Source: an uncultured Granulosicoccaceae bacterium
GTDB lineage: Bacteria > Pseudomonadota > Gammaproteobacteria > Granulosicoccales > Granulosicoccaceae
DNA: 64,000 nt
Assembly: GCA_937998875.1 (NCBI GenBank)
Contig: CALLBO010000032.1
Span: 1 to 64,000 of the forward strand
Direction: 5' to 3'
Part shown: positions 1-64,000 of the stretch, in pieces
How the letters are laid out: the number at the start of each line of letters is the position of its first letter
How positions within the stretch are numbered: position 1 is the first letter of the stretch
Made by a program: the position numbers and the translations under genes
Notes under the pieces: generated by a model
Told to the model about the DNA's origin: nothing
Databases searched by the model: none
Seen by the model: only the letters and a program-made list of their open reading frames with translations

Positions 1-560
<560 letters not shown>

Positions 561-591
561 GCAGAAGCTTATCTTTTAAGAAGGCGCACCT

Positions 592-1011
592 ATGGCTAAT
601 ACAATTCAAGTCGATATCGTTAGTGCTGAAGAAGCTATCTTCTCAGGTGAGGCTGAAATGCTCGTTGTCTCTGCGGAGATGGGTGAAGTCGGGATTGCAC
701 CTGGCCATGCACCTTTCCTAACTGGCATTAAGCCCGGTGATATCGCAGTACATAAAGATGGCAGCGCTGAGCACTTCTATGTTTCAGGTGGCATGCTTGA
801 AGTACAGCCACACGTAATCACAGTTCTTGCAGATACTGTTGTCCGCGGTGGTGACCTTGATGAAGCCGAAGCTGCAGCTGCACGTGACCGTGCTGAAGAA
901 GCACTGAAAGAGAAACAGGGAACGCCGGATTATGCAGCAGCGGCGGCTGAACTCGCTGAAGCTTCCGCGAGACTGCAGGTACTGAAGAAGATGAAGAACG
1001 TCGGTAGATAA
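592..1011 (+). CDS. atpC: ATP synthase F1 subunit epsilon
   Basis: Epsilon subunit, 139 residues, the usual length. The N-terminal beta-sandwich holds the family blocks around VDIVSAEEAIFSGEAEML and GEVGIAPGHAPFLTGIKPG; the C-terminal third is the alanine- and glutamate-rich helical hairpin that can inhibit ATP hydrolysis. The ATG is preceded by an AAGG-type ribosome binding site. It is the last gene of the atp operon and is closed by a strong terminator 29 bases after the stop codon. Confidence 0.97.
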   Translation: MANTIQVDIVSAEEAIFSGEAEMLVVSAEMGEVGIAPGHAPFLTGIKPGDIAVHKDGSAEHFYVSGGMLEVQPHVITVLADTVVRGGDLDEAEAAAARDRAEEALKEKQGTPDYAAAAAELAEASARLQVLKKMKNVGR

Positions 1012-1039
1012 TTCTTACTGATTGTTCTGGAAGTTAGAA

Positions 1040-1065
1040 AGCCCGCACTTGTTGCGGGCTTTTTT
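1040..1065 (+). terminator. Intrinsic terminator of the atp operon
   Basis: Perfect 8-bp stem, AGCCCGCA (1040-1047) with TGCGGGCT (1053-1060), loop CTTGT, then a run of six T. It lies just after atpC, so it ends the ATP synthase transcript. Confidence 0.95.
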
Positions 1066-1187
1066 ATGGTTTAGATAATCTGCCAATCGGGTAGCTTGTG
1101 CTGTGTTGCTATGAAGCTACGAATGATACGCAATAATTTTGATCGCTGATTCGTTAACTACTGATCGGTCTAACCCAATGAACAACC

Positions 1188-1523
1188 GTGTCTCTTTCTC
1201 AATGTTTCAGCACATTTCCACGCCGCCTGCTTGTAGCTACCGTTCTCTGGATTCTTTTCTGGCCAGTTTTCTGGTATTTCAGAATAGGTGATATAACCGG
1301 TCCCAAGGCCTGGTTTTGGATAATCGGTGAGTTGAACTACCCGATTGCTGCAATCTGTTTCAGCTTTGTTAACGACATGGCAGAAAAAGCGCTCAAGTCC
1401 GGCTGGAAGATATTCCTGCTTAGTGCTTTGGTTGTTGCTGCAGCAATGCCGTTTTTCTATCAATGGTTCGGTTTCAAAATGGCAGTATTGCTTGAAGCGG
1501 TACTCCGAGGTTACCTGACATAG
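1188..1523 (+). CDS. Small hypothetical membrane protein
   Basis: Predicted 111-residue protein from a GTG start. I do not recognise a family. Three hydrophobic stretches are visible, at about residues 13-32 (VATVLWILFWPVFWY), 41-62 and 74-95, so it is probably an inner-membrane protein with two or three helices. No ribosome binding site is obvious at the GTG. The opposite-strand reading of the same DNA is less hydrophobic and looks like chance. It sits alone between the atp terminator and the LysE-type gene, which points the other way. Expression is not certain. Confidence 0.5.
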   Translation: MSLSQCFSTFPRRLLVATVLWILFWPVFWYFRIGDITGPKAWFWIIGELNYPIAAICFSFVNDMAEKALKSGWKIFLLSALVVAAAMPFFYQWFGFKMAVLLEAVLRGYLT

Positions 1524-1599
1524 TTGTGGTTTCTATGTCGCTCGACTAAGGCTTATTCGTCTAATGCTGTTCTTCGACCTTTCAACCACGGTTTTTCGA

Positions 1600-2235
1600 T
1601 CACGCTTGCGAGCGGGAACTTCCAAGTAAAATACCCGCACCGATAAACACACTGCCAGTGAAGCGATTGAATAGCTTTGCTCTTCCTTTGCGCATAATCC
1701 ATCTGGATGATCTTGCGCCAAAATAGGAATATAGCAACAGCCATCCCAGTTCCATTAGTGCAAAAGTTATAACCAACAATAGGTATTGCGGCAGCAATGG
1801 CAGATTCAGAGCGATGAACTGTGGAAACAGAGCAGTGAAAAATACAATAGCTTTAGGATTGGTGGCACCTACCAGAAATCCCGATTTATAGTGAGATAAC
1901 CAAGAGTAACGAGTGGTGGCTCTGCCGTTTACTGATTCTGTAAATTCAGTTGAATCTGTTAAGAGTGCTTTTACGCCGAGATAGATAAGGTATGCGGCGC
2001 CAGACCATTTAACGATATTGAACAGAAGCTCTGACGATGAGATCAGTACGCCCAGCCCGGTAAACGATAGCGTCATAATCCCGATGATCGCGGTTAAACT
2101 ACCCAGTGCAGTGACGATGGACGTCACAAATCCATGCTGTATTGATTTCGTAATACAGAGTAGAACGCTCGGACCCGGGGTAGCGGTCAGTACCAGGATT
2201 GCAGACAGATATATCAGGTAAGTACTCAGTGTCAT
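1600..2235 (-). CDS. LysE/RhtB-family amino-acid exporter
   Basis: 211 residues, the typical size of the LysE/RhtB translocator family, which export amino acids or homoserine lactones across the inner membrane. The N-terminus has the diagnostic LVLTATPGPSVLLCITKSI block (about residues 15-33), followed by GxxxG-rich helices and the KWSGAAYLIYLGVKAL block near residue 75; about six hydrophobic helices are visible. The substrate cannot be read from the sequence. It stands alone on the minus strand, 69 bases from the next minus-strand gene. Confidence 0.88.
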   Translation of the reverse strand: MTLSTYLIYLSAILVLTATPGPSVLLCITKSIQHGFVTSIVTALGSLTAIIGIMTLSFTGLGVLISSSELLFNIVKWSGAAYLIYLGVKALLTDSTEFTESVNGRATTRYSWLSHYKSGFLVGATNPKAIVFFTALFPQFIALNLPLLPQYLLLVITFALMELGWLLLYSYFGARSSRWIMRKGRAKLFNRFTGSVFIGAGILLGSSRSQA

Positions 2236-2304
2236 ACGATATGCCTAATAACTATTGTCTTGAGTGTGAATCCGGGTAGTTGGAATTTGAGGATTGTTGG
2301 AGCT

Positions 2305-2913
2305 TTAGGGTGGCTTTTTACCGAGTGTTAGTTTCATAGATTTGGTTACAGCCAAAAAAGTTACCACAACAAGCAATGTGCAAAGTGCGTATTTTGAGAT
2401 TGATTCCATTGTTCCGTCGATTAATACAGCGTGGATCACACTGGCTGCAACAATTATTGCAGCCAGTACCTTATGTGCTATCCGCCAAACACGCAATCTG
2501 GTGCGGAAACTATTTAGGCAGGCAGCCAGCGTTGCAGTTAAAATGACGCCCCACATAGCAGTCACACCCCAGACAGAAAATGGAGTAGCAGATCTAAACA
2601 ATAGTGCATCTATGACATCCGGAGGACTGGTTATCCATAATCCTGCAACATGAACAATGATTGCGAGAACCAGAAGTGATCCGACGATTCGGTGTAGCTG
2701 TCGGTGACGATTCTGTTCTAGTCCCGGGAGGTAGCCAGACGCCAGCAGAGGTTGTAACAGCAGCATCAACATCGCAACAACACCGGCAAAGCCTGCAACG
2801 ATATAAACAGGATCACGCCACTGAAGTAACGGACTGTTAGCAGCAAATAGCAGTGGAACTATCATCGCTAACGTGACGACAATCCAGATCATAGCACCAC
2901 TAATTTTGTGCAT
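2305..2913 (-). CDS. Ferric-reductase-like transmembrane (haem b) protein
   Basis: 202 residues with about six membrane helices. The pattern resembles the ferric-reductase-like transmembrane domain (as in MsrQ or YedZ): histidines that could bind haem b occur in HRQLHRIVG (about residues 70-78), IIVHVAGLW (about 86-94), WRIAHKVLAA (about 143-152) and SVIHAVLIDG (about 158-167). There is no FAD/NAD domain, so electrons would have to come from or go to a partner. The neighbour 58 bases downstream on the same strand encodes a Tat-exported intradiol-like protein, a plausible periplasmic partner. Family assignment is by motif only. Confidence 0.75.
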   Translation of the reverse strand: MHKISGAMIWIVVTLAMIVPLLFAANSPLLQWRDPVYIVAGFAGVVAMLMLLLQPLLASGYLPGLEQNRHRQLHRIVGSLLVLAIIVHVAGLWITSPPDVIDALLFRSATPFSVWGVTAMWGVILTATLAACLNSFRTRLRVWRIAHKVLAAIIVAASVIHAVLIDGTMESISKYALCTLLVVVTFLAVTKSMKLTLGKKPP

Positions 2914-2971
2914 TTCCCGTTTGGCTCAAGCTGTATAGGCAGTGTGGATTACCATCGATAATCCAGTGACC

Positions 2972-3451
2972 TCAAGCCGGTTTCAATACAAAGTGGGCGC
3001 TCAGTGACTTGTCTTTGGCGCTTGCCATAACGGGTCTTAAGAATACGGTTTCAAAGTCATCGCTGTCATAGGCCAGATGCCCATGCGCTTGTCCAAAGGC
3101 TGGAACAATCTGCGGCATTTCAAGTTTAAACTCACCATTTGCATCGGTGAGTGTAGCGCCGTGGCTGTGGGCATCACGTTCATGACCTTCTGTCGTGTGC
3201 GCCCATATCTGGATTCGTTGTCCTTGTAGTGGTGCACCACTTCCCGCGAGTCTGACGGTGCCTGTCATCCAAAAACCCCCACCGCCGATTCTCTGGACAA
3301 TGGGTGCACCCGGCAGGTAATTGTTTGACCCGCCTCGCATAGAGGAGGTCGGGGCTACTCCGTTCGCACTTGCACCGCGAAACACAGTGCCTGCAGTAAT
3401 AAGGCCTGCTGCAGCCAGAAATGTACGGCGGGAGGTCGTTTGTTCACTCAC
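2972..3451 (-). CDS. Tat-exported intradiol-dioxygenase-like protein
   Basis: 159 residues. It begins with a Tat signal (SRRTFLAAAGLITAGTVF, residues 7-24). The mature part resembles the beta-sandwich of intradiol ring-cleavage dioxygenases such as PcaH: NYLPGAP, GTVRLAGSGAPLQGQRIQIW and TDANGEFKLEMP match the family order. The two tyrosines that bind iron in true intradiol enzymes are not at the expected places; the region is instead histidine-rich (GHERDAHSHG and QAHGHLAYD). It may bind a different metal or have lost the classical reaction. It is upstream of the haem membrane protein in transcription order, probably the first gene of a two-gene operon. Confidence 0.72.
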   Translation of the reverse strand: MSEQTTSRRTFLAAAGLITAGTVFRGASANGVAPTSSMRGGSNNYLPGAPIVQRIGGGGFWMTGTVRLAGSGAPLQGQRIQIWAHTTEGHERDAHSHGATLTDANGEFKLEMPQIVPAFGQAHGHLAYDSDDFETVFLRPVMASAKDKSLSAHFVLKPA

Positions 3452-3513
3452 TGGTTATCTCCTTTCGGGCAACTTCTTTTGTATTTAGGGGTATGGATCA
3501 ATATTCCGGCCAC

Positions 3514-3531
3514 GGAGTCTACGCAGACTCC
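3514..3531. repeat. Hairpin in the 5' leader of the intradiol-like gene
   Basis: Perfect inverted repeat GGAGTCT-ACGC-AGACTCC (7-bp stem, 4-base loop), 63 bases upstream of the minus-strand start at 3451. No T run follows on either side, so it is not a normal terminator. It may be an RNA hairpin in the leader or a protein site. Confidence 0.45.
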
Positions 3532-3621
3532 TGGTGACTGATATTCTTAAAGCTCCAGCCAATAACCTTGGCAGGGTAGCTTAAGAATTGTGTACGCCAA
3601 GTGTAAATGCAAGTACAGGCG

Positions 3622-3633
3622 CGTGAATTCACG
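3622..3633. promoter_or_regulatory. 12-bp palindrome upstream of the amidohydrolase gene
   Basis: CGTGAATTCACG is a perfect palindrome 80 bases before the start at 3713, between two divergent transcription units. An imperfect inverted repeat (TTGCACAATATC with GATATTTGCAA) follows at about 3639-3665. Both could be operator sites; no regulator is identified. Confidence 0.35.
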
Positions 3634-3712
3634 TTATTTGCACAATATCAGTGGATATTTGCAATAGGTTCGGACCAGTACTAAAACAGCCAGTACAAGA
3701 GGTGAGACCAAA

Positions 3713-4939
3713 ATGATTTGTAAAAGTTTTGATGTAATTTCCAGTCGATTGAAAGTAATTCTGTTGGCTTTATCTGCCATTCTTTTCGGTCTGGCCCATG
3801 CCGATACGCTTCCGATCTCTGATGCCCATCTTCACTACAGCCATGATTCTGTAGAGATGACACCGCCTGCGCGTGTGATCGAAATCATGCGTGAGGCAAA
3901 TTTGAAAATGGCGCTGGTATCAAGCTCCGATGACAAGGGAACACAATTACTGTTGGATCTGGCACCGGACCTGATCGTACCGGGCCTACGTCCATACACA
4001 AGACGTGGTGAGCTCGGCACCTGGTATCAGGATCAGGCAAATCTTGACTACGTCGAAGATTTACTAAGCAACCATCAGTACGCCACCATCGGGGAGTTTC
4101 ATTTATATGGTGAAACCGCGGATCTTGAAATACCGAAACGTATTGTAGAGTTGGCCGCAGAGCATAATCTAATCCTTCATGCACACTCTGATGCCGATGC
4201 AGTTGAAAGTCTACTGGCACAAGATAGCAACGTTAAAGTGTTGTGGGCTCATGCAGGCTTTGATGAACCGGAGTTTGTTTCAGCCATGTTGTCAAAACAT
4301 GATCGGTTGTGGGTGGATCTGGCTTTTCGTGGTGAAGTCGGCAGCGGAGGGCAATTAAGCGATGAGTGGCTTGCACTGTTTAAGGCTCACCCTAGTCGCA
4401 TTATGTTAGGTACAGATACTTATACTCCTGAGCGTATGTACTACATACCCGCTCACGCCGAGGGTGCACGTGTATGGCTCGACACCCTTCCCGAGGACCT
4501 CGCAGAGAAGATCGCATGGAAAAATGCTTATGATTTGATCATGCCGGTATGGAAACAAAATAGTGCGATGCTTGAATCGAGCGCTACAAGCGTAGCTTGC
4601 AATGAGACAGATGCCAGCGCCTTAGCGATTGATGATCAGTCTACAGCGATACTGCAACCCGACCGGGAGATTGAAGTCGGTGAAGCATTCTCTGTGAAAC
4701 TGACAGTCTGTGGTCAGGATATGGACTCAGCTGAAGTTGCGCTGGATGCCACTATGCCTGTTCACGGGCACGGAATGAACTACACGCCGGAGCAGACGGT
4801 AATAGATCAAAACCCGGATGTAGTGACCGTACAGTTCGACGGCTTGCGGCTGCATATGCCCGGCAAGTGGCAGTGGCAGGTGACCGTACGCAGGGATGGC
4901 GAGCGTGTTCAGGTCAGTGAAGAGTTTCAGCTAAACTAA
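3713..4939 (+). CDS. Exported amidohydrolase with C-terminal YtkA/FixH-like domain
   Basis: 408 residues with a Sec signal peptide cut after about residue 30 (GLAHA). Residues 33-280 form an amidohydrolase-2-type TIM barrel: the metal motif HLH (39-41) lies in SDAHLHYSHDS, with later blocks EFHLYG, ILHAHSDAD, WAHAGFDEPE and the catalytic-type LGTDTYTPERM. Residues about 310-408 are a separate beta domain resembling YtkA/FixH-like domains (GEAFSVKLTVCG, ATMPVHGHGMNY, MPGKWQWQVTV). This pairing is unusual. A good GAGGTGA ribosome binding site precedes the ATG. The MauG-like gene follows after 40 bases, so the two are probably co-transcribed and act in the periplasm. The substrate is unknown. 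Confidence 0.8.
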   Translation: MICKSFDVISSRLKVILLALSAILFGLAHADTLPISDAHLHYSHDSVEMTPPARVIEIMREANLKMALVSSSDDKGTQLLLDLAPDLIVPGLRPYTRRGELGTWYQDQANLDYVEDLLSNHQYATIGEFHLYGETADLEIPKRIVELAAEHNLILHAHSDADAVESLLAQDSNVKVLWAHAGFDEPEFVSAMLSKHDRLWVDLAFRGEVGSGGQLSDEWLALFKAHPSRIMLGTDTYTPERMYYIPAHAEGARVWLDTLPEDLAEKIAWKNAYDLIMPVWKQNSAMLESSATSVACNETDASALAIDDQSTAILQPDREIEVGEAFSVKLTVCGQDMDSAEVALDATMPVHGHGMNYTPEQTVIDQNPDVVTVQFDGLRLHMPGKWQWQVTVRRDGERVQVSEEFQLN

Positions 4940-4979
4940 CTATTTATAAGAAGGTACCCTAAATCCTGGTGTGAATTAA

Positions 4980-6107
4980 ATGAGTAGAAAAGCTTTAGGC
5001 ATACTGCTGTTATTTTTCTCGTTGCAGGTTTTCGGTGAAGAAATCGTTTTTACTGATAGTGAAAAATCACTGCTAGAGGCTTTTACACCCTGGCCTACTG
5101 TGATTCCAGCAGACCCGGGTAATGAATACTCCGGCCTTAAATGGGCAGAAGCACTTGGTGCGCAATTGTTCAATGACCCTGCGCTTTCCGCTGATCAATC
5201 AATCTCCTGTGCTTCGTGCCATCAGAGTAGCAAGGGATTTTCAGATGGCTTCGCACTGCCCCAATCCGGTGTTGCACCTCATGTTCGCAATACCCAGGGG
5301 CTGCTGAATGTTGGTTACCAGCGATGGTTTGGCTGGGATGGCGGTGCTGATAGTCTTTGGGCTGCAAGTCTCCGGCCTATGCTATCTGACATTGAAATGG
5401 GATCTGACATAGAGGGCATCGCTACAAAACTTCGCGATACAACCTACTTGACTGAAGCGTTGGAACAAAACGATCTTGAAATCGCTGCTCTGGATGATGA
5501 AACGGTGGTAGTTACAGTTGCAAAGTTTATTGGTGCCTATATGCGTACGTTAGCTTCAGGTGAAACCAGTTTTGATAAGTTTTTAGCATCATTAGGTGTC
5601 CCTGATATTGAGGTACGGTATCCATTGTCAGCACAAAGAGGTATGAAAATATTTTTTGGCGAAGGAAACTGTTTTGTCTGCCACTTTGGGCCGAATTTTT
5701 CTAACGGTGAATTTCACGACATTGGTAGACCGTTTTTTACTGGGGTAGGTCAGGTTGATCCTGGTAGGTTTACAGGCATTAAAAGGGTGAATAATGACCC
5801 GTTTAGTCTAGCGGGCAACTTTAATGGCACTAAAAAGGAAGCAGAGATATTAAAAACTACAAGCGTAAAATTTCGCCAGGTGAACTTTGGGCAATGGCGA
5901 ACACCGTCGCTACGTAATCTAGAGCTCACAGCACCCTATATGCATGATGGGAGTCTTCAGACATTACGTGATGTGATTGACTACTATGCTGAAATAGATC
6001 CCGCCAGGCTGCACTCAAAAGGTGAGACGATTTTGAAATCGTTTACGTGGTCGGAGCGAGAGCGTGAAGATCTAGTGATGTTTTTAAAAACACTGAGCGA
6101 GAAGTAG
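4980..6107 (+). CDS. Di-haem cytochrome c peroxidase / MauG-like protein
   Basis: 375 residues with a signal peptide (cut near residue 19, LQVFGE). Two haem c motifs are visible: CASCH (77-81) and CFVCH (231-235), the order of the bacterial di-haem peroxidase/MauG family. Other family blocks are LGAQLFNDPALSADQSISC, GLLNVGYQRWFGWDGG and the late TPSLRNLELTAPYMHDGS segment. Such proteins reduce hydrogen peroxide with cytochrome electrons or, like MauG, oxidise a protein partner. It lies 40 bases behind the exported amidohydrolase gene. Whether it is a peroxidase or a modifying enzyme cannot be decided by eye. Confidence 0.9.
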   Translation: MSRKALGILLLFFSLQVFGEEIVFTDSEKSLLEAFTPWPTVIPADPGNEYSGLKWAEALGAQLFNDPALSADQSISCASCHQSSKGFSDGFALPQSGVAPHVRNTQGLLNVGYQRWFGWDGGADSLWAASLRPMLSDIEMGSDIEGIATKLRDTTYLTEALEQNDLEIAALDDETVVVTVAKFIGAYMRTLASGETSFDKFLASLGVPDIEVRYPLSAQRGMKIFFGEGNCFVCHFGPNFSNGEFHDIGRPFFTGVGQVDPGRFTGIKRVNNDPFSLAGNFNGTKKEAEILKTTSVKFRQVNFGQWRTPSLRNLELTAPYMHDGSLQTLRDVIDYYAEIDPARLHSKGETILKSFTWSEREREDLVMFLKTLSEK

Positions 6108-6488
6108 TTCTCACGCACTCTGCGCAGGAATAAGTAAATTTGTACTTGCGACTATGTAGTGAATCTTTAGAGTTCATGAGCAGTAAGAATCGCTATTGAA
6201 TACCACCAGAGAAACGTAGAATTTGAAATATTCTATCTGCTTAAGCGCCATTGGTCCGGAGCAACCCGTCATAAACATTGAATGCAGAGCAGTCATGTTT
6301 AGTTGTGCCAACACATTATAAATAACAACAAGGAATTTTTTAGTTTCTCCAGAGCTTATTTGTCTCTACCAGATCACAGGTTTCAGCGTACACTAACTTT
6401 AAAAAAAAATGGTAACGCCGATGACTTATTGAACTGTGGGTACCCTAAAAGATGACTCATCAACCATCAAAAGAAGACATAGAATAAG
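6108..6488. other. Gene-free stretch between the peroxidase and GGDEF/EAL genes
   Basis: 381 bases without a supported gene. It is AT-rich, with an A run near 6403-6411. I see no terminator after the peroxidase gene and no clear repeat; the promoter of the GGDEF/EAL gene presumably lies here. Confidence 0.6.
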
Positions 6489-8879
6489 ATGCCATCTGCG
6501 AGTTTGCATAAAGGACTAATCGTATATAGTTTTATTTTGATAGCAGTGCTTTTCTGGTTGAGTGTCAGTTTTCTGGCCAATGCATTCGCTGAAAAGCGTG
6601 ATTCAGAGTTTCTTGAGTACTATCTGGAGGCTGATCAGAAGTTCAAAACTGCTTCACTTATCGCTGCTCAGGAAGAGTCTGCCAGCTATTGGTTGATAGC
6701 TTTTGAAAACTTGCTCTTTGACCCAACAGCTAGTCTTACCGTTCCATACAAGAATACGCTGGAGGCGCTAGGTGATTTACAGTTAAAGAATGAAGAGATA
6801 ATTGCACTGCCGAACTATGCAGACGAGCTCAAGTTCCGTCGTGGCCAGCTAAAAGATCTGACTCAACGATTAAACCACAACATTGAAAAACTGCCGGAAA
6901 TAAGGGCGTTGCTTGCCAGCACGCTGGATACGCCAATCGAGCGACGAGAAGAAAAGCAACAACTCAAAATTTTAAACTACTATAGCAATCTGGTTGAGCA
7001 GATAGAGATGCTTCGCTCTGCGTCAACTTATGTTTCGCGACGACAGACCAGAGCTGTTCAGAATTTACTGATCATCTCCAACGCAACTTGGAATGTTGGG
7101 TTATCCAATGAATTTATTTCAGCGCTGTTCGGGAGCTATCTAACAACTGGTAAGCTGATTTCGGGGGAGGCGATCAATCGGGCCAGCTATCATGTTAACC
7201 AATTAAAAGACAATTTTGAATCGATTAGCCTGATTGACTCGTACGCTAGTATTGATCCGGAATTTACCGCACTAGTCAATGAATTTCGTAATTGGTACAC
7301 ACGCTTATACGAGCCACAACTTAACGCAATCTCGATAGCTATGGCTGAGGGTGGTGAAGTTGATGTCTCTAGTTATGACTGGCGACAATTGTACCTAACC
7401 ATGGCTGACTACACTGACAGCATACAAAATCGTGCTGATCAAATAACTGATCATCGAGTGATGGAAGCGCAAAAAAAAGCTAGCACGAACTATTTCGTAG
7501 ACATTTTGCTGGTACTCTCGTGTATTTTGTTTGCGATGGTATCTATATGGTTTGTTAAACGTGTTCAGCATCAGGCCACACATGATGTTTTGACCGGTTT
7601 GTCTAATAGAAGATTGTTTGTGACAAAATGCGAAAGCATGGTTTCTCCAGAATCAAGCAACCCGATCGCTTTAGTTAAAGTAGATTTATATAAATTCAAA
7701 ACGATAAACGATAGCATCGGCCAATTTGCAGGGGATGAGTTGTTGCAGCAAGTTGCAGGACGTCTCAGAGCTTCGTTTTGTCAAGCGTCCTCGATTTCCA
7801 GGCTCGGAAGCGATGAATTTGCGATTCTTTTGAAAGGCTTCAACGATGACGAAGTAAAACAGATAGCGGTAGAAGTAGTTAATGAATTGTCAGGACAATA
7901 TCAGCTTCAAAGTCATACTGTGAGTCTAAAAACTTGTGTGGGTTTTGCTTGTGCTCCGGTGGACGCAAAAACCAGTGGAGAACTAATTAAAGCTGCAGAC
8001 TTGGCTTTGCATGAAGCAAAGCTTATCGGGCCTGGTAACGCAATTCATTTTGACCAGTCAATTGCAGCTGCCTATAAGGAGCGCCAGGAAATAGAGTCAG
8101 AGTTAGAGTTTGCGCTACAGCGTGATGAGTTTGAGCTTTACTATCAACCGCAGGTCGATGTGGAAAAGCAGGTTGTTGATGGGGTTGAAGCATTGATTCG
8201 GTGGCGGCATCCTACCAAAGGAATAGTATCACCGTTTCACTTCATCCCTATTGCTGAAGATGTAGGTCTACTACCGGTGATAGGTGATTGGGTCATCAAT
8301 GAGGCCTCAAAACAGGCAGGGATATGGAAAAAGGATTTCGATCTGGATCTACGCGTTTCAGTAAATGTTTCTGCTCATCAGTTTGTCGAAGGTGATCTTG
8401 TTGAAACCGTCAGATTGGCGTTAGCGAGGGATAAACTAAACCCATCAAACTTTGAGATTGAAATCACAGAGTCCGTAGCGATGTTTGATGTCAACACAGT
8501 GGTTGGTAAACTTAATGAGCTGCATAGAGCTGGTGTTCGTATTGCACTTGATGACTTTGGAACCGGCTATTCGTCTCTGAGCTATTTACAAGACTTACCA
8601 CTGAATACTTTAAAAATAGATCGATCCTTTGTCACCAAGCTGGATGAAGGAACCGCCTATCAGAAAAAACTACTTGAAAGTATCACTTTGATGGCAAAAC
8701 GCCTTGATCTGCATACCGTAGCTGAAGGCGTTGAGACGGATAGTCAACTAGAGCAGATTTGTGCTCTTGGTATAGACACTATTCAAGGTTACTATTACTC
8801 GCAACCTGTCAGCGCTTCTGATCTTCCTCGTGATGTGAGGGCGATAGATGCTGCCTGCTCCCTTAATAAGGCAGCATAG
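6489..8879 (+). CDS. Membrane GGDEF/EAL protein (c-di-GMP turnover)
   Basis: 796 residues. A helix at about residues 9-31 and a second at about 335-356 frame a periplasmic helical sensor region of about 300 residues. The GGDEF domain follows (HDVLTGLSNRR, then RLGSDEF at about 438-444): the signature reads GSDEF instead of GGDEF, so the cyclase is probably inactive or only binds GTP. The EAL domain (about 540-785) keeps VEALIRWRHP, NVSAHQF, EITES, DDFGTGYSS, LKIDRSFV and AEGVET, the metal- and substrate-binding set, so c-di-GMP phosphodiesterase activity is likely. It stands alone on the strand. Confidence 0.93.
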   Translation: MPSASLHKGLIVYSFILIAVLFWLSVSFLANAFAEKRDSEFLEYYLEADQKFKTASLIAAQEESASYWLIAFENLLFDPTASLTVPYKNTLEALGDLQLKNEEIIALPNYADELKFRRGQLKDLTQRLNHNIEKLPEIRALLASTLDTPIERREEKQQLKILNYYSNLVEQIEMLRSASTYVSRRQTRAVQNLLIISNATWNVGLSNEFISALFGSYLTTGKLISGEAINRASYHVNQLKDNFESISLIDSYASIDPEFTALVNEFRNWYTRLYEPQLNAISIAMAEGGEVDVSSYDWRQLYLTMADYTDSIQNRADQITDHRVMEAQKKASTNYFVDILLVLSCILFAMVSIWFVKRVQHQATHDVLTGLSNRRLFVTKCESMVSPESSNPIALVKVDLYKFKTINDSIGQFAGDELLQQVAGRLRASFCQASSISRLGSDEFAILLKGFNDDEVKQIAVEVVNELSGQYQLQSHTVSLKTCVGFACAPVDAKTSGELIKAADLALHEAKLIGPGNAIHFDQSIAAAYKERQEIESELEFALQRDEFELYYQPQVDVEKQVVDGVEALIRWRHPTKGIVSPFHFIPIAEDVGLLPVIGDWVINEASKQAGIWKKDFDLDLRVSVNVSAHQFVEGDLVETVRLALARDKLNPSNFEIEITESVAMFDVNTVVGKLNELHRAGVRIALDDFGTGYSSLSYLQDLPLNTLKIDRSFVTKLDEGTAYQKKLLESITLMAKRLDLHTVAEGVETDSQLEQICALGIDTIQGYYYSQPVSASDLPRDVRAIDAACSLNKAA

Positions 8880-9107
8880 CTAGAGTTACAGGCTTGCGTA
8901 AGTTAAAACAAAACGATTTGTCAGCTGGCGTATCACAGAATCAGTATATCGACCGGATGGTGTATCCCGAGCCGCTACCTGCTTTCCAGCCTGGTGAACC
9001 GCGATTAAAGTGAGTAGCAATTGTCAAATAATGTCAGGTACATATAACTATCGCCGAATGCTGTTATACCCTGTTGGGTAACCACAGCGAGTATACAGAG
9101 GTCCGCA

Positions 9108-9587
9108 ATGAACGATAGCTTTGATTTAAAGAGGCGCAAAGCGCTGAAAGTAATAACTGGCGTTACGGCAACTGGATTTTTTATAGGTACGCCTGCAATG
9201 GCAGGGTTGATGAAGAACAATCCTGTTTTTGACGCCATACTTGACTGCAAACTCATCAGTCGGGCAGATATTCTGCGTGCTCATCTGCTAATGCACAATA
9301 AAACGAAAACCGATATTGTAGTTAACACAATTGAATCACAGACTATCGGTTATGACGATACCTATTTAAATCTTGCAAGAGCGTATGCAAGGCCTGTGAC
9401 AATACCCGCTAATGATAGGGTAATGATTCGTCTTGATATGGAGAACACGCTGGAACCAATGACAATCGATAACAACGTTATCGTGATGGACACACAATTT
9501 CTACCGTTTGGTTCTCGAGTGGTCGATATGAAGCTAATGGTAAAAGGTGGTGTTGCCGAGGTTGCAAGATACTCTGCGTTGACTTAA
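9108..9587 (+). CDS. Hypothetical exported protein
   Basis: 159 residues; family not recognised. The N-terminus (KRRKALKVITGVTATGFFIG, residues 8-27, then TPAMAG) looks like a Tat or basic Sec signal with a cleavage site near residue 32. The mature part is mixed polar and hydrophobic with no cysteine pair and no metal motif that I can name; YDDTYLNLARAYARPVTIPAND hints at a beta-rich fold. The ATG has an AGAGGTCC ribosome binding site 6-7 bases upstream. The gene has no close partner: the next element is the tiny ORF at 9694. Confidence 0.7.
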   Translation: MNDSFDLKRRKALKVITGVTATGFFIGTPAMAGLMKNNPVFDAILDCKLISRADILRAHLLMHNKTKTDIVVNTIESQTIGYDDTYLNLARAYARPVTIPANDRVMIRLDMENTLEPMTIDNNVIVMDTQFLPFGSRVVDMKLMVKGGVAEVARYSALT

Positions 9588-9677
9588 ACGTATTTCAACC
9601 GCTTAAGTGACATTCGATCTAAGTACTTTCACATTAGAACCGGATGTGCTAGCTTTAAAGTCCCATAAGCAACTATG

Positions 9678-9693
9678 AAAAGGAGGTGATCAC
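9678..9693 (+). promoter_or_regulatory. Maximal Shine-Dalgarno (anti-16S) sequence
   Basis: The bases AAGGAGGTGATC (9680-9691) are an uninterrupted 12-base complement of the conserved 3' end of 16S rRNA (GATCACCTCCTT). GGAGG ends 7 bases before the ATG at 9694, the ideal spacing. GTGATCAC (9687-9694) is itself a palindrome, and GGTGATCA recurs at 9715-9722, so the site could be masked by RNA pairing. Confidence 0.8.
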
Positions 9694-9741
9694 ATGTCTA
9701 GTGTTTTTCAACGGGGTGATCAGCTCTGGGTACTACGTTAA
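9694..9741 (+). CDS. Candidate 15-residue peptide or leader ORF
   Basis: Short ORF reading MSSVFQRGDQLWVLR then TAA. The support is its ribosome binding site, the strongest in the window, and an intrinsic terminator 75 bases after the stop that makes it a compact unit of its own. A four-codon ORF (ATG at 9675, MKRR) overlaps the Shine-Dalgarno. It could be a leader peptide controlling something downstream, a small modified peptide, or part of a structured RNA. I do not recognise a family. No promoter is clear upstream. The rest of 9588-10055 holds only this unit, its terminator and the promoter region of the ABC operon. Confidence 0.45.
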   Translation: MSSVFQRGDQLWVLR

Positions 9742-9816
9742 GGCAATCGCTTCTAATAAGTTTTGCTTTAATTGATCGTACTCTGATCAAGGCTGGTTAC
9801 CCGGCCAGGAAACACG

Positions 9817-9846
9817 GGCCGTCCTACATGGGCGGCCTTTTCTTTT
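9817..9846 (+). terminator. Intrinsic terminator after the tiny ORF
   Basis: GGCCGTCC (9817-9824) pairs with GGGCGGCC (9830-9837), 8 bp with one G-U pair, loop TACAT, followed by TTTTCTTTTTG. A second hairpin, GGCTGG-TTAC-CCGGCC (9791-9806), lies just upstream, and CCGGCC could compete with the terminator stem, so attenuation is possible. Confidence 0.85.
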
Positions 9847-10055
9847 TGTTTAACCCAATAAATGTTGAGCTCGCAATAACGTACAGTTTTGTTCCACCCA
9901 ATTGGAATAGACTTGCCTTGTTGCAAAAGCGTACTTTGCTTACATCTTAAGTGGGGTGTAGCGGAAAAATATCGATTTTATTTGCAGATCCTCGAAAAAT
10001 CGTTAAAAATGGAGCTGACTATTAAGCCCATTTATGTGCAGTTTCGAGGAAATAG

Positions 10056-11324
10056 ATGAAACACTTATCGCGTCGTCGTTTTATCAAGCAGGCGGCCGTC
10101 GCTGCATCTGCACCGGCAATTCTCACCCACACAAGAGCGTATGCTGCTGATCCTGTTATCAAGATCGGTCATGTAAGCCCCCGAACCGGTCCGCTGGCGG
10201 GCTTTGCAGAAGCCGATGAATTTGTGCTTAATGAGATAGCAAAGTCGTTTTCTGCCGGTCTGCAGAACAACGGTAAAAAATTCAGTGTCGAGATAATTTC
10301 CAAAGACAGTCAGTCAAATCCCAACCGCGCTTCCGAAGTCGCTGCTGATCTGATTTTGCGCGATGAGGTGGATATCATCGTTGCAGCTTCAACACCGGAC
10401 ACCGTTAATCCGGTTGCAGATCAGGCGGAGGTCAACGAAGTGCCGTGTATCACGACAGACTGTCCATGGCAGCCCTACTTTTTTGGTCGCCAGGGTGTTC
10501 CCGGTGAAGGGTTTGAATCGACGTACCATTTTTTCTGGGGACTTGAAGATGTGATTGGTGCCTTCCTCGACATGTGGGGACAGAGTGGTGTCACTAAAAC
10601 GGTGGGAGGATTGTTCCCTAATGATGCGGATGGTAATGCCTGGGGTGATAAAGAGAACGGTTTGCCTAAACCGCTTGCTGAAGCCGGCTATGAGTTGGTA
10701 GTTCCCGGTCAGTACCAGCCGCTTACTGATGATTTTTCCAGTCAGATCTCTGCATTCAAAGAAGCTGGCTGCGAGATGGTTACCGGCAACATGATTCCAC
10801 CTGACTTTGCGACGTTCTGGTCTCAGTCTGCACAGCAGGGTTTTAATCCGAAGATTGTGACCATTGGCAAGGCGCTGTTGTTCCCTTCGGTCATTGAATC
10901 GTTGGGCGATCGTGGTAACGGGCTTTCCTCTGAAGTATGGTGGTCTCCGAATCATCCGTTTGCGTCATCTTTAACAGGAGTATCTGCCAAAGAGCTGGCC
11001 GATGGCTATAGCAGTGCTACTGGAAGACCGTGGACACAGCCCATTGGTTTCAAGCACGCATTGTTTGAAGTGGTAGCGGATGTGGTTCAGCGTGCCGAAG
11101 ATCTTGAGGACCCTGCAGCGATCATCAGCGCCATTGCAGCAACACAACTCGATACCATTGTTGGTACGGTGGATTGGTCTGCTGGTCCAATTAATAATGT
11201 CACCAAGACGCCGCTGGTGGCCGGTCAATGGCAACTTGAAGATGGTCAATATGATCTCAAGATTGTGGCTAACTCTGCTGCGCCTGATATTCCGTTGACC
11301 GGGGAGCTAAAGTTGCTCGCGTAG
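10056..11324 (+). CDS. Branched-chain-amino-acid-type ABC transporter substrate-binding protein
   Basis: 422 residues. Tat signal at the start (SRRRFIKQAAVAASAPAIL, residues 5-23; cut near AYA-ADP). The mature protein has the Leu/Ile/Val-binding (peripla_BP_6) pattern: KIGHVSPRTGPLAGFAEADEF, KDSQSNPNRASEVAADLI, DIIVAASTPDTVNPVADQ. The start is set by a GAGGAAATAG ribosome binding site. It is the first gene of a seven-gene operon; the enzymes at the end point to an aromatic acid or similar compound as ligand rather than an amino acid (inference). Confidence 0.92.
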   Translation: MKHLSRRRFIKQAAVAASAPAILTHTRAYAADPVIKIGHVSPRTGPLAGFAEADEFVLNEIAKSFSAGLQNNGKKFSVEIISKDSQSNPNRASEVAADLILRDEVDIIVAASTPDTVNPVADQAEVNEVPCITTDCPWQPYFFGRQGVPGEGFESTYHFFWGLEDVIGAFLDMWGQSGVTKTVGGLFPNDADGNAWGDKENGLPKPLAEAGYELVVPGQYQPLTDDFSSQISAFKEAGCEMVTGNMIPPDFATFWSQSAQQGFNPKIVTIGKALLFPSVIESLGDRGNGLSSEVWWSPNHPFASSLTGVSAKELADGYSSATGRPWTQPIGFKHALFEVVADVVQRAEDLEDPAAIISAIAATQLDTIVGTVDWSAGPINNVTKTPLVAGQWQLEDGQYDLKIVANSAAPDIPLTGELKLLA

Positions 11325-11334
11325 CAGTCTCTGT

Positions 11335-12078
11335 ATGCCAGAGGTATTGCAGCCAGACGTACTGCGGCTGGATGGGCTGAATAAGTCATTTGGTGCGGTT
11401 GTCGTTGCAGATGATCTGAGCTTCAGCGTATCAGCGGGTGAAGCACTGGGAGTCATCGGACCTAACGGTGCCGGTAAAACCAGTATGTTTAATTTGATCA
11501 CTGGCGCGATCAAACCCGATTCCGGGAAGATTCTCTTTAATGGCAAAGACATTACGTGGATGTCGGTTGCCAAACGGGCACGTTCAGGAGTTGCCCGCAG
11601 CTTCCAGGTTCCGCAGCCATTCTCTGGGCTAACAGTCTTTGAGAACGCCATGGTAGCGGCGACGCAGGCCGCTGATTTACGTGGCTCGCAGGCACGTTTG
11701 CTTTGTCTTCGCAAACTTGAGCAGACGGGTCTGCTACATAAGGCAAACATTCAGGCGGGTGGCTTAACTTTACTCGAAAGAAAGCGGCTTGAACTGACGC
11801 GCGCGCTGTGTGCCAAACCAAGACTGTTGTTACTTGATGAGATAGCCGGTGGTCTTACTGAAAAAGAGTGCATATCACTGATTGAGACAGTCAAAAGCGT
11901 ACATCAGAGTGGTGTTGCGATTGTCTGGATTGAGCATGTAGTTCATGCGTTAGTAGCCGTTGTAGACAGACTCATCGTACTTAATTTCGGCTCAAAGATC
12001 GCAGAGGGTGAGGCGAAGTCAATCATGCAAAGCGCTGAGGTTCAGGAAATCTATTTGGGTATTGAAGTACATGCCTGA
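11335..12078 (+). CDS. ABC transporter ATP-binding protein, LivG type
   Basis: 247 residues. Walker A is GPNGAGKTS (42-50), Walker B is LLLLDEIAGGLTEKE, and the H-loop lies in VWIEHVVHAL. The ABC signature is the divergent form LTLLERKRLELTRAL instead of LSGGQ, a variant I associate with LivG-type subunits of these importers. LivG-type proteins energise import together with the LivF-type partner that follows. The stop overlaps the start of the next gene by 8 bases, indicating translational coupling. Confidence 0.93.
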   Translation: MPEVLQPDVLRLDGLNKSFGAVVVADDLSFSVSAGEALGVIGPNGAGKTSMFNLITGAIKPDSGKILFNGKDITWMSVAKRARSGVARSFQVPQPFSGLTVFENAMVAATQAADLRGSQARLLCLRKLEQTGLLHKANIQAGGLTLLERKRLELTRALCAKPRLLLLDEIAGGLTEKECISLIETVKSVHQSGVAIVWIEHVVHALVAVVDRLIVLNFGSKIAEGEAKSIMQSAEVQEIYLGIEVHA

Positions 12079-12808
12079 ACCTATTCTCCGCACCAATAAT
12101 CTCACTGCTTGGTATGGTGATTTTCAAGCCTTGTTCGGGCTTGATCTCGAACTGAGTGACGGTGAAGTGATCGCTATTATCGGTGCAAACGGTGCCGGCA
12201 AGTCCACATTGTTGCGATCAATTGCAGGGTTGAATCAGAGCAACTCAAATCAAATCTGGTTTCGAGGTAATGATATAGGAGCACTGAGAGCCGATCAGAT
12301 TGCACAACAGGGTATTGCACTGGTGCCGGAAGGTCGACAGTTGTTTGCTTCGTTATCCGTAGAGGAAAACCTGATCATCGGTGCGCGTTCGGGCCGGCCC
12401 GGTAAGTGGCAGTTGTCATCAGTGTACAAATTGTTTCCGGTACTTGAAGAACGCAGACACGTACCAGCGACAGAGCTGTCAGGTGGACAGCAACAGATGG
12501 TCGCCATCGGTCGGGCGTTAATGTCTAACCCGGAGCTTATTTTGTTTGATGAAATCAGTCTTGGTTTAGCGCCGATTATTATCAAGTCTATCTATGAAGC
12601 GCTGCCCGGTATTGTTGATCAGGGTATCAGTGCGATCATCGTTGAACAGGATATTAGTAAAGCGTTGTCTGTGTCTTCACGTTTTTATTGTCTGCAGGAA
12701 GGCAAGGTTGCTCTTCAGGGAGAGTCGCGGACCGCAGAGCGCGAAGACATCAGTCGGGCCTACTTTGGTGTAGTGCAGGATGAAGCGTGTCATGAAGGTC
12801 AAATTTAG
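12071..12808 (+). CDS. ABC transporter ATP-binding protein, LivF type
   Basis: 245 residues from the ATG at 12071 (MPEPILRTNN), chosen because it overlaps the LivG stop; an upstream ATG at 12008 would extend into the LivG gene and give an unrelated N-terminus. Walker A is GANGAGKST (38-46), the signature is ELSGGQQQMVAIGRAL, Walker B is LILFDEISLGLAP. QGIALVPEGRQLFASLSVEENL is the typical LivF Q-loop region. Second ATPase of the importer. Confidence 0.93.
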   Translation: MPEPILRTNNLTAWYGDFQALFGLDLELSDGEVIAIIGANGAGKSTLLRSIAGLNQSNSNQIWFRGNDIGALRADQIAQQGIALVPEGRQLFASLSVEENLIIGARSGRPGKWQLSSVYKLFPVLEERRHVPATELSGGQQQMVAIGRALMSNPELILFDEISLGLAPIIIKSIYEALPGIVDQGISAIIVEQDISKALSVSSRFYCLQEGKVALQGESRTAEREDISRAYFGVVQDEACHEGQI

Positions 12809-12823
12809 ATGCGTGCCCGGTAG

Positions 12824-13687
12824 ATGAACTGGATTAATGCACTGGTGCAAGGCGTTCTGCTTGGCGGTCTCTACGCCCTGTTTGCTGCCGGTTTGTCTTT
12901 GATTTTCGGCGTCATGCGGTTAGTTAATATCGCGCACGGTGATCTGATTGTATTGGCCGCTTACATGGGATTGTCGACCACAATCATGTTGGGTATTCAC
13001 CCATTGCTGGCATGTGTGGTTGTTATCCCACTCATGGCTTTGTTCGGTTATGTACTTCAGCGCGGGATACTTAATCAGACGCTGGGTGACGACATTCTGC
13101 CACCGTTGCTGGTGACCTTCGGTTTGTCTGTAATTATTCAAAATGCTTTGCTTGAAGCCTATTCAGCTGATCCACAGAAAATGAATGTGGGCATACTTGA
13201 AACCGCAAGTCTTTCAGTGGGTGGCTTGTCTATCGGGGTGCTGCCACTGTTAACGTTTATTGTGGCCGTATTTGTTATTGGTGGTTTGCACTGGATGTTC
13301 TATCACACCGGGCTTGGCAGGGCTTTCAGAGCGGTATCAGATAATCAGGAAATCGCCCAGCTGATGGGTCTGAACAAGCGGCATGTGTTCGGCCTTGCCA
13401 TGGCGTTATCACTGGCTGTAACAGCAATAGCCGGGTTGCTACTCGGTGTACGAACCAACTTTGATCCATCGATAGGGGGTGCTCGGCTCATCTTCGGTTT
13501 TGAAGCGGTGATTATCGGCGGACTTGGTAACCTGTGGGGTACGCTGGTGGGTGGTATTGTTCTGGGAGTTGCACAAACTATCGGTGCGCAGATAAACCCC
13601 GGCTGGCAGTTACTGGCAGGGCATCTTACTTTTCTTCTGGTACTAGCGGTTCGACCACGCGGCCTGTTCCCCAGGATGACCGGATGA
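12824..13687 (+). CDS. ABC transporter permease, LivH type
   Basis: 287 residues, about eight membrane helices. Family blocks: GVLLGGLYALFAAGLSLIFGVMR (about residues 10-32) with NIAHGDLIVLAAY, and the cytoplasmic coupling segment TGLGRAFRAVSDNQEIAQLMGLN; the end is GLFPRMTG. It starts 15 bases after livF. Its TGA is shared with the ATG of the next gene (ATGA), so the two permeases are coupled. Confidence 0.93.
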   Translation: MNWINALVQGVLLGGLYALFAAGLSLIFGVMRLVNIAHGDLIVLAAYMGLSTTIMLGIHPLLACVVVIPLMALFGYVLQRGILNQTLGDDILPPLLVTFGLSVIIQNALLEAYSADPQKMNVGILETASLSVGGLSIGVLPLLTFIVAVFVIGGLHWMFYHTGLGRAFRAVSDNQEIAQLMGLNKRHVFGLAMALSLAVTAIAGLLLGVRTNFDPSIGGARLIFGFEAVIIGGLGNLWGTLVGGIVLGVAQTIGAQINPGWQLLAGHLTFLLVLAVRPRGLFPRMTG

Positions 13688-14844
13688 ATGACTTTAAAAC
13701 AAACTATGTTGTGACAAGGAGCTCGCGCGCCAGCACAGTTGCAATGGTCAGTGGTATCGCGGTACTTGCTGTTCTGATCGCAGCACCGTGGTGGGCAGGA
13801 CGTGCAGACTTACGCCTGATGGCTGAGCTGTTTCTATATCTGTCACTTGCAAGTCTATGGAATCTGATGGCAGGTTACGCGGGTCTGGTTTCTGTCGGGC
13901 AGCAGGCTTATGTGGGTTTTGGTGGCTATCTGTTGTTTGCATTGACAATGTTTGCCGGTATACATCCGGTTGCCGCATTGGGTATTGTTGCAGTGCTGGG
14001 TGCGATAGTCTCAATACCGGTGGCAGCGCTGGTGTTTCGGTTACGCGGTGCCTACTTTGCCATCGGCACCTGGGTGGTAGCAGAAGTTTTCCGCTTATCA
14101 TTTGCACAAGTATCAGTGTTGGGTGGTGGATCTGGTACGTCGTTACCAACCAAGGTAGTAAAGTCGATGGCTTCCGGCAGACAGGCACGCGAGTGGTTGA
14201 GCTACTGGCTTGCACTGGCATTAGTTATCATTGTTATTGCCTGCGTGTTTTTATTTTTGCGCTCACGCAAAGGGCTGGCGCTTTCTGCAATACGCGATAA
14301 TGAATTGGCAGCAGGTTCTTTGGGCATCAATATTTGGTGGACCAAATTTACAGTTTATGTGGTAACTGCTTCTCTTACTACGGTAGTTGGCGCGCTAATA
14401 TTTTTGCAAAAACTACGCATATCACCTGATGCAGCCTTTTCTGTCAATGACTGGACAGCGTTTGTGATATTTATTGTTGTGATTGGTGGAATCGGCAGTC
14501 TTGAAGGGCCGATAATCGGTACACTGGTATTTTTTGCACTGCGTGAAACGCTGGCCGATCTGGGAACCGCTTATTTAATCGCGCTCGGCCTGGTTGCTAT
14601 TGTAGTCATGCTCAAAGCACCACAGGGATTGTGGGGTATTATCCGATCCCGATGGGATATACAATTTTTTCCGCTCGGTTATCGTGTTAAAGGGTCTTCC
14701 CTTAATCCATCAACAACAGGTAGGTCAAAGATGGGTAGATCAACATTGGGTAGTACAGATATGGGTAGTACAGAGATGGGTGCTTCAGAGATGGGCAGAC
14801 TGGAAGATAGTAGTAACAAAAAACCGACGGAAAACAGTGATTAA
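13684..14844 (+). CDS. ABC transporter permease, LivM type, with repetitive tail
   Basis: 386 residues from the ATG at 13684, which overlaps the livH stop as ATGA; the longer reading from 13534 runs inside livH and is rejected. LivM blocks: LASLWNLMAGYAGLVSVGQQAYVGFGGY, RLRGAYFAIGTWVVAEVF, and the coupling loop RSRKGLALSAIRDNELAAGSLGIN. After the last helix (about residue 315) comes a polar cytoplasmic tail of about 65 residues containing a six-unit pentapeptide repeat (pattern M-G-x-S/T-x), which is not part of the family. Confidence 0.92.
   Translation: MNDFKTNYVVTRSSRASTVAMVSGIAVLAVLIAAPWWAGRADLRLMAELFLYLSLASLWNLMAGYAGLVSVGQQAYVGFGGYLLFALTMFAGIHPVAALGIVAVLGAIVSIPVAALVFRLRGAYFAIGTWVVAEVFRLSFAQVSVLGGGSGTSLPTKVVKSMASGRQAREWLSYWLALALVIIVIACVFLFLRSRKGLALSAIRDNELAAGSLGINIWWTKFTVYVVTASLTTVVGALIFLQKLRISPDAAFSVNDWTAFVIFIVVIGGIGSLEGPIIGTLVFFALRETLADLGTAYLIALGLVAIVVMLKAPQGLWGIIRSRWDIQFFPLGYRVKGSSLNPSTTGRSKMGRSTLGSTDMGSTEMGASEMGRLEDSSNKKPTENSD
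14716..14805 (+). repeat. 15-base tandem repeat (six units) in the LivM tail
   Basis: Six consecutive 15-base units with consensus ATGGGTAGTACAGAG: 14716, 14731, 14746, 14761, 14776 and 14791. They code for TGRSK, MGRST, LGSTD, MGSTE, MGASE and MGRLE. The first and last are the most divergent, as in a repeat growing from the middle. Confidence 0.9.
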
Positions 14845-14859
14845 GTTGCGGGGTGCTCA

Positions 14860-16434
14860 ATGTCATTAGATGCAGATGTTGCCATTGTTGGTGCAGGACC
14901 TGTAGGCACGTTACTGGCTATTCTACTTGGTAAAGAAGGTAGGCGCGTAACACTGATAGAACGCTGGCCGACAATCTATGATCGACCACGTGCAGTGACA
15001 ATGGATCATGAAGTTGCGCGTATTCTTGCTACTTTTGGCATTGATGCAAACAACGATTCGGCGATTGAATATCACGAGGAACTTTACTACTGGAAAAATG
15101 CTGAACTACAGGATCTGCAGCTGGTTGACTGGAAAAGCGTTTCACCCTCCGGCTGGCGCGTAACTTACTGGTTTAACCAGCCGGAACTGGAAGAGAGGCT
15201 GCATGCTATTGCTGAAACAATTCCCGCTATTAATTTAGTTCGTGGATGGGAAGCTGTTTCGTTGGTTGAAGGCGAGTCCGATGTGACCGTGGATCTTCAA
15301 GAAACCAGGGAGCTTGTAGGTGACAACGGACAACAGCAATCGTTGCGTGCGAAGTATGTAGTCGGTTGCGATGGTGCAAACAGTTTCGTACGTCAGCAAC
15401 TGGGTATTAACATCATAGATGAAGGTTATTTTTTCGACTGGCTCATACTCGACATGGTGCCGGAGGGGGACTACAAGGTATCACCTGCCCAGTGGCAACT
15501 CTGCGATCCGGAGCGACCCACTACTTTGGTCCCTGGCGGGCCGGGTCGCAGGCGGTGGGAATTCATGGTCAAGCCGGATGAATCATCCGAAGAAATCGCC
15601 AAACCCGAGAGAGCATGGCAGTTGTTGGAGCCGTGGGGTCTGACACCTCACAACGCAACACTTGAGCGCAGCGCTGTATATCGATTTCAATCTCTATGGG
15701 CTGAGCAATGGCGGGTTGGGCGTTGCATGATCGCGGGTGATGCCGCACACCTTATGCCCCCGTTTGCAGGAGAAGGGATGTGCGCAGGCTTTAGAGATGC
15801 GGTAGCGCTGAGCTGGCGTTTGAATGCTGTGGTCGAAGGAAGGTTACATGATGCCGTACTGGACAGCTATGTTAGCGAGCGCATTCATCATGCAAGACAC
15901 TATATTGATTTCAGTCAGGAGCTTGGCAGAATAATATGTATCACTGATCCGGAAGAGGCGGCAGAACGTGATCGGACAATGATGGCGGCGCTTGCCGCAC
16001 GAAACCATGAACCTATTACCGGTGATCTGGTACATCTCGGTTCGGGCGCCTGGTGTGAAGATACCCCTGCCAGTGGCGAACTTTCAACTCAGGGTATTGT
16101 TGAAGCCAATGGACGACGGGATCTTTTTGATCAGGTTGTCGGACAAGGTTGGATGATCATTGGCTTTAACCATGATCCAACTGATGCGTTAACTGACCGG
16201 CAGCGATCTGCATTACAGTTGCTTGATGGGAGAACAGTTAAAATCGGTTCCCCCGGTAGTGATTGTGATGTAGTGGATGTGGAGGGTACTTACGCGCAAT
16301 GGATGGCATCCATTGACTCGAACTACTTTATACTGCGGCCTGATTTTTATGTTGCCGCTACAGCAAGTTCTGCACAGGATCTCAGCCGACGTTTTGATGA
16401 GGTTATTAAAAAACTGCATTTGATACACATGTGA
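14860..16434 (+). CDS. FAD-dependent aromatic hydroxylase, MhpA-like
   Basis: 524 residues. N-terminal FAD site AIVGAGPVGTLLAILLGKEG (GxGxxG, about residues 8-27) with IERWPTIYDRPRAVTMDHE, the DG fingerprint VGCDGANSFVRQQLG, and the second FAD motif IAGDAAHLMPPFAGEGMCAG: the class A flavoprotein mono-oxygenase pattern, closest to 3-(3-hydroxyphenyl)propionate hydroxylase MhpA. It would add a hydroxyl to an aromatic ring using NAD(P)H and oxygen. No ring-cleavage gene lies in the operon, so the pathway must continue elsewhere. The exact substrate is not known. Confidence 0.87.
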   Translation: MSLDADVAIVGAGPVGTLLAILLGKEGRRVTLIERWPTIYDRPRAVTMDHEVARILATFGIDANNDSAIEYHEELYYWKNAELQDLQLVDWKSVSPSGWRVTYWFNQPELEERLHAIAETIPAINLVRGWEAVSLVEGESDVTVDLQETRELVGDNGQQQSLRAKYVVGCDGANSFVRQQLGINIIDEGYFFDWLILDMVPEGDYKVSPAQWQLCDPERPTTLVPGGPGRRRWEFMVKPDESSEEIAKPERAWQLLEPWGLTPHNATLERSAVYRFQSLWAEQWRVGRCMIAGDAAHLMPPFAGEGMCAGFRDAVALSWRLNAVVEGRLHDAVLDSYVSERIHHARHYIDFSQELGRIICITDPEEAAERDRTMMAALAARNHEPITGDLVHLGSGAWCEDTPASGELSTQGIVEANGRRDLFDQVVGQGWMIIGFNHDPTDALTDRQRSALQLLDGRTVKIGSPGSDCDVVDVEGTYAQWMASIDSNYFILRPDFYVAATASSAQDLSRRFDEVIKKLHLIHM

Positions 16435-16468
16435 GTTATGTTTAAATCAAACTGTAACGGATAAACTG

Positions 16469-17266
16469 GTGAATCTGGACGAACTATTTAGTCTCAAGGG
16501 ACGTACCGCGTTGATAACCGGTGGTTCGCGCGGTGTCGGCAAAATGATTCTTGAGGGTTATCTGGCCGCCGGGTGCAAGCGTGTTTATATCAGTGCACGC
16601 AAGCAGGATCAGATTAGCGCCACAGTTGAAGAGTTTGGTGACAAAGTCATTGGTATTCCCTCTGATCTGTCAAAAGTAGCAGCTTGTATCAAGCTCGCTG
16701 AGCACATCAGTCAGAATGAAGACAGGCTCGATATATTGGTAAACAATGCCGGTGCTGCCTGGGGTGAGGACTTTGAGACTCATTCAGAAGCAGGTTGGGA
16801 CAAGACCATGGATATCAATGTTAAAGGGTTGTTTTTTCTGACCCAGGCATTGCATCCGTTGCTTAAGAAGTCGGCCTCATTCGATCGACCAGCAAAGATT
16901 ATTAATATTGCGTCAATTGATGGTTTAAAAATAAACCCCTGGCAAACTTATAGTTATCAGGCGTCGAAGGCTGCGGTTATACAACTTACCCGCCGGATTG
17001 CCGCTGAATTAATTAAAGACAACATTCAGGTTACCGGAATAGCACCAGGTGCGTTCCAGTCTGATATGAACAAAGCGGCTCGTGATCATATCGAGTCGGT
17101 TGGAAAAAACATTCCCTACCCGAGAGTTGGCACGCCTGAGGATATTGCCGGTGTGGCGATATTTTTAGCAGCCCGTGCCGGTGACTATATGGTGGGTGAA
17201 ACGGTGGTATGCGACGGTGGTATTGTTAATGCGTCACTGCCTGGAAACAGCATTGATGTCGGGTAG
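16469..17266 (+). CDS. Short-chain dehydrogenase/reductase, RhlG-like
   Basis: 265 residues from a GTG start. Classical SDR: TGGSRGVG nucleotide site (about 17-24), NNAGAAWG, catalytic serine in INIASIDG, and YQASK holding Tyr and Lys. The pattern ISARKQ, PSDLSK, AGAAWGEDFE and the C-terminal YMVGETVVCDGG resembles the RhlG-type 3-oxoacyl reductase group. It is the last gene of the importer/hydroxylase operon, 34 bases after the hydroxylase, and probably oxidises or reduces an intermediate of the same pathway. Confidence 0.85.
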   Translation: MNLDELFSLKGRTALITGGSRGVGKMILEGYLAAGCKRVYISARKQDQISATVEEFGDKVIGIPSDLSKVAACIKLAEHISQNEDRLDILVNNAGAAWGEDFETHSEAGWDKTMDINVKGLFFLTQALHPLLKKSASFDRPAKIINIASIDGLKINPWQTYSYQASKAAVIQLTRRIAAELIKDNIQVTGIAPGAFQSDMNKAARDHIESVGKNIPYPRVGTPEDIAGVAIFLAARAGDYMVGETVVCDGGIVNASLPGNSIDVG

Positions 17267-17301
17267 ATGGTGCAGCTGTTGCTACTAGGGTTGTTAGTGG
17301 T

Positions 17302-18327
17302 TTATTTAAAGTTGCCAAATTGAACTTCCAGTCTAACTAAACCGCCCAGCTTAGGTTCACTGTCTTCTTCGGTTAACCAGCTAACACTTGGCCATAGTTC
17401 ATAGTGAAACCAGGGGCGGAGAAAATTTTTACGAAATCGCACTCTGGCGGTATGGCCTTCATAATGATTGAAATTTTCTTCGGGTGTTGTGTTGTAGCCT
17501 GCCAGAAATTCGAATGCCAGTACAGATTTGTGACGTAGCCTTTTGTAGATACCGAAACTCTGATCCACCCTTGCGCCGCGTTGTATTTTCTCCCAGTTAA
17601 AGTTGGTGGAAGATCTAAAGATCATTGATTCATCGTTGTTCAGCCTATGCCAGAAATCAAAGCTGGTGCGGTTCGCGTAGCCGGAAGAGTAGTATTCTCT
17701 GAGGTCATTCTTGAAATTGAAGGACCAGCCATCATCGTTCTGGAATTTGGTAGAGATACGTAGTCTGGAAAAAGTCTGGAATCGCTGATCGAAACGTCGC
17801 GCACCAAGGTCGACATTGAAGCGTGTGTTTTCTGTGGCGTTCTTCATAAATCTAAACGCAAAAGAAAACGCCCGATCAAGATCTTCGTCTGCCAGGGCCT
17901 CAACGGAGTCGTCATCTTCCCTTTCATCAACGTCGAGTAATAATCTGATACGTTGCTGACTTCTCGGGAGTACCAGGCGGAGTTTAACTTTCGCCGTTGT
18001 AGAGAAATCATCGTTGGCAGGATCGGTAAAGTCCAACCGTACGGTAGCACGGGTGGTGTTGACGATTTCTTCTGCGACCTCTTCGCCGAAAAAGTTATCA
18101 ATCTGAGAAGCGAAATCGTTAAGTAGTTCACTGGCACTGGTGTGTGCGCTGTCAATGCTGCTACTGACATCGGGGATCGGCATTGGCAAAGTTACGGGTG
18201 CTTGATCAAGCCCCTGTGCATACAGGTTTGTCGATAAAAAAACCGGCGCCAGCATTCTCAAGAGTACGGGTAAAAAAATGGACCTTGAAGACTGTTGGAT
18301 ATGTGTGATGTGACAGCTGTGATGCAT
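17302..18327 (-). CDS. Hypothetical outer-membrane-like protein
   Basis: 341 residues. Hydrophobic N-terminal segment (FLPVLLRMLAPVFLSTNLYAQG, about 18-39) ending in a plausible signal-peptidase site. After an acidic region the C-terminal two thirds alternate polar and aromatic residues (RISTKFQNDDGWSFNFKN, SSTNFNWEK, VLAFEFLAGYN, FHYELWPSVSW) and end with a phenylalanine-containing strand (LEVQFGNFK), as in outer-membrane beta barrels. The family is not recognised. The first 15 residues are poor signal sequence, so an inner start is possible. It is convergent with the SDR gene. Confidence 0.65.
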   Translation of the reverse strand: MHHSCHITHIQQSSRSIFLPVLLRMLAPVFLSTNLYAQGLDQAPVTLPMPIPDVSSSIDSAHTSASELLNDFASQIDNFFGEEVAEEIVNTTRATVRLDFTDPANDDFSTTAKVKLRLVLPRSQQRIRLLLDVDEREDDDSVEALADEDLDRAFSFAFRFMKNATENTRFNVDLGARRFDQRFQTFSRLRISTKFQNDDGWSFNFKNDLREYYSSGYANRTSFDFWHRLNNDESMIFRSSTNFNWEKIQRGARVDQSFGIYKRLRHKSVLAFEFLAGYNTTPEENFNHYEGHTARVRFRKNFLRPWFHYELWPSVSWLTEEDSEPKLGGLVRLEVQFGNFK

Positions 18328-18608
18328 GCGGTAATGGTATACGAGAGCGGAAGGCTAATAACCAAAGTCTGCATCGGCAATTGTTACGTTGAGTAAACCT
18401 CTGATTTCTGGCCGGACCCTCTTTCACAATTGAAATCAAGGACTTGGCTGATTGTGGTGGTACACTTAGCAGAAGTATGTATGCGCGCTTTCTTAGAATT
18501 GCGCCAGCAAGGTCAAGGAATAGGACCTGGGTTGCAAGTTAATGGATAAATTGCCGCTACCGTTCCTATACAGAAAGCCTTAGTCCCTCTGCACAAAGGA
18601 CGAATAAA

Positions 18609-19976
18609 ATGCCATTAAAAGTAGTTATTCTCGCCGCCGGTAAGGGCACGCGTATGAAGTCCGCGATGCCAAAGGTGCTGCACCCAATTGCCGATAAGCC
18701 AATGGTTGAACATGTTGTCGATGCCGCATCTTCGCTGGGCGCTGAAAAAACGGTACTGGTGATTGGCCATGGTGCGGATCAAGTGCGCTCGACAGTTACT
18801 CGTGAAGTTGAGTATGTAGAGCAAACCGAACAGCTCGGGACGGGACATGCGGTGCAGCAGGCATTGCCCCTGTTGAATCCGGACGATACGGTTTTAATTG
18901 GTTACGGTGACGTGCCGCTCACAAAGCCGGATACTTTCAAACAGCTTATTGATGATGTGACTGATTCCAACATCGCGCTGCTTACTGTGATAATGGAAGA
19001 CCCTACCGGCTATGGTCGTATATTGCGGGATGCATCAGGCAACGTTACCGGTATTGTTGAACAGAAAGACGCCACACCGGAACAACTTCTTGTCAATGAG
19101 GGCAACACTGGAATACTGGCCGCCAAAGCGTCTGCACTTAACGAGCTGCTTGGTCGTATCGACAACAACAATGCTCAGCAGGAATATTATCTGACGGATA
19201 TTTTTGCACTGGCTGTTAAGCAGGGTATGAGTATCACAACACACCAGCCGGATCACGAATGGGAAACGGCTGGTGTTAACAGCCGTTTACAGCTTGCCGA
19301 ACTGGAAAGAATTCACCAGCTCAATCAGGCTGATGCGCTCATGACTGCAGGCGTGACGCTGAGAGATCCGGCGCGTATTGATGTGCGTGGCAATCTGACC
19401 GTAGGACAGGATAGTGACATCGACATAAACTGTATCTTCGAGGGTAATGTAGAGATCGGTGAAGGAGTAAGTATTGGACCGAACTGCCTGATCAGTAATT
19501 CGACGATTGCCGCGGGGGTGGTCATCAAGGCAAATACGGTCATCGAAGACAGTATCGTTGGGGAAAATTGCACACTGGGACCATTCGCGAGACTACGTCC
19601 CGGGGCCGAGCTTGAAGCACAGGCACACATCGGCAACTTCGTTGAGATAAAGAAATCCAAAATCAGTAAAGGTAGTAAGGTGAATCACCTGTCCTATGTG
19701 GGTGACAGTATTGTTGGTGAAGGTGTCAACATTGGGGCGGGAACCATTACCTGCAATTACGATGGTGCGAATAAACACCAGACAATTATTGAAGACGGTG
19801 TGTTTATCGGTTCCTGTACCCAGCTGGTGGCACCGGTAAAGGTTGGAAAGAATGCAGTGATTGGTGCGGGCTCGACTATCACCAAAGAAGTGGCAGCCGA
19901 TCAACTGGCATTTACCCGTGCACCATTGAAAACCATAGAGAACTGGCAGAAGCCGACGAAAAAAGCGTCTGGTTAA
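18609..19976 (+). CDS. glmU: Bifunctional GlcNAc-1-P uridylyltransferase / glucosamine-1-P acetyltransferase
   Basis: 455 residues, full family length. The N-terminal domain has LAAGKGTRMKSAMPKVLHP (8-26), the uridylyltransferase site, and GYGDVPL. The C-terminal half is a left-handed beta-helix of hexapeptide repeats with the acetyltransferase site around RLRPGAELEAQAHIGNFVEIKK and GAGTITCNYDGANKH. It makes UDP-GlcNAc for peptidoglycan and LPS in the cytoplasm. AAAGGA ribosome binding site. It precedes glmS, as usual in gammaproteobacteria. Confidence 0.98.
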   Translation: MPLKVVILAAGKGTRMKSAMPKVLHPIADKPMVEHVVDAASSLGAEKTVLVIGHGADQVRSTVTREVEYVEQTEQLGTGHAVQQALPLLNPDDTVLIGYGDVPLTKPDTFKQLIDDVTDSNIALLTVIMEDPTGYGRILRDASGNVTGIVEQKDATPEQLLVNEGNTGILAAKASALNELLGRIDNNNAQQEYYLTDIFALAVKQGMSITTHQPDHEWETAGVNSRLQLAELERIHQLNQADALMTAGVTLRDPARIDVRGNLTVGQDSDIDINCIFEGNVEIGEGVSIGPNCLISNSTIAAGVVIKANTVIEDSIVGENCTLGPFARLRPGAELEAQAHIGNFVEIKKSKISKGSKVNHLSYVGDSIVGEGVNIGAGTITCNYDGANKHQTIIEDGVFIGSCTQLVAPVKVGKNAVIGAGSTITKEVAADQLAFTRAPLKTIENWQKPTKKASG

Positions 19977-20082
19977 CAACTGGCTAACAGCAACAGCTGG
20001 CAGTAGAGAACGCATGTGTGAGTAGATATTACACAGGCTGCCGATACAGCCGGATGATGATAAATCAAATCGGAATTAGATT

Positions 20083-21924
20083 ATGTGTGGAATAATTGCG
20101 GCATACGCACAACGCAACGTCACTCCAATACTGCTTGAGGGTCTGCGCAGGATGGAATACCGCGGCTATGACTCTGCCGGTATTGCCGTACTCGATAAAG
20201 ACTACAGCATCAACAGAACCCGAGCACTCGGCAAGGTTGCTATGCTTGCCGACAAGCTTGAAAAAGCACCAATGGACAGTGGCATTGGTATTGCCCATAC
20301 CCGTTGGGCAACCCATGGTGAGCCGTCAGAAGCCAACGCGCATCCGCACAATTCTACTGAACAATTCTCAGTTGTTCACAACGGCATTATAGAAAACCAC
20401 GAAGAATTGCGTGCGGAGCTAAAGTCTGCCGGCTACGAATTTACCTCTCAAACCGATACAGAAGTCATTGTGCACCTTATACACAGTGAAGTCGGTAAAG
20501 CCGGTAATGACTACCTGAAAGGTGTGAGCAATGCGGTAGAGCAACTGCATGGGGCTTATGCTATTGCTATTCTGAACACCGAAATGCCGGATCGACTATT
20601 AGCGGTACGCAAAGGTAGCCCGCTGCTCGTGGGAATCGGTATAGGTGAGTATTTTCTGGCATCTGACACAGCCGCTCTGATTCCGGTAACCCAGGAGTTT
20701 ATTTATCTCGAAGATGGTGATGTTGTCGATATTTGCGAAGGCAAGATGTGCATCATGGATGAGAGCGGAGCTGAAGTTAAGCGTCCGATAAAAACCTCCT
20801 CCCTGACAGCAAGTGCGACAGATAAGGGTCCCTACAAGCATTACATGCTTAAAGAGATTTATGAACAACCCAATGCTGTTCGTGCAACTCTGCAAGACAG
20901 AATCACAGAAGACAAGTTGCTGTTGAATGGATTTGGTGATCTCGATATAAATGTACTCAAGCGTGCCAAAGCTATTCATATCGTCGCCTGTGGTACCAGC
21001 TACCATGCCGGTTTGACATCAAAGTATTGGTTCGAGGAGTACACCAACACTCCTTGTACTGTCGAGATAGCGAGTGAGTATCGTTATCGGCAAGTCGCAG
21101 TCCCTGAGAATACTCTGTATATCACGCTGTCTCAGTCCGGTGAAACCGCAGATTCACTTGCCGCGCTGGAAGAGGTTAAGAAATCCGGCTTGTACCTTGG
21201 CACACTGGCCATTTGCAATGTGCCTGAAAGCACCTTAACTAGAGAAGCAGACGCTACGTTGTTAACCAAAGCCGGTCCTGAAATCGGTGTTGCTTCCACC
21301 AAGGCATTTACTACCCAGCTAGTCGCTCTGCAGTTGGTTGCGTTAACGATGAGTAAAGCTAAAGAGACGCAGACGGACGAACAGCGTGCCGAGATTATAA
21401 AAGCCCTTTATCAGAGCCCGATTACCATGGAAAGGCTCTTGATGGTGGATCGCACCATTGAACACCTTGCGGAAGAATTCGTAGAAAAAGATCATGCGAT
21501 ATTTCTTGGACGTGGACCGTTGTTCCCGATTGCACTTGAAGGAGCATTGAAGCTGAAAGAAATCTCCTACATTCATGCAGAGGGTTATCCTGCAGGTGAA
21601 CTTAAGCATGGTCCGTTGGCACTTATCGACAATGACGTGCCGGTTATTGCAATTGCACCGAATGATCACTTGCTCGAAAAGCTTAAAGCCAATCTCGAGG
21701 AAGTACGTACCCGAGGTGGTCAACTGTTTGTAATGACTGAAGAAGATACAGATATAGAAACCATAGAAGGTCTAACGCTGGTAAAGATTCCCGGCTGTCC
21801 TGATCCGGTCAAGCCATTGTTACTAACAGTTCCGCTGCAGATTCTCTCTTATCACGTCGCTGTGATGCGCGGTACTGATGTTGATCAGCCACGTAACCTG
21901 GCGAAGAGTGTTACGGTGGAATAG
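20083..21924 (+). CDS. glmS: Glutamine-fructose-6-phosphate aminotransferase (isomerizing)
   Basis: 613 residues. Catalytic Cys at position 2 (MCGIIAAYAQ), glutaminase blocks RRMEYRGYDSAGIAV and HTRWATHGEPSEANAHPH, two SIS sugar-phosphate domains (ACGTSYHAG, SQSGETADSLAALE, STKAFTTQ) and the C-terminal LAKSVTVE. It forms glucosamine-6-phosphate, feeding glmU. It lies 106 bases after glmU; no ribozyme-like leader was seen. A strong terminator follows. Confidence 0.98.
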   Translation: MCGIIAAYAQRNVTPILLEGLRRMEYRGYDSAGIAVLDKDYSINRTRALGKVAMLADKLEKAPMDSGIGIAHTRWATHGEPSEANAHPHNSTEQFSVVHNGIIENHEELRAELKSAGYEFTSQTDTEVIVHLIHSEVGKAGNDYLKGVSNAVEQLHGAYAIAILNTEMPDRLLAVRKGSPLLVGIGIGEYFLASDTAALIPVTQEFIYLEDGDVVDICEGKMCIMDESGAEVKRPIKTSSLTASATDKGPYKHYMLKEIYEQPNAVRATLQDRITEDKLLLNGFGDLDINVLKRAKAIHIVACGTSYHAGLTSKYWFEEYTNTPCTVEIASEYRYRQVAVPENTLYITLSQSGETADSLAALEEVKKSGLYLGTLAICNVPESTLTREADATLLTKAGPEIGVASTKAFTTQLVALQLVALTMSKAKETQTDEQRAEIIKALYQSPITMERLLMVDRTIEHLAEEFVEKDHAIFLGRGPLFPIALEGALKLKEISYIHAEGYPAGELKHGPLALIDNDVPVIAIAPNDHLLEKLKANLEEVRTRGGQLFVMTEEDTDIETIEGLTLVKIPGCPDPVKPLLLTVPLQILSYHVAVMRGTDVDQPRNLAKSVTVE

Positions 21925-21991
21925 TTCAGGTAACGGTGCTTTTACCAGGCTGGGTGGCGAGGGCGTCTGCCAGCCGTAAATCAATAAAAAT

Positions 21992-22015
21992 GGCGACCAT
22001 TGGTCGCCTTTTTTA
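21992..22015 (+). terminator. Intrinsic terminator after glmS
   Basis: GGCGACC (21992-21998) pairs with GGTCGCC (22002-22008), loop ATT, followed by six T. The stem can extend one A-T pair inward or outward. It ends the glmU-glmS unit. Confidence 0.93.
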
Positions 22016-22178
22016 TTGGCTCTGTTTTCATAACGGGAGATATTTTAGCTGACACGCGCAGGTTACTGCACGGCACGCGACATCTTTCACTGTGTTCAGC
22101 CCCAGTACTTTCATCTGTTGTAGACTTCATGTCTGATCAAACTCATGTTTATATTGGCTGGTAACCGGGATTTTTCAA

Positions 22179-22565
22179 ATGACTAAGCAAATCTGCCTAT
22201 TTTTTACCCTCATGCTGGCACTGGGGTCGTTTCGCGCTTATGCGGATATAACCGGCAGCTGGAAATCGGAGAAGAACGAAGAAGGCAAGCAGATCTCTGT
22301 AGAGATCTATAACTGTGGTGAACAGATATGCGGCAGAATCACCGATGTGCATAACTCTGACAATACGCAAATCATTGGTACAGAAATTATTGAAGGTATG
22401 CAGCAGAAGTCAGATACCAAATACACCGGTGGTCGGATCTTCGCCCCGGACACAGAAAAATGGTACAAATCCAAGATCAAAGTCAAAGACGAGAATACGC
22501 TAAAAGTATCTGGTTGCGTTGCTGGTGGTATTATTTGTCGTGGTCAGGTCTGGACCAGAAACTAA
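22179..22565 (+). CDS. DUF2147-domain exported protein
   Basis: 128 residues. Signal peptide to about residue 22 (LALGSFRAYA). The mature part shows the DUF2147 pattern: ITGSWKSE at the start, a cysteine pair in IYNCGEQICGRI, GGRIFAPDTEKWYKSKI, LKVSGC and a final GQVWTR. Members are small periplasmic beta proteins of unknown role. It stands alone after the glmS terminator. Confidence 0.85.
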   Translation: MTKQICLFFTLMLALGSFRAYADITGSWKSEKNEEGKQISVEIYNCGEQICGRITDVHNSDNTQIIGTEIIEGMQQKSDTKYTGGRIFAPDTEKWYKSKIKVKDENTLKVSGCVAGGIICRGQVWTRN

Positions 22566-22687
22566 AATACCTGTGTGACTTAACGGGAGTATGAGGCAAC
22601 TTGCTTGGAAGCATTGCCTTTATACCAAAGGCTGAGTGATGTTTGGGAAGGTGGTAGCGTCTACACGACACTACCATTCAAGAAAAC

Positions 22688-23416
22688 CTACCGGCTTTTA
22701 AGTTGCAAATACATACTTGCGTATCGCCGACCAATCTCACGTAAAGCGGCTGCATTAAAATGAATTCCATCTGTGGTTTGTAAACCGTTCGAGCTGACAC
22801 AGCCGGTATAGCGATCTGTGTCGTTATTCAGTGCCATCAATCTCCGGTTAACTGGAGCGATTTCGTTTGGATCCGGATTGGTCTTCTGTGTTTCTCCACA
22901 GATAAAGACTGGTTTATCACCACTGAACCACGGTTCCTGACGCAGATTTCTTATTAGTGTATTGAGCCGGTCCGGATAGTAGTCTGGAGCGAGCTTTTCA
23001 GCAGCAGGTGCTGTTATATCTGATGTTCCGTTAAAGAGAAAGTCTGTTTCTCCCTGATGCCATAGAACACCATCAAACGATGTCCTGTTGCTTGCGTTTA
23101 ACGCTGTCATGGCTTTGTTTGACAGGGTGTTGTAGAAACTGCTGCCGCGGTCCCACTGCCGGATTCCAGCGCCCGGTGCAGTGACCAGCACGAATCCGAT
23201 GACCCGGTTTGGATCCAGGGCCACAAGTGACTTTCCAAAGTGGATAGCAAAGTTATTGTGCGGCGTATTGGCTGGAAATATCAGTGAGTTCCCACCGGGA
23301 TGTCTGCTTTCAATAGGGCCGTCCCAGTGCTGTCTTAAATCGGCCACCTGCCAGCCATCTTCATCAGTGAAGGCAAATACCTGTTTACTGGGTGCACCAG
23401 CACGGCAAGACTTACT
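22688..23416 (-). pseudogene. Carbohydrate (sialate-type) esterase domain, frame-disrupted
   Basis: C-terminal part of a secreted SASA/SGNH-like esterase. In one frame it reads SKSCRAGAPSKQVFAFTDEDGWQV, then the domain through LWHQGETD (block with the conserved HQGE) to DGIHFNAAALREIG (catalytic Asp-x-x-His). The first block with the nucleophile serine, DLILITGQSNAQGN, lies just upstream but in the +1 frame, and a TAA (23417-23419) separates the two parts in the main frame. Two compensating single-base events, near 23462-23475 and 23400-23420, would restore one protein with the upstream gene. It is either a recent pseudogene or a sequence error; a GTG start at 23347 would give a 219-residue protein without nucleophile. 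Confidence 0.72.
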
Positions 23417-24175
23417 TTAGTTGTATTGCCCTGGGCGTTGGATTGTCCGGTAATCAGAATTAGATCTGTCAAAACCGGGCGGTGTAATTGTATCCCTTAC
23501 AACCCCTGTTCCTGTCGTTGTTGTGCTGCCACCGTTGCTGACACGGCAGGAGGCCACACCGTTCCAGCCGTAACCATCTCCATCAGAATCCAGGCACTCT
23601 CCTACGGCTATTGTAATAGCCGCCGGGGAGGAGTTATCGGGTTGATTGTTATCAGGGGTGCAGGTGGCCAGACCGTTCCATCCGAATCCATCGTTGTCAG
23701 AGTCAATACACTCACCAGCAGTAGCTTGTGTCTCAGTAAGTGGTTCCTGAACTGTATTCGGGTCTGACAACGTGCAACGCATAGTAGCCAGTGAGTCGGA
23801 GAACAATGTTGCCACCGCGTAGCGGGTATTTTGTGGTGCGCGTCCTGGGTTTATACGAAGGGTTCTACTGGAATTTGTGTTATCCGAAGATGTACTCAGC
23901 TGTCTAAAATTTGTATCAGAAAAGGCCAGCTGCGCGCTGGTGAAGTTTGCAGTACGTGTCTGGCAGACTAACTCCAATTCATCCCTGGCCTCGGCCGTGA
24001 TTTCCTGATAAAGGCACTCTGAGTTGAGCTCGACGGTACCCGCTGCATTTATTGTACGGTCATTGTCGCTGCAGGAAATCCAGGTGTTCTGCAGTACATT
24101 CGGACCAGCGTTGACGTTTGTGCTGAGTAACAGGAGAAATGTGGAAAAATAGAGTAGCGTGCTGCGTTGTGCCAT
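23417..24175 (-). CDS. Secreted protein with two Asp-rich Trp repeats (N-terminal part of a broken esterase gene)
   Basis: 252 residues as read. Signal peptide to about residue 23 (LLLLSTNVNAG). Two copies of a repeat of the form EC-[IL]-DSD-x-DG-[FY]-GWNG-x-A-[ST]-C occur at about 153-170 and 192-209; this cysteine-flanked DxDxDG motif is common in secreted proteins of aquatic gammaproteobacteria and may bind calcium. The reading ends with SNSDYRTIQRPGQYN and a stop, but the +1 frame at the same place codes for the esterase nucleophile block, so the natural product was probably a single protein of about 490 residues continuing into 22688-23416. Confidence 0.75.
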   Translation of the reverse strand: MAQRSTLLYFSTFLLLLSTNVNAGPNVLQNTWISCSDNDRTINAAGTVELNSECLYQEITAEARDELELVCQTRTANFTSAQLAFSDTNFRQLSTSSDNTNSSRTLRINPGRAPQNTRYAVATLFSDSLATMRCTLSDPNTVQEPLTETQATAGECIDSDNDGFGWNGLATCTPDNNQPDNSSPAAITIAVGECLDSDGDGYGWNGVASCRVSNGGSTTTTGTGVVRDTITPPGFDRSNSDYRTIQRPGQYN

Positions 24176-24324
24176 GAAATTCCGTAACCGGATCCGAGTG
24201 AGAGCCGCAAAAATTGTGAGGTTCTGCGCAAAACCCAGTTCTGCACTGGCGACTCCACGCTTTCGCCAGCCGTGGTTTTGCTGATGTATAGTGTGTCTTT
24301 AATAACGAGATCACGGTATCCAAG

Positions 24325-25191
24325 ATGCTTACGCGCGTACCTCAAAGATCAGCGCTCTATGTGCCTGCAAGTAATCAACGGGCGGTTGATAAGTCCGCGA
24401 CCATTGATGCCGACTGGATAATTTACGATCTTGAAGATTCTGTGTCGGATACTGAAAAAGCGACCGCCAGACAAACACTGACAGACGCGTTTAGTAACAG
24501 GCAATTTGGTGGCAGCAATACGGCCATTCGATCGAATGCAGTTGCCAGTGAGTCATTTCTGGCTGACCTGAAAACCGCATCTGCCTGCGCCCCTGACGCG
24601 ATACTCATTCCCAAAGTCGAGTCAGTGAGTGATGTTGAACGTTTCCACAACGGTTGTGCGGAAGTTGATATACCGCAGCAGACAAACAGCTGGTTTATGA
24701 TTGAAACGGCAAACGGTATCACCCGACTTGGTGAAATTATTGAATCTGCACGTTCTAAAAACTGCAGGCTGACAACACTCGTCGTCGGTCATAATGATAT
24801 TGCCAGTGAAACCGGCGTGTCACTGGAGTCTGACAGACAATACCTGATCCCGTGGCTGATGCAGATTGTGCTGCATGCCAAAGCCAATGATCTTCAGGTA
24901 CTCGATAGTGTCTGGAATAACTTTCGCGATCTTTCAGGTTTTGAAAGAGAGGCAGAGCAAGGCAAACAGATGGGATTTGATGGTAAAACACTGATCCATC
25001 CCTCGCAAGTGGATGTTGCTACTCGCATTTTCTCACCGTCTCAGGAAGAAGTACGACGTGCGAGGCTTATTGTTGAGAATTTTTCAAGGGCAGATAATCA
25101 ACATAAGAATGTGCTGAGCATTGAGGGCGAAATGGTTGAAAGGCTGCATCTGCTGCAAGCTGAAAAATTGCTGATAAAAGCAGGGCATTGA
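24325..25191 (+). CDS. HpcH/HpaI aldolase / citrate-lyase-beta-like (CoA ester lyase)
   Basis: 288 residues. CitE/Mcl family pattern: RSALYVPASNQRAVDKS at the start, DADWIIYDLEDSVSDTEKATAR, IRSNAV, ILIPKVESVSDVERF (metal-binding Glu), MIETANGI and GKTLIHPSQVDVATRIFSPS near the end. These enzymes cleave or condense malyl- or citramalyl-CoA-type esters using Mg. It stands alone; the exact substrate is not readable. Confidence 0.88.
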   Translation: MLTRVPQRSALYVPASNQRAVDKSATIDADWIIYDLEDSVSDTEKATARQTLTDAFSNRQFGGSNTAIRSNAVASESFLADLKTASACAPDAILIPKVESVSDVERFHNGCAEVDIPQQTNSWFMIETANGITRLGEIIESARSKNCRLTTLVVGHNDIASETGVSLESDRQYLIPWLMQIVLHAKANDLQVLDSVWNNFRDLSGFEREAEQGKQMGFDGKTLIHPSQVDVATRIFSPSQEEVRRARLIVENFSRADNQHKNVLSIEGEMVERLHLLQAEKLLIKAGH

Positions 25192-25238
25192 TAACACATA
25201 GTGCCGGGTGTTTAGTGGATAGCGCTGTGATAGTAAGC

Positions 25239-25760
25239 CTATTTTAAAGCTCTAAACTCCCATGGTGGAATTGCACCAGGATTCTGCCATAAGCCCAGTC
25301 TGTTTTTGCGGGCAGACTCAGCGGCTTTACTGTAGCTATTTTGATCAGTGCGTGATTGTTCTTCTCTAAATCTTTCGTAGTACCAGGCATTACCGGATTT
25401 GAGCATTGTTAAATTAACGTCTTCATTGTTGTGCGTAATCACGCAAACCTGTCTTTTGTATTTGTCCAGTTTATTGCAGCTGGCGCTTACCTGTTGACGC
25501 ATGATCAGCTGACGCAAATGATCTCTTGATCTAACTCCGCCTGCCTGGTCAATCTCAGGCGCGTCTATTGCTGCAAGTCTTATGATTACCCGTTTTTCTC
25601 CAGATGGGGTAAGGTGTATCGAGTCACCGTCGTGTACTTTTGTTACTCTGCCATCGAACGTGTGTGTCACAGGTTTGCCGCTATAGCAACCGTAGATGAA
25701 AGCTGCAAAAGCCAACAGTGACAAGTACATGAAGTATTTTTTCAGTGGGAGTAAATTCAA
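25239..25760 (-). CDS. Thermonuclease-like (SNase) lipoprotein
   Basis: 173 residues. An N-terminal hydrophobic stretch ends in FIYGC, a lipobox (Cys about 25). The SNase fold follows: GRVTKVHDGDSIHL, IIRLAAIDAPEIDQ and RSRDHLRQLI, then ESARKNRLGLWQNPGAIPPWEFR, the usual family end. The catalytic-type Asp and Arg of IRLAAIDAPE are present. Probably a periplasmic or membrane-anchored nuclease. Its start overlaps the arfB stop by 4 bases, so the pair is coupled. Confidence 0.88.
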   Translation of the reverse strand: MNLLPLKKYFMYLSLLAFAAFIYGCYSGKPVTHTFDGRVTKVHDGDSIHLTPSGEKRVIIRLAAIDAPEIDQAGGVRSRDHLRQLIMRQQVSASCNKLDKYKRQVCVITHNNEDVNLTMLKSGNAWYYERFREEQSRTDQNSYSKAAESARKNRLGLWQNPGAIPPWEFRALK

Positions 25761-26170
25761 TAATCTATTTTCCTGCGTGCCTGTTTCAACTGACTGTGTT
25801 TTGTTTTGCGATCCATTCGCTTACGCTGCGAGTTTCTGCTCGGCTTTGTCGGCTTGCGAGGTTTTTTAACTTCGATGGATCGCAGGATCAGGTCTTTGAG
25901 CCGGGTTAGCGCGTCGTGGCGGTTTTTTTCCAGTGATCGGTACTTTTGCGCCTTGATGACAATGATGCCGTCGCTGCTTATTCTATGATCTCGAGCTTTA
26001 AATAACGCATCTTTGTACGTATCCGGCAGAGACGACGCGGCGATATTAAAACTCAGATGAATCGCACACGAAGTCTTGTTGACTTTTTGGCCTCCAGCGC
26101 CTTGTGCCCGAATAGATTTAAAATCTATCTGGTCTTCTGGAATGAAAACTGACTTATTTATTACCAGCAT
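25757..26170 (-). CDS. arfB: Alternative ribosome-rescue factor / peptidyl-tRNA hydrolase ArfB
   Basis: 137 residues, the usual length. GGQ motif in RAQGAGGQKVNKT (about residues 21-33) and a basic C-terminal tail (KKPRKPTKPSRNSQRKRMDRK) that enters the mRNA channel. It hydrolyses peptidyl-tRNA on stalled ribosomes. First gene of a two-gene minus-strand operon with the SNase-like gene. Confidence 0.93.
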   Translation of the reverse strand: MLVINKSVFIPEDQIDFKSIRAQGAGGQKVNKTSCAIHLSFNIAASSLPDTYKDALFKARDHRISSDGIIVIKAQKYRSLEKNRHDALTRLKDLILRSIEVKKPRKPTKPSRNSQRKRMDRKTKHSQLKQARRKIDY

Positions 26171-26293
26171 GAGCGGAGCGTAACATATCAGGCAAGTCCG
26201 GTTTAAAATGGTCGGTGCATGTTGCGCAGCGTACTGCTTTCGCTATGTGTCGCCGGGATTCTGCATCGCAATATCGATAACAGGAAATAGTTT

Positions 26294-27049
26294 ATGTCTG
26301 AAGTAAATCAAATTATTGATACTCTAAAACAGCTGCTCAAGGAAAAAGACAAGACTCAGTACGATGTTGCAGCAGTTTTGAACCTGGGGGTCGCCAGAGT
26401 CAAACAGATGTATTCCAAGAACGATTTTCATATCCAGCGACTTGCGACAGTGTGTAACGAGCTGCTTGATATGGAGCTGTCTGATCTGGTACAGATTACC
26501 CAGGACCGCCAGAAGTATATCGAGCAGCTGACCGAGAAGCAGGAGAAGCAGCTAATCTCAGATGATCGTCTGCTGGTGGTTGCAGTATCTATTATGAACA
26601 ACTGGACGCCGACGGAGATTGTCGAACGTTATGAGATTTCTGATGCCGAGTGTCATCGTCATCTGGTGACATTGGAAAAACTCAAGTTGATTAGTCGCCG
26701 TGCTAATGGTCGAATTAAATTACTGATTGATCGCAATTTTCAATGGATACCGAATGGACCGCTTGAGCAGTTCTTCCGCCGTCATGTACAAAGCGATTTT
26801 CTTGATGCAGGTTTTAACAAGCCGGGTGAGGTTAGGCTTTTCCGAACTGGCATGCTGACGTCAAAATCTGCTGAGGAACTGACGCGGCGTATAGATAAAG
26901 TGGTTAACGAATTTGTGGATCTTAATCGAGAAGACGCCCAGCTTGAGCTACAACATCGAGTTGGATACAGCTTTCTGGTCGCAATGCGCCCGTGGTTAAT
27001 GCCGTCATTTACCAAGCTGCTGCGCCGAGACCTGAGCCTGAAGGATTGA
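26294..27049 (+). CDS. HTH transcriptional regulator, XRE-like N-terminus
   Basis: 251 residues. Residues about 5-65 fit an XRE-type helix-turn-helix (DKTQYDVAAVLNLGVARVKQMYSKN), followed by a linker helix and a second winged-helix-like region (NNWTPTEIVERYEISDAECHRHLVTLEKLKLIS, about 105-140). The C-terminal 110 residues are an effector or dimer domain I cannot name. Single gene; no operator was found upstream. The last three codons and stop are duplicated in tandem just behind the gene. Confidence 0.8.
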   Translation: MSEVNQIIDTLKQLLKEKDKTQYDVAAVLNLGVARVKQMYSKNDFHIQRLATVCNELLDMELSDLVQITQDRQKYIEQLTEKQEKQLISDDRLLVVAVSIMNNWTPTEIVERYEISDAECHRHLVTLEKLKLISRRANGRIKLLIDRNFQWIPNGPLEQFFRRHVQSDFLDAGFNKPGEVRLFRTGMLTSKSAEELTRRIDKVVNEFVDLNREDAQLELQHRVGYSFLVAMRPWLMPSFTKLLRRDLSLKD

Positions 27050-27061
27050 CTGAAGGATTGA
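27038..27061 (+). repeat. 12-base tandem duplication across a stop codon
   Basis: CTGAAGGATTGA occurs at 27038-27049 and again at 27050-27061 with no mismatch. It copies the last codons (Leu-Lys-Asp-stop) of the regulator in the same frame, so read-through would meet a second identical stop. Confidence 0.95.
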
Positions 27062-27118
27062 TAAAGAGAAGTGGGATCCGTTGAGTGCTGATAAGCAGCT
27101 TAACGAAGACGCACAGTA

Positions 27119-28078
27119 TTACGGTTGCAGTACCGGCCCGGGTTTAACGACCTGTATTCGCGGGCCTGATGAATGCCATTTGGTCGCACCCTCCAGCGAT
27201 TTGTGATCAAGGTGGGTGATGTACCAAAATACAATATCCTGGCGGTCGATACTCTCACTGTCGTTATAGTGGTCGCCTATCTCTCCTCTTGCACCGAGAC
27301 GCCAGCCGTTGGTTTCGCTTCGTCGCCATTTACGCACGGCCACGTCCCACTGGGAGAAGTCATCGGTAAATCCGTCATAGGGACCCGGATCAACTTCTAC
27401 CCGCAGTCCGGTTTCTGCGTCTCTAATGGTCCAGTAGTTTGTACTGACCTTACGATCGTTAAACTCTGAAGTCTGCAAGTCACCACTGTTCTTCAGTACC
27501 TGGTCTTCCCTATTTTCGTTGAGGTCGAAGTCAAACATCCAGTGGGCATGGTGACGATGATCTTCTTCACACTGCAAACCACGGCTGAATATGTAGGAAT
27601 CCATGAATCCTTTAGGGCTAAAAATGTAGGCTTGATAGATATCGTAGTCACCCAGCTCGGCATTGACGCCAAGCTCCAGATAGTCGTTGCCATCCTGCGT
27701 ATAGGTTCTTGCGCACATGCCGGAGCCGTTACAACTGTCGTATGGTGGATTTAGTTCTATAGGGACATAAACACTGCTCCACAATATGTCTGCAAACGGT
27801 CCACAGACATCATTATCGTATTCAACTCGCATCACTGGAAAACTGGCTTTGGACAAAATTTTAAGATCGTCAAAGTAGACTTCCGTTAGCTCCAGTCCCT
27901 GTGCACCCCCGGTGCTGTAGGAAAACTCCCAGCCTTGCCAGCTGATATCACCCTGATAGGCGTGACTCACAGGCATCGAAAAAAATCCGAATAAACAAAA
28001 GATCAGCTTCAGGTGAAGGTTGTGCTGTAGGTGAAAACGGATGTTCATTAGATGATGATGTTTACTAGACAGCTTCAT
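27119..28078 (-). CDS. Divergent copper-amine-oxidase-like catalytic domain protein
   Basis: 319 residues; signal peptide to about residue 40 (MPVSHA). The mature part follows the order of the copper amine oxidase catalytic domain: WQGWEFSYSTGGAQGLELTEV with MRVEY; then LGDYDIYQAYIF (142-153), aligning with the TPQ site GNYDYIFDWIF so that Tyr145 falls on the cofactor tyrosine; DHRHHAHWMFDFDL (173-186), matching the H-x-H copper block; FSQWDVAVRKW; and DIVFWYITHLDH (281-292), matching the WYTxxxxH block with the third copper His. It is about half the normal length and lacks N-terminal domains, which seem to be on the overlapping upstream gene. The Asn before the tyrosine is Asp here, so activity is unproven. 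Confidence 0.6.
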   Translation of the reverse strand: MKLSSKHHHLMNIRFHLQHNLHLKLIFCLFGFFSMPVSHAYQGDISWQGWEFSYSTGGAQGLELTEVYFDDLKILSKASFPVMRVEYDNDVCGPFADILWSSVYVPIELNPPYDSCNGSGMCARTYTQDGNDYLELGVNAELGDYDIYQAYIFSPKGFMDSYIFSRGLQCEEDHRHHAHWMFDFDLNENREDQVLKNSGDLQTSEFNDRKVSTNYWTIRDAETGLRVEVDPGPYDGFTDDFSQWDVAVRKWRRSETNGWRLGARGEIGDHYNDSESIDRQDIVFWYITHLDHKSLEGATKWHSSGPRIQVVKPGPVLQP

Positions 28079-28974
28079 TGGATTGAACCGCTGTTTTCAA
28101 CAGAGTTGGTGCTTAGATTAACCAAGGCGCGATACTCGGGAAGTTTCCCGTTGCCTTCACCGAACGTGACATAGATTTTTCGTTCAGCAAAAAAACTGGC
28201 CCCACTTGCGGCAGTTTGAACTGCTGTCGGAAAAGCCAGGAGGCCGGTTCCAGACAGATTGTTGTGACCGGTAAATCCCTGGCGGGTTAGATGACTGGCT
28301 GCCAGTTCGATTGCCCGTGCCACTTCCGCTCTGGATTCAGGTGGTTGATAGAGCTGCGCCGCTACGGTGGAGTGATCGATAACTTCGGTGCCCGTTGCAT
28401 CAAGTGTGACGGTTACAACTCGATTGCTATCGTAGTTGAACATCTCGATCTCTATAAGGCTTGCGGTACCTGATTTGTCCTGAAGTTTATGTTGCGCCAG
28501 AATCTCGTGCCGCGCACCTAGTGCATTGTATATATCTAGAAATTTTATCAGTTTGGTGCTGATTTTCGCTACTGTGTTCGAGGTATCTTTAGCGGCAATG
28601 ACTGCTATGTTGGTGATGTCCTCCGGCTGAGGAGGCCAGATATTCTGATTAGAGTCGGTGAAGCGGATTTGATCTGTGATCACGTGGTTGTCTTCGACGG
28701 TTGTAACAATTTCTGTTGTTTGGTTTGGCCCTGTCGGGGCCTGCTCACCCTGTGATTGTACCTGTGGCGTGTTCAAATCAATTGCATTCGGGGACTGCGT
28801 TTGTAGCGGCATTTCATCAGTCTGTGAACCCACGGTGCTGCTTTCACAGGCGGAAAGAAGCACGCACGGCACCCCTGCAACCAGCACCACGATTAGAATT
28901 GACAGACGTCTGTGCAGACGCTTAAAAACGTTTGCCCGGTATCTCTGTATTTCTGCTAACTGTATTGCTGACAC
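28075..28974 (-). CDS. Lipoprotein resembling amine oxidase N2/N3 domains
   Basis: 299 residues. Hydrophobic segment about 26-42 ending in LLSAC gives a lipobox (Cys43), so it is membrane-anchored. After a Gln/Thr-rich linker (about 45-95), the segment VVTVTLDATGTEV, DHSTVAAQLYQPPESRAEVARAIELAA and LTRQGFTGHNNL resembles the N2/N3 arms of copper amine oxidases (V..L..PP.t..E...A......L..rG). The stop shares ATGA with the next gene, the catalytic-like part, so the products are made together and may form one split enzyme. The similarity is by eye and moderate. Confidence 0.55.
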   Translation of the reverse strand: MSAIQLAEIQRYRANVFKRLHRRLSILIVVLVAGVPCVLLSACESSTVGSQTDEMPLQTQSPNAIDLNTPQVQSQGEQAPTGPNQTTEIVTTVEDNHVITDQIRFTDSNQNIWPPQPEDITNIAVIAAKDTSNTVAKISTKLIKFLDIYNALGARHEILAQHKLQDKSGTASLIEIEMFNYDSNRVVTVTLDATGTEVIDHSTVAAQLYQPPESRAEVARAIELAASHLTRQGFTGHNNLSGTGLLAFPTAVQTAASGASFFAERKIYVTFGEGNGKLPEYRALVNLSTNSVENSGSIQ

Positions 28975-29039
28975 GTTGCTACCACCAGGTTGTATTGACT
29001 GCTTGTGCCACGACTGAGTGGCTGTGGCTGATTGTTAAT

Positions 29040-30134
29040 CTAATTTGTATTGGTGTTTTCCAGAGCTGGCTTTTTAGTCGGGCTAGTCGGATGCTCATGA
29101 TTTGTATAGTTTTCAATAAGCTCAGTCAATTCGTTGGGCTCGTGGCCGGCAAAGAGCTGCACGGTCTCACCTTTTCGAAATACCGAGATAACGACCGGCT
29201 CGTTAAGGTGTTCATCTGAGTCAGGCAGTACGGCAGCGAAGTCATGTGGATTTTTGCATACAAGACCGTTGATGGAGAGTATGAGATCACCACCAAGCAG
29301 CATTTTTTTTCCACCAATCTCTGAAGGTACTGTGCCTGCGGTCAGACCTGCCTTTGCCATTAGTGAATTAGCATTGACTCTTTGCACGAGCAGGCCGGAT
29401 TGCGGCAGATTCAGTAGAGCGGCGGTTTGATTATCGAGCATAATCCCCTCGAATCCTGCGAGTAACCCTGAGCTTGTCAACAGTGCCTGTTTCGTTGTGT
29501 TGCTCGAAGTAGCAAAGCCGATACCGTCAAAGCCCCCGCTTTTTGTCAGAATAAAGCTGACTATGCCAATTACTTCGCCATTGGTATTGAACATGGGGCC
29601 GCCGGAGTTGCCTGTATTTATTGCTGTATCTGTTTGCAGGAACTCAATGGGTGTGCCGCGAGCCATCAACCCGCGGTTCAGCCTGCCTGATAAATGACCG
29701 ACGCTAAGTGTCTGGGAAATGCCGAACGGTGCGCCGATAATAAATACTTCACTCCCTATGGGTGTGGCATTGGAATCTGCAAGGGTAGCAATCTGTGGTG
29801 CAGGATGACTCTCTCGCAGTTTGAGTAGTGCAACATCACTCGCGGTCAGTGAGGAAATTACGTCCGCCTGAATTCTGATGCCGTCAGTAAATAAAACTTC
29901 GATCGCCTGTGCCTGATCGATCACATGTGCCGCAGTGAGAATCTGGTCTTCTTCGATCAGAACGCCTGAACCGATACCGAGAGCTGCATCAGAGGGATCT
30001 TGTCCGGATTCGACTGTGGCGGTAAATATGGTTACTACGGATGCCGAGTGTTTTTCGTACAGAGCTGCAAAATCTGTCTTGCTGTTGGCGTGTGAACTCG
30101 AAAACAGACAAAGTAACAGCAGAATTGTGCGCAT
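29040..30134 (-). CDS. Trypsin-like serine protease with PDZ domain (Deg/HtrA type)
   Basis: 364 residues; signal peptide to about residue 18. Catalytic triad visible: His in LTAAHVID (about 70), Asp in ASDVALLKL (about 100), Ser in NTGNSGGPMFN (about 175). One PDZ-like domain follows (LPQSGLLVQRVNANSLMAKAGL, GGDLILSINGL). Single PDZ as in DegS, but with a cleavable signal, so periplasmic. It lies 65 bases before the lipoprotein/amine-oxidase-like pair on the same strand and may belong to the same transcript. Confidence 0.9.
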   Translation of the reverse strand: MRTILLLLCLFSSSHANSKTDFAALYEKHSASVVTIFTATVESGQDPSDAALGIGSGVLIEEDQILTAAHVIDQAQAIEVLFTDGIRIQADVISSLTASDVALLKLRESHPAPQIATLADSNATPIGSEVFIIGAPFGISQTLSVGHLSGRLNRGLMARGTPIEFLQTDTAINTGNSGGPMFNTNGEVIGIVSFILTKSGGFDGIGFATSSNTTKQALLTSSGLLAGFEGIMLDNQTAALLNLPQSGLLVQRVNANSLMAKAGLTAGTVPSEIGGKKMLLGGDLILSINGLVCKNPHDFAAVLPDSDEHLNEPVVISVFRKGETVQLFAGHEPNELTELIENYTNHEHPTSPTKKPALENTNTN

Positions 30135-30289
30135 AGCTCATCTCCTGAAATTGTACCGTTAAACTACTCTATTGAGTCGCGTTGCGGTACCTTGTGTTCA
30201 TGGTTTAGTTTCAGCCCGGTTGATTTACGCGGCAGTTGGGTTACTTGCTTTCTACCAGCTGAAAACCGAAGCCGGTTACCCACACACCA

Positions 30290-31246
30290 CTACTGCCAGG
30301 CCGCACCCATAAACATAGATTGACCACGAGCTGTGAAGTACACATTAAGCAATGCCCAGATCCCTCCTGCCTGCTTGATTTTTTGCAAACCGCCGCTTTT
30401 TCTAAGGCCCATGAGAAAAAGAGGCAATTGCCACAGACCGATAAATAGAATTGCCCACCAGAGGGAAATTTTACCAAAAAGCGCTAACAAAATAGCAAGT
30501 GTTGTAGCGAGTATGGCCACAATTTGTACCATTGGGAATAATAGACTTGGTAGCTCCGCCATAGTCAGGCCGTGTTTACGTATACCCTCAATGTTGCTTA
30601 CGCCGCGCCAGCGTTCTTTTTGGTAAAATCGCTTTACGTTATGGGCTTCGCCGTGATGTATAGCTCTGATAGATGGATCGCACCAGATATCTCCGCGCTG
30701 TTGCAAACGAATGCCAAGGTCGTAGTCCTCACAGGTTTCCAGACTGGTATCAAATCCATTGACTGCCTGGAAGGTGTCTCTGCGCACAAAGAGATTCATG
30801 GATTCCAGCCATTCAACCTTCTGTGGCGGGTCGCTTGGCCCACCTTTTTTCCTGATTTGATACCAGCATTCCTGCACCCAGGTCGATTCTGCTGGTATGC
30901 CCGGGGGACTGCCGAAACACTTCACCGCATCATTGTTGACGTACGGCAGGACTGCGTCGAACCAGTCCGGCAGGAGTGTGCAATCTGCGTCTATGAAGGC
31001 AAGTACTTTGCCTTGTGCTCGCTCCGCACCGTAATTGCGAAGTGCTGCCACTGTGACGTCTGGAACAACATAAACGTCGGCCGAGTACTTTCGTGCAACT
31101 TCCACTGTGTCATCGTCTGAGCCGTTGTCGATGACGAGAATTTCGTAAGCCATAGCAGTCGATCGGGCGTCGCGAATAGAGCGCAGGCATTCGTCGAGAT
31201 TGCTCGCTTCATTTTTGACCGGAATTATTATCGACAGGCTAATCAA
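30290..31246 (-). CDS. Family 2 glycosyltransferase with C-terminal membrane helices
   Basis: 318 residues. GT-A fold: SIIIPVKNEASNLDECLRSI, VIDNGSDDDTVEVA, LAFIDADCTLLPDWF (DxD), then GFDTSLETCEDYDLGIRLQQRG (the ED acceptor block). Two hydrophobic helices at about 238-258 and 262-285 anchor it in the inner membrane. Probably makes or modifies a surface polysaccharide or glycolipid; donor and acceptor unknown. Confidence 0.88.
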   Translation of the reverse strand: MISLSIIIPVKNEASNLDECLRSIRDARSTAMAYEILVIDNGSDDDTVEVARKYSADVYVVPDVTVAALRNYGAERAQGKVLAFIDADCTLLPDWFDAVLPYVNNDAVKCFGSPPGIPAESTWVQECWYQIRKKGGPSDPPQKVEWLESMNLFVRRDTFQAVNGFDTSLETCEDYDLGIRLQQRGDIWCDPSIRAIHHGEAHNVKRFYQKERWRGVSNIEGIRKHGLTMAELPSLLFPMVQIVAILATTLAILLALFGKISLWWAILFIGLWQLPLFLMGLRKSGGLQKIKQAGGIWALLNVYFTARGQSMFMGAAWQ

Positions 31247-31380
31247 GGTGTGTTTTTTACCGAACGTAATACAGGTTTATGGATCTTCTAAGATCAGGTG
31301 GGGGTACCATAGCGCCGGAAGTATACAACGCCAGGATGCTGGCAGCATTGACTGTTGTCACATCGCCTATCCGATGCATG

Positions 31381-31435
31381 TGAACAGGTAGATGTTAAGT
31401 GGATATAATCAGGACTAGTACACAAATTATTTGTG
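31381..31435 (+). promoter_or_regulatory. Candidate sigma-70 promoter with 15-bp palindromic operator
   Basis: TGAACA (31381-31386), 17-base spacer, TATAAT (31404-31409). CACAAAT-T-ATTTGTG (31421-31435), a perfect palindrome, overlaps the expected transcription start. A second palindrome lies at 31465-31479. It would drive the HAD gene. The rest of 31247-31552 shows nothing else. Confidence 0.5.
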
Positions 31436-31464
31436 AACAGGCTCTTGGGTTAGCCGCTGGTTAT

Positions 31465-31479
31465 TGAGAACAGTTCTCA
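31465..31479. promoter_or_regulatory. Second palindrome upstream of the HAD gene
   Basis: TGAGAAC-A-GTTCTCA, perfect arms around a central base, 74 bases before the gene start. Sequence differs from the palindrome at 31421, so it would be read by another regulator or form an RNA hairpin. Confidence 0.4.
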
Positions 31480-31552
31480 TCCATGTTCGTAATGATCAGG
31501 CCGGCTCAACCGGATAATTTACACTACCGCCCTTCGGGTTTTGAGAAGCTAT

Positions 31553-32152
31553 ATGATCGCACTCTGGGATCTCGGTAATGTCGTTGTGCAGTGGAATCCC
31601 GACAAGATTCTGCAAATGACAAATCTACCTGCAGAAAGAACAAAGCTGTTGCGTAGTCACTTGTTTGAAAGCGAATTGTGGCTTGACCTCGACCGTGGAA
31701 TCACAGACGAGAAAGCGGTGGCTGCAGAGATCGTTGCAAGCACAGAGTTGCGTGAGTCGGAGTTGTTCGATTGCTTCGATATTGTACGGCAGTCCTTAAT
31801 TGATTTTCCGCAATCTGTCGGGTTGATTCGTGAAATGCATAAGACAAATATTCCACTTTATGTTTTGTCAAATATGTCGTTGGCAAACGCGCAATTCCTG
31901 CGTAGCCGGTCTTACTTTGATCTGTTCACCGGTATTGTCATTTCGGCCGAGGAAAAACTGATCAAGCCAGATGCTGAGCTCTTCAAACGTGTCCTGCAAC
32001 GCTATGATCTCTCACCTAAAGATGTGGTTTTCATTGACGACAGCCTGCCTAACATCGAGGCAGCTATATCATTGGGTATACATGGTGTTCACTTTAAGGG
32101 AACCGATCAATGTTACGCCAGAGTGCGCAGCTACTTTTCGGATCTGACTTAG
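31553..32152 (+). CDS. HAD-family hydrolase (YihX-like)
   Basis: 199 residues from the ATG at 31553 (MIALWDLGNVVVQWNPD); a TTG at 31541 would add MRSY. Motif I is DLGNVV with Asp6 as nucleophile and Asn in place of the second Asp, as in YihX-type phosphatases. Motif II is in VLSNMS, motif III is Lys in KLIKPDAELF, motif IV in FIDDSLPNIEAA. Probably a soluble sugar-phosphate or similar phosphatase. Confidence 0.85.
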   Translation: MIALWDLGNVVVQWNPDKILQMTNLPAERTKLLRSHLFESELWLDLDRGITDEKAVAAEIVASTELRESELFDCFDIVRQSLIDFPQSVGLIREMHKTNIPLYVLSNMSLANAQFLRSRSYFDLFTGIVISAEEKLIKPDAELFKRVLQRYDLSPKDVVFIDDSLPNIEAAISLGIHGVHFKGTDQCYARVRSYFSDLT

Positions 32153-32256
32153 GTTATTCGTGTCAACTGAGCATTAAGTTTTCATATAATTTTTAATTTA
32201 ATTCCTTCTTCAAGTTGCCGTAGGCTGCGGTAGAGAAAAAACGGATAGCACTACGT

Positions 32257-32841
32257 ATGTCAAAGCTCTACTTTTATTATTCTTCGATGAATGCCGGAAA
32301 ATCTACCTCGCTGCTTCAATCGAGTTATAACTATCGCGAGCGCGGCATGAATACACTGGTGCTCTCACCCATGGTGGATGATCGTGATGGCAGAGGTGTG
32401 GTGGCATCACGCATCGGACTTAAAACTGAAGCCACTGTAATTCGGCCTGAAGATAATGTTTACAAAGTGATTGAACGTCACCATAGCAAGGAGAATTTGA
32501 GTTGTGTACTGATCGATGAGGCGCAGTTTCTAAAGCGCGAGCAGGTTTTTCAACTGGGCGAAGTGTGTGACAAACTGGATATTCCGGTGCTCGCCTACGG
32601 TATTCGGACAGACTTTCAAGGTGAGCCGTTTGAAGGCAGCAAGTATCTGCTGGCCTGGGCAGATAACTTAAAAGAGCTAAAAGCGATTTGCCACTGTGGA
32701 CGTAAGGCCACCATGGTGATCCGACGCGATGCAACAGGTAAGGCGGTTACTGAAGGTGCGCAGATAGCAATCGGTGGCAACGACCTTTACGAATCAACCT
32801 GTCGTTTACACTTTAAAGAAGAGTATTTTGCCAATTCCTAA
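32257..32841 (+). CDS. tdk: Thymidine kinase
   Basis: 194 residues, full length for the bacterial type II enzyme. P-loop SSMNAGKST (9-17), Walker-B-like LIDEAQFLK, the lasso region [17 protein letters not shown] with zinc cysteines, and the family end [13 protein letters not shown]. It phosphorylates thymidine in salvage. Single gene, 104 bases after the HAD gene. Confidence 0.95.
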
Positions 32842-32867
32842 TAGTGGTGCACCAAAGTGATGTGCGG

Positions 32868-33755
32868 TTATAAATGCAACTTTTCACGATGGTACACATA
32901 GAATCCGGAGCCTACAATAATTGCAATGCCCACCCAGGTGGTTAACGCGGGCACATCTGTGAAAAAGTACCACCCGAAAACAACCGCACCGACTATTTCG
33001 AAATAGTGAAAAGGGGCAAGTGCCGACGCATCGGCAAAGCTGAACGCGTAAACCAGTAACAGATGGCCAATACACCCGATAGCGCCGATTAGAATCATCA
33101 ATCCCCACTGCCCGACAGTTGGTGCCGTAATTTGTAACGCGTCGAATCCTGCAGCGTTACCGATTAATAGCGCTGCACTTATAGTAATGAACCCTGCAAT
33201 GCCTGTGTACAGCTGAATGATAACGGCATTGGTATTTTGTGCGAGCTTGCGGGTAAGAATCAGGTACAACGCAAAGCAGAATGCTGCACCAAGGGGCAGA
33301 ATTGCATAAACACCAAAAGCTTTTGCGCTTGGTTGAATAATAATGAGCGCACCGATGAACCCGATCATTACCGCTACTATTCGTCTAATGCCGATTTTTT
33401 CATCAAGAATAATTGGCGATAACAGTGTCAGCAGCAAGGGTTCGACAAAAAATATTGCCAGCGCGTCCGCCAGCGGCATTTTCACCAGCGACGTAAAGAA
33501 GAATAACGTCGCAACAGCGATCAAAATACCGCGCAAGGCAAATAAATGCCATTGGCTGACCGCAAGTTGCCGTCTTAGTGGATATAGTAAAGGCAGCAGA
33601 AACATCGATTGAAACAGCATCCTGCTCCAGACAATCTGCCCTGAGGCCATGCTGGATGTAAGAAACTTTGCAACAACATCCATCAGCGGCAGTAGCACCA
33701 TTGCGATAAGCATGAATGCAACACCGCGTTGAAAGTTACTTGCGCTCGGAAGCAA
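32868..33755 (-). CDS. EamA-family (DMT) transporter
   Basis: 295 residues, ten hydrophobic helices arranged as two EamA repeats. Family features: MVLLPLMDVVAKFLTS at the start, WSRMLFQSMFLLPL, ALAIFFVEPLLLTLLSPIILDE (end of first repeat) and ASALAPFHYFEIVGAVVFGWYFF in the second. It probably exports a small metabolite; substrate not known. The gene is convergent with tdk. Confidence 0.88.
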   Translation of the reverse strand: MLPSASNFQRGVAFMLIAMVLLPLMDVVAKFLTSSMASGQIVWSRMLFQSMFLLPLLYPLRRQLAVSQWHLFALRGILIAVATLFFFTSLVKMPLADALAIFFVEPLLLTLLSPIILDEKIGIRRIVAVMIGFIGALIIIQPSAKAFGVYAILPLGAAFCFALYLILTRKLAQNTNAVIIQLYTGIAGFITISAALLIGNAAGFDALQITAPTVGQWGLMILIGAIGCIGHLLLVYAFSFADASALAPFHYFEIVGAVVFGWYFFTDVPALTTWVGIAIIVGSGFYVYHREKLHL

Positions 33756-33794
33756 CTAACTTACCGAACGCGTGATGTAAAGCTGCATGTCGAG

Positions 33795-35522
33795 TCAGGA
33801 AGGTAGGTTCTGTTGCCACCAGCTCGCTGCTGACTCTCGAACTTCAGGCCCATGAAATCGTGCGAGATTATCAGTTGGTTTAAGTTCTTCGGTATAGAAA
33901 AACTCTGGCAGTTCGTCGTCATTGACTTCAAAGCCTGCCTGTTCATTGAACTGGTTTTCAAGGTGTAGTGTTTTGATACCTAGCTTGCGATAGAAATCTG
34001 GTGTCAGGGTAGTACCGTGTGCATCGTTCAATGCATTTACCATAAATTCAATCTGCGCATAGGTTACCGATCTGCCGAAGATACACAGTCCCAGTGAGTC
34101 AGTGGACGCCGTTAGGGCTTGCATATCAAGACTTGCATGCACCAGCTCCTCGACTGGTTTGCCTGCGCTATCGTATTGGGGCAGGTTGCCGGCTGTGTGA
34201 TCAGCGCCCTGTGCGGTCATCATCATCGTGATTCCGGTAACTTCAATCACTCGCGGATCGTAAGCACTGATAGTTTGCTTTTTTACTACCGGCACGCGCT
34301 TTAACCCATAGTGTTCACCAACTCTTGCTGCACCTTGAGCAACCAGCTTGCCGAGTTCGGTGCCATTGCGCAGATGGTTGTCGAGTATGTCTTCCATATA
34401 GGAAACATCGCCAAACTCAGCCTCACCTGCATCCATTAGTACTGCGATTGTGCCACCTAACTCAATGGTATCAACGCCGAGGTCGTTGGCGAGCCAGTTG
34501 AGCTTGGCCAGATCATCAGGGTCTTTAACACCACAGTTGGTGCCCAGTAAACCGATAGTTTCATACTCGACCGGAGATACCACTTCGTTGCCGTCTTTAT
34601 CTGCATAGACATTGCTGCACTGGATTAAGCAACCCGGCATACAGGCGTGTGTGGTTTCACCTCCGCGTTCGATATTCTGTTCACGTAAATAGTCACCGCT
34701 TAGCTTAAAAGTTTCGATGTTGGTATCTGCTGCCTGACCACCCGTGAAGTTTCTCACCGGTATACCACCAAGTTGATTGATGACGTCAGACATCATAGCG
34801 GTACCGGTTTTGGCGAAGTTATCAATAGCAGGTTCGGCCTTTAACATCTTGTTGTACTCGCGAACTGCTCCCATGAGCTTTTTACGCTCATGGAAAGTCG
34901 GCATTTTGTGCAGATCTACGACAATGGCTTTGACTTTTTTGTTACCCATTACTGCACCGACTCCACCGCGTGCGCTCAGGCGGGAGGGTCTTAGGTCAAC
35001 ATCGCTAAAAGAGATGCCACCGAGCAATCCTTCGTATTCGCCAACCTGGCTACACATACCGATACTGACTTTCTGGCCGTACTTTGCATGAAGCTTTGCA
35101 GCCGCATCGAAGTTGCCCATGTTCAGGAACTCTTCTGCAGAATCAAAACTGATCTCTCCATCCTTGGTGATACGGATGACAACCCAGTTTTCGCTACAGT
35201 TATTAAGCGTCAGGCCTGCGAGTTCCAGCTGGCCAAGTGCAAACCCGAATGTGCCACCTGAATTGGCTTCCTTAATGCCGCCGGTTAACGGGCTTTTGCA
35301 GCCTACACTCAAGCGATTGGCGTTGGAGAAATTTGATCCTGCGAAAGGGCCGGCTGAGAAAATTAGCGGGTTGTCCTTTGACAGCGGGTCAACGGTGGCG
35401 ACGTTTTGTTCAACCAGTGTTTTGGCAATCAGGTAGCGCCCGGCGCGAATGACTGCCTCGCCTTCGAGCTGTTGTTTTTTAATCGAGTGATCACTGAGAT
35501 CAATATGATAGAACGTGCGCAT
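33795..35522 (-). CDS. Aldehyde ferredoxin oxidoreductase family protein (tungsten type)
   Basis: 575 residues, near the usual 600. The AOR N-terminal domain has NPLIFSAGPFAGSNFSNANR and KSPLTGG; RLSARGGVGAVMGNKKVKAIVV is the tungstopterin-binding region. The iron-sulphur cysteines are C294, C298 and C302 (CMPGCLIQC), with a fourth in the late SLGLCIFGR. Members oxidise aldehydes to acids with a W-bispterin cofactor and ferredoxin. Spacing of the cysteines is C-x3-C-x3-C. No cofactor genes are nearby. Unusual next to so many oxygen-dependent genes. Confidence 0.9.
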   Translation of the reverse strand: MRTFYHIDLSDHSIKKQQLEGEAVIRAGRYLIAKTLVEQNVATVDPLSKDNPLIFSAGPFAGSNFSNANRLSVGCKSPLTGGIKEANSGGTFGFALGQLELAGLTLNNCSENWVVIRITKDGEISFDSAEEFLNMGNFDAAAKLHAKYGQKVSIGMCSQVGEYEGLLGGISFSDVDLRPSRLSARGGVGAVMGNKKVKAIVVDLHKMPTFHERKKLMGAVREYNKMLKAEPAIDNFAKTGTAMMSDVINQLGGIPVRNFTGGQAADTNIETFKLSGDYLREQNIERGGETTHACMPGCLIQCSNVYADKDGNEVVSPVEYETIGLLGTNCGVKDPDDLAKLNWLANDLGVDTIELGGTIAVLMDAGEAEFGDVSYMEDILDNHLRNGTELGKLVAQGAARVGEHYGLKRVPVVKKQTISAYDPRVIEVTGITMMMTAQGADHTAGNLPQYDSAGKPVEELVHASLDMQALTASTDSLGLCIFGRSVTYAQIEFMVNALNDAHGTTLTPDFYRKLGIKTLHLENQFNEQAGFEVNDDELPEFFYTEELKPTDNLARFHGPEVRESAASWWQQNLPS

Positions 35523-35664
35523 GGTGTGCCCTGCAGTGCTGCTTGTCAGAGCCCAGTATACTGCAATCAGGAAACCCCACGCCCGGAACTGTATCGTCGG
35601 GCAAGTACTTTACGGTGCACGCGTGTTTGGCGCGTCTTCCAGATGGTCTTGTTTGCTACCTGAG

Positions 35665-36237
35665 CTAGCGCCAGTAGAAGCGCAGCCCGATACCCAGTGA
35701 AGCCCCGTCACCGAGGTATGTTTCCACCATTGCCGAGAATCCGGTGGCCACTTCGTACAGGGCTCTGAGATTAAGATCCAGATCCGTATCAACGGCTGTG
35801 GTGAGGTTGACTGAACCGTTCAGCTCTAGAGCGGCGTTAGCGGCATAGCGTATCCCGGCGCCGGCATACAAACCGGTGTCGTCATTGCCATCTGCATCGA
35901 TAATTTGGAAACCGAGATCAAAAACCCAGTCTGCCCGTTCGAGGAAGCTTGCGGCAGCAATGTGATACGCCACTCCACCCGCAATCGTGTCAGCATCGCT
36001 GCGGCCGGCACTGATGCGTGCATACCCAACCTGCAGCGCAAAGTTGTCTCTGATATCAGCTGAAAATCGCAAACCCAGGCCATCTGCGTCGTCATCATCA
36101 AGATACAGCGCATCAACATAGTTGTAGTTGAATACACTGTTTCCGCTTTTCAACAACTGGGCGGAGGCAGGGTTGGTGGAAAGTACGCTCAAAGTGACGA
36201 GCAGTAAAGTGCGAGTAAACAGGGTTCGGATCATCAT
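35665..36237 (-). CDS. Hypothetical outer-membrane beta-barrel protein
   Basis: 190 residues. Signal peptide ending near SAQ (about residue 27). The mature part alternates as in small barrels (NYNYVDALYLDDDDADGLGLRFSADI, FALQVGYARISAGR, GLYAGAGIRYAA) and ends with LGIGLRFYWR, an outer-membrane-type C-terminal strand apart from the final Arg. Family not recognised. Single gene. Confidence 0.7.
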   Translation of the reverse strand: MMIRTLFTRTLLLVTLSVLSTNPASAQLLKSGNSVFNYNYVDALYLDDDDADGLGLRFSADIRDNFALQVGYARISAGRSDADTIAGGVAYHIAAASFLERADWVFDLGFQIIDADGNDDTGLYAGAGIRYAANAALELNGSVNLTTAVDTDLDLNLRALYEVATGFSAMVETYLGDGASLGIGLRFYWR

Positions 36238-36396
36238 CGGTTTATTTGCTTGCGTAAGTCCATGTTCGGCGAATATACCTGATTCACAGGAGTCATGGGG
36301 TTACGGACAAACCGATATTTTAGAGTTACCGTGCGTTTACGGCGCTGATGTGCAGGCTGGAAGCATAAGCTAGCGCCCGGGAAAGGAAGCTAATTC

Positions 36397-36474
36397 TTAA
36401 CTGACAGAAGTGAGATCGTGGGCCGGTGAGCGCAGCACGTAGAAGATGAAAGCGACGATAAGGCAAATCGACAT
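36397..36474 (-). CDS. Candidate 25-residue membrane micro-protein
   Basis: Short ORF, 25 codons plus TAA. Residues 1-14 read MSICLIVAFIFYVL, a single hydrophobic helix, followed by a polar tail (RSPAHDLTSVS). Support: an AAGGA ribosome binding site 6 bases before the ATG (36481-36485 on the plus-strand numbering) and a promoter with three palindromes upstream. A longer minus-strand reading from 36517 would start inside that promoter and is less likely. Function unknown; size and shape fit small membrane regulators or accessory subunits. Confidence 0.45.
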   Translation of the reverse strand: MSICLIVAFIFYVLRSPAHDLTSVS

Positions 36475-36512
36475 GGAAGATCCTTGTTTGAATGTGTCTG
36501 TTCGAATAATAT

Positions 36513-36576
36513 GTCATGACAATAGCTTATTTAACGCGTCATGACAATTTATTTTTAGCACTTTTCGTGTCATGAC
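36513..36576 (-). promoter_or_regulatory. Promoter with three GTCATGAC palindromes
   Basis: GTCATGAC occurs at 36513-36520, 36538-36545 and 36569-36576; the first and third are the full TGTCATGACA. On the minus strand TTGTCA (36547-36542), 17-base spacer, TATTGT (36524-36519) forms a sigma-70-like promoter whose two boxes each overlap one palindrome. It points to the micro-ORF at 36474. The remainder of 36577-36910 shows no gene or clear repeat. Confidence 0.6.
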
Positions 36577-36910
36577 ACTGTGTTTAACACTTGGGCGTTA
36601 TAAACACTGTGGAGCCTGGCGATTTCCAGCTAGAATATTTGCTGGAATATAGATCCTATGAGAGAAGATGAGCGCCGTTAAAGTGTCAATATTCCGGCGG
36701 CAGTGAGGCTCACAGCGAGTGCCCGGTCGTTCTTGGACGGTGTAAATCGTTAGCCAACCAGAGTCTTTCTCTTGCTCGGAAAGGAGTAGAATTCCCGGTG
36801 TATATCAATACCGATGAATCTCGCACCTCGGCACGCAGATTGAGTGGCATCACCCGGGATGAAACAGGCTTGAAAAATTACGATTAAGGGCGGCATGGTT
36901 AGAACAAAGC

Positions 36911-38458
36911 ATGGTTGGTGACGAAGATGACATCGTTGTTTCTCTGGATTCGTTTGTGCCCCCTGGTCCCGGTGGACGATGGCCGTTGAGCACAGGCCTC
37001 AGCTGGTGCCTTGGCATTGCATTGCTCGTGGCATCTGTCGGCGGCACGAGTGTCTGGGCGCTCGATCACTTTGCTACCCGTCTCGATCGCAGTACAAAAA
37101 CCGAACTTCTGTCCTCGGGCATAGATGCTTCACAACTACAATTTGAGTGGGATTACCGCGATGTTGTGGTCACAGGAAAGCTGCCGGAAGACTCGTCTGA
37201 AGAGCAGTTGCTGGCTGTTCTGCGGAACGCTGATGGCGGTGGTGTAAGAACCATCCGGATGCAGCTGGAAGCTGTTGAGGATAAGCCCGATCAGCGTTTT
37301 GGAACAGTGGATGTGACTGTTGTTCTGAAAGACGGGAAAATGGATCTTCAGGGTAATGTACTGTCCGCAGCCCAACGGGAACAGCTTCAAACTGCTGCAG
37401 TTCAAGCCATTGGTGCTTCGCGAGTGAACAACAACATTGTTGTTACCGGTTATCAGGAGCAAACAGCCGGTTCCGACCAGCGCGTTGCAAGCCTTGCAAA
37501 CTCCATTGCAGGTCTAAACCAGGCAGCAACCGTGGATGCCAGATTGTCTGCCACTGATTTCCGGTTTAATGCCACCGTCGCTGACGCAGCACAGGCAGAT
37601 GATTTGTTAAGACTGCGTGGCAATGCCGGAGATCTTGGACTGGTAATCAGTGGCGACATAGTAACCCGCCAGATTGCTACGGGTGGTGTGCTGGATGTGG
37701 TTGCGAAGAAAGACAATGGTCGAATTCTGCTCAGCGGTACGGTGACGGATGAATCTCACAGGCAAACCCTGTTGGCCGCCTCAGCCCGGGCTTTTGATCA
37801 GCAAAGTGTTGTTGATGAAATAGTCGTTGTGCAAGGCCAGCCGTCAGTGGGTGACACAGACCGTGCTGTGTCTGTTCTGGCTGAAGCAATAGCGTACTTT
37901 GATGATGCCATTGAAGCGGATGCGGGGCTTACTGCAGATGCTTTTACCTTTAATGCCTTGATGGAGCTTGAGGAAGATACAGCGCCGATATTGCTCGTCA
38001 CAGAGGCAGCCAAACGCGCGGGCTTACAGCTCGCAGGTTCTATCGATGCACGGCAGGTTTCTCTGAGCAAAGAAGTCGACTTACTACAGGCAGAGATTGA
38101 TTTACTCAGCGATGAGATCAAAGAAAACGTCGTTTTCGAGTCAGGCAAAGCGGACCTTGATTTCACTGCAAAGCAGACACTCAACAAAGTTGTCGATGCT
38201 ATGAATCGTTATCTCAGACCCGTTGTTGAAATAGTGGGACACACAGACGATAGTGGGTCTGATGATGCCAATCAGAAACTCAGTCTGTTCCGGGCCACAG
38301 CGGTACTTGAGTATTTTAAGATCAGCGGTATTGATGGTTTACGCATACGTGCAGTTGGCTTAGGAGAGGCATCACCAGTTGCCAGTAACTCAACAGAAAT
38401 CGGTAGAAAGCAAAACCGTCGTGTTGAGTTCATTGCCGATGGTAATTTCGAACAATAA
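36911..38458 (+). CDS. Membrane-anchored OmpA-domain protein, copy A
   Basis: 515 residues. One membrane helix at about 29-50, then a periplasmic region with weak BON-like repeats (VTVVLKDGKMDLQGNVLSAAQREQL, RILLSGTVTDESHRQTLLAAS), then an OmpA/MotB peptidoglycan-binding domain at about 405-515 (VFESGKADLDF, VEIVGHTDDSGS, RAVGLGEASPVASNST, KQNRRVEF). It likely bridges the inner membrane and peptidoglycan. It is a paralogue of the protein at 50528: both share LDR-x-TK, GI, F-x-W-x-YR and the OmpA end. A small membrane coiled-coil gene follows after 39 bases. Confidence 0.82.
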   Translation: MVGDEDDIVVSLDSFVPPGPGGRWPLSTGLSWCLGIALLVASVGGTSVWALDHFATRLDRSTKTELLSSGIDASQLQFEWDYRDVVVTGKLPEDSSEEQLLAVLRNADGGGVRTIRMQLEAVEDKPDQRFGTVDVTVVLKDGKMDLQGNVLSAAQREQLQTAAVQAIGASRVNNNIVVTGYQEQTAGSDQRVASLANSIAGLNQAATVDARLSATDFRFNATVADAAQADDLLRLRGNAGDLGLVISGDIVTRQIATGGVLDVVAKKDNGRILLSGTVTDESHRQTLLAASARAFDQQSVVDEIVVVQGQPSVGDTDRAVSVLAEAIAYFDDAIEADAGLTADAFTFNALMELEEDTAPILLVTEAAKRAGLQLAGSIDARQVSLSKEVDLLQAEIDLLSDEIKENVVFESGKADLDFTAKQTLNKVVDAMNRYLRPVVEIVGHTDDSGSDDANQKLSLFRATAVLEYFKISGIDGLRIRAVGLGEASPVASNSTEIGRKQNRRVEFIADGNFEQ

Positions 38459-38497
38459 CTATCCGCAGCTAGCGAATAGACAAATACGGGTGACAAA

Positions 38498-39043
38498 ATG
38501 CTTTGGGTGCTGTGGGATATCGTCTTGCCATTACTGGCCACTTTTTTATTGGGGCTGTGTCTGGGGTGGTTGCTGTGGCGCTGGCGGCGAAGCCGGATTG
38601 ACGCGGATGATCTCAGCATGCTGCGTCGAACAAGTGCGCGGTTTAAAGCGGATTCCGAGCGATTGCAGCAAAGCAATATTGAACTTTCGGAGCGACTTCA
38701 AGCGGCTGGAGGATCTGCAGGCCAGGCCCTGGATGATGAGCTAAGCAGCGCTCAAAAAAGAATTGATATGCTTGCTGACGAGCTTAAGAAGTCGCGCACT
38801 GAAGTGGCAGAACTTCGTAGAGCAGGGTCCGATAGACGGGTAAACAAGACCTCGGCTGATCTTGCTGCAAGCGCCGGTGATTTAGACTTACACGAGGAGA
38901 TTGCTGCTCGTGACCGGATGATTGCGACACTTGAAAAGTCTTTGCAACAGTTTGGAGATTCTGGCGACACGACAGCACTAATGGCTGATATCGTTATTCG
39001 TGATAGAAAGATTGAAGAGTTGGAAGCATTGCTTAAAACGTAA
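38498..39043 (+). CDS. Membrane coiled-coil protein, copy A
   Basis: 181 residues. N-terminal helix LWVLWDIVLPLLATFLLGLC (residues 2-21) followed by WLLWRWRR, then a coiled coil (about 45-110, DELSSAQKRIDMLADELKK) and a second near the end. It is paralogous to the first part of the protein at 52095 (WVLWDI, LGWLLWRR), but lacks the helix-hairpin-helix domain found there. Co-transcribed with the OmpA-domain gene; probably a partner of it. Confidence 0.75.
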   Translation: MLWVLWDIVLPLLATFLLGLCLGWLLWRWRRSRIDADDLSMLRRTSARFKADSERLQQSNIELSERLQAAGGSAGQALDDELSSAQKRIDMLADELKKSRTEVAELRRAGSDRRVNKTSADLAASAGDLDLHEEIAARDRMIATLEKSLQQFGDSGDTTALMADIVIRDRKIEELEALLKT

Positions 39044-39262
39044 GAACCGTTAACCGACTGGCCCTGGGAAATATCTTCACACCCGCGACTGGAGCAGTAT
39101 CATCGTCACCGTAATTTCGGTTTGCCTTTTGTAACTGTCCATCGAGTAGCTGTTAGTTAAAGCCGGAAACCGATCTGCACACGTTACCGTTAGCCTGTTT
39201 CCAGGGCGAGCGCATTATGCAATTACTGTTGTTACTGGACGAGTGCAAACACTGAACAAAAA

Positions 39263-39288
39263 AAAGCCGGGGACAAGCCCCGGCTTTT
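39263..39288. terminator. Bidirectional intrinsic terminator
   Basis: AAAGCCGGGG (39263-39272) pairs with CCCCGGCTTT (39278-39287), loop ACAAG, with an A run before and T run after. It lies between convergent genes ending at 39043 (plus) and 39312 (minus), so it can serve both. Confidence 0.93.
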
Positions 39289-39311
39289 ACTTGCGTTACT
39301 AACGTTTAAAC

Positions 39312-40439
39312 CTACTGCGTTGCAGGAATCTGCCCGCGAAGGAAGTCGCTGTTACCTGAGGCGAGCACGTTGAAGTAGGCATCACCTGCGAGAACTGTTG
39401 CTAACTGCTCAGTGTTGAAAACACCATTTGCAGTCCAGGTTAAACCGTCGCTTGAGTCAGCGAGGTTGACTATCACATCACCGGTCTCCCCTATCGCACC
39501 CATGTGAATGTCTGCGGCAGTGATGATCTGCGGGTTGCCATCTGCGTCGAGATCTGAAGCATCGAGGTTAACGTTAACCACGGCAGCGTAATCACCAGTG
39601 ACGGTATTAAAGTTCATGTAGGCTTCGCCGTTGGAGAATGCGACCACGGCAGGAACAGAGTTATCTCCACTGAGTGCGGTGTATTTTGGTTCTACACCGT
39701 TGAGGCGAATCAAGCCGTCTTCTGAGGAGCCATCAGTGAAATCAACACGAACGAACAAGTTGCCGCTCACAATGTTATCGGCTATCGCGGCTGTCGGTCC
39801 TTCTGCAAGGCCCGTCGGTACAAAGTAGGTAGGTCCACCGTTCAAAGTAGTGATCAGTGATTCAACGCCGGAATTTATGATGCCACTGTAAAGGGCAGCA
39901 CCTGATGGCGCTACGTCCCCGGTGATATCTACCTGACCGCTGAGTGTGCTGCCGTCCCAGGTAAATGCTGCAACACCTGCGTCGCCAACTGGAATTTCAT
40001 TTAGTGGACCGGTTTGATCTGCTCCGTCAGGATCGGTGCCAGTGTCCGGATCCGGGTCCGGATCAGTACCAGCTGTTACCTCAACCGCGTCGTCTATACC
40101 ATTGTTGTTGGCGTCAGTGCCGCCTGTCAGTGCCACCTCGAATGAGTCGTCGACCAGATTAGTGTTTGAATCTGTGCCGCCTGTCAGTGCTGCGTCGTAT
40201 GAATCCACAATACCGTTTTCGTTGGTATCGAGCGTTGTATCCAGCGTTTCGAAGGCGTCAGGGATACCGTTGTTGTCAGCATCAGGTACAGTCGTGCCTG
40301 GATCAGGATCCGGGTCTGTGATCGTAGCACCGCCGTTATCGTCATCATCGCTGTCGCAGCCTGCAAGTACGGCGACGCTGAACAATGGCACAAGTGCGAG
40401 TGGCAACCATTTTCGTTTAAAATTCGTTGATTTAGTCAT
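39312..40439 (-). CDS. CHRD-domain lipoprotein with Asp/Asn-rich repeats
   Basis: 375 residues from the ATG at 40439 (MTKSTNFKRKW), chosen because it gives a clean lipoprotein signal (SVAVLAGC, Cys about 24). After an acidic DxDxD linker come about four imperfect repeats of 20 residues (form GTDxNxNxIDDAxEVALTG, about 50-125), like thrombospondin type 3 or calcium-binding repeats. The rest resembles a CHRD domain (GVAAFTWDGSTLSGQVDITG, DIHMGAIGETGDVIVNL, YFNVLASGNSDFLRGQI). Probably anchored at the outer membrane and facing outward; role unknown. Confidence 0.78.
   Translation of the reverse strand: MTKSTNFKRKWLPLALVPLFSVAVLAGCDSDDDDNGGATITDPDPDPGTTVPDADNNGIPDAFETLDTTLDTNENGIVDSYDAALTGGTDSNTNLVDDSFEVALTGGTDANNNGIDDAVEVTAGTDPDPDPDTGTDPDGADQTGPLNEIPVGDAGVAAFTWDGSTLSGQVDITGDVAPSGAALYSGIINSGVESLITTLNGGPTYFVPTGLAEGPTAAIADNIVSGNLFVRVDFTDGSSEDGLIRLNGVEPKYTALSGDNSVPAVVAFSNGEAYMNFNTVTGDYAAVVNVNLDASDLDADGNPQIITAADIHMGAIGETGDVIVNLADSSDGLTWTANGVFNTEQLATVLAGDAYFNVLASGNSDFLRGQIPATQ
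40080..40300 (-). repeat. Asp/Asn-rich coding repeat
   Basis: About four imperfect units of roughly 60 bases inside the lipoprotein gene, each coding for a D-x-N-x-N-G-I-x-D-x-x-E loop and an LTGGTD link. Two central units share the identical stretch CCGCCTGTCAGTGC (plus strand). Confidence 0.7.
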
Positions 40440-40666
40440 TAATAAATGTCCGGTAGTTGTTGGTGAAACGTACTGCTTTTTGCAGATTCCGCTGTCGTTT
40501 GTCGCCCATTTTAAATCCGTCGAGCGCACAAGCGTGCCATGATCCGCGAATGGTGTGCCTGGTTCCCTAGGCGCTTTGAGATGTTACCTTACATGGCTCG
40601 GGACCGTTATTTACAAGTTGGTGAATGTATTTTTATTATTTAACACTGCGGCGCTGCCGTTCACCG

Positions 40667-41569
40667 CTATTGGCCAGAGAAGGGGTCTGTACCCGATTGA
40701 ACCTCGTCGATATTGACGATACCGTCTCCGTCGGCGTCAAAGGCAAAGCTGAAGTCACCGTCCTGCAGCTGGATTGTCAGATTCTGATCTCCTGCCTCCA
40801 CCGGTGAACTCGCTTCCGCCAGTCGCAATTCTGCGAGCTCGCTTCCGCCGTTGAGCCCTACATCGATGAATTGAACCAGCAGAATTTCGACATCGAAGGA
40901 ATTGAGAATCGATACTTCAGAGGTGGATCTGAACCTGCCGTTTCCAATTGGAGTGGCGGCTTTCGGGTTGTCCGCGATTAATGCCCGGATCTGCGTGATC
41001 GTCGGATCGTTAATGCGTTGTGGGATGCTGTATTCGACGGAGACAGTGCGTGTGCCGGCATTTTCAGCAGTGAAAGGATCGGTGGCATCGTTGCGCTCGA
41101 CAATGTTGCTGATGCCGTCATTGTCATCGTCAAAGTCATATAGATATTGCTGTCGGTTGAATGTGCGAGTGGTGTCGGTAGCACCTATTAGAATGGTCTG
41201 TGGTTCAGTGCGCGCCAGGTCGAGCGACCGACCATCAGGAAGTGTTTCGGTGAATAAAAGCGCGATGGTGACGTTGCTGTTCGCCGGTACGTTTGGAACG
41301 ATTACTCGAAATCGCTGATCGAAGCGCTCCAGATTGTAGGTCTGCCCGTTTACCGTAAGAATGCCTGAAACCTGATCGGGATTGACTGCGAGTGAGGTGC
41401 GGAGTTTTTCCGGCAGCTCAAAGTTCAGTCCTGAGTCGTCACTGGCTGGGCTTGGTGCATTCTCGCCATTACATCCCGAAACTGTGATGATAACGGTGAG
41501 AAGCAGAATAATAGATTTACTAAACAACAATTTGGCACTCGTAGAGAAACTCAGCGAAAGGTAACACAT
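40667..41569 (-). CDS. Hypothetical lipoprotein with Asp-rich loops
   Basis: 300 residues from the ATG at 41569 (MCYLSLSFSTSAK), chosen because the earlier start puts 42 polar residues before the signal. Lipobox VSGC near residue 32. Two DxDxDG-type loops are visible: DFDDDNDGISNIVERNDATDPF in the middle (about 155) and DADGDGIVNIDEVQSGTDPF at the end, typical of thrombospondin type 3 or dockerin-like calcium loops. Otherwise beta-rich, family unknown. It has the same style as the lipoprotein gene downstream on the strand. Divergent from the OmpA lipoprotein. Confidence 0.68.
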   Translation of the reverse strand: MCYLSLSFSTSAKLLFSKSIILLLTVIITVSGCNGENAPSPASDDSGLNFELPEKLRTSLAVNPDQVSGILTVNGQTYNLERFDQRFRVIVPNVPANSNVTIALLFTETLPDGRSLDLARTEPQTILIGATDTTRTFNRQQYLYDFDDDNDGISNIVERNDATDPFTAENAGTRTVSVEYSIPQRINDPTITQIRALIADNPKAATPIGNGRFRSTSEVSILNSFDVEILLVQFIDVGLNGGSELAELRLAEASSPVEAGDQNLTIQLQDGDFSFAFDADGDGIVNIDEVQSGTDPFSGQ

Positions 41570-41748
41570 TCTTAATTGACCGACAGGCAGACGGATCTCG
41601 TTCCCGGGACTGCGCGGTAATATTTCACGGTTGTTTATCCTCGCCTTGCCCCAGGTAAATTTCGCCAGATAAAATCGTGATTCGAAAAGGCACAAAAAAT
41701 GCTGTTTGCTATTACAACTTGTTAAAGAATACTTACGGAGTAAAGTTA

Positions 41749-42378
41749 ATGCAGGCGGCCAACTTTCGAAACACGGCAGGGATGCTGATTGTTGCTACTA
41801 CGCTTCTCCAGGGATGTTCAACCGGAAGCAAAGACGCTTTGCCGGAACTTGCTGCTGCTTCCGTGGCGCCAGCTTCCGGCTATGTTGTCGCTGGAACCGA
41901 TGATGCTGTGATGTCGGTGCAGCAGGAATGCATCAGGACACTGAGCTGGAATTCCGACAATGCCACCCGTAAATGCGGTGCGCAGGTAACACCCGTCGCG
42001 CCAGTGGTTAAAGCACCGGGCAGCGCGCTGGTCTCTTATAACGGACGTGCGTTGTTTGATTTTGATTCAGCAGCGTTAACAGCTGTCGGGCGCAACGAGC
42101 TTGATCGACTGACTGCTAAATTGAATGCGCAGGATGAGATCCGGGGTATTGAAATTGTTGGCCATGCAGACAGCAAGGGTTCTGAACAATACAATCAGGT
42201 GTTGTCGGAGAACCGCGCCAGTGCGGTGAAGCAGTACTTGCAGCGCTCATTAAGAATTGTCACGGTAAAGGCGAGAGGCCTGGGTGAAAGTGCGCCGATT
42301 GCAGATAACAGTACCGAAGCAGGTCGACGCATGAATCGACGTGTCGATGTAAATATCACAGCAATGGTCGAGAAATAA
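41749..42378 (+). CDS. OmpA-family lipoprotein
   Basis: 209 residues from the ATG at 41749, supported by GGAG 8-11 bases upstream and by the lipoprotein signal (TLLQGC, Cys about 23). The C-terminal OmpA domain (about 95-205) has LFDFDSAALT, IEIVGHADSKGSEQYN, KARGLGESAPIADNSTEAGRRMNRRVDV, the peptidoglycan-binding pattern. Similar in build to Pal. Third OmpA-domain gene of the window. Confidence 0.85.
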   Translation: MQAANFRNTAGMLIVATTLLQGCSTGSKDALPELAAASVAPASGYVVAGTDDAVMSVQQECIRTLSWNSDNATRKCGAQVTPVAPVVKAPGSALVSYNGRALFDFDSAALTAVGRNELDRLTAKLNAQDEIRGIEIVGHADSKGSEQYNQVLSENRASAVKQYLQRSLRIVTVKARGLGESAPIADNSTEAGRRMNRRVDVNITAMVEK

Positions 42379-42412
42379 GTTACCCGGCCACATTAGATTC
42401 ACGATAACTTAG

Positions 42413-42428
42413 GTCTGCAATTGCAGAC
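42413..42428. terminator. Perfect 16-bp palindrome between convergent genes
   Basis: GTCTGCAATTGCAGAC, which can fold as a 6-bp stem with an AATT loop, followed by CTTTC. It lies between convergent genes ending at 42378 and 42465, the usual place of a terminator, but its T run is short. Confidence 0.4.
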
Positions 42429-42464
42429 TTTCGATACAGCTGCCGTGATTAAACCGACTGGTCA

Positions 42465-43139
42465 TTAAAATCCGTAAGAGACGGTAAAAAAGCTGTCTTT
42501 ACTGGTGATGTTGTCCCGGTCATCAAAGGTGAAACGCCGCACCTGGTGCACAAACCGCAATTTTGTACCGGGTGCGATGGGAATAGATAATCCCGCCTCT
42601 CCCTCCAGGTTTGCATTTTCATTGTTCGCTTCAGCACTGACTGATGCATCAAAACGCAGAAGCGCAAGCAGGCTGGAGCTTAAACTTCCAGATAAAAACG
42701 CAAAGCCGTCTGTCTCTTCCTGGCTATCATCAGTAAAACGGAGTTGCTTCGCACCCAGTCCTGCTTCAATTTTTACTCTGGTGTTACCGCGCTGAAAAAG
42801 GTTATTACCAACCCCTAAATTTGCATAAACTGCTTGCTCGATGTCGTTCGGATCATCTTGTTCTATGCTGAATTTGCCGAAGCTGTAGAACGAATGGCTA
42901 ATGCGAAAAGTCGGGTTGTAGCCGATGCGATAATTGCTGCCGCCAGATTCGCGGATCCAATCCAGATAGGCATAATGTGACAAGGGCGTGGAAGCGTTTT
43001 CAGCATAGAATCTAAGTGTTGGTCTGTTGTCTGAAGCGAGGTTTGCACCAGCTTCGATGCCTCCTGACCAGTCTGCGGAGGCCGTGCCCGCGCTAAATAA
43101 AACGAGGGATACCAAAGTATTCTTTAAAATTGATTGCAC
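42465..43139 (-). CDS. DUF481-like outer-membrane protein
   Basis: 224 residues. Signal peptide to about 22 (SAGTASAD). The mature part looks like a DUF481/YdiY barrel: GGIEAGANLASDN, NTRVKIEAGLGAKQLRF, GFAFLSGSLSSSLL, TKLRFVHQVRRFTFDD and the final SFFTVSYGF with terminal Phe, the outer-membrane signature. Function unknown. Confidence 0.72.
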   Translation of the reverse strand: MQSILKNTLVSLVLFSAGTASADWSGGIEAGANLASDNRPTLRFYAENASTPLSHYAYLDWIRESGGSNYRIGYNPTFRISHSFYSFGKFSIEQDDPNDIEQAVYANLGVGNNLFQRGNTRVKIEAGLGAKQLRFTDDSQEETDGFAFLSGSLSSSLLALLRFDASVSAEANNENANLEGEAGLSIPIAPGTKLRFVHQVRRFTFDDRDNITSKDSFFTVSYGF

Positions 43140-43420
43140 TGCCTGTACCTCAGTGTGGCCTCAATAGGGGATAGTTGTTGCCGACCATCGCATGCGCGCT
43201 GACTGTTTAAATCGCACTGTTAAGTCAATGATTCTTGCACTAAACAGGGGTTGCCGAGGCAAAATATTGTGCCGATTAACGAGGCTCTGAAGTTTGAGTC
43301 TGTCTGCGATGTTTGAGTCGTTGAAGTGTTTCGAGCTTTTTGCTGCGCGGTAGACTGTTGGCAAGTCTCAAAGCCGCTAAAAACCAATCTGAACGCCCCG
43401 CCGGCAGATGGAGTAATCGG

Positions 43421-44047
43421 TTACCAGGTTCTAACCGGTCCGGTATCCAGGTGCACGAAGTTTGAACTCGGGTAGTAACCCACTCCCCCACCGCCTAGTC
43501 GCAATGCCGCTTTCTGTACGTCAACGCTTTCGACACGAGGTATCCGTATATCTATTGCACGGCCTGCCATATGAAAGCTTCTTCTGGCCACACCCTCAGT
43601 GGTTTTACGCAGCATCTCGTTGGTTTTCTTTGAACGGAATCCTGAAAGCACCAGTACTGATTTGCTATCGACCTTGCGTGACAGGAGGTAGAGAATGTTC
43701 ATCAAGCGTGGATCGATAGCTTTAACATCTCCTGTGCGAAAATCGCGCAGCAACCAGCTGATTCTGTTCAGGCCGCTTTCAAGGTAGTGACCGTCTGCCC
43801 AGTAGGTGATATTTTCCTGCTCATCGGTGTGTACGTTGTGCAGAGACAAGCTGCGATCGGGGTAGACCATTTTGGTGCTGCCACGTGTCGCTGACCACGG
43901 CAGGCACAATCCGGCGGCACAGCCCAGTGTGAAAGCACGGCGTGAAAGCTGAGCATTCTCACTTTCAGTGCTTGCGGATGAAGTTTTTGTTGGTATGCGC
44001 TGTGGTTTCACTGGAGTCGAAGTAGGGTCTTTGAAATTACGGAGCAA
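43421..44047 (-). CDS. Tat-exported murein endopeptidase-like protein (DUF882/MepK)
   Basis: 208 residues. A Tat signal lies at about 36-56 (SRRAFTLGCAAGLCLPW) after a 35-residue polar lead. The M15-like domain follows: LVLSGFRSKKTNEMLR, SFHMAGRAIDIRIP (zinc His and Asp) and NFVHLDTGPVRTW (second zinc His), the MepK/YcbK pattern. It probably cuts peptide cross-links in peptidoglycan. An internal start closer to the Tat motif is possible. Confidence 0.85.
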   Translation of the reverse strand: MLRNFKDPTSTPVKPQRIPTKTSSASTESENAQLSRRAFTLGCAAGLCLPWSATRGSTKMVYPDRSLSLHNVHTDEQENITYWADGHYLESGLNRISWLLRDFRTGDVKAIDPRLMNILYLLSRKVDSKSVLVLSGFRSKKTNEMLRKTTEGVARRSFHMAGRAIDIRIPRVESVDVQKAALRLGGGGVGYYPSSNFVHLDTGPVRTW

Positions 44048-44269
44048 TCTGGGTTTTGATTCATATTATTATATGGGGGAGTTAATAATGCACGGATGGC
44101 ACCGGAATTACCTGCGCCAAATGTAACCTACCCACGTATTTAAGCTAAGTCTGGCATAGTTTTGTCGTTTTGGCGATATTGTTGTATCTGGTGCACGACA
44201 AAAATTTGCCACTCGCGAGTTACCGGGATCCTCGATCCATTTAATCAACTGCAGCAAGGGAAGAACGTT

Positions 44270-44638
44270 ATGGCTAAAATTCTTTTTCGTTTGCGGCAGG
44301 TTCCGGAAGAAGAGGCGGATGATGTGCGTCAGTTGCTGGATCAACATGCCATTGACTGGTACGAGACATCGGCAGGGAAATTCCAGATATCATTTCCAGC
44401 TATCTGGGTGCGGGATGATCAGGATGAGCCACGAGCGCGGCAGCTAATTGAAAGCTATCAGCACAAACGCACACAGGAACTTCGAATCGAGCACGCAGAG
44501 CGGCAAGCGAGGGGTGAGGCTGAAACGTTTATAAGCCGCGTCATATCTAATCCACTGCCCGTACTACTCACGCTATTGTTTGTAGTGTTTATTCTCTACG
44601 TCTCCATCACACCCTTTGTTTCATTAGTCCCGCGATAG
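44270..44638 (+). CDS. DUF6164-like small membrane protein
   Basis: 122 residues from the ATG at 44270, which has an AAGGGAAG ribosome binding site; a longer reading from 44162 has no such support. MAKILFRLRQVPEEEADDV and LLDQHAIDWYETSAGKF match the family I know as DUF6164. A single helix near the end (PVLLTLLFVVFILYVSI, about 98-114). Function unknown. Confidence 0.8.
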   Translation: MAKILFRLRQVPEEEADDVRQLLDQHAIDWYETSAGKFQISFPAIWVRDDQDEPRARQLIESYQHKRTQELRIEHAERQARGEAETFISRVISNPLPVLLTLLFVVFILYVSITPFVSLVPR

Positions 44639-44682
44639 CGACCAATTAAACGAGACTAAAAAACCGTGCAGGAACCAAAATT

Positions 44683-45702
44683 TTGAACCCGGTACTTAGC
44701 GAAGTTATGCGTGGTGGAATCGTCGAGTCACGTCATCGTGGATCGGTTATCGCACTTAACGCAGACGGCAAAACGGTTTTCTCGCTGGGTGATACAAATG
44801 CCCTCGTGTTCCCCCGTTCTTCACTAAAACCGTTGCAGGTGATTCCGCTGGTTGAATCCGGTGCGGTCGAGCGATTTTGTATTTCTGACCGGGAGTTGGC
44901 ACTTGCTTGCGCCTCTCACAACGCCGAGGCAATGCACACGGATGTTTTGCTACAGTGGATGGAGCGTGTCGGACTGACACCTTCACAACTTGAATGCGGG
45001 CCATCGTTACCGCTCGACACAGCTACCGCCGAAAGTTTATTGCAGAGCGGTGGTAGTGCTGCTAAGGAACTGCACAATTGTTCAGGTAAACATACTGGCA
45101 TGCTCACTTTGGCAGCGTTTCTGGATGAGTCACTGGATGGTTATTCTGACTACAGCCATGAGACACAGCAACGCTGGATGGCGTTGTTGTCTGAGCTCAG
45201 CGATGTCAATGTATTCGATATGCCATGGGATAGAGACGGGTGTGGCTTACCTGCGGTTGCATTGCCTCTATCTGCTTTTGCAAAAGCCTTTACACCGTTT
45301 ATTAGTGCCTGCAATTCCGGTCGCAATACAAGCGACAAAAGATCTTCTGCGATGGCAAGAGTAGCGACTGCAATGCGTGCCCATCCGCAAATGGTTGCCG
45401 GAACGAACCGCTGCTGTACTGCAACAATGCAGAGTAGTGATAGCCTGATGGTCAAAGTAGGTGCAGAGGGAGTATACATCGCAGTCGCACTGCAAGCCGG
45501 AATAGTTATCGCGCTAAAAAATGATGATGGCGCTACCCGAGGCGCTGAAGTGATGTTGGGTGCTGCATTGCGACATTTAGGGTTAGTTTCTGCAGAGCAG
45601 TACCAACATATGGATGCGTGGTTTAACCCGGTGATTAAGAACTCCCAGCATGTAGCCGTCGGCTCGATTCAAGCTTCCAAGGCGTGGAACGATATTCACT
45701 GA
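44683..45702 (+). CDS. Asparaginase II-family protein
   Basis: 339 residues from a TTG start; NPVLSEVMRGGIVESRHRGS is the family N-terminus, so the start at the TTG keeps the usual beginning (the inner ATG at 44707 would cut it). Other blocks: FPRSSLKPLQVIPLVESGA, ALACASHNAE, HNCSGKHTGML and WDRDGCGLP. This family resembles the thermolabile L-asparaginase of rhizobia; it converts asparagine to aspartate. It lies 44 bases after the DUF6164 gene. Confidence 0.88.
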   Translation: MNPVLSEVMRGGIVESRHRGSVIALNADGKTVFSLGDTNALVFPRSSLKPLQVIPLVESGAVERFCISDRELALACASHNAEAMHTDVLLQWMERVGLTPSQLECGPSLPLDTATAESLLQSGGSAAKELHNCSGKHTGMLTLAAFLDESLDGYSDYSHETQQRWMALLSELSDVNVFDMPWDRDGCGLPAVALPLSAFAKAFTPFISACNSGRNTSDKRSSAMARVATAMRAHPQMVAGTNRCCTATMQSSDSLMVKVGAEGVYIAVALQAGIVIALKNDDGATRGAEVMLGAALRHLGLVSAEQYQHMDAWFNPVIKNSQHVAVGSIQASKAWNDIH

Positions 45703-45942
45703 CGTTGCCAAGACTCATACTGATAAATTGTCGCACTAGATATAGCGTGGTGGTTAACAGCCAAGTGAAGCTGTCCCGCGAGCAGGTGGCCACTGCCGTT
45801 TCGGTATAATAGTGACAATCTAATTAACACAGAGCCAGGACCAGGACAGTGTTGTGCCCGGGTCGCAGTTACGGATAAACGGATAAAGCCTTATCATTTG
45901 AATTGATTTACCATGGTCATAATTTAAATTTGGATAGAACTA

Positions 45943-47400
45943 ATGAAACTCAGCGATCAGTCACTTTTTAAAACCGGTGCCTTTATAGGGGGAGAGTGGC
46001 TTGCTGCTGAAGATGGATCCGAATTTGCGGTCGTTAATCCTGCTAACGGCAGTGCGATAGCGCAGGTCGCAAACTGCTCGGCAAGTGACACTGAAAAAGC
46101 CCTTGCTGTTGCGCAAAGCGCATTGCCGGAATGGCGTGCAAAAACCGCCAAAGAAAGAGCCGGTGTTTTAAAAGAATGGTACCGTCTAATTCTTGAAAAC
46201 CAGGAAGATCTGGCCATTATTCTCAGCACCGAGCAAGGAAAACCGCTTGCTGAGAGCCGTGGTGAGATAGGCTATGGGGCGAGCTTTATTGAATGGTTCG
46301 CCGAAGAAGCAAAGCGCATCTATGGTGATGTGATTCCGGGTCATGCGCCTGACAAGCGCATCGTTGTGGTCAAACAAGCAGTCGGTGTGACTGCGGCAAT
46401 AACGCCATGGAATTTCCCCAACGCCATGATTACTCGCAAAGTCGGGCCGGCACTCGCTGCAGGTTGTACCATGGTGATAAAGCCGGCTGAAGCGACACCT
46501 TTATCGGCGTTGGCGTTGGCAGAACTTTCACAGCGTGCAGGAATCCCAAAAGGTGTACTCGGCATTGTGCCAACAGAGAATGCTGCTGCGGTTGGTGGTG
46601 TCCTCACCGCATCCCCGGTGGTTCGCAAGTTATCTTTTACCGGATCGACCAGAGTTGGCAAGCTGTTAATGGAGCAATGTGCTGGCACCGTTAAAAAAGT
46701 TTCGATGGAGCTCGGTGGCAACGCTCCGTTTCTGGTGTTTGATGACGCAGATATTGATGCTGCTGTAGCGGGGGCAATGTTGTCGAAGTATCGCAACTCT
46801 GGCCAAACTTGTGTTTGTGCAAATCGGTTTATTGTGCAGGATGGCGTTTATGATGAGTTCTGTAGCAAATTAGCGGAGGCTGCATCAAAGCTTAAAGTCG
46901 GTGCAGCAGATTCTGGTGAAACACAACAGGGGCCTCTGATAAATCAGGCGGCTGTAGATAAGGTTGTAGAACATGTTGAAGACGCAGTTTCTAAAGGTGC
47001 AAAAGTGGTGCTGGGTGGCGCACCACATGAGTTAGGCGGATTGTTTTATCAGCCAACAGTTTTGGCGAATGTTGATTCCACTATGAAAGTTACTCACGAA
47101 GAAACCTTCGGTCCTGTGGCACCGGTTTTTCGTTTCAAAGAAGAAGCTGAAGGGGTAGAGCTCGCCAATGCGACCGAGTTTGGTCTGGCATCTTACTTTT
47201 ATTCGCGGGATATCAATCGGGTGTGGCGAGTATCGGAAGCGCTTGAGTCTGGCATTGTCGGTGTTAACGAAGGAATTATTTCAACTGAAGTTGCACCGTT
47301 TGGTGGTGTTAAGGAATCCGGTATTGGACGAGAAGGTTCGAAATACGGAATTGAGGATTATCTTGAGATGAAATACATTTGCATGGGTGGCATTGTTTAG
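45943..47400 (+). CDS. gabD: NAD(P)-dependent succinate-semialdehyde dehydrogenase
   Basis: 485 residues. Aldehyde dehydrogenase with TPWNFPNAMITRKVGPALAAG, KLSFTGSTRVGKLLMEQC, catalytic Glu in MELGGNAPF (about 256) and catalytic Cys in NSGQTCVCANR (about 290). FIGGEWLAAEDGSEFAVVNPANG and the C-terminal GVKESGIGREGSKYGIEDYLEMKY fit the GabD branch. It oxidises succinate semialdehyde to succinate, e.g. in GABA breakdown. No GABA transaminase is adjacent. The substrate is inferred from family resemblance. Confidence 0.87.
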   Translation: MKLSDQSLFKTGAFIGGEWLAAEDGSEFAVVNPANGSAIAQVANCSASDTEKALAVAQSALPEWRAKTAKERAGVLKEWYRLILENQEDLAIILSTEQGKPLAESRGEIGYGASFIEWFAEEAKRIYGDVIPGHAPDKRIVVVKQAVGVTAAITPWNFPNAMITRKVGPALAAGCTMVIKPAEATPLSALALAELSQRAGIPKGVLGIVPTENAAAVGGVLTASPVVRKLSFTGSTRVGKLLMEQCAGTVKKVSMELGGNAPFLVFDDADIDAAVAGAMLSKYRNSGQTCVCANRFIVQDGVYDEFCSKLAEAASKLKVGAADSGETQQGPLINQAAVDKVVEHVEDAVSKGAKVVLGGAPHELGGLFYQPTVLANVDSTMKVTHEETFGPVAPVFRFKEEAEGVELANATEFGLASYFYSRDINRVWRVSEALESGIVGVNEGIISTEVAPFGGVKESGIGREGSKYGIEDYLEMKYICMGGIV

Positions 47401-47460
47401 GCATCTTGTGCGATAGACCTTGCCATTGCGAACGGCCGTGGTCGAGCTTTGTTAGCTATA

Positions 47461-48456
47461 TTATCCGGCAAGTTTAATGAGATGTTGTAGCACGACGCTA
47501 TCTACCGAAACCTCGTTGTTAGCTTGACATCGCGCCGCCCGTGCAGTGCTTTGTTCACCGGGCAGTCGTAGCGTATTTTCACTGCTGACACCGGTATGCC
47601 TGTGATGCGTGCGGCTGCTTTTTAGTTTAGCGATAAAATTTGAAGCGCGGTGTGTAAAGCCACTATCAATTGCGTTTGGATCAATTGCAATAATGGTATT
47701 GCTGCGATTGTCTCCGGTGTCACCAAACAATGTGGCATTGCCAAGAACGCTTGTTAAAAATTCAAACACTAGCGCCAGACCTGAGCCTTTTGCACCACCG
47801 AATGTTTTCAATGCACCCTGCATGGCCATCGCTGCATCTATTGTTGGCAGACCGCGGTTATCGATAGCAGAATCGGCCGGGAGGTTCTGATTATTATCTC
47901 TGGCATTGATAACCGCAAACCATGTAGTAGCAGCCGTAGCCATATCCAGAACGAGTGGTTCGGTTTGTGTCGGTATTGCTATCGCAATCGGGTTGGTACC
48001 CAGCACCGGATCAATGCCGCCCTCTATTGCCATTACTTTCGGCGAACCTGCCATCACCATTGCAATGTACCCGGATTGTGCAAGCTGATCTGCATAAAAA
48101 CCAATCGAACCAGTTGATGAACGGGTATTGTGTGTAGATACCAGTGCTATGCCGGTTGTTTTGACGCACTCTGCTGCCACAGAAGTTGCTTTGTGTAAAA
48201 CAAACATACCGGTGTGTCCACCACCATCGATTCGGGCAATGGCAGGCATTTTATTCTCGACTAATATATCCGTGCAGTTTTTGTCTGGTAGTACAGTGCG
48301 TTCCTTTATTTTGATAAGACCCTGGCTGCTGCCTCGCGTTTCAGCGTACATTAAGACTTCCCGGACGATTCCACGTTCCTGTTGCTCGATGCCGAGATTG
48401 CAGAGCGCTTTGTCTACCAGGTGTTTTAAGTGATCAAGTGCTACTGTTTGTTTCAT
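47461..48456 (-). CDS. Ldh-family (malate/L-lactate type 2) dehydrogenase
   Basis: 331 residues. Family pattern: YAETRGSSQGLIKI (normally SHG), ARIDGGGHTGMFVLHKA, ALVSTHNTRSSTGSIGFYAD, GTNPIAIAIPTQTEPLVLDMATAATTWFAV, and FGGAKGSGLALVFEFL. In the block that usually reads N-S-x-H-x-G with the catalytic His, this protein has NTRSSTG, so it belongs to a variant branch with uncertain substrate. NAD(P)-dependent 2-oxoacid or ureidoglycolate-type reduction is likely. Convergent with gabD. Confidence 0.82.
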   Translation of the reverse strand: MKQTVALDHLKHLVDKALCNLGIEQQERGIVREVLMYAETRGSSQGLIKIKERTVLPDKNCTDILVENKMPAIARIDGGGHTGMFVLHKATSVAAECVKTTGIALVSTHNTRSSTGSIGFYADQLAQSGYIAMVMAGSPKVMAIEGGIDPVLGTNPIAIAIPTQTEPLVLDMATAATTWFAVINARDNNQNLPADSAIDNRGLPTIDAAMAMQGALKTFGGAKGSGLALVFEFLTSVLGNATLFGDTGDNRSNTIIAIDPNAIDSGFTHRASNFIAKLKSSRTHHRHTGVSSENTLRLPGEQSTARAARCQANNEVSVDSVVLQHLIKLAG

Positions 48457-48500
48457 TGCTTGTGAGCTTAACGTTGTCGAGTACTTACGGGGTCGATTGG

Positions 48501-49418
48501 CTAATTCACTACGGGAGTCGATTCTTCCAGCGCTTCTATGGTTTTTGGCCAGTCTTTCTTAAGTAGTCGTGATAAGGATCTATCGGCGAGGAGCTTGCCA
48601 TCTGTCTGGCAGCGTGGGCAGTAGTTGGTTTCGTTACTTGCATAACGAATACGTTGCACCTTTGTTTCACATACGGGGCAGGACTTACCATACTTGCCAT
48701 GCACCGCCATTTGTTCTTTGAAGGCAGTGACTTTCTTCGGGAAATTATTGCCGGTTTCTGTTGCCATTTCTGCTAGAAGGATTTTCGTCCAGTGTTCGAG
48801 TACTGTAACGCAGCTTTTGTAGAGACGGGTAATCTGACTCTCACTCATTTTCTGCGTTTGCAATATTGGAGATAGCCGAGCGTGGTGTAGTATCTCATCT
48901 GAGTATGCGTTGCCGATACCACTGAATAACGACTGGTCAGTGAGGGCTCGCTTTAGCGTATGGTTTCGAATTGTGAGTCTTTGCTTAAACTGTGATTGTG
49001 AAATCTTGAATATCTCAAGACCACCACGATCAATACTGAGCATGTCCGCTTCGGTTGTAAAAAGATGCAACGATGCCCGGCGCTTACTCCCTGCTTCTGT
49101 CAGCTGTAAATAGCCGTTGGTAAATTCAAGGCTGAGCAGAGGTTTTCGTGCGGGCAGCTTTTTGTTTTTATCAATCCAATGCAATCTGCCGGCAATCATC
49201 AGGTGGATCACCAGCCAGTGATCGTTTTGAAATCCAAAAGCGATACGCTTGCCGATTCGTCGCAGGCTTGTGACTTTGCAATCGGTAAACTCTTCAATGC
49301 CTGGTGTTACCGTACGGAGCAAAAAAGGATTGCTGATTTTTGTACCCACGAGCTCGGTATTGTTGACTCTGGTTCTTAGCGCTTCGAGATAGAGTTCAAT
49401 ATCCGGTAACTCGGGCAT
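48501..49418 (-). CDS. Fpg/Nei-family DNA glycosylase
   Basis: 305 residues. N-terminus PELPDIELYLEAL (catalytic Pro2 and Glu3), Lys in RIGKRIAFG, the helix-two-turn-helix block GIGNAYSDEILHHARLSP, and a zinc finger CPVC-x16-CPRC. It removes oxidised bases and nicks DNA. PELPDIE in place of PELPEVE and an altered finger place it outside classical MutM. It ends 2 bases after the next upstream minus-strand gene in transcription order (49420). Confidence 0.88.
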   Translation of the reverse strand: MPELPDIELYLEALRTRVNNTELVGTKISNPFLLRTVTPGIEEFTDCKVTSLRRIGKRIAFGFQNDHWLVIHLMIAGRLHWIDKNKKLPARKPLLSLEFTNGYLQLTEAGSKRRASLHLFTTEADMLSIDRGGLEIFKISQSQFKQRLTIRNHTLKRALTDQSLFSGIGNAYSDEILHHARLSPILQTQKMSESQITRLYKSCVTVLEHWTKILLAEMATETGNNFPKKVTAFKEQMAVHGKYGKSCPVCETKVQRIRYASNETNYCPRCQTDGKLLADRSLSRLLKKDWPKTIEALEESTPVVN

Positions 49419-49419
49419 G

Positions 49420-50262
49420 CTATTCAGCCAGTTGAATCAAAAGCTTGCTGTCCTCTACGCGGATATCTTCAATACCATCGGCTAGTGATTTCCAGAAGCC
49501 GTCAGTACCTCCGAATTCGCTGACGAGGTCGATATTCTTTAAACCACCTAGCCACGCATTGGGTATGGGTATGCCCCATATGCTGACGCCTTTCATGATA
49601 ATTACCGGCCTGTTGTTTTGATAAGACAATTCGGTACCGCCGCTGACCTTCAGGGTTTTTCCACCAAGGAACGGAAAATCCGGATCGAGATCAACCAATA
49701 GTTTGATGCTTGCGAGATTGTCAGTCAGATCAACGACAAGTTGTTCTGCAAGATCTGTATTTTTTGCCAACAACGCATTGAGCTCTCTTTCTGTCAGCTC
49801 AATTCGTCTTTTACTGCCATCTTCTGTGTAGCGCTCTGGTTGTATCTCGCCATCAGTACCGGGTTGAGTACCGGTGTCGGCTTCCTTCACTGTGGAATCA
49901 TTAACATTGATTTCTCGCGAGATTTCTTCAGCTGACGACTTGGTAGGAATATCTGAGTTGGCTGATGGCAGCAGTTCGTTTGCACCGGTTGGGCTGCTGT
50001 TCGTCACGCCGCCCGATGTATTGGCAAGCGCATCCAACTTTTGTTCGAGTGTTAACTGCTCGTTCTCAGTAAGTTCAACGGGTTTAAAATTCCTGTTGAA
50101 AAACTGGCTCTGGGTTGCCCAGACAGTGGCAGCAACTGTGACGACAACTGTTAACAACAGTAAACCGAAAACTCCCAGACAACCGACTTTGCCCGTCTGA
50201 GAAGCATCGGTTCTGGGATAATGACTGGCTTGTAGCAATGGGCTGCTCCGGATTATGCGCAT
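49420..50262 (-). CDS. Hypothetical single-pass membrane protein
   Basis: 280 residues; family not recognised. A membrane helix at about 27-50 (CLGVFGLLLLTVVVTVAATVWA) is followed by a Ser/Asn/Thr-rich linker (about 60-150) and a conserved-looking C-terminal region (about 150-280: RIELTERELNALLAKN, SIKLLVDLDPDFPFLGGKTLKVSGG, KGVSIWGIPIPNAWLGGLKNID) that may be a lipid-binding-like beta domain. It is immediately upstream of the Fpg-like gene, probably co-transcribed. Confidence 0.7.
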   Translation of the reverse strand: MRIIRSSPLLQASHYPRTDASQTGKVGCLGVFGLLLLTVVVTVAATVWATQSQFFNRNFKPVELTENEQLTLEQKLDALANTSGGVTNSSPTGANELLPSANSDIPTKSSAEEISREINVNDSTVKEADTGTQPGTDGEIQPERYTEDGSKRRIELTERELNALLAKNTDLAEQLVVDLTDNLASIKLLVDLDPDFPFLGGKTLKVSGGTELSYQNNRPVIIMKGVSIWGIPIPNAWLGGLKNIDLVSEFGGTDGFWKSLADGIEDIRVEDSKLLIQLAE

Positions 50263-50527
50263 AATAATTGACTGGCCAACAACTAACTTAGCGCAACAGT
50301 AACCTATAAGTAATTGCCGGTGTAGCGGATAGCCCTTAAATTGTGCAGTGACATCGAGAAGCTGTGGAACTTGTGTGACTCTGGAATTTTCCGATGAGCT
50401 CTGCTTGATGAGTTATCCAGGTGAATTCCTATGGCGACTTCCTAAGATGACTTCTTTTAGACGGGTGAATCAGCCCGAACCGATTGTTCAGCCGATAGTA
50501 GGTTGAGAATCATGATGAGTTCAGCGA

Positions 50528-52078
50528 GTGACCGCAATTTCAGATAACAAGCAATATCAGATTGCACCATCGGATGACGCTACATGGAGTCAAATGCGGA
50601 TGCACCTGTGGATCGCGTCGGCATTTGCATTGTTGTTTGTAACAACGCTTTTAATCATTGCACCGCAAATACAACAGCGGCTGGACCGACAAACTAAAGA
50701 CCGGCTGACGCAGGCGGGCATCAATACTGCAACGCTTGAGTTCGATTGGCGCTATCGCAATCTAACGGTCAGCGGGTATCTTCCTGATGGTGTTACACCC
50801 GGCCGCCTGGCTATGATTATGCGCGGCTCCAGCGAGCAGCCGTCAGCGCTGTTTGCCAGAGGAATTCGTCACTTGCGACTCGATCTGGACGAGGATCCAG
50901 TTGCAGGTATTGCACCTGCCGCCCTACCGGAAGAGCACTTTATCGAGGTGACAACAGACGGCTCTGATGCAACCCTGACTGGAGTTGTACAAGACGATGC
51001 CCAGCGAAATACTCTGGTACAGGCGATGCTGGCCTCCGGTGCAGAAAATGTCTTTGACAATCTTGAAGTGTTATCTGTACCTGCTACGCAAACGGCTACT
51101 CATAGAGTAGATGCACTCGCAGGAATCCTGCAGCAACTTGGTCCGGTGAAAACCCATCGATCCGAAATCAGACTGAACGATCAAGAGCTTTATTATCGAG
51201 TGACGGCAACTGACAGGAGCAGTGCTAAAGCGATTGAAAAAGCTGCCTCAGTTGAGATTGCGAACCTCAATGTCAGAGGTGGAGTGGAACTTGTTTCTGA
51301 TCGCAGGCTGAATCTTGTCATTGGTGCTGACGGCGAACAGATAACGCTCAACGGTATTATCTATTCCGAAGCACAACGAAAACGATTGGTATTTGCTGCG
51401 AGTGAAGCAGTTGGGGAACAGCAGGTTGTGGACAACCTCACCATTGCCGACGGTGTGTCCGAAGCACCGGAGCTTCTAGAACGCGTAGACAGCGTAGCGG
51501 CGATAGTGGCGCGCTTTGCACCGGGTATAACCGGTGATGTAACACTCAGTAACGGTGAATTGACGGTGAATGCCGAGACCGGCAGTGAATCAGTGCGGGA
51601 ATACGTCGCATCATCTACCGCGAAAGCGCGTCGTGCAGGTTTATCTTTAACAGACAATATTCGCGTGCTGCAGCCGGCAGAGGATTCTAAAGCGCTGCAA
51701 TCGTCGCTTGACAGTCTGATCGCAGAAATCAGGCAGACAGTCGTCTTTTCAAGTGGCGAGTCCGTGCTGTCACCGCTTGCGATGAAGACGCTGGATAAAG
51801 TCATTGAACAGATCAATGGTTATTCCGGTCTGGTGATTGAAATTGAAGGCCACACCGATGACGTTGGCCGTGCGATGGTGAATGAAAAGCTCAGCCAAAG
51901 CCGGGCGAATGCAGTAAGAGAATATCTTGCGGCAGGTGTGATATCTGCTAATCAATTAATCGCAGTGGGTTACGGACATCGACGGCCGCTTGAATCAAAC
52001 GATACTGTTGAAGGTCGACAGGCAAACCGCCGCGTACACTTTACTGTGCTGAAACAACCAGACGGTCTTACTGGTTAA
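50528..52078 (+). CDS. Membrane-anchored OmpA-domain protein, copy B
   Basis: 516 residues from a GTG start; the two ATGs at 50512 and 50515 are in another frame and give only an 11-residue ORF. Helix at about 26-48 (HLWIASAFALLFVTTLLII), then LDRQTKDRL, LEFDWRYRNLTVSGYLP, BON-like repeats (DATLTGVVQDDAQRNTLV, ITLNGIIYSEAQRKRLV) and an OmpA domain at about 410-510 (VFSSGESVLSPLAMKTL, IEIEGHTDDVGRAM, VGYGHRRPLESNDT, RQANRRVHF). Paralogue of the protein at 36911, in the same gene order. Confidence 0.8.
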   Translation: MTAISDNKQYQIAPSDDATWSQMRMHLWIASAFALLFVTTLLIIAPQIQQRLDRQTKDRLTQAGINTATLEFDWRYRNLTVSGYLPDGVTPGRLAMIMRGSSEQPSALFARGIRHLRLDLDEDPVAGIAPAALPEEHFIEVTTDGSDATLTGVVQDDAQRNTLVQAMLASGAENVFDNLEVLSVPATQTATHRVDALAGILQQLGPVKTHRSEIRLNDQELYYRVTATDRSSAKAIEKAASVEIANLNVRGGVELVSDRRLNLVIGADGEQITLNGIIYSEAQRKRLVFAASEAVGEQQVVDNLTIADGVSEAPELLERVDSVAAIVARFAPGITGDVTLSNGELTVNAETGSESVREYVASSTAKARRAGLSLTDNIRVLQPAEDSKALQSSLDSLIAEIRQTVVFSSGESVLSPLAMKTLDKVIEQINGYSGLVIEIEGHTDDVGRAMVNEKLSQSRANAVREYLAAGVISANQLIAVGYGHRRPLESNDTVEGRQANRRVHFTVLKQPDGLTG

Positions 52079-52094
52079 CGATGAGGATAGACAC

Positions 52095-53273
52095 ATGACC
52101 TGGGTGCTCTGGGATATTCTTGTACCGCTGATGGCTTCCTTCGCACTTGGAACGCTACTCGGTTGGCTGCTATGGCGCAGGAGCCGGAAGAACCGAAGTG
52201 TCGGCGCTCAAACAGCTGTTGAATCGTCCGGCGATGGGACAACTAGTACGGCTACGAATGCTGAGTTACCCGATAGCGTTGAGACAGAGGGTGAATTTAC
52301 AGCGCAGGAAAGTTCGCCGAATGGCACCGCGCTGCGCGAAATTGAGAAAGCTAACATCACGCTTATCGGTGAACGTGATGAAGCAAATCAAGCACTTGAG
52401 GAGCTTCAACTCGAGGCTGAGAAAATGCAACAAAGAATTAATCAACTCGAGGCGGCGGCTGTACAAGTCACCCGTGCGTCATCGGGTGTTACTACACCTG
52501 TTGCCGCATCACGGCAGCAGGGTGAAACAACACCGGTATTGCAGCCTGACAGGAACGATTCTGAAGCGCTGGAAGCGCTACGCTCTGATACCGAGCAATT
52601 AAGTAGAACCCTTGATCAGGAGAGAAAGGCCAGACGCGCCACGGAACTCGAGCTGCTCAACTTTAAAAACCGACACGATAAACTGGCTAACGACTTTGCA
52701 ACAACCGTCAGCGCAGATGAACACACGAAAACCGTCGCAGAACTCGATGCAGAAATTGAATCTCTCCGACAGCAGCTCGCTCATTATGCTGACCAGAGCG
52801 AGAGCAGCGTTGAGGAAGTAGAAGATGGAGCAGTGCCGGAAACTGATTCGAAAGAGGAATTTGACTCGGGCACGGATCTCAACTTCGCAGACAAACCACA
52901 AATCAGTGTTGCAATGGCAGCTGGCATAGAAAAACCTGCCGAATATCCTGAATCCGTAGAGCCAGAAGAGTCAAAAACAGCTCAGCAGATGTCTCTGAAA
53001 AGCGGCTATATTCCCAAAGGATGGAGTGTCCCCGCTGAGGCTCCATCCGACTCTCAGCGTGATAAGTTGACGGCCATCAAAGGCGTGGGCCCTGTACTTG
53101 AAAAAGCATTGCACGACTGCGGTATCTATTTCTATCGTCAGGTCGCGAGTCTCGATAAAAACGGTATGGAAGAATTACAGCAACAGATTCCGCAGTTTCC
53201 CGGCCGTATAAAACGAGACAAATGGGTACAGCAGGCGAAAGCGCTGCAGCGGAAAAGTACTCAAACAGCCTGA
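52095..53273 (+). CDS. Membrane coiled-coil protein with C-terminal helix-hairpin-helix domain, copy B
   Basis: 392 residues. N-terminal helix WVLWDILVPLMASFALGTLL (3-22) and GWLLWRRSRK, the same start as the protein at 38498. Long coiled coils at about 78-120 and 155-230 (LRSDTEQLSRTLDQERKAR). The C-terminus (about 322-388) is a helix-hairpin-helix type domain: DKLTAIKGVGPVLEKALHDCGIYFYRQVASL. Copy A lacks that domain. It starts 17 bases after the OmpA-domain gene, clearly one operon. Confidence 0.78.
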   Translation: MTWVLWDILVPLMASFALGTLLGWLLWRRSRKNRSVGAQTAVESSGDGTTSTATNAELPDSVETEGEFTAQESSPNGTALREIEKANITLIGERDEANQALEELQLEAEKMQQRINQLEAAAVQVTRASSGVTTPVAASRQQGETTPVLQPDRNDSEALEALRSDTEQLSRTLDQERKARRATELELLNFKNRHDKLANDFATTVSADEHTKTVAELDAEIESLRQQLAHYADQSESSVEEVEDGAVPETDSKEEFDSGTDLNFADKPQISVAMAAGIEKPAEYPESVEPEESKTAQQMSLKSGYIPKGWSVPAEAPSDSQRDKLTAIKGVGPVLEKALHDCGIYFYRQVASLDKNGMEELQQQIPQFPGRIKRDKWVQQAKALQRKSTQTA

Positions 53274-53295
53274 AGCAGCTTCAGCGACTGGAATC

Positions 53296-53328
53296 CGGTA
53301 ACAGGCATTGCAGCTGACTGTGTTACCG
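53296..53328. terminator. Inverted repeat between convergent genes
   Basis: CGGTAACA (53296-53303) and TGTTACCG (53321-53328), 8-bp perfect stem, 17-base loop, no T run. Placed between a plus gene ending at 53273 and the ribokinase gene ending at 53346. A weak terminator at best. Confidence 0.35.
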
Positions 53329-53345
53329 AACTTTACAAACAGCCA

Positions 53346-54236
53346 CTAGCTATGCGCCAGATCAATAACATCCTGAATTGTTGGAATTGCAGCCTGCGCA
53401 CCTGATCTGGTGCAGGCCAAAGCTGCGGCCGCATTAGCAATTTTGCAGGCGTTTTGCAGGGAATTGCCGGTCGAAAGCATAGCGCCAAGAAAGCCTGCGA
53501 AAGTATCTCCGGCACCGACTGTATCAATGGCTTCCACCTTGATACCGGGAAGCGTGAATGACCTTGATTGTTCGTCGATTGCTTCAATGCCTTTGGTTCC
53601 CAGGGTTCTGATTACAGCACTACCGGTAGCAGCACTTATATCAGCTACGCTTGCAGAAGCTAGGTTTAAGTCTGTGGCAAGTTGCTCTGCCTCTGTCTCA
53701 TTTAATATCAGATAGTCGATATCTTTATAAAACGATTTATCGAGTGATTGATAAGGTGCCAGATTGGCAATGGTTCTGGCGTTATATCGCTGAGCGCCTT
53801 TTACAGCTGCAGCGACTGCATCTAACGGACATTCAAGTTGCAGCAGTAGCACATCACCCCTGGTCATTTCCATAGCATGTGCATGCTGTGCGTTAACTGT
53901 ACCGTTAGCACCGGCAATAATGATGATCTGGTTTTCACTATTACTATCGACAAAAACAAATGCACATCCAGTCGGGCCCCGAACAGATTTCACACCAGTT
54001 AGATCAACACCTCCTGCTTTTAGCAGCGACAATGCAGCCTCGGCCACTGAATCCGTGCCGACAGCACCGGTCATCTTCACCTGAGCCCCGGCCCGACTTG
54101 CTGCCAGTGCCTGATTGGCACCTTTACCCCCTGGAGTAAGTACAAGATCACTACCCGCAATAGTTTCTCCCTGCTTAGGCAGCTGCAAAACTGTAACCGA
54201 ATAGTCGATGTTGATAGAACCGAGTACATGAATCAT
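53346..54236 (-). CDS. rbsK: Ribokinase (PfkB family)
   Basis: 296 residues. GGKGANQALAASRAGA (36-50) is the ribokinase substrate-binding block; TVNAQHAHAMEMTRGDVLLLQLE, LNETEAEQLA, and the ATP/anion-hole motif DTVGAGDTFAGFLGAML follow. It phosphorylates ribose or a nucleoside-like sugar. Single gene without transporter nearby. The exact substrate within PfkB is inferred. Confidence 0.87.
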   Translation of the reverse strand: MIHVLGSINIDYSVTVLQLPKQGETIAGSDLVLTPGGKGANQALAASRAGAQVKMTGAVGTDSVAEAALSLLKAGGVDLTGVKSVRGPTGCAFVFVDSNSENQIIIIAGANGTVNAQHAHAMEMTRGDVLLLQLECPLDAVAAAVKGAQRYNARTIANLAPYQSLDKSFYKDIDYLILNETEAEQLATDLNLASASVADISAATGSAVIRTLGTKGIEAIDEQSRSFTLPGIKVEAIDTVGAGDTFAGFLGAMLSTGNSLQNACKIANAAAALACTRSGAQAAIPTIQDVIDLAHS

Positions 54237-54407
54237 GAGAGCACGCTGCGTAGAAACGGATAAACGACCGGATGGGGTATCTTGTATGATACGTTAGCTT
54301 TTTTCCTGTTGCTAAATCACAACCTTCGTAGCGTCTAATGACACACTATTCTGCAGTTATTGTTTGCTTGTTGGTCCAGGTGAGTGGTTTGGGTGATTAA
54401 AGTGGCG

Positions 54408-55649
54408 ATGTCTGGGTCCTCGCAAGTAAGTCGAAGCAGTGTCGGTGCAGTATTGAAACTACCGGCAGCCAGATTACGACGCATTGCCCTGGCGCAGCAG
54501 GGCCTGTTGAATGGCAGGGGTATAAGTTCCGGTAAGTCGGGTGTCGCGGGGGTGATTGGCCATCTCGGGTATGTGCAGATTGATACGATTTCTGTTGTTG
54601 AGCGTGCACACCATCACGTGCTGTGGACGCGATTGAAAAACTATCGACCGGAGTTTCTGGCTACCGCCGTAGCCGAAAAGCATGTATTTGAATACTGGTT
54701 TCATGCGGCAGCCTACCTGCCGATTAATGATTTCCGTTTTGCGCTTCCTCGAATGAATGCCATCAAGGCCGGAGAAAAGCACTGGTTCGACAATATAGAC
54801 AAGAAGCTTTTGCAAACTGTTTACAAGCGAATTGAAACTGAAGGTCCGTTGCGTGCCAGAGATTTTGAAGATTCAAAGAGCACGAACAGTGGCTGGTGGG
54901 ACTGGAAGCCTGCCAAGCAAGCGATTGAAAAGCTCTTCATGCAGGGAGACCTGATGATTGTCGGGCGTGAGGGATTTCAAAAGCGTTATGACTTAACAGA
55001 ACGCGTGTTACCAAACAGTGTCTGCACGAAGACGCCGGACCTGGCAGAGGAGGCTGGATACCTGATTGATACCACACTCAGGGCACACGGGTTTGCAAGT
55101 CTTAAATCTTTTACGTACTTACGTAAGGGTAAAGCGCTGCGGCAAGCGGTTAAAGACTGCATCGAATCACGGCTGGAAAATGGCGCTGTGATAAAAGTAA
55201 TATCGCCGGCAGGAGAGCTGTTTTATTGCGATGCGAAGCTTCTGAACGATAACAGGCGCTCAGCGAACAGGGTGCATTTGCTATCACCGTTCGACAATCT
55301 CGTGATACAGCGTGAACGATGCCGTGGCATTTTTAATTTTGACTACCAGATTGAGTGTTATGTGCCTGCAGCAAAGAGACAGCATGGCTATTTTTGTCTA
55401 CCGATTTTATACAAAGATAGACTTGTCGGACGGCTAGACTGTAAAGCGGATCGTAAAACCCGTGTCCTGCTGCTTCATTACTTGCAATACGATGAGCCGG
55501 ACGATGAGTTTCTGTGGTTACTGGTCGACGCGCTGGAAAGCTTTATGCGTTTTAACTGCTGTGATGCGATAGAAGTCAGGCAGACTGTAAAAGAATCCAG
55601 CGCGAAACCGTTGCGTAAAGCTATTCTTCAACGCGGCATTATCCATTGA
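54408..55649 (+). CDS. YcaQ-like winged-helix DNA glycosylase
   Basis: 413 residues from the ATG at 54408; a GTG at 54384 would add 8. The family core starts at RLRRIALAQQGLL; the active-site type motif QID (57-59) lies in GYVQIDTISVVERAHHHVLW, matching the QxD pattern of YcaQ/AlkZ enzymes that unhook interstrand cross-links. Also FEYWFHAAAYLPI, WWDWKPAKQAIEKLF, LLSPFDNLVIQRERC and the C-terminal RLDCKADR. DNA repair role is inferred. Confidence 0.85.
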   Translation: MSGSSQVSRSSVGAVLKLPAARLRRIALAQQGLLNGRGISSGKSGVAGVIGHLGYVQIDTISVVERAHHHVLWTRLKNYRPEFLATAVAEKHVFEYWFHAAAYLPINDFRFALPRMNAIKAGEKHWFDNIDKKLLQTVYKRIETEGPLRARDFEDSKSTNSGWWDWKPAKQAIEKLFMQGDLMIVGREGFQKRYDLTERVLPNSVCTKTPDLAEEAGYLIDTTLRAHGFASLKSFTYLRKGKALRQAVKDCIESRLENGAVIKVISPAGELFYCDAKLLNDNRRSANRVHLLSPFDNLVIQRERCRGIFNFDYQIECYVPAAKRQHGYFCLPILYKDRLVGRLDCKADRKTRVLLLHYLQYDEPDDEFLWLLVDALESFMRFNCCDAIEVRQTVKESSAKPLRKAILQRGIIH

Positions 55650-55688
55650 ATGCCGCGCCGATGTCCCTTAGTAATACTAATGTGACTC

Positions 55689-56807
55689 TTAAGACGCCAG
55701 TACATCTGCCGGTGCTGTGAAATCCATATTCAAGGCCAGCCCTACCGGCCCGTTGGTCAGTGTGCCTTTGTGAATATTCAATCCTTCAAGCAAATGCGGA
55801 TCGGCAAGACAAGCGTCACGGTAACCTTTATTTGCCAGCGCAAGCGTGAACGGTAACGTGGCGTGATTAAGCGCATGCGCTGATGTACTTGCAACGGCCC
55901 CGGGCATATTTGCCACGCAATAGTGCACGATGTCGTCAACAATATAAGTGGGCTCTTCATGCGTGGTAGCTTTTGAAGTTTCGAAACAACCACCCTGATC
56001 TATTGCCACATCCACGAGGACTGAACCTTTGCGCATGGTTTTTAGCATGTCACGTGTGACGAGTTTCGGTGCTGCCGCACCCGGAATCAGTACCGCTCCA
56101 ATAATGAGGTCACTTTCAGCAACCAGCTTTTCAAGCGCTGCCTTGCTTGAATACACGGTGGAAATTTTGCCGCCAAATTGTGCATCAAGCTCACGCAGCC
56201 TTTCGATTGAACGATCAAGCACAGTAACATTGGCTTGCATACCAACCGCCATTTGAATCGCGTTGGTACCTACCACACCACCTCCGATCACCAGTACGTT
56301 GGCAGGAGCTACACCCGGCACACCGCCGAGTAACTTACCTGAGCCACCGTGGGATTTTTCAAGGCACATAGCACCTGCCTGAATCGACATACGCCCTGCT
56401 ACTTCAGACATTGGCGCAAGCAGTGGCAAACCGCCATCATTGTCAGTCACTGTTTCATAGGCGATGGCGATAGCACCGGAGCTCATCAGTAGATCTGTTT
56501 GTTGTGGATCTGGTGCCAGATGCAAATAAGTGAACAGTACCTGATCAGGACGAAGCATTTTACATTCATCCGGCTGGGGTTCTTTAACCTTGATAATCAT
56601 TTCAGCTTGTTCGAACACTTCCTTTGCGTTCGCAGCGATGGTTGCACCGGCCGCAACATAGGCGTCATCGGACTCGCCGATGCCCTCACCGGCGGTGGTT
56701 TCAACCAGTACCGAATGTCCGTTGGCGATGAGTTCCTGCACGCTTACCGGAGTCAGTCCGACCCGGTACTCGTGGTTCTTAATTTCTTTCGGCAGGCCGA
56801 TTTTCAT
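55689..56807 (-). CDS. ald: Alanine dehydrogenase
   Basis: 372 residues, full length. [20 protein letters not shown] is the N-terminal signature (Arg15), KVKEPQ has the active Lys, TYLHLAP the His, [18 protein letters not shown] is the NAD site, and [14 protein letters not shown] follows. It interconverts alanine and pyruvate plus ammonia with NAD. Divergent from an Lrp-type regulator gene, the usual arrangement when that regulator controls ald. Confidence 0.95.
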
Positions 56808-56994
56808 GATTCTCTCCAGTTAGGGCGTGTCCGGTTCCCGGATAGCGGGACGCGGAAAAATACTGACAATCTAAGAATGGTCGGTAATTTATGGCAGTGT
56901 AGGAGACAATTAGCGAAATATATTGCGGAAATAATTTGATATATAGAATTAAATGCTGCTAAAAGAGAAATTCTAAGGAAAAACGCTGAGTCAG
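56808..56994. promoter_or_regulatory. Shared AT-rich promoter region of ald and the Lrp gene
   Basis: 187 bases between divergent starts. The half nearest the regulator (about 56905-56955) is strongly AT-rich with the repeated form GCGAAATATATTGCGGAAATAA and TTTGATATATAG, the kind of sequence Lrp/AsnC proteins bind. Exact sites cannot be fixed by eye. Confidence 0.45.
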
Positions 56995-57459
56995 ATGAAA
57001 AAACTAGATCGTATTGATCGCCGGATTCTGGATGAACTGCAGAGAAATGCCCGGATCTCGTACGTCGAGCTTGGTGAGCGAGTGGGTTTGAGTACCTCCC
57101 CTTGTCTGGAGCGGGTAAAACGACTGGAGAATGACGGCTACATCGAAGGCTACACAGCGATTTTAAATCCCGAATTAATGAATGCGGGGCTGATGGTCTA
57201 CGTCGAAATCAAGCTCGAATACGACAGTAAAAGCATCTTTGAGAAGTTTAAAAAAGCGGCGTTGCAGATCCCACACCTGTTGGAGTGTCATCTCTTATCC
57301 GGGGATTTTGATTACCTGATGAAGATTCGCGTGGCGGATATGGCCGAGTATCGCCAGCTGCTGGGAGACATTCTGCGCGATCTGCCAGGCGTGAGAGATA
57401 CTCGCTCGTACATCGTGATGGAGATTATCAAAGAGACCACTCGATTGAGCACCAGCTGA
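56995..57459 (+). CDS. Lrp/AsnC-family transcriptional regulator
   Basis: 154 residues. N-terminal helix-turn-helix (KLDRIDRRILDELQRNARISYVELGERVGLS, then SPCLERVKRLENDGYIEGY, 1-55) and C-terminal RAM effector domain (VYVEIKLEYDSK, LECHLLSGDFDYLMKIRVADMAEY). It likely senses an amino acid and controls the divergent ald gene and itself. Confidence 0.93.
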   Translation: MKKLDRIDRRILDELQRNARISYVELGERVGLSTSPCLERVKRLENDGYIEGYTAILNPELMNAGLMVYVEIKLEYDSKSIFEKFKKAALQIPHLLECHLLSGDFDYLMKIRVADMAEYRQLLGDILRDLPGVRDTRSYIVMEIIKETTRLSTS

Positions 57460-57644
57460 GAAAGCAGATTGTCAGGCGTTAGGTATTTATAGACACAAAG
57501 GAATTACATTCGTTTCAAAACTGCGTGCCAGCCATGAGTGTCAAATGGACTATCGTGATTAAATACGCGGAGTGAGAGTGATGGCCTGCAACTCTCATTG
57601 GCCTTTTACAGGCTGGAGAACTTAGCCAAATTCTGTAGTGGTGA

Positions 57645-59045
57645 ATGTATATTTCGCTAAAGACTCGCAACGATATACTTATGAATACAACACCAGACGA
57701 CCCTAGTAAACAATCAAGGCGCCGCCCAGCGCGCCAGTTGCCGGGCGGTGGTTCACTTACGCTGGTACAGCCTCCTGATGCGCATGACCATTTTTTAAAC
57801 GCGATGGAGTTGCGACGTGGTGCAGTTGGAAAGTCGATGGATGAAAGCGCTGCAATAGAGTTGTTTGAAATTGCAGCCGATGATGGCCACCTGGGTGCAA
57901 GTGCAGCGCTTGCGTTGTTGTGCGAAGGCAGACTGCCGCCAGAGGTTTCTGACAAACACTTTGAAAAAGCCCGCAACTGGATCCTTTCAAGCGCTGAGAA
58001 AAACGATCAGTGGGGCTTGTTGTTTCTCGGCATCATGTACTTTGACGGCTATGGTGTGGAGCAAAGTTATGATCGGGCGGCGCAGTATTTTCTTCAAACT
58101 GCAGATCTTGGCAACTCCTGCGCACAGGGGTTCCTCGGTTATATGCACTCAGTGGGTGATGGTGTTCTGCAAAACCGACAGACTGCCGTAAAGTACTATC
58201 GCGCTGCAGCAGATCAGGGACACGTGGTTGCTCAATTTGATCTTGGGGTTTGCTATGCCCAGGGTAAAGGTGTACCGAAAGACAAAAGAGCGGCAGTCAG
58301 CTGGTTTAAACTGGCAGCGGAACGTGGCGATCTGCAGGCACGCGCACTACTGGCAAAAATGTACGCCACAGGCAACATGGTCGAAGCAGACAACGAAGTT
58401 GCAATGAAATGGTTTCATCGAGCAGCTGATGGCGGCCATACCGCATCGCAGTACGACCTGGGTATCTGTTATATCAACGGTGTCGCCGGTTCGCAGGACT
58501 ATGCGGAAGCGATGAAGTGGTTTCGCAAATCGGGTCAGTCCGGGCACTCACTGGCACAACTTAATTATGGCATCGGCTGTGCGCTTGGGCTGGGTATTCC
58601 CAAGGATGTCTATCAGGCGGTTTACTGGTTTAGCATGGCAGCGGATCAGGGTAACGCTGCTGCGCAATATAATCTTGGGCGCATGTACGAGCATGGTCAC
58701 GGAATTGATAAGGACGAACAGGCGGCGATCGAGTGGTATCGCAAGGCTGCTGACCGTGGCAACGTCCGCGCGCAGGTAAACCTGGGACTGCGCTATGGCA
58801 ATGGGCGCGGGATGCAGCAAAACTATAATCGCGCAGCGCGCTGGTTGCGTCGAGCAGCGAAGCAGGGTGATGCGAGAGCTAACTACAATATGGGTGTGCT
58901 TACCCAGAACGGCTGGGGTGTAGCTGCCAGTGAAGCCGGCGCTATCGAATATTTTGAAACTGCAGCAGCTCACGGCAATGCCAAGGCCGAGCGATCGCTA
59001 AGAGCATTGCAACGAGCAGCTCAGCGGGATCCTGCAGAAGTATAG
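57645..59045 (+). CDS. Sel1-repeat (SLR) protein
   Basis: 466 residues from the ATG at 57645; an ATG at 57681 (MNTTPDDPSKQ) is an equal alternative, and neither has a strong ribosome binding site. After a basic, proline-rich start come about ten Sel1 repeats of 36 residues (form A-x-x-W-[FY]-x-x-AADQG-x-x-x-AQ-x-x-LG-x-x-Y-x-x-G-x-G-V), from about 65 to 455. No signal peptide is visible. Such alpha-solenoids act as protein-binding scaffolds; partner unknown. Confidence 0.88.
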   Translation: MYISLKTRNDILMNTTPDDPSKQSRRRPARQLPGGGSLTLVQPPDAHDHFLNAMELRRGAVGKSMDESAAIELFEIAADDGHLGASAALALLCEGRLPPEVSDKHFEKARNWILSSAEKNDQWGLLFLGIMYFDGYGVEQSYDRAAQYFLQTADLGNSCAQGFLGYMHSVGDGVLQNRQTAVKYYRAAADQGHVVAQFDLGVCYAQGKGVPKDKRAAVSWFKLAAERGDLQARALLAKMYATGNMVEADNEVAMKWFHRAADGGHTASQYDLGICYINGVAGSQDYAEAMKWFRKSGQSGHSLAQLNYGIGCALGLGIPKDVYQAVYWFSMAADQGNAAAQYNLGRMYEHGHGIDKDEQAAIEWYRKAADRGNVRAQVNLGLRYGNGRGMQQNYNRAARWLRRAAKQGDARANYNMGVLTQNGWGVAASEAGAIEYFETAAAHGNAKAERSLRALQRAAQRDPAEV

Positions 59046-59054
59046 TGTATCTTT

Positions 59055-59084
59055 ATCACGGATAACACAGCGTTTATCCGTGAT
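59055..59084. terminator. 11-bp hairpin between convergent genes
   Basis: ATCACGGATAA (59055-59065) and TTATCCGTGAT (59074-59084), perfect stem, loop CACAGCGT. It sits between the Sel1-repeat gene and dctM, which converge. T runs are short on both sides, so it may act as a weak terminator or a 3' stabiliser. Confidence 0.55.
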
Positions 59085-59159
59085 TGTTAGCCACCTGCAT
59101 CATCTTCAAGACTGTAAGTGCCCGAATAAGTACGGGCAATTGATCCTGATAAATTAGTT

Positions 59160-61811
59160 CTAGAAGTTTAATGATATATCGCGATGATCTGCATCGCATG
59201 CGGCTACGTACAGCGCTTGCTGCTTTGTGAGGCGTGATTGCTGCCTGATACCGATGGTGGAACGAATTGTCTCTTCATATGAAGCGATCTGTGTTCCCAT
59301 AGCAGCCTGTGCTGTTTCCCGCCATTGCATTTCAGACCGAAACTCTTCTTCCGCATCTTCCAGTGCTTTCAGTGCTTTTTCTTTACTTGGTTTTTTCGCT
59401 CTCAACGCTTTGCGGGCTTTGGAGATGTCTGATTTTATGGCTGATGCACCCTCTACTTCTCCGAAACGTTTGCTGGATGCAGCGAGTTCTTCAATCGTCG
59501 CTTTATCTTCACCGGTTTCAATTAATCCTCTGAGCATTTCGAATTCGTTGTTTAGTGCTTTCAGTGATTCTGTTGCCGCCAGAGTGTTTTGCAACTTTAC
59601 AATCGGCAGATAGCCCTGGTCGGAAGCTTTTCTGAATTCAACTCTCTGTTTGCGCTCCGCCAGTTGTAATTCGGTAAAATCCGCCCGCGCCTGTTCCCAG
59701 TTCTCCGGTGTGGCGGCCTGTATTGCTTCGCGCTCTGCATTGAGTGCTTCGATGTGTTGCATCAACCTGTCTCGATCCGGTGAGTCATTATCCAGTCGGT
59801 CGAAAAGCGTTTGTTCTTCTTCTATTTTCATGTCAATGCTTAGGGTGCTGATACGTATATCGCGCATCTGTTCATGTAATGGTCGAAAGTCAGCCGCGCC
59901 TTCCGCTACAACATTGGCGCTCGCGTTGGCATCAGCCAGCAATCCGATGCTGTTATCGGCATGCTCGAAACTCGCTTCTACCGACTTTGCAAGTTTCTTA
60001 GGCAGGATGCTGAAGTCAAGTGCACGCGTTTCTGCGATGGACGCCTGAAGTGTATCGCCGTTGGTTGTAAACTGTTCGGTAACGTATTGCTCTACACAGT
60101 GACTGAGTTTCGGGTTCCGAGGTGGTGGTGCTGTCTCTGCTGTAAGCTGCAAACGTTTTGGCAGATAGTTAACCAGCTGCGGATAGTAACCGACTATTCC
60201 AAGCGCTGTGATTTGCAGCAGGATAAACGCGATAACACCTTTATACATTTGCACTGTCTTAACAGCAGCTGGCGCTACGCCGCGCATATAAAATAAAGCA
60301 AAACCAAAAGGTGGTGTTAGAAAGGAAGTTTGAATGTTAAGTCCGATCATTACACCCAACCACACGGCTGTGATGTTTGCTGACGGATCGGCCAGCAGAA
60401 TAGGGGCGACTATGGGTACAACAACTACAGCGATCTCAATAAAATCAAGAAAGAAACCCAGTATAAATATAACCGCCATTACAATAACAAACTTGGTCCA
60501 GAACCCCCCCGGCAGTGCGTTTAGGTAGTCCCGTACCAGCTCTTCGCCGCCGAATGCACGGAACGCTGCGGTTAGAATTGCTGCACCCAACAAAATAATA
60601 AAAACCAGCGAAGTGGTTTTTGCTGTCTCTATCATTACTTCGTAGAGAGTGTTATCTATACGCATTACCCTGATGCCGCTCCAAAGCAGTGCGAGCAGAA
60701 GCAGTGCAACAGCAATTATTGCGAGCGTAATACCTAGTCTGTCGTGATCGGTTTTTACATCCTTGATGTTGATGTCAAACAAAAAAAGAATAACGCCGAT
60801 GCCAATTAGTGCGACTGCTGCAAGCAGTGATGGAAGGTACCGGGTTATGCCACCGTCTTTAAGTCTGTAGCCCGCCATTAGCAGCGCACCGGCAGCACCA
60901 ATTGAGCCTGCCTGATTTACCGTTGCCACTCCTGAAATTATGGATCCGAGCACCAGAAAGATCAGCGTCAGTGGTGGCACCAGCGTTATGAATACCTGAC
61001 TCACAAAGCCCTTGCCAAATCCTCCGGCATTTCGCACAACGGGTGCAGACTTCGGGCGTATTAATGCGTAAACCAGGATATACGCCATATACAAAAGCAC
61101 GAGTACGATACCTGGAATAAACGCCCCCAGAAACATCTCGCCGGCACTGGTAGAGCCGACGTCAAACTCTGACGGCATTGTTATCTCGCCGGTAGAAGTT
61201 TTGTATAGAAGTTTGCGTGCAGTGCTTGCCTGGTCTGTGGCGCTGCCCAGTTGATCAGCAAGAATAATAAGCACAATAGACGGGGGAATAATCTGTCCAA
61301 GCGTACCGGATGCGGCGATGGTTCCAGTTGCTAATGAGGGTGAGTAGTTATTACGCAACATAACCGGAAGCGAAATAAGTCCCATGGCAACAACTGTTGC
61401 TCCAACGATCCCTGTAGTGGCAGCTAACAATGCGCCGACGAATACCACAGAGATGCCGAGCCCGCCAGGTACCGGCCCAAAGAGCTGCGCCATGGTCATT
61501 AACAGGTCTTCTGCAATCTTTGAACGTTGCAGCATGATGCCCATGAAAATGAACAGCGGAATAGCAATGAGGGTGTCGCGCTCAACCTCCCAATAGATTC
61601 CACGCAGATTAGTGACACCCGCCGATAACCACTGACTTGGGCCATCCTGTGCGAAGTAAGCATCAACTCCGCCACCAAAAACGTAACCGCAGATTGCAGC
61701 CAGAGCTATGGTGACGATAGCAGCACCTGGTAGTGCAAACGCCACCGGGTAACCAGAGCCTAATGCACAAGCTAATATAATCAGTAACAGCGCGAGAAAT
61801 ACCAGTTCCAT
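59160..61811 (-). CDS. dctM: TRAP transporter large permease with long C-terminal coiled-coil tail
   Basis: 883 residues, about twice the usual 430. Residues 1-552 are the DctM membrane part (GYPVAFALPGAAI, GIMLQRSKIAEDLL, ASGTLGQIIPPSIVLIILADQ, FFLDFIEIAVVVVPIVAPIL, LNIQTSFLTPPFGFALFYMRG), itself enlarged by inserts around 195-225 and 300-380 with extra helices. Residues about 553-883 form a charged, helical, cytoplasmic tail rich in Glu, Ala, Lys and Arg (KIEEEQTLFDRLDND, SKARKALRAKKPSKEKALKALEDAEEEF) that looks like coiled coil. The tail is not part of the family norm. The start is 9 bases after the dctQ stop. Confidence 0.9.
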   Translation of the reverse strand: MELVFLALLLIILACALGSGYPVAFALPGAAIVTIALAAICGYVFGGGVDAYFAQDGPSQWLSAGVTNLRGIYWEVERDTLIAIPLFIFMGIMLQRSKIAEDLLMTMAQLFGPVPGGLGISVVFVGALLAATTGIVGATVVAMGLISLPVMLRNNYSPSLATGTIAASGTLGQIIPPSIVLIILADQLGSATDQASTARKLLYKTSTGEITMPSEFDVGSTSAGEMFLGAFIPGIVLVLLYMAYILVYALIRPKSAPVVRNAGGFGKGFVSQVFITLVPPLTLIFLVLGSIISGVATVNQAGSIGAAGALLMAGYRLKDGGITRYLPSLLAAVALIGIGVILFLFDINIKDVKTDHDRLGITLAIIAVALLLLALLWSGIRVMRIDNTLYEVMIETAKTTSLVFIILLGAAILTAAFRAFGGEELVRDYLNALPGGFWTKFVIVMAVIFILGFFLDFIEIAVVVVPIVAPILLADPSANITAVWLGVMIGLNIQTSFLTPPFGFALFYMRGVAPAAVKTVQMYKGVIAFILLQITALGIVGYYPQLVNYLPKRLQLTAETAPPPRNPKLSHCVEQYVTEQFTTNGDTLQASIAETRALDFSILPKKLAKSVEASFEHADNSIGLLADANASANVVAEGAADFRPLHEQMRDIRISTLSIDMKIEEEQTLFDRLDNDSPDRDRLMQHIEALNAEREAIQAATPENWEQARADFTELQLAERKQRVEFRKASDQGYLPIVKLQNTLAATESLKALNNEFEMLRGLIETGEDKATIEELAASSKRFGEVEGASAIKSDISKARKALRAKKPSKEKALKALEDAEEEFRSEMQWRETAQAAMGTQIASYEETIRSTIGIRQQSRLTKQQALYVAACDADHRDISLNF

Positions 61812-61820
61812 GATTTTCTC

Positions 61821-62834
61821 CTAGTGTGCTGTTTCTGTTTTGACGGTTCTGGCACCGGGTTGTTGCCGGACATCTGCTACAGATTCAAGAAATTGTGAGA
61901 TGAACTGCAGCAGCATGGTGATAGCAAATACTCCGAGAAAACCTGCCATTAAGTATTTGGTGTACATACCGAAGCCTGATTGTGAAACCTCGAAGCTTGC
62001 CAGCGGACCATAAATTACCGCGGACTTGCCACCGAGTCCGATCACAATGATCGTCCAGCAAAGCGTCATACCGAAAAATATGGCGCCAAAGCCGTTTACG
62101 AATCCCTTTTTGGTGGCTCGCATTCCGGAGTAGAAGACATCAACTCTTACATGCCCTTCTTCTAACAAAGTGTGGGCGCTTGCAAATAGGAACAGTGCAG
62201 CGTACCAGAAACGTACAAGGTCACCCATGAAAGCCTGTTCGTAGGAAAAGATAAATCGTGTGATAACAATCGCGAGTTCTGCAACGACAATCATCAGTGC
62301 CAGCCAGTGGAAGCCAAGTGTTCTTGTAATCGCACCGAGTACAAAGCCTAGTGCCAGTAACGGCAGATGGATCATTGGGCCACGGAATTGAGGCCGACCC
62401 AGATCTTTAGTCAGTTGCTCGCCAACTACCTGCGATAGCAAATCTTCAACACGCAGGAAAGAGATGGCCATGTCAGCCAGTCCAACTAAAACGACACCCC
62501 AGAATAGCGAGCGGATTATATAGGTATTGATAGCTGTGATAGTTTTTGCATCAGCACGGAGTGTTCTTTTTATTCCGTTGGTGAGAGCCCATGCAAGAAT
62601 GATTGCGACGATGTATATGCCCACTTGAGCCCAGGCTTGCCAATTGAACGGAGCAGAAAAAATTGCCACGACGCCGGGCCATTTCTGTGAGTGAACCAGG
62701 GTGTTGTTGATGAGAAACGCAACGAGCAGAGACAGCATGCTCCAGCTGAAGAATCGCGTCACTCGATCTTTGAAATCGTATGCGGGAAAATCAGAACCGG
62801 AATCCGGCATCGAATGGGCTTGCGCACTGTCCAT
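61821..62834 (-). CDS. dctQ: TRAP transporter small permease, enlarged
   Basis: 337 residues, about twice the usual 160-200. The DctQ core is in the second half (RFWYAALFLFASAHTLLEEGHVRVDVFYSGM is the family block, near 210-240); the first half adds about four helices (SWSMLSLLVAFLINNTLV, WAQVGIYIVAIILAW). Enlarged small permeases of this kind pair with enlarged DctM proteins. It is adjacent to dctM and would form the membrane part of the importer with it. Confidence 0.85.
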   Translation of the reverse strand: MDSAQAHSMPDSGSDFPAYDFKDRVTRFFSWSMLSLLVAFLINNTLVHSQKWPGVVAIFSAPFNWQAWAQVGIYIVAIILAWALTNGIKRTLRADAKTITAINTYIIRSLFWGVVLVGLADMAISFLRVEDLLSQVVGEQLTKDLGRPQFRGPMIHLPLLALGFVLGAITRTLGFHWLALMIVVAELAIVITRFIFSYEQAFMGDLVRFWYAALFLFASAHTLLEEGHVRVDVFYSGMRATKKGFVNGFGAIFFGMTLCWTIIVIGLGGKSAVIYGPLASFEVSQSGFGMYTKYLMAGFLGVFAITMLLQFISQFLESVADVRQQPGARTVKTETAH

Positions 62835-62908
62835 CGCTGCATTCTCTTTAGTTTAGTGAAATGACCGGGAACGTAGCGTCTGCGAATCGTACGACTACCA
62901 TCGCCGTA

Positions 62909-62941
62909 ATTTAAAGAAGGAACCGGGAGAACCCCGGTTCC
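62909..62941 (-). terminator. Hairpin between dctP and dctQ
   Basis: On the minus strand GGAACCGGG (62941-62933) pairs with CCCGGTTCC (62927-62919), loop GTTCT, followed by TTCTTTAAATT. It lies 15 bases after the dctP stop and before dctQ, so it may stop part of transcription or protect the dctP mRNA end. Confidence 0.75.
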
Positions 62942-62956
62942 AGATTACTTCATGAT

Positions 62957-64000
62957 CTAGATGTCGAGAATACGATTTCGCTGTACGCTGTAGCTTATCG
63001 CAGCAAGTTTCATCCAGCCACCGAGCTCAGAGCGGGCGGCATCAAAGCTGTCATGCACTTTGGCTGCAAGTGCTGAGTGATCACGTGTTTCTTCGAAAAC
63101 TTCAGCTGCTGCCTCACCGAAGCTGTCATAGATTTCTTCGCTGAATTCACGCAGCTCAACACCGTTTTCGTTAACCATCTTATTCAAATACAGGCCATTG
63201 TTGGCGACAGTTTCGTGATACTGGTGTGAATGCTCTTCCTGGCATGCAGTACGGATAATTTCCTGTTGATGTTTTGACAGGCCGGTCCAGAACTCTTTGT
63301 TCATGCCGAATGACAAGCTTGAGCCAGCTTCATGCATACCCGGGTAGTAGTAGTACTTGGCTGCTTCGTAGAACTTCATGAAGTAATCGTTGTATGGGCC
63401 AACCCACTCGGTCGCGTCGATTGCACCGGATACCAGATTCTCATAAATCTGACCACCGGGGACTGATATAGGTGATGCACCGAGCTTTGCCATTACATCG
63501 CCACCCAGACCCGGAATACGCATCTTGAGGCCTTTCAGGTCGTCAGCTGTTTCGATTTCTTTGTTAAACCAGCCGCCCATCTGACAACCGGTGGAGCCGC
63601 AAGGCAGGCACTTCAAGCCGAAGCCGTCAGCAACCTCATCCCATAGTTCCTGACCATCCATGAAATTGATCCAGGCTGTCCACTCGGTTGTGGTCAGACC
63701 CATGGGTACTGCGGTGAAATAAGCCCAGGCCGGATGCTTGCCCTTCCAGTAATAGTCTGCCGCAATGTAGGCCTGCGCATTACCAGAAGCTACTTCATCA
63801 AAAGAGTCAAAAGCGCCAACACGCTCACCGGCTGCGAAGTACTTAGTGACAATGCTACCTTCGGATAGCTCTGCGATACGTTCTACCAGACGCTGCGCGC
63901 TTACACCCAGACCCGGGAAGTCCCGTGGCCAGGTAGAAACGACTGTCAGTTCGGTTTTGGATTGGGCAATCGCCGGGGCGGCGGTGATGGTAGCGCCTGC
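62957..64000 (-). CDS. dctP: TRAP transporter solute-binding protein (5' end beyond window)
   Basis: 348 codons are visible including stop; the reading is open to the window edge, where AGATITAAPAIAQS looks like the end of a signal peptide, so only about 15-25 codons are missing. DctP pattern: LTVVSTWPRDFPGLGVSAQRLVERI, GERVGAFDSFDEVASGNAQAYIA, the anchor region LKGLKMRIPGLGGDVMAKLGASPISVPGGQIYENLVSGAIDATEWVGPYN (given here in parts as GLKMRIPGLGG and AIDATEWVGPYND). Resembles the TakP-type group that binds 2-oxo acids; ligand not certain. First gene of the dctP-dctQ-dctM operon. Confidence 0.9.
   Translation of the reverse strand, partial: AGATITAAPAIAQSKTELTVVSTWPRDFPGLGVSAQRLVERIAELSEGSIVTKYFAAGERVGAFDSFDEVASGNAQAYIAADYYWKGKHPAWAYFTAVPMGLTTTEWTAWINFMDGQELWDEVADGFGLKCLPCGSTGCQMGGWFNKEIETADDLKGLKMRIPGLGGDVMAKLGASPISVPGGQIYENLVSGAIDATEWVGPYNDYFMKFYEAAKYYYYPGMHEAGSSLSFGMNKEFWTGLSKHQQEIIRTACQEEHSHQYHETVANNGLYLNKMVNENGVELREFSEEIYDSFGEAAAEVFEETRDHSALAAKVHDSFDAARSELGGWMKLAAISYSVQRNRILDI

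Follow-up and report, generated by a model that had tools for sequence, protein, structure and literature searches.

A two-gene variant of the copper amine oxidase family in Granulosicoccaceae: a predicted lipoprotein with N2-N3-like domains beside a compact catalytic protein

According to a 2012 review, all structurally characterised copper amine oxidases (CAOs) are homodimers of 70-80 kDa chains, with two small alpha/beta domains (D2 and D3, about 100 residues) and with arms of the dimer that project from the catalytic domain (PMC3382800). The same review holds proteins containing LTQ to be non-homologous to CAOs (PMC3382800); what the lysyl oxidase (LTQ) family shares with the proteins discussed here is, in principle, copper-dependent amine oxidation. 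For AGAO, the CAO of Arthrobacter globiformis, the active-site residues have been named as Tyr284, Asp298, TPQ382, His431, His433 and His592 (PMC9491219). The gene pair that we describe here has much in common with CAOs such as AGAO and the E. coli enzyme: the catalytic fold, the order of the motifs, the tyrosine at the topaquinone (TPQ) site, three histidines, the aspartate base, the tyrosine in contact with the cofactor and, judged by modelled structure, the presence of domains of the N2-N3 type. It differs from them in consisting of two polypeptides instead of one 70-80 kDa chain, in carrying its N2-N3-like domains on a lipoprotein, and in having a shorter catalytic domain in which the Asn before the cofactor tyrosine is replaced. 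Because that Asn of the consensus and the single chain are both missing, we regard the pair as a variant of the CAO family and not as a typical member. Our reading, to which we give a probability of roughly 70%, is that the two genes encode a two-component CAO located in the cell envelope; its activity, copper, topaquinone, complex, location and substrate are all predicted from sequence and modelled structure.

The pair, made up of the lipoprotein gene P0002 and the gene for the exported protein P0001, occupies positions 27119-28974 on the minus strand of the window, by which we mean the whole stretch of 64,000 nucleotides analysed from an uncultured Granulosicoccaceae bacterium (contig CALLBO010000032.1; genome G000 below). 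An earlier interpretation made from the letters alone, here called the sequence-only reading, had described two overlapping genes with an ATGA junction that together resemble a CAO. Both open reading frames were found where it had placed them, and the motifs that it quoted are present in the two products (Table 1).

Table 1. Positions of the two genes, their junction and the predicted active-site residues in the window
Feature	Position	Strand	Description and basis
P0001	27119..28078	(-)	319 aa, ATG start; predicted exported compact CAO-type catalytic domain
P0002	28075..28974	(-)	299 aa, GTG start; predicted lipoprotein, linker, then two alpha/beta domains probably equivalent to CAO N2-N3
ATGA overlap, P0002 stop / P0001 start	28075..28078	(-)	Sequence; tight junction in 26/26 other loci
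Tyr87, equivalent of AGAO Tyr284	27818..27820	(-)	Alignments
Asp97, equivalent of CAO catalytic base (AGAO Asp298)	27788..27790	(-)	Alignments; low-confidence model stretch, block mean pLDDT 66
Tyr145, equivalent of topaquinone precursor tyrosine; preceded by Asp144, Asn in CAOs	27644..27646	(-)	Alignments
His174, predicted copper ligand	27557..27559	(-)	Alignments
His176, predicted copper ligand	27551..27553	(-)	Alignments
His292, predicted third copper ligand	27203..27205	(-)	Alignments

On the evidence of profile comparisons and of its predicted fold, P0001 belongs to the CAO family as a catalytic domain in compact form. Its N-terminus has a hydrophobic stretch ending in VSHA, by eye an export signal of its own, and this, together with the length of the frame, agrees with the 319 residues and the signal peptide originally ascribed to it. 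All 27 aligned members of the P0001 family match the Pfam model Cu_amine_oxid (PF01179) with an E value of at most 0.001 (best 8e-15). The full-length window protein scores 21.2 bits (E 1.5e-4), which is under the curated cut-off of 27, and the mature protein 27.4 bits, just above it; the match of the window protein covers the first motif only (profile positions 17-62), with the active site outside it. A search of PDB sequences with the family profile (hmmsearch) found the E. coli CAO (1qal) with an E value of 1.9e-5 in four collinear blocks, which correspond to the domain start, the topaquinone and H-x-H sites and the third His, the single blocks being weak (-0.5 bits for that of Tyr145). When the family was compared by hhalign with six full-length CAOs taken from the class-wide search, the result was Prob 98.3 and E 1.6e-14 over 249 columns. 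The AlphaFold2 model of residues 40-319, built with 27 sequences, has a pLDDT of 87.0 and a pTM of 0.88, with low confidence for residues 51-80 of the model (blocks of mean pLDDT 66, 61 and 57), around Asp97. Compared with the PDB by Foldseek, the best 50 of 765 matches to this model were all CAOs (TMq 0.69-0.77; top match 3hi7_B, E 9.6e-15, TMq 0.72), at a high rmsd of 6.2-8.5 A among the matches listed. The assignment of this product to the amine oxidases thus held at the level of both profile and structure, and, judged by sequence and predicted fold, the pair would work like a CAO.

The catalytic domain of P0001 is, at the same time, considerably reduced. The stretch from Trp47 to His302 is 255 residues long in the window protein, compared to 377-394 in the six full CAOs, so that about 120-140 residues are missing relative to the latter; the equivalent stretch in the split relatives from genomes G121 and G020, described below, has 329-353 residues. 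The interval from the base to the tyrosine is 48 residues in the window protein and 84-91 in CAOs, that from the tyrosine to H-x-H is 29 versus 49-58, that from H-x-H to the third His is 116 versus 157-160, and the stretch after the third His is 10 versus 25. With 120-140 residues gone, the arms of the homodimer may have been lost as well.

The active-site residues are conserved. In a joint alignment of the 27 family members, five active-looking and four inactive-looking split relatives and six full CAOs, the residues Tyr87, Asp97, Tyr145, His174, His176 and His292 are identical in all of the family members, all of the active-looking relatives and all of the CAOs. From this alignment and from what we know of the family, we take them to be the counterparts, in the same order, of the six AGAO residues listed at the outset (Tyr284 to His592). 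Across 18 divergent members, ten alignment columns are invariant, including those of Tyr87, Asp97, Tyr145, His174 and His176, and His292 is kept in 17 of the 18. The sequence-only reading had rightly put Tyr145 on the topaquinone site, where it aligns with the precursor tyrosine of 6/6 CAOs and is kept in 27/27 members, but its copper site has to be moved: it had chosen His177 and His179 as the H-x-H motif, whereas both hhalign and the joint alignment give His174-Arg-His176, three residues away, as the predicted ligands. For the third ligand it had offered His289 or His292, and only the latter stands. Positions 177 and 179, considered as ligands and rejected, have His in 25 and 17 of the 27 members and in none of the six CAOs, and in L074 and L075 (L018 and L027 of another alignment) the H-x-H motif aligns without gaps.

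This pattern bears on the possibility that the pair derives from a CAO and is no longer an amine oxidase, the two proteins forming a copper- or substrate-binding pseudoenzyme complex in which the tyrosine stays unmodified. The deletion of much of the catalytic domain would be in keeping with such a loss, as would the missing consensus Asn in all 27 members and the existence of clear pseudoenzymes among the relatives, namely, all four inactive-looking proteins. However, the pseudoenzyme relatives have lost active-site residues (these tandem paralogues lack Tyr145, His174 and His176 in 4/4 cases, and Tyr87, Asp97 and His292 are each absent in 3/4), whereas the six residues are invariant in the window's own family and five of them remain so across the wider family, where ten columns in all are invariant. 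We consider the loss of amine oxidase function unlikely.

The surroundings of the tyrosine are less conventional. The position before Tyr145 is occupied by Glu in 24, Ser in two and Asp in one of the 27 members, the last being the window protein, while all six CAOs have Asn, and the position after it by Gln in 14, Glu in seven and Asp in six. The consensus at the topaquinone site of CAOs is given as T-x-x-N-Y-D/E (PMC3382800), and it is found in full in none of the 27 members, as the Asn before the tyrosine is absent throughout. It had been suggested from the sequence that Asp in this place might mean a different cofactor. However, as the review reports for HPAO-1, the exchange Asn404Asp reduces the rate at which topaquinone forms only by a factor of two, 5-10% of the topaquinone remains with Asn404Ala, and Glu406Gln, after the tyrosine, brings a decrease of an order of magnitude in that rate (PMC3382800). 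Since Asn404Asp is tolerated in HPAO-1, an Asp before the tyrosine does not imply a different cofactor; the Glu and Gln flanking the tyrosine in many relatives instead suggest that cofactor formation may be slower or differently tuned. A CAO-fold copper enzyme with some other tyrosine-derived cofactor or a copper-tyrosyl site, acting on a non-amine substrate such as the sugar hydroxyls of polysaccharides, would agree with Asp, Glu or Ser before the tyrosine, with the extra modules on all three of the long paralogues scanned (see below) and with the galactose-oxidase-like gene that neighbours one of the fused relatives, on a plasmid of Variovorax. Given that Asp is compatible with topaquinone in the review's account (PMC3382800) and that Asp97, the equivalent of the CAO base, is invariant, we rate such an enzyme as very unlikely.

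The partner protein P0002 was described from its sequence as a lipoprotein whose second half resembles the N2 and N3 domains of CAOs. The first part of this description agrees with a hydrophobic N-terminus that ends in the lipobox LSAC at Cys43 (by eye), beyond which a long linker leads to the folded C-terminal half. A loose four-residue lipobox pattern is present in 25/27 members, the match in L074 being doubtful and L067 and L075 having none. The second part is supported by structure and not by direct sequence comparison. The AlphaFold2 model of residues 90-299 (pLDDT 88.2, pTM 0.75) consists of two domains of the alpha plus four-strand type, and the best 35 Foldseek matches in the PDB are all CAOs (TMq 0.45-0.52; top match 2cwt_A, E 2.7e-5), aligned over 178-199 columns of the 210-residue model with both domains in order and at a high rmsd of 5.2-6.3 A. 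The modelled domains also fit the description of D2 and D3 in the review (PMC3382800). At the sequence level, none of the 27 members of the P0002 family matches the Pfam N2 or N3 models, P0002 or its alignment gave no useful match in Pfam, NCBIfam or PDB sequences, and hhalign of the family against full CAOs was not significant (Prob 0.85, versus 0.80 for a reversed control). The P0002 family together with a relative from Microvirga does match three fused compact relatives in their N-terminal part (Prob 65, E 5.9e-5; Prob 0.11 for the reversed-profile control), and these three match the N-terminal part of CAOs (Prob 52, E 1.4e-4); the family without the Microvirga protein matches the fused protein of G220 alone weakly (Prob 1.2). 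With good but not complete confidence, we assign the modelled C-terminal half of P0002 as the N2-N3 pair.

The linker of P0002 has two His separated by at most three residues in 22/27 members, the window protein being one of the five without them, and His accounts for 55 of 951 residues in the linkers of the family compared to 92 of 5091 elsewhere. Judging by this composition, the His-rich linker could bind copper. Such a linker, and the lack of a significant sequence match to the N2 and N3 domains, would also suit an unrelated, cystatin-like lipoprotein that is a separate partner for copper delivery or anchoring and not the N2-N3 half of the enzyme. We give this little credence, as an unrelated protein would not be expected to have CAOs as all of its best 35 structural matches over most of the model and with both domains in order, or to resemble a stretch that is N-terminal in the single chain of three fused relatives.

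The two genes go together in nearly all places where they are found. Relatives of P0001 are present in 19 of the 95 related genomes searched: in 13/14 genomes of the same genus (the window's own included), in 5/34 others of the family and in 1/47 genomes of the class, the last a weak and doubtful match with an inner stop. Among the 46 genomes searched with P0002, all 22 places with a P0001-type match have an adjoining P0002-type match, and G015 has a weak P0002 match (E 0.0027) without a P0001-type partner. A scan of GTDB contigs gave 26 loci with both genes in every one, of which 21 are labelled Granulosicoccaceae and three Chromatiales (one from an associate of Bugula neritina), while two are from one MAG labelled Deinococcales. 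The two surveys are not independent, because 24 of the 26 contigs, judged by their length, were already part of the 95-genome search and two were new. In class-wide searches, the P0002 alignment found only the window's own genome (1/369), the catalytic alignment A1 found 4/369 genomes, PF01179 9/369 and PF02728 2/114, and a phylum search with alignment A4 found 23/398, mostly frames of 668-817 aa that we took, as a group, for ordinary CAOs.

In all 27 loci, counting the window, an in-frame start of the catalytic gene lies between -4 and +10 nucleotides from the upstream stop, and the junction is ATGA in 12 of them. The overlap itself is all that would speak for a frameshift or an assembly error splitting one ordinary CAO gene, and such an artefact can be ruled out for all practical purposes, since the other 26 loci are split as well, the catalytic protein starts with a separate export signal (by eye) and the relatives, too, have a short catalytic domain. 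A split, lipid-anchored, half-size form had been put forward as a new architecture; the split is confirmed, although with 26 other loci it is not unique to the window genome.

Two forms of the catalytic protein can be distinguished: a short one of about 300 aa in ten of the 26 loci and in the window, and a long one in the remaining 16, in which C-terminal modules are added. In the three long forms scanned with Pfam, these are CBM_4_9 (L062), Big_7 and CBM_4_9 (L059) and PPC (L074, with TSP_3 below the cut-off). The window genome has both forms (G000:C32, short, and G000:C20, long). In FastTree trees of the two genes, the same 11 short-form sequences group together with supports of 0.996 and 0.972, which means that the pair was duplicated as a unit. 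A mirror-tree correlation of r 0.96 was given no weight, as a value of this size can result from common ancestry alone.

Other arrangements of compact or split CAO-like genes were found among more distant relatives. In G121 (L100) and in G020 (L103), of which the second is from the same family as the window, an inactive-looking and then an active-looking catalytic gene follow an N2-N3-like gene of 222 and 235 aa, respectively. At L101, also in G121, an N2-N3-like gene of 224 aa lies between two pairs of inactive- and active-looking catalytic genes, and at L102 of the same genome there is one active-looking gene, with no N2-N3-like gene seen in the 10 kb covered; G121 also contains a CAO frame of ordinary length (704 aa). 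These clusters are like the window pair in having a separate N2-N3-like gene beside the catalytic genes and unlike it in their longer catalytic domain and in the adjoining active- and inactive-looking genes, an arrangement that could possibly produce an asymmetric dimer. Their N2-N3-like genes match CAOs by profile with Prob 66 (39 in another comparison) and the P0002 family with Prob 5.6 (reversed 0.16), and the copy at L079/L100 has no Pfam match. In G411 and G790, a cytochrome-like gene (Cytochrome_C7 for the copy at L106) is followed by a lipoprotein gene and a catalytic gene that overlap. Because this lipoprotein has no significant hhalign match to the P0002 family (G411, Prob 1.85), we regard the likeness as one of layout only. 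In this branch, Asp replaces the third His (L106 and, by eye, L141).

Plasmids carry relatives too, with four of 72,556 records in a plasmid collection matching P0001: two replicons of Variovorax sp. WDL1 and one each from Microvirga ossetica and Nonomuraea gerenzanensis. The Microvirga genes form a split pair, and the product of the first gives Prob 98.8 and E 1.2e-16 against the P0002 family, while the Variovorax (529 aa) and Nonomuraea (518 aa) proteins are fused. Together with that of G220, the fused proteins span 518-561 aa and are like the window pair in their compact catalytic domain and N2-N3-like N-terminal part and unlike it in being one chain, with no export signal by eye and with Trp before the tyrosine. 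A galactose-oxidase-like gene adjoins the fused relative on the Variovorax plasmid. In their records, the proteins of Variovorax and Microvirga carry the annotation "hypothetical protein".

The central proposal of the sequence-only reading, that a CAO-like enzyme is divided between a lipoprotein with N2-N3 and a catalytic protein of half size, is upheld, with CAOs as the best structural matches of both products and with the tyrosine and histidines aligned to those of real CAOs. If the pair is a two-component CAO, P0002 would be exported and anchored at the membrane by a lipid on Cys43, with its two C-terminal alpha/beta domains acting as N2-N3, and P0001 would likewise be exported and fold as a compact CAO catalytic beta-sandwich. 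One copper would be bound by His174, His176 and His292, Tyr145 would be oxidised in place with this copper and O2 to topaquinone, Asp97 would be the catalytic base and Tyr87 would hold the cofactor. Made together from overlapping frames, the two proteins would form a complex in place of the single 70-80 kDa chain and oxidise primary amines outside the cytoplasm, giving aldehyde, ammonia and hydrogen peroxide. The purpose would most likely be nitrogen supply or an action on the amines of surface polymers. Genes matching AllG, a CoA-ligase and AllH (by Pfam in the L052 copies) precede the pair in four of the 26 loci (L052, L053, L055 and L057), a context that is a hint of nitrogen supply, and the carbohydrate-binding modules on the long paralogues are a similar hint of a surface polymer as the site of action.

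A bolder extension, which we hold as tentative and rather doubtful, is that the pair belongs to an undescribed superfamily of compact CAOs in which a membrane-tethered, trans-acting N2-N3 subunit uses its His-rich linker to supply copper and complements the active site of a catalytic subunit that is exported separately, other branches being fused, equipped with carbohydrate-binding modules or accompanied by an inactive catalytic subunit. Among the papers listed from the open-licence PMC literature, no report could be recognised from its title or the start of its abstract as dealing with a split or two-gene CAO, and there may be one elsewhere. With a CAO that is naturally split and shortened, it becomes possible to test the role of N2-N3, because these domains can be added or omitted, and likewise to test which portions of the catalytic domain an enzyme needs to make its own topaquinone. 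The pair shows, too, that genes of this kind stand in annotated records as "hypothetical protein" and that bacterial CAOs are more diverse than the family models show.

Comparisons of coding sequences within three pairs gave a dN/dS of 0.12-0.17 for the N2-N3 gene in all three, at a dS of 2.2-3.1 that is near saturation, and a dN of 0.11-0.13 in all three for the catalytic gene, for which dS was saturated and not computable. In the window itself, an HtrA/Deg-like protease gene (29040-30134) lies upstream of P0002 on the same strand, and downstream of P0001 there is a convergent gene (26294-27049) with weak HTH matches.

In the window, the gene for a SASA-type carbohydrate esterase looks interrupted, since two open reading frames stand where a single one of 558 amino acids is found in L053, a locus of the P0002/P0001-type gene pair. 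The esterase frame itself encodes 219 amino acids (Pfam E value of 9.8e-22), and the product of the upstream frame, 252 amino acids long, resembles the tails of the long copper amine oxidase (CAO) paralogues.

The linker of the predicted lipoprotein P0002 is enriched in histidine across the family, at 55 of 951 residues compared to 92 of 5,091 elsewhere. It is possibly a tail that binds copper, but only one histidine occurs in this linker in the window. Two of the gene pairs (L059 and L066) lie within one MAG labelled Deinococcales, which may reflect either horizontal transfer or misbinned contigs.

Among the relatives from the plasmid collection, the compact CAO-like gene of Variovorax sp. 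WDL1 plasmid 3, which is of the fused form, precedes one whose annotation reads galactose oxidase-like. In Microvirga ossetica the catalytic gene seems to have been annotated with too late a start, because the open frame extends upstream as far as the N2-N3 gene and this extension carries the first CAO-like motif, along with a glycine-rich insertion.

In the clusters that combine a cytochrome-like gene with a lipoprotein gene, the CAO-like protein has Asp in place of the third His, and the L106 copy of the 657- to 687-amino-acid protein had no match in Pfam at an E value of 0.01. In L100, L101 and L103 (genomes G121 and G020), CAO-like catalytic genes with and without active-site residues lie adjacent to each other and adjoin a separate N2-N3-like gene; the neighbouring catalytic products could possibly form an active/inactive heterodimer.

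Coordinates of the features discussed
Feature	Location	Strand	Basis or scope
SASA-type esterase frame and upstream frame	window 22691-24175	(-)	Pfam, comparison with L053
P0002 linker between lipobox and N2	window about 28640-28848		also L050-L075
Fused CAO-like gene and following gene	L108 5308-9089		Variovorax sp. WDL1 plasmid 3
Catalytic gene with a seemingly late annotated start	L109 5500-7626		Microvirga ossetica
Cytochrome-like gene, lipoprotein, CAO-like protein, 657-687 aa protein	L106 50-5975; L141 1459-7244		two genomes
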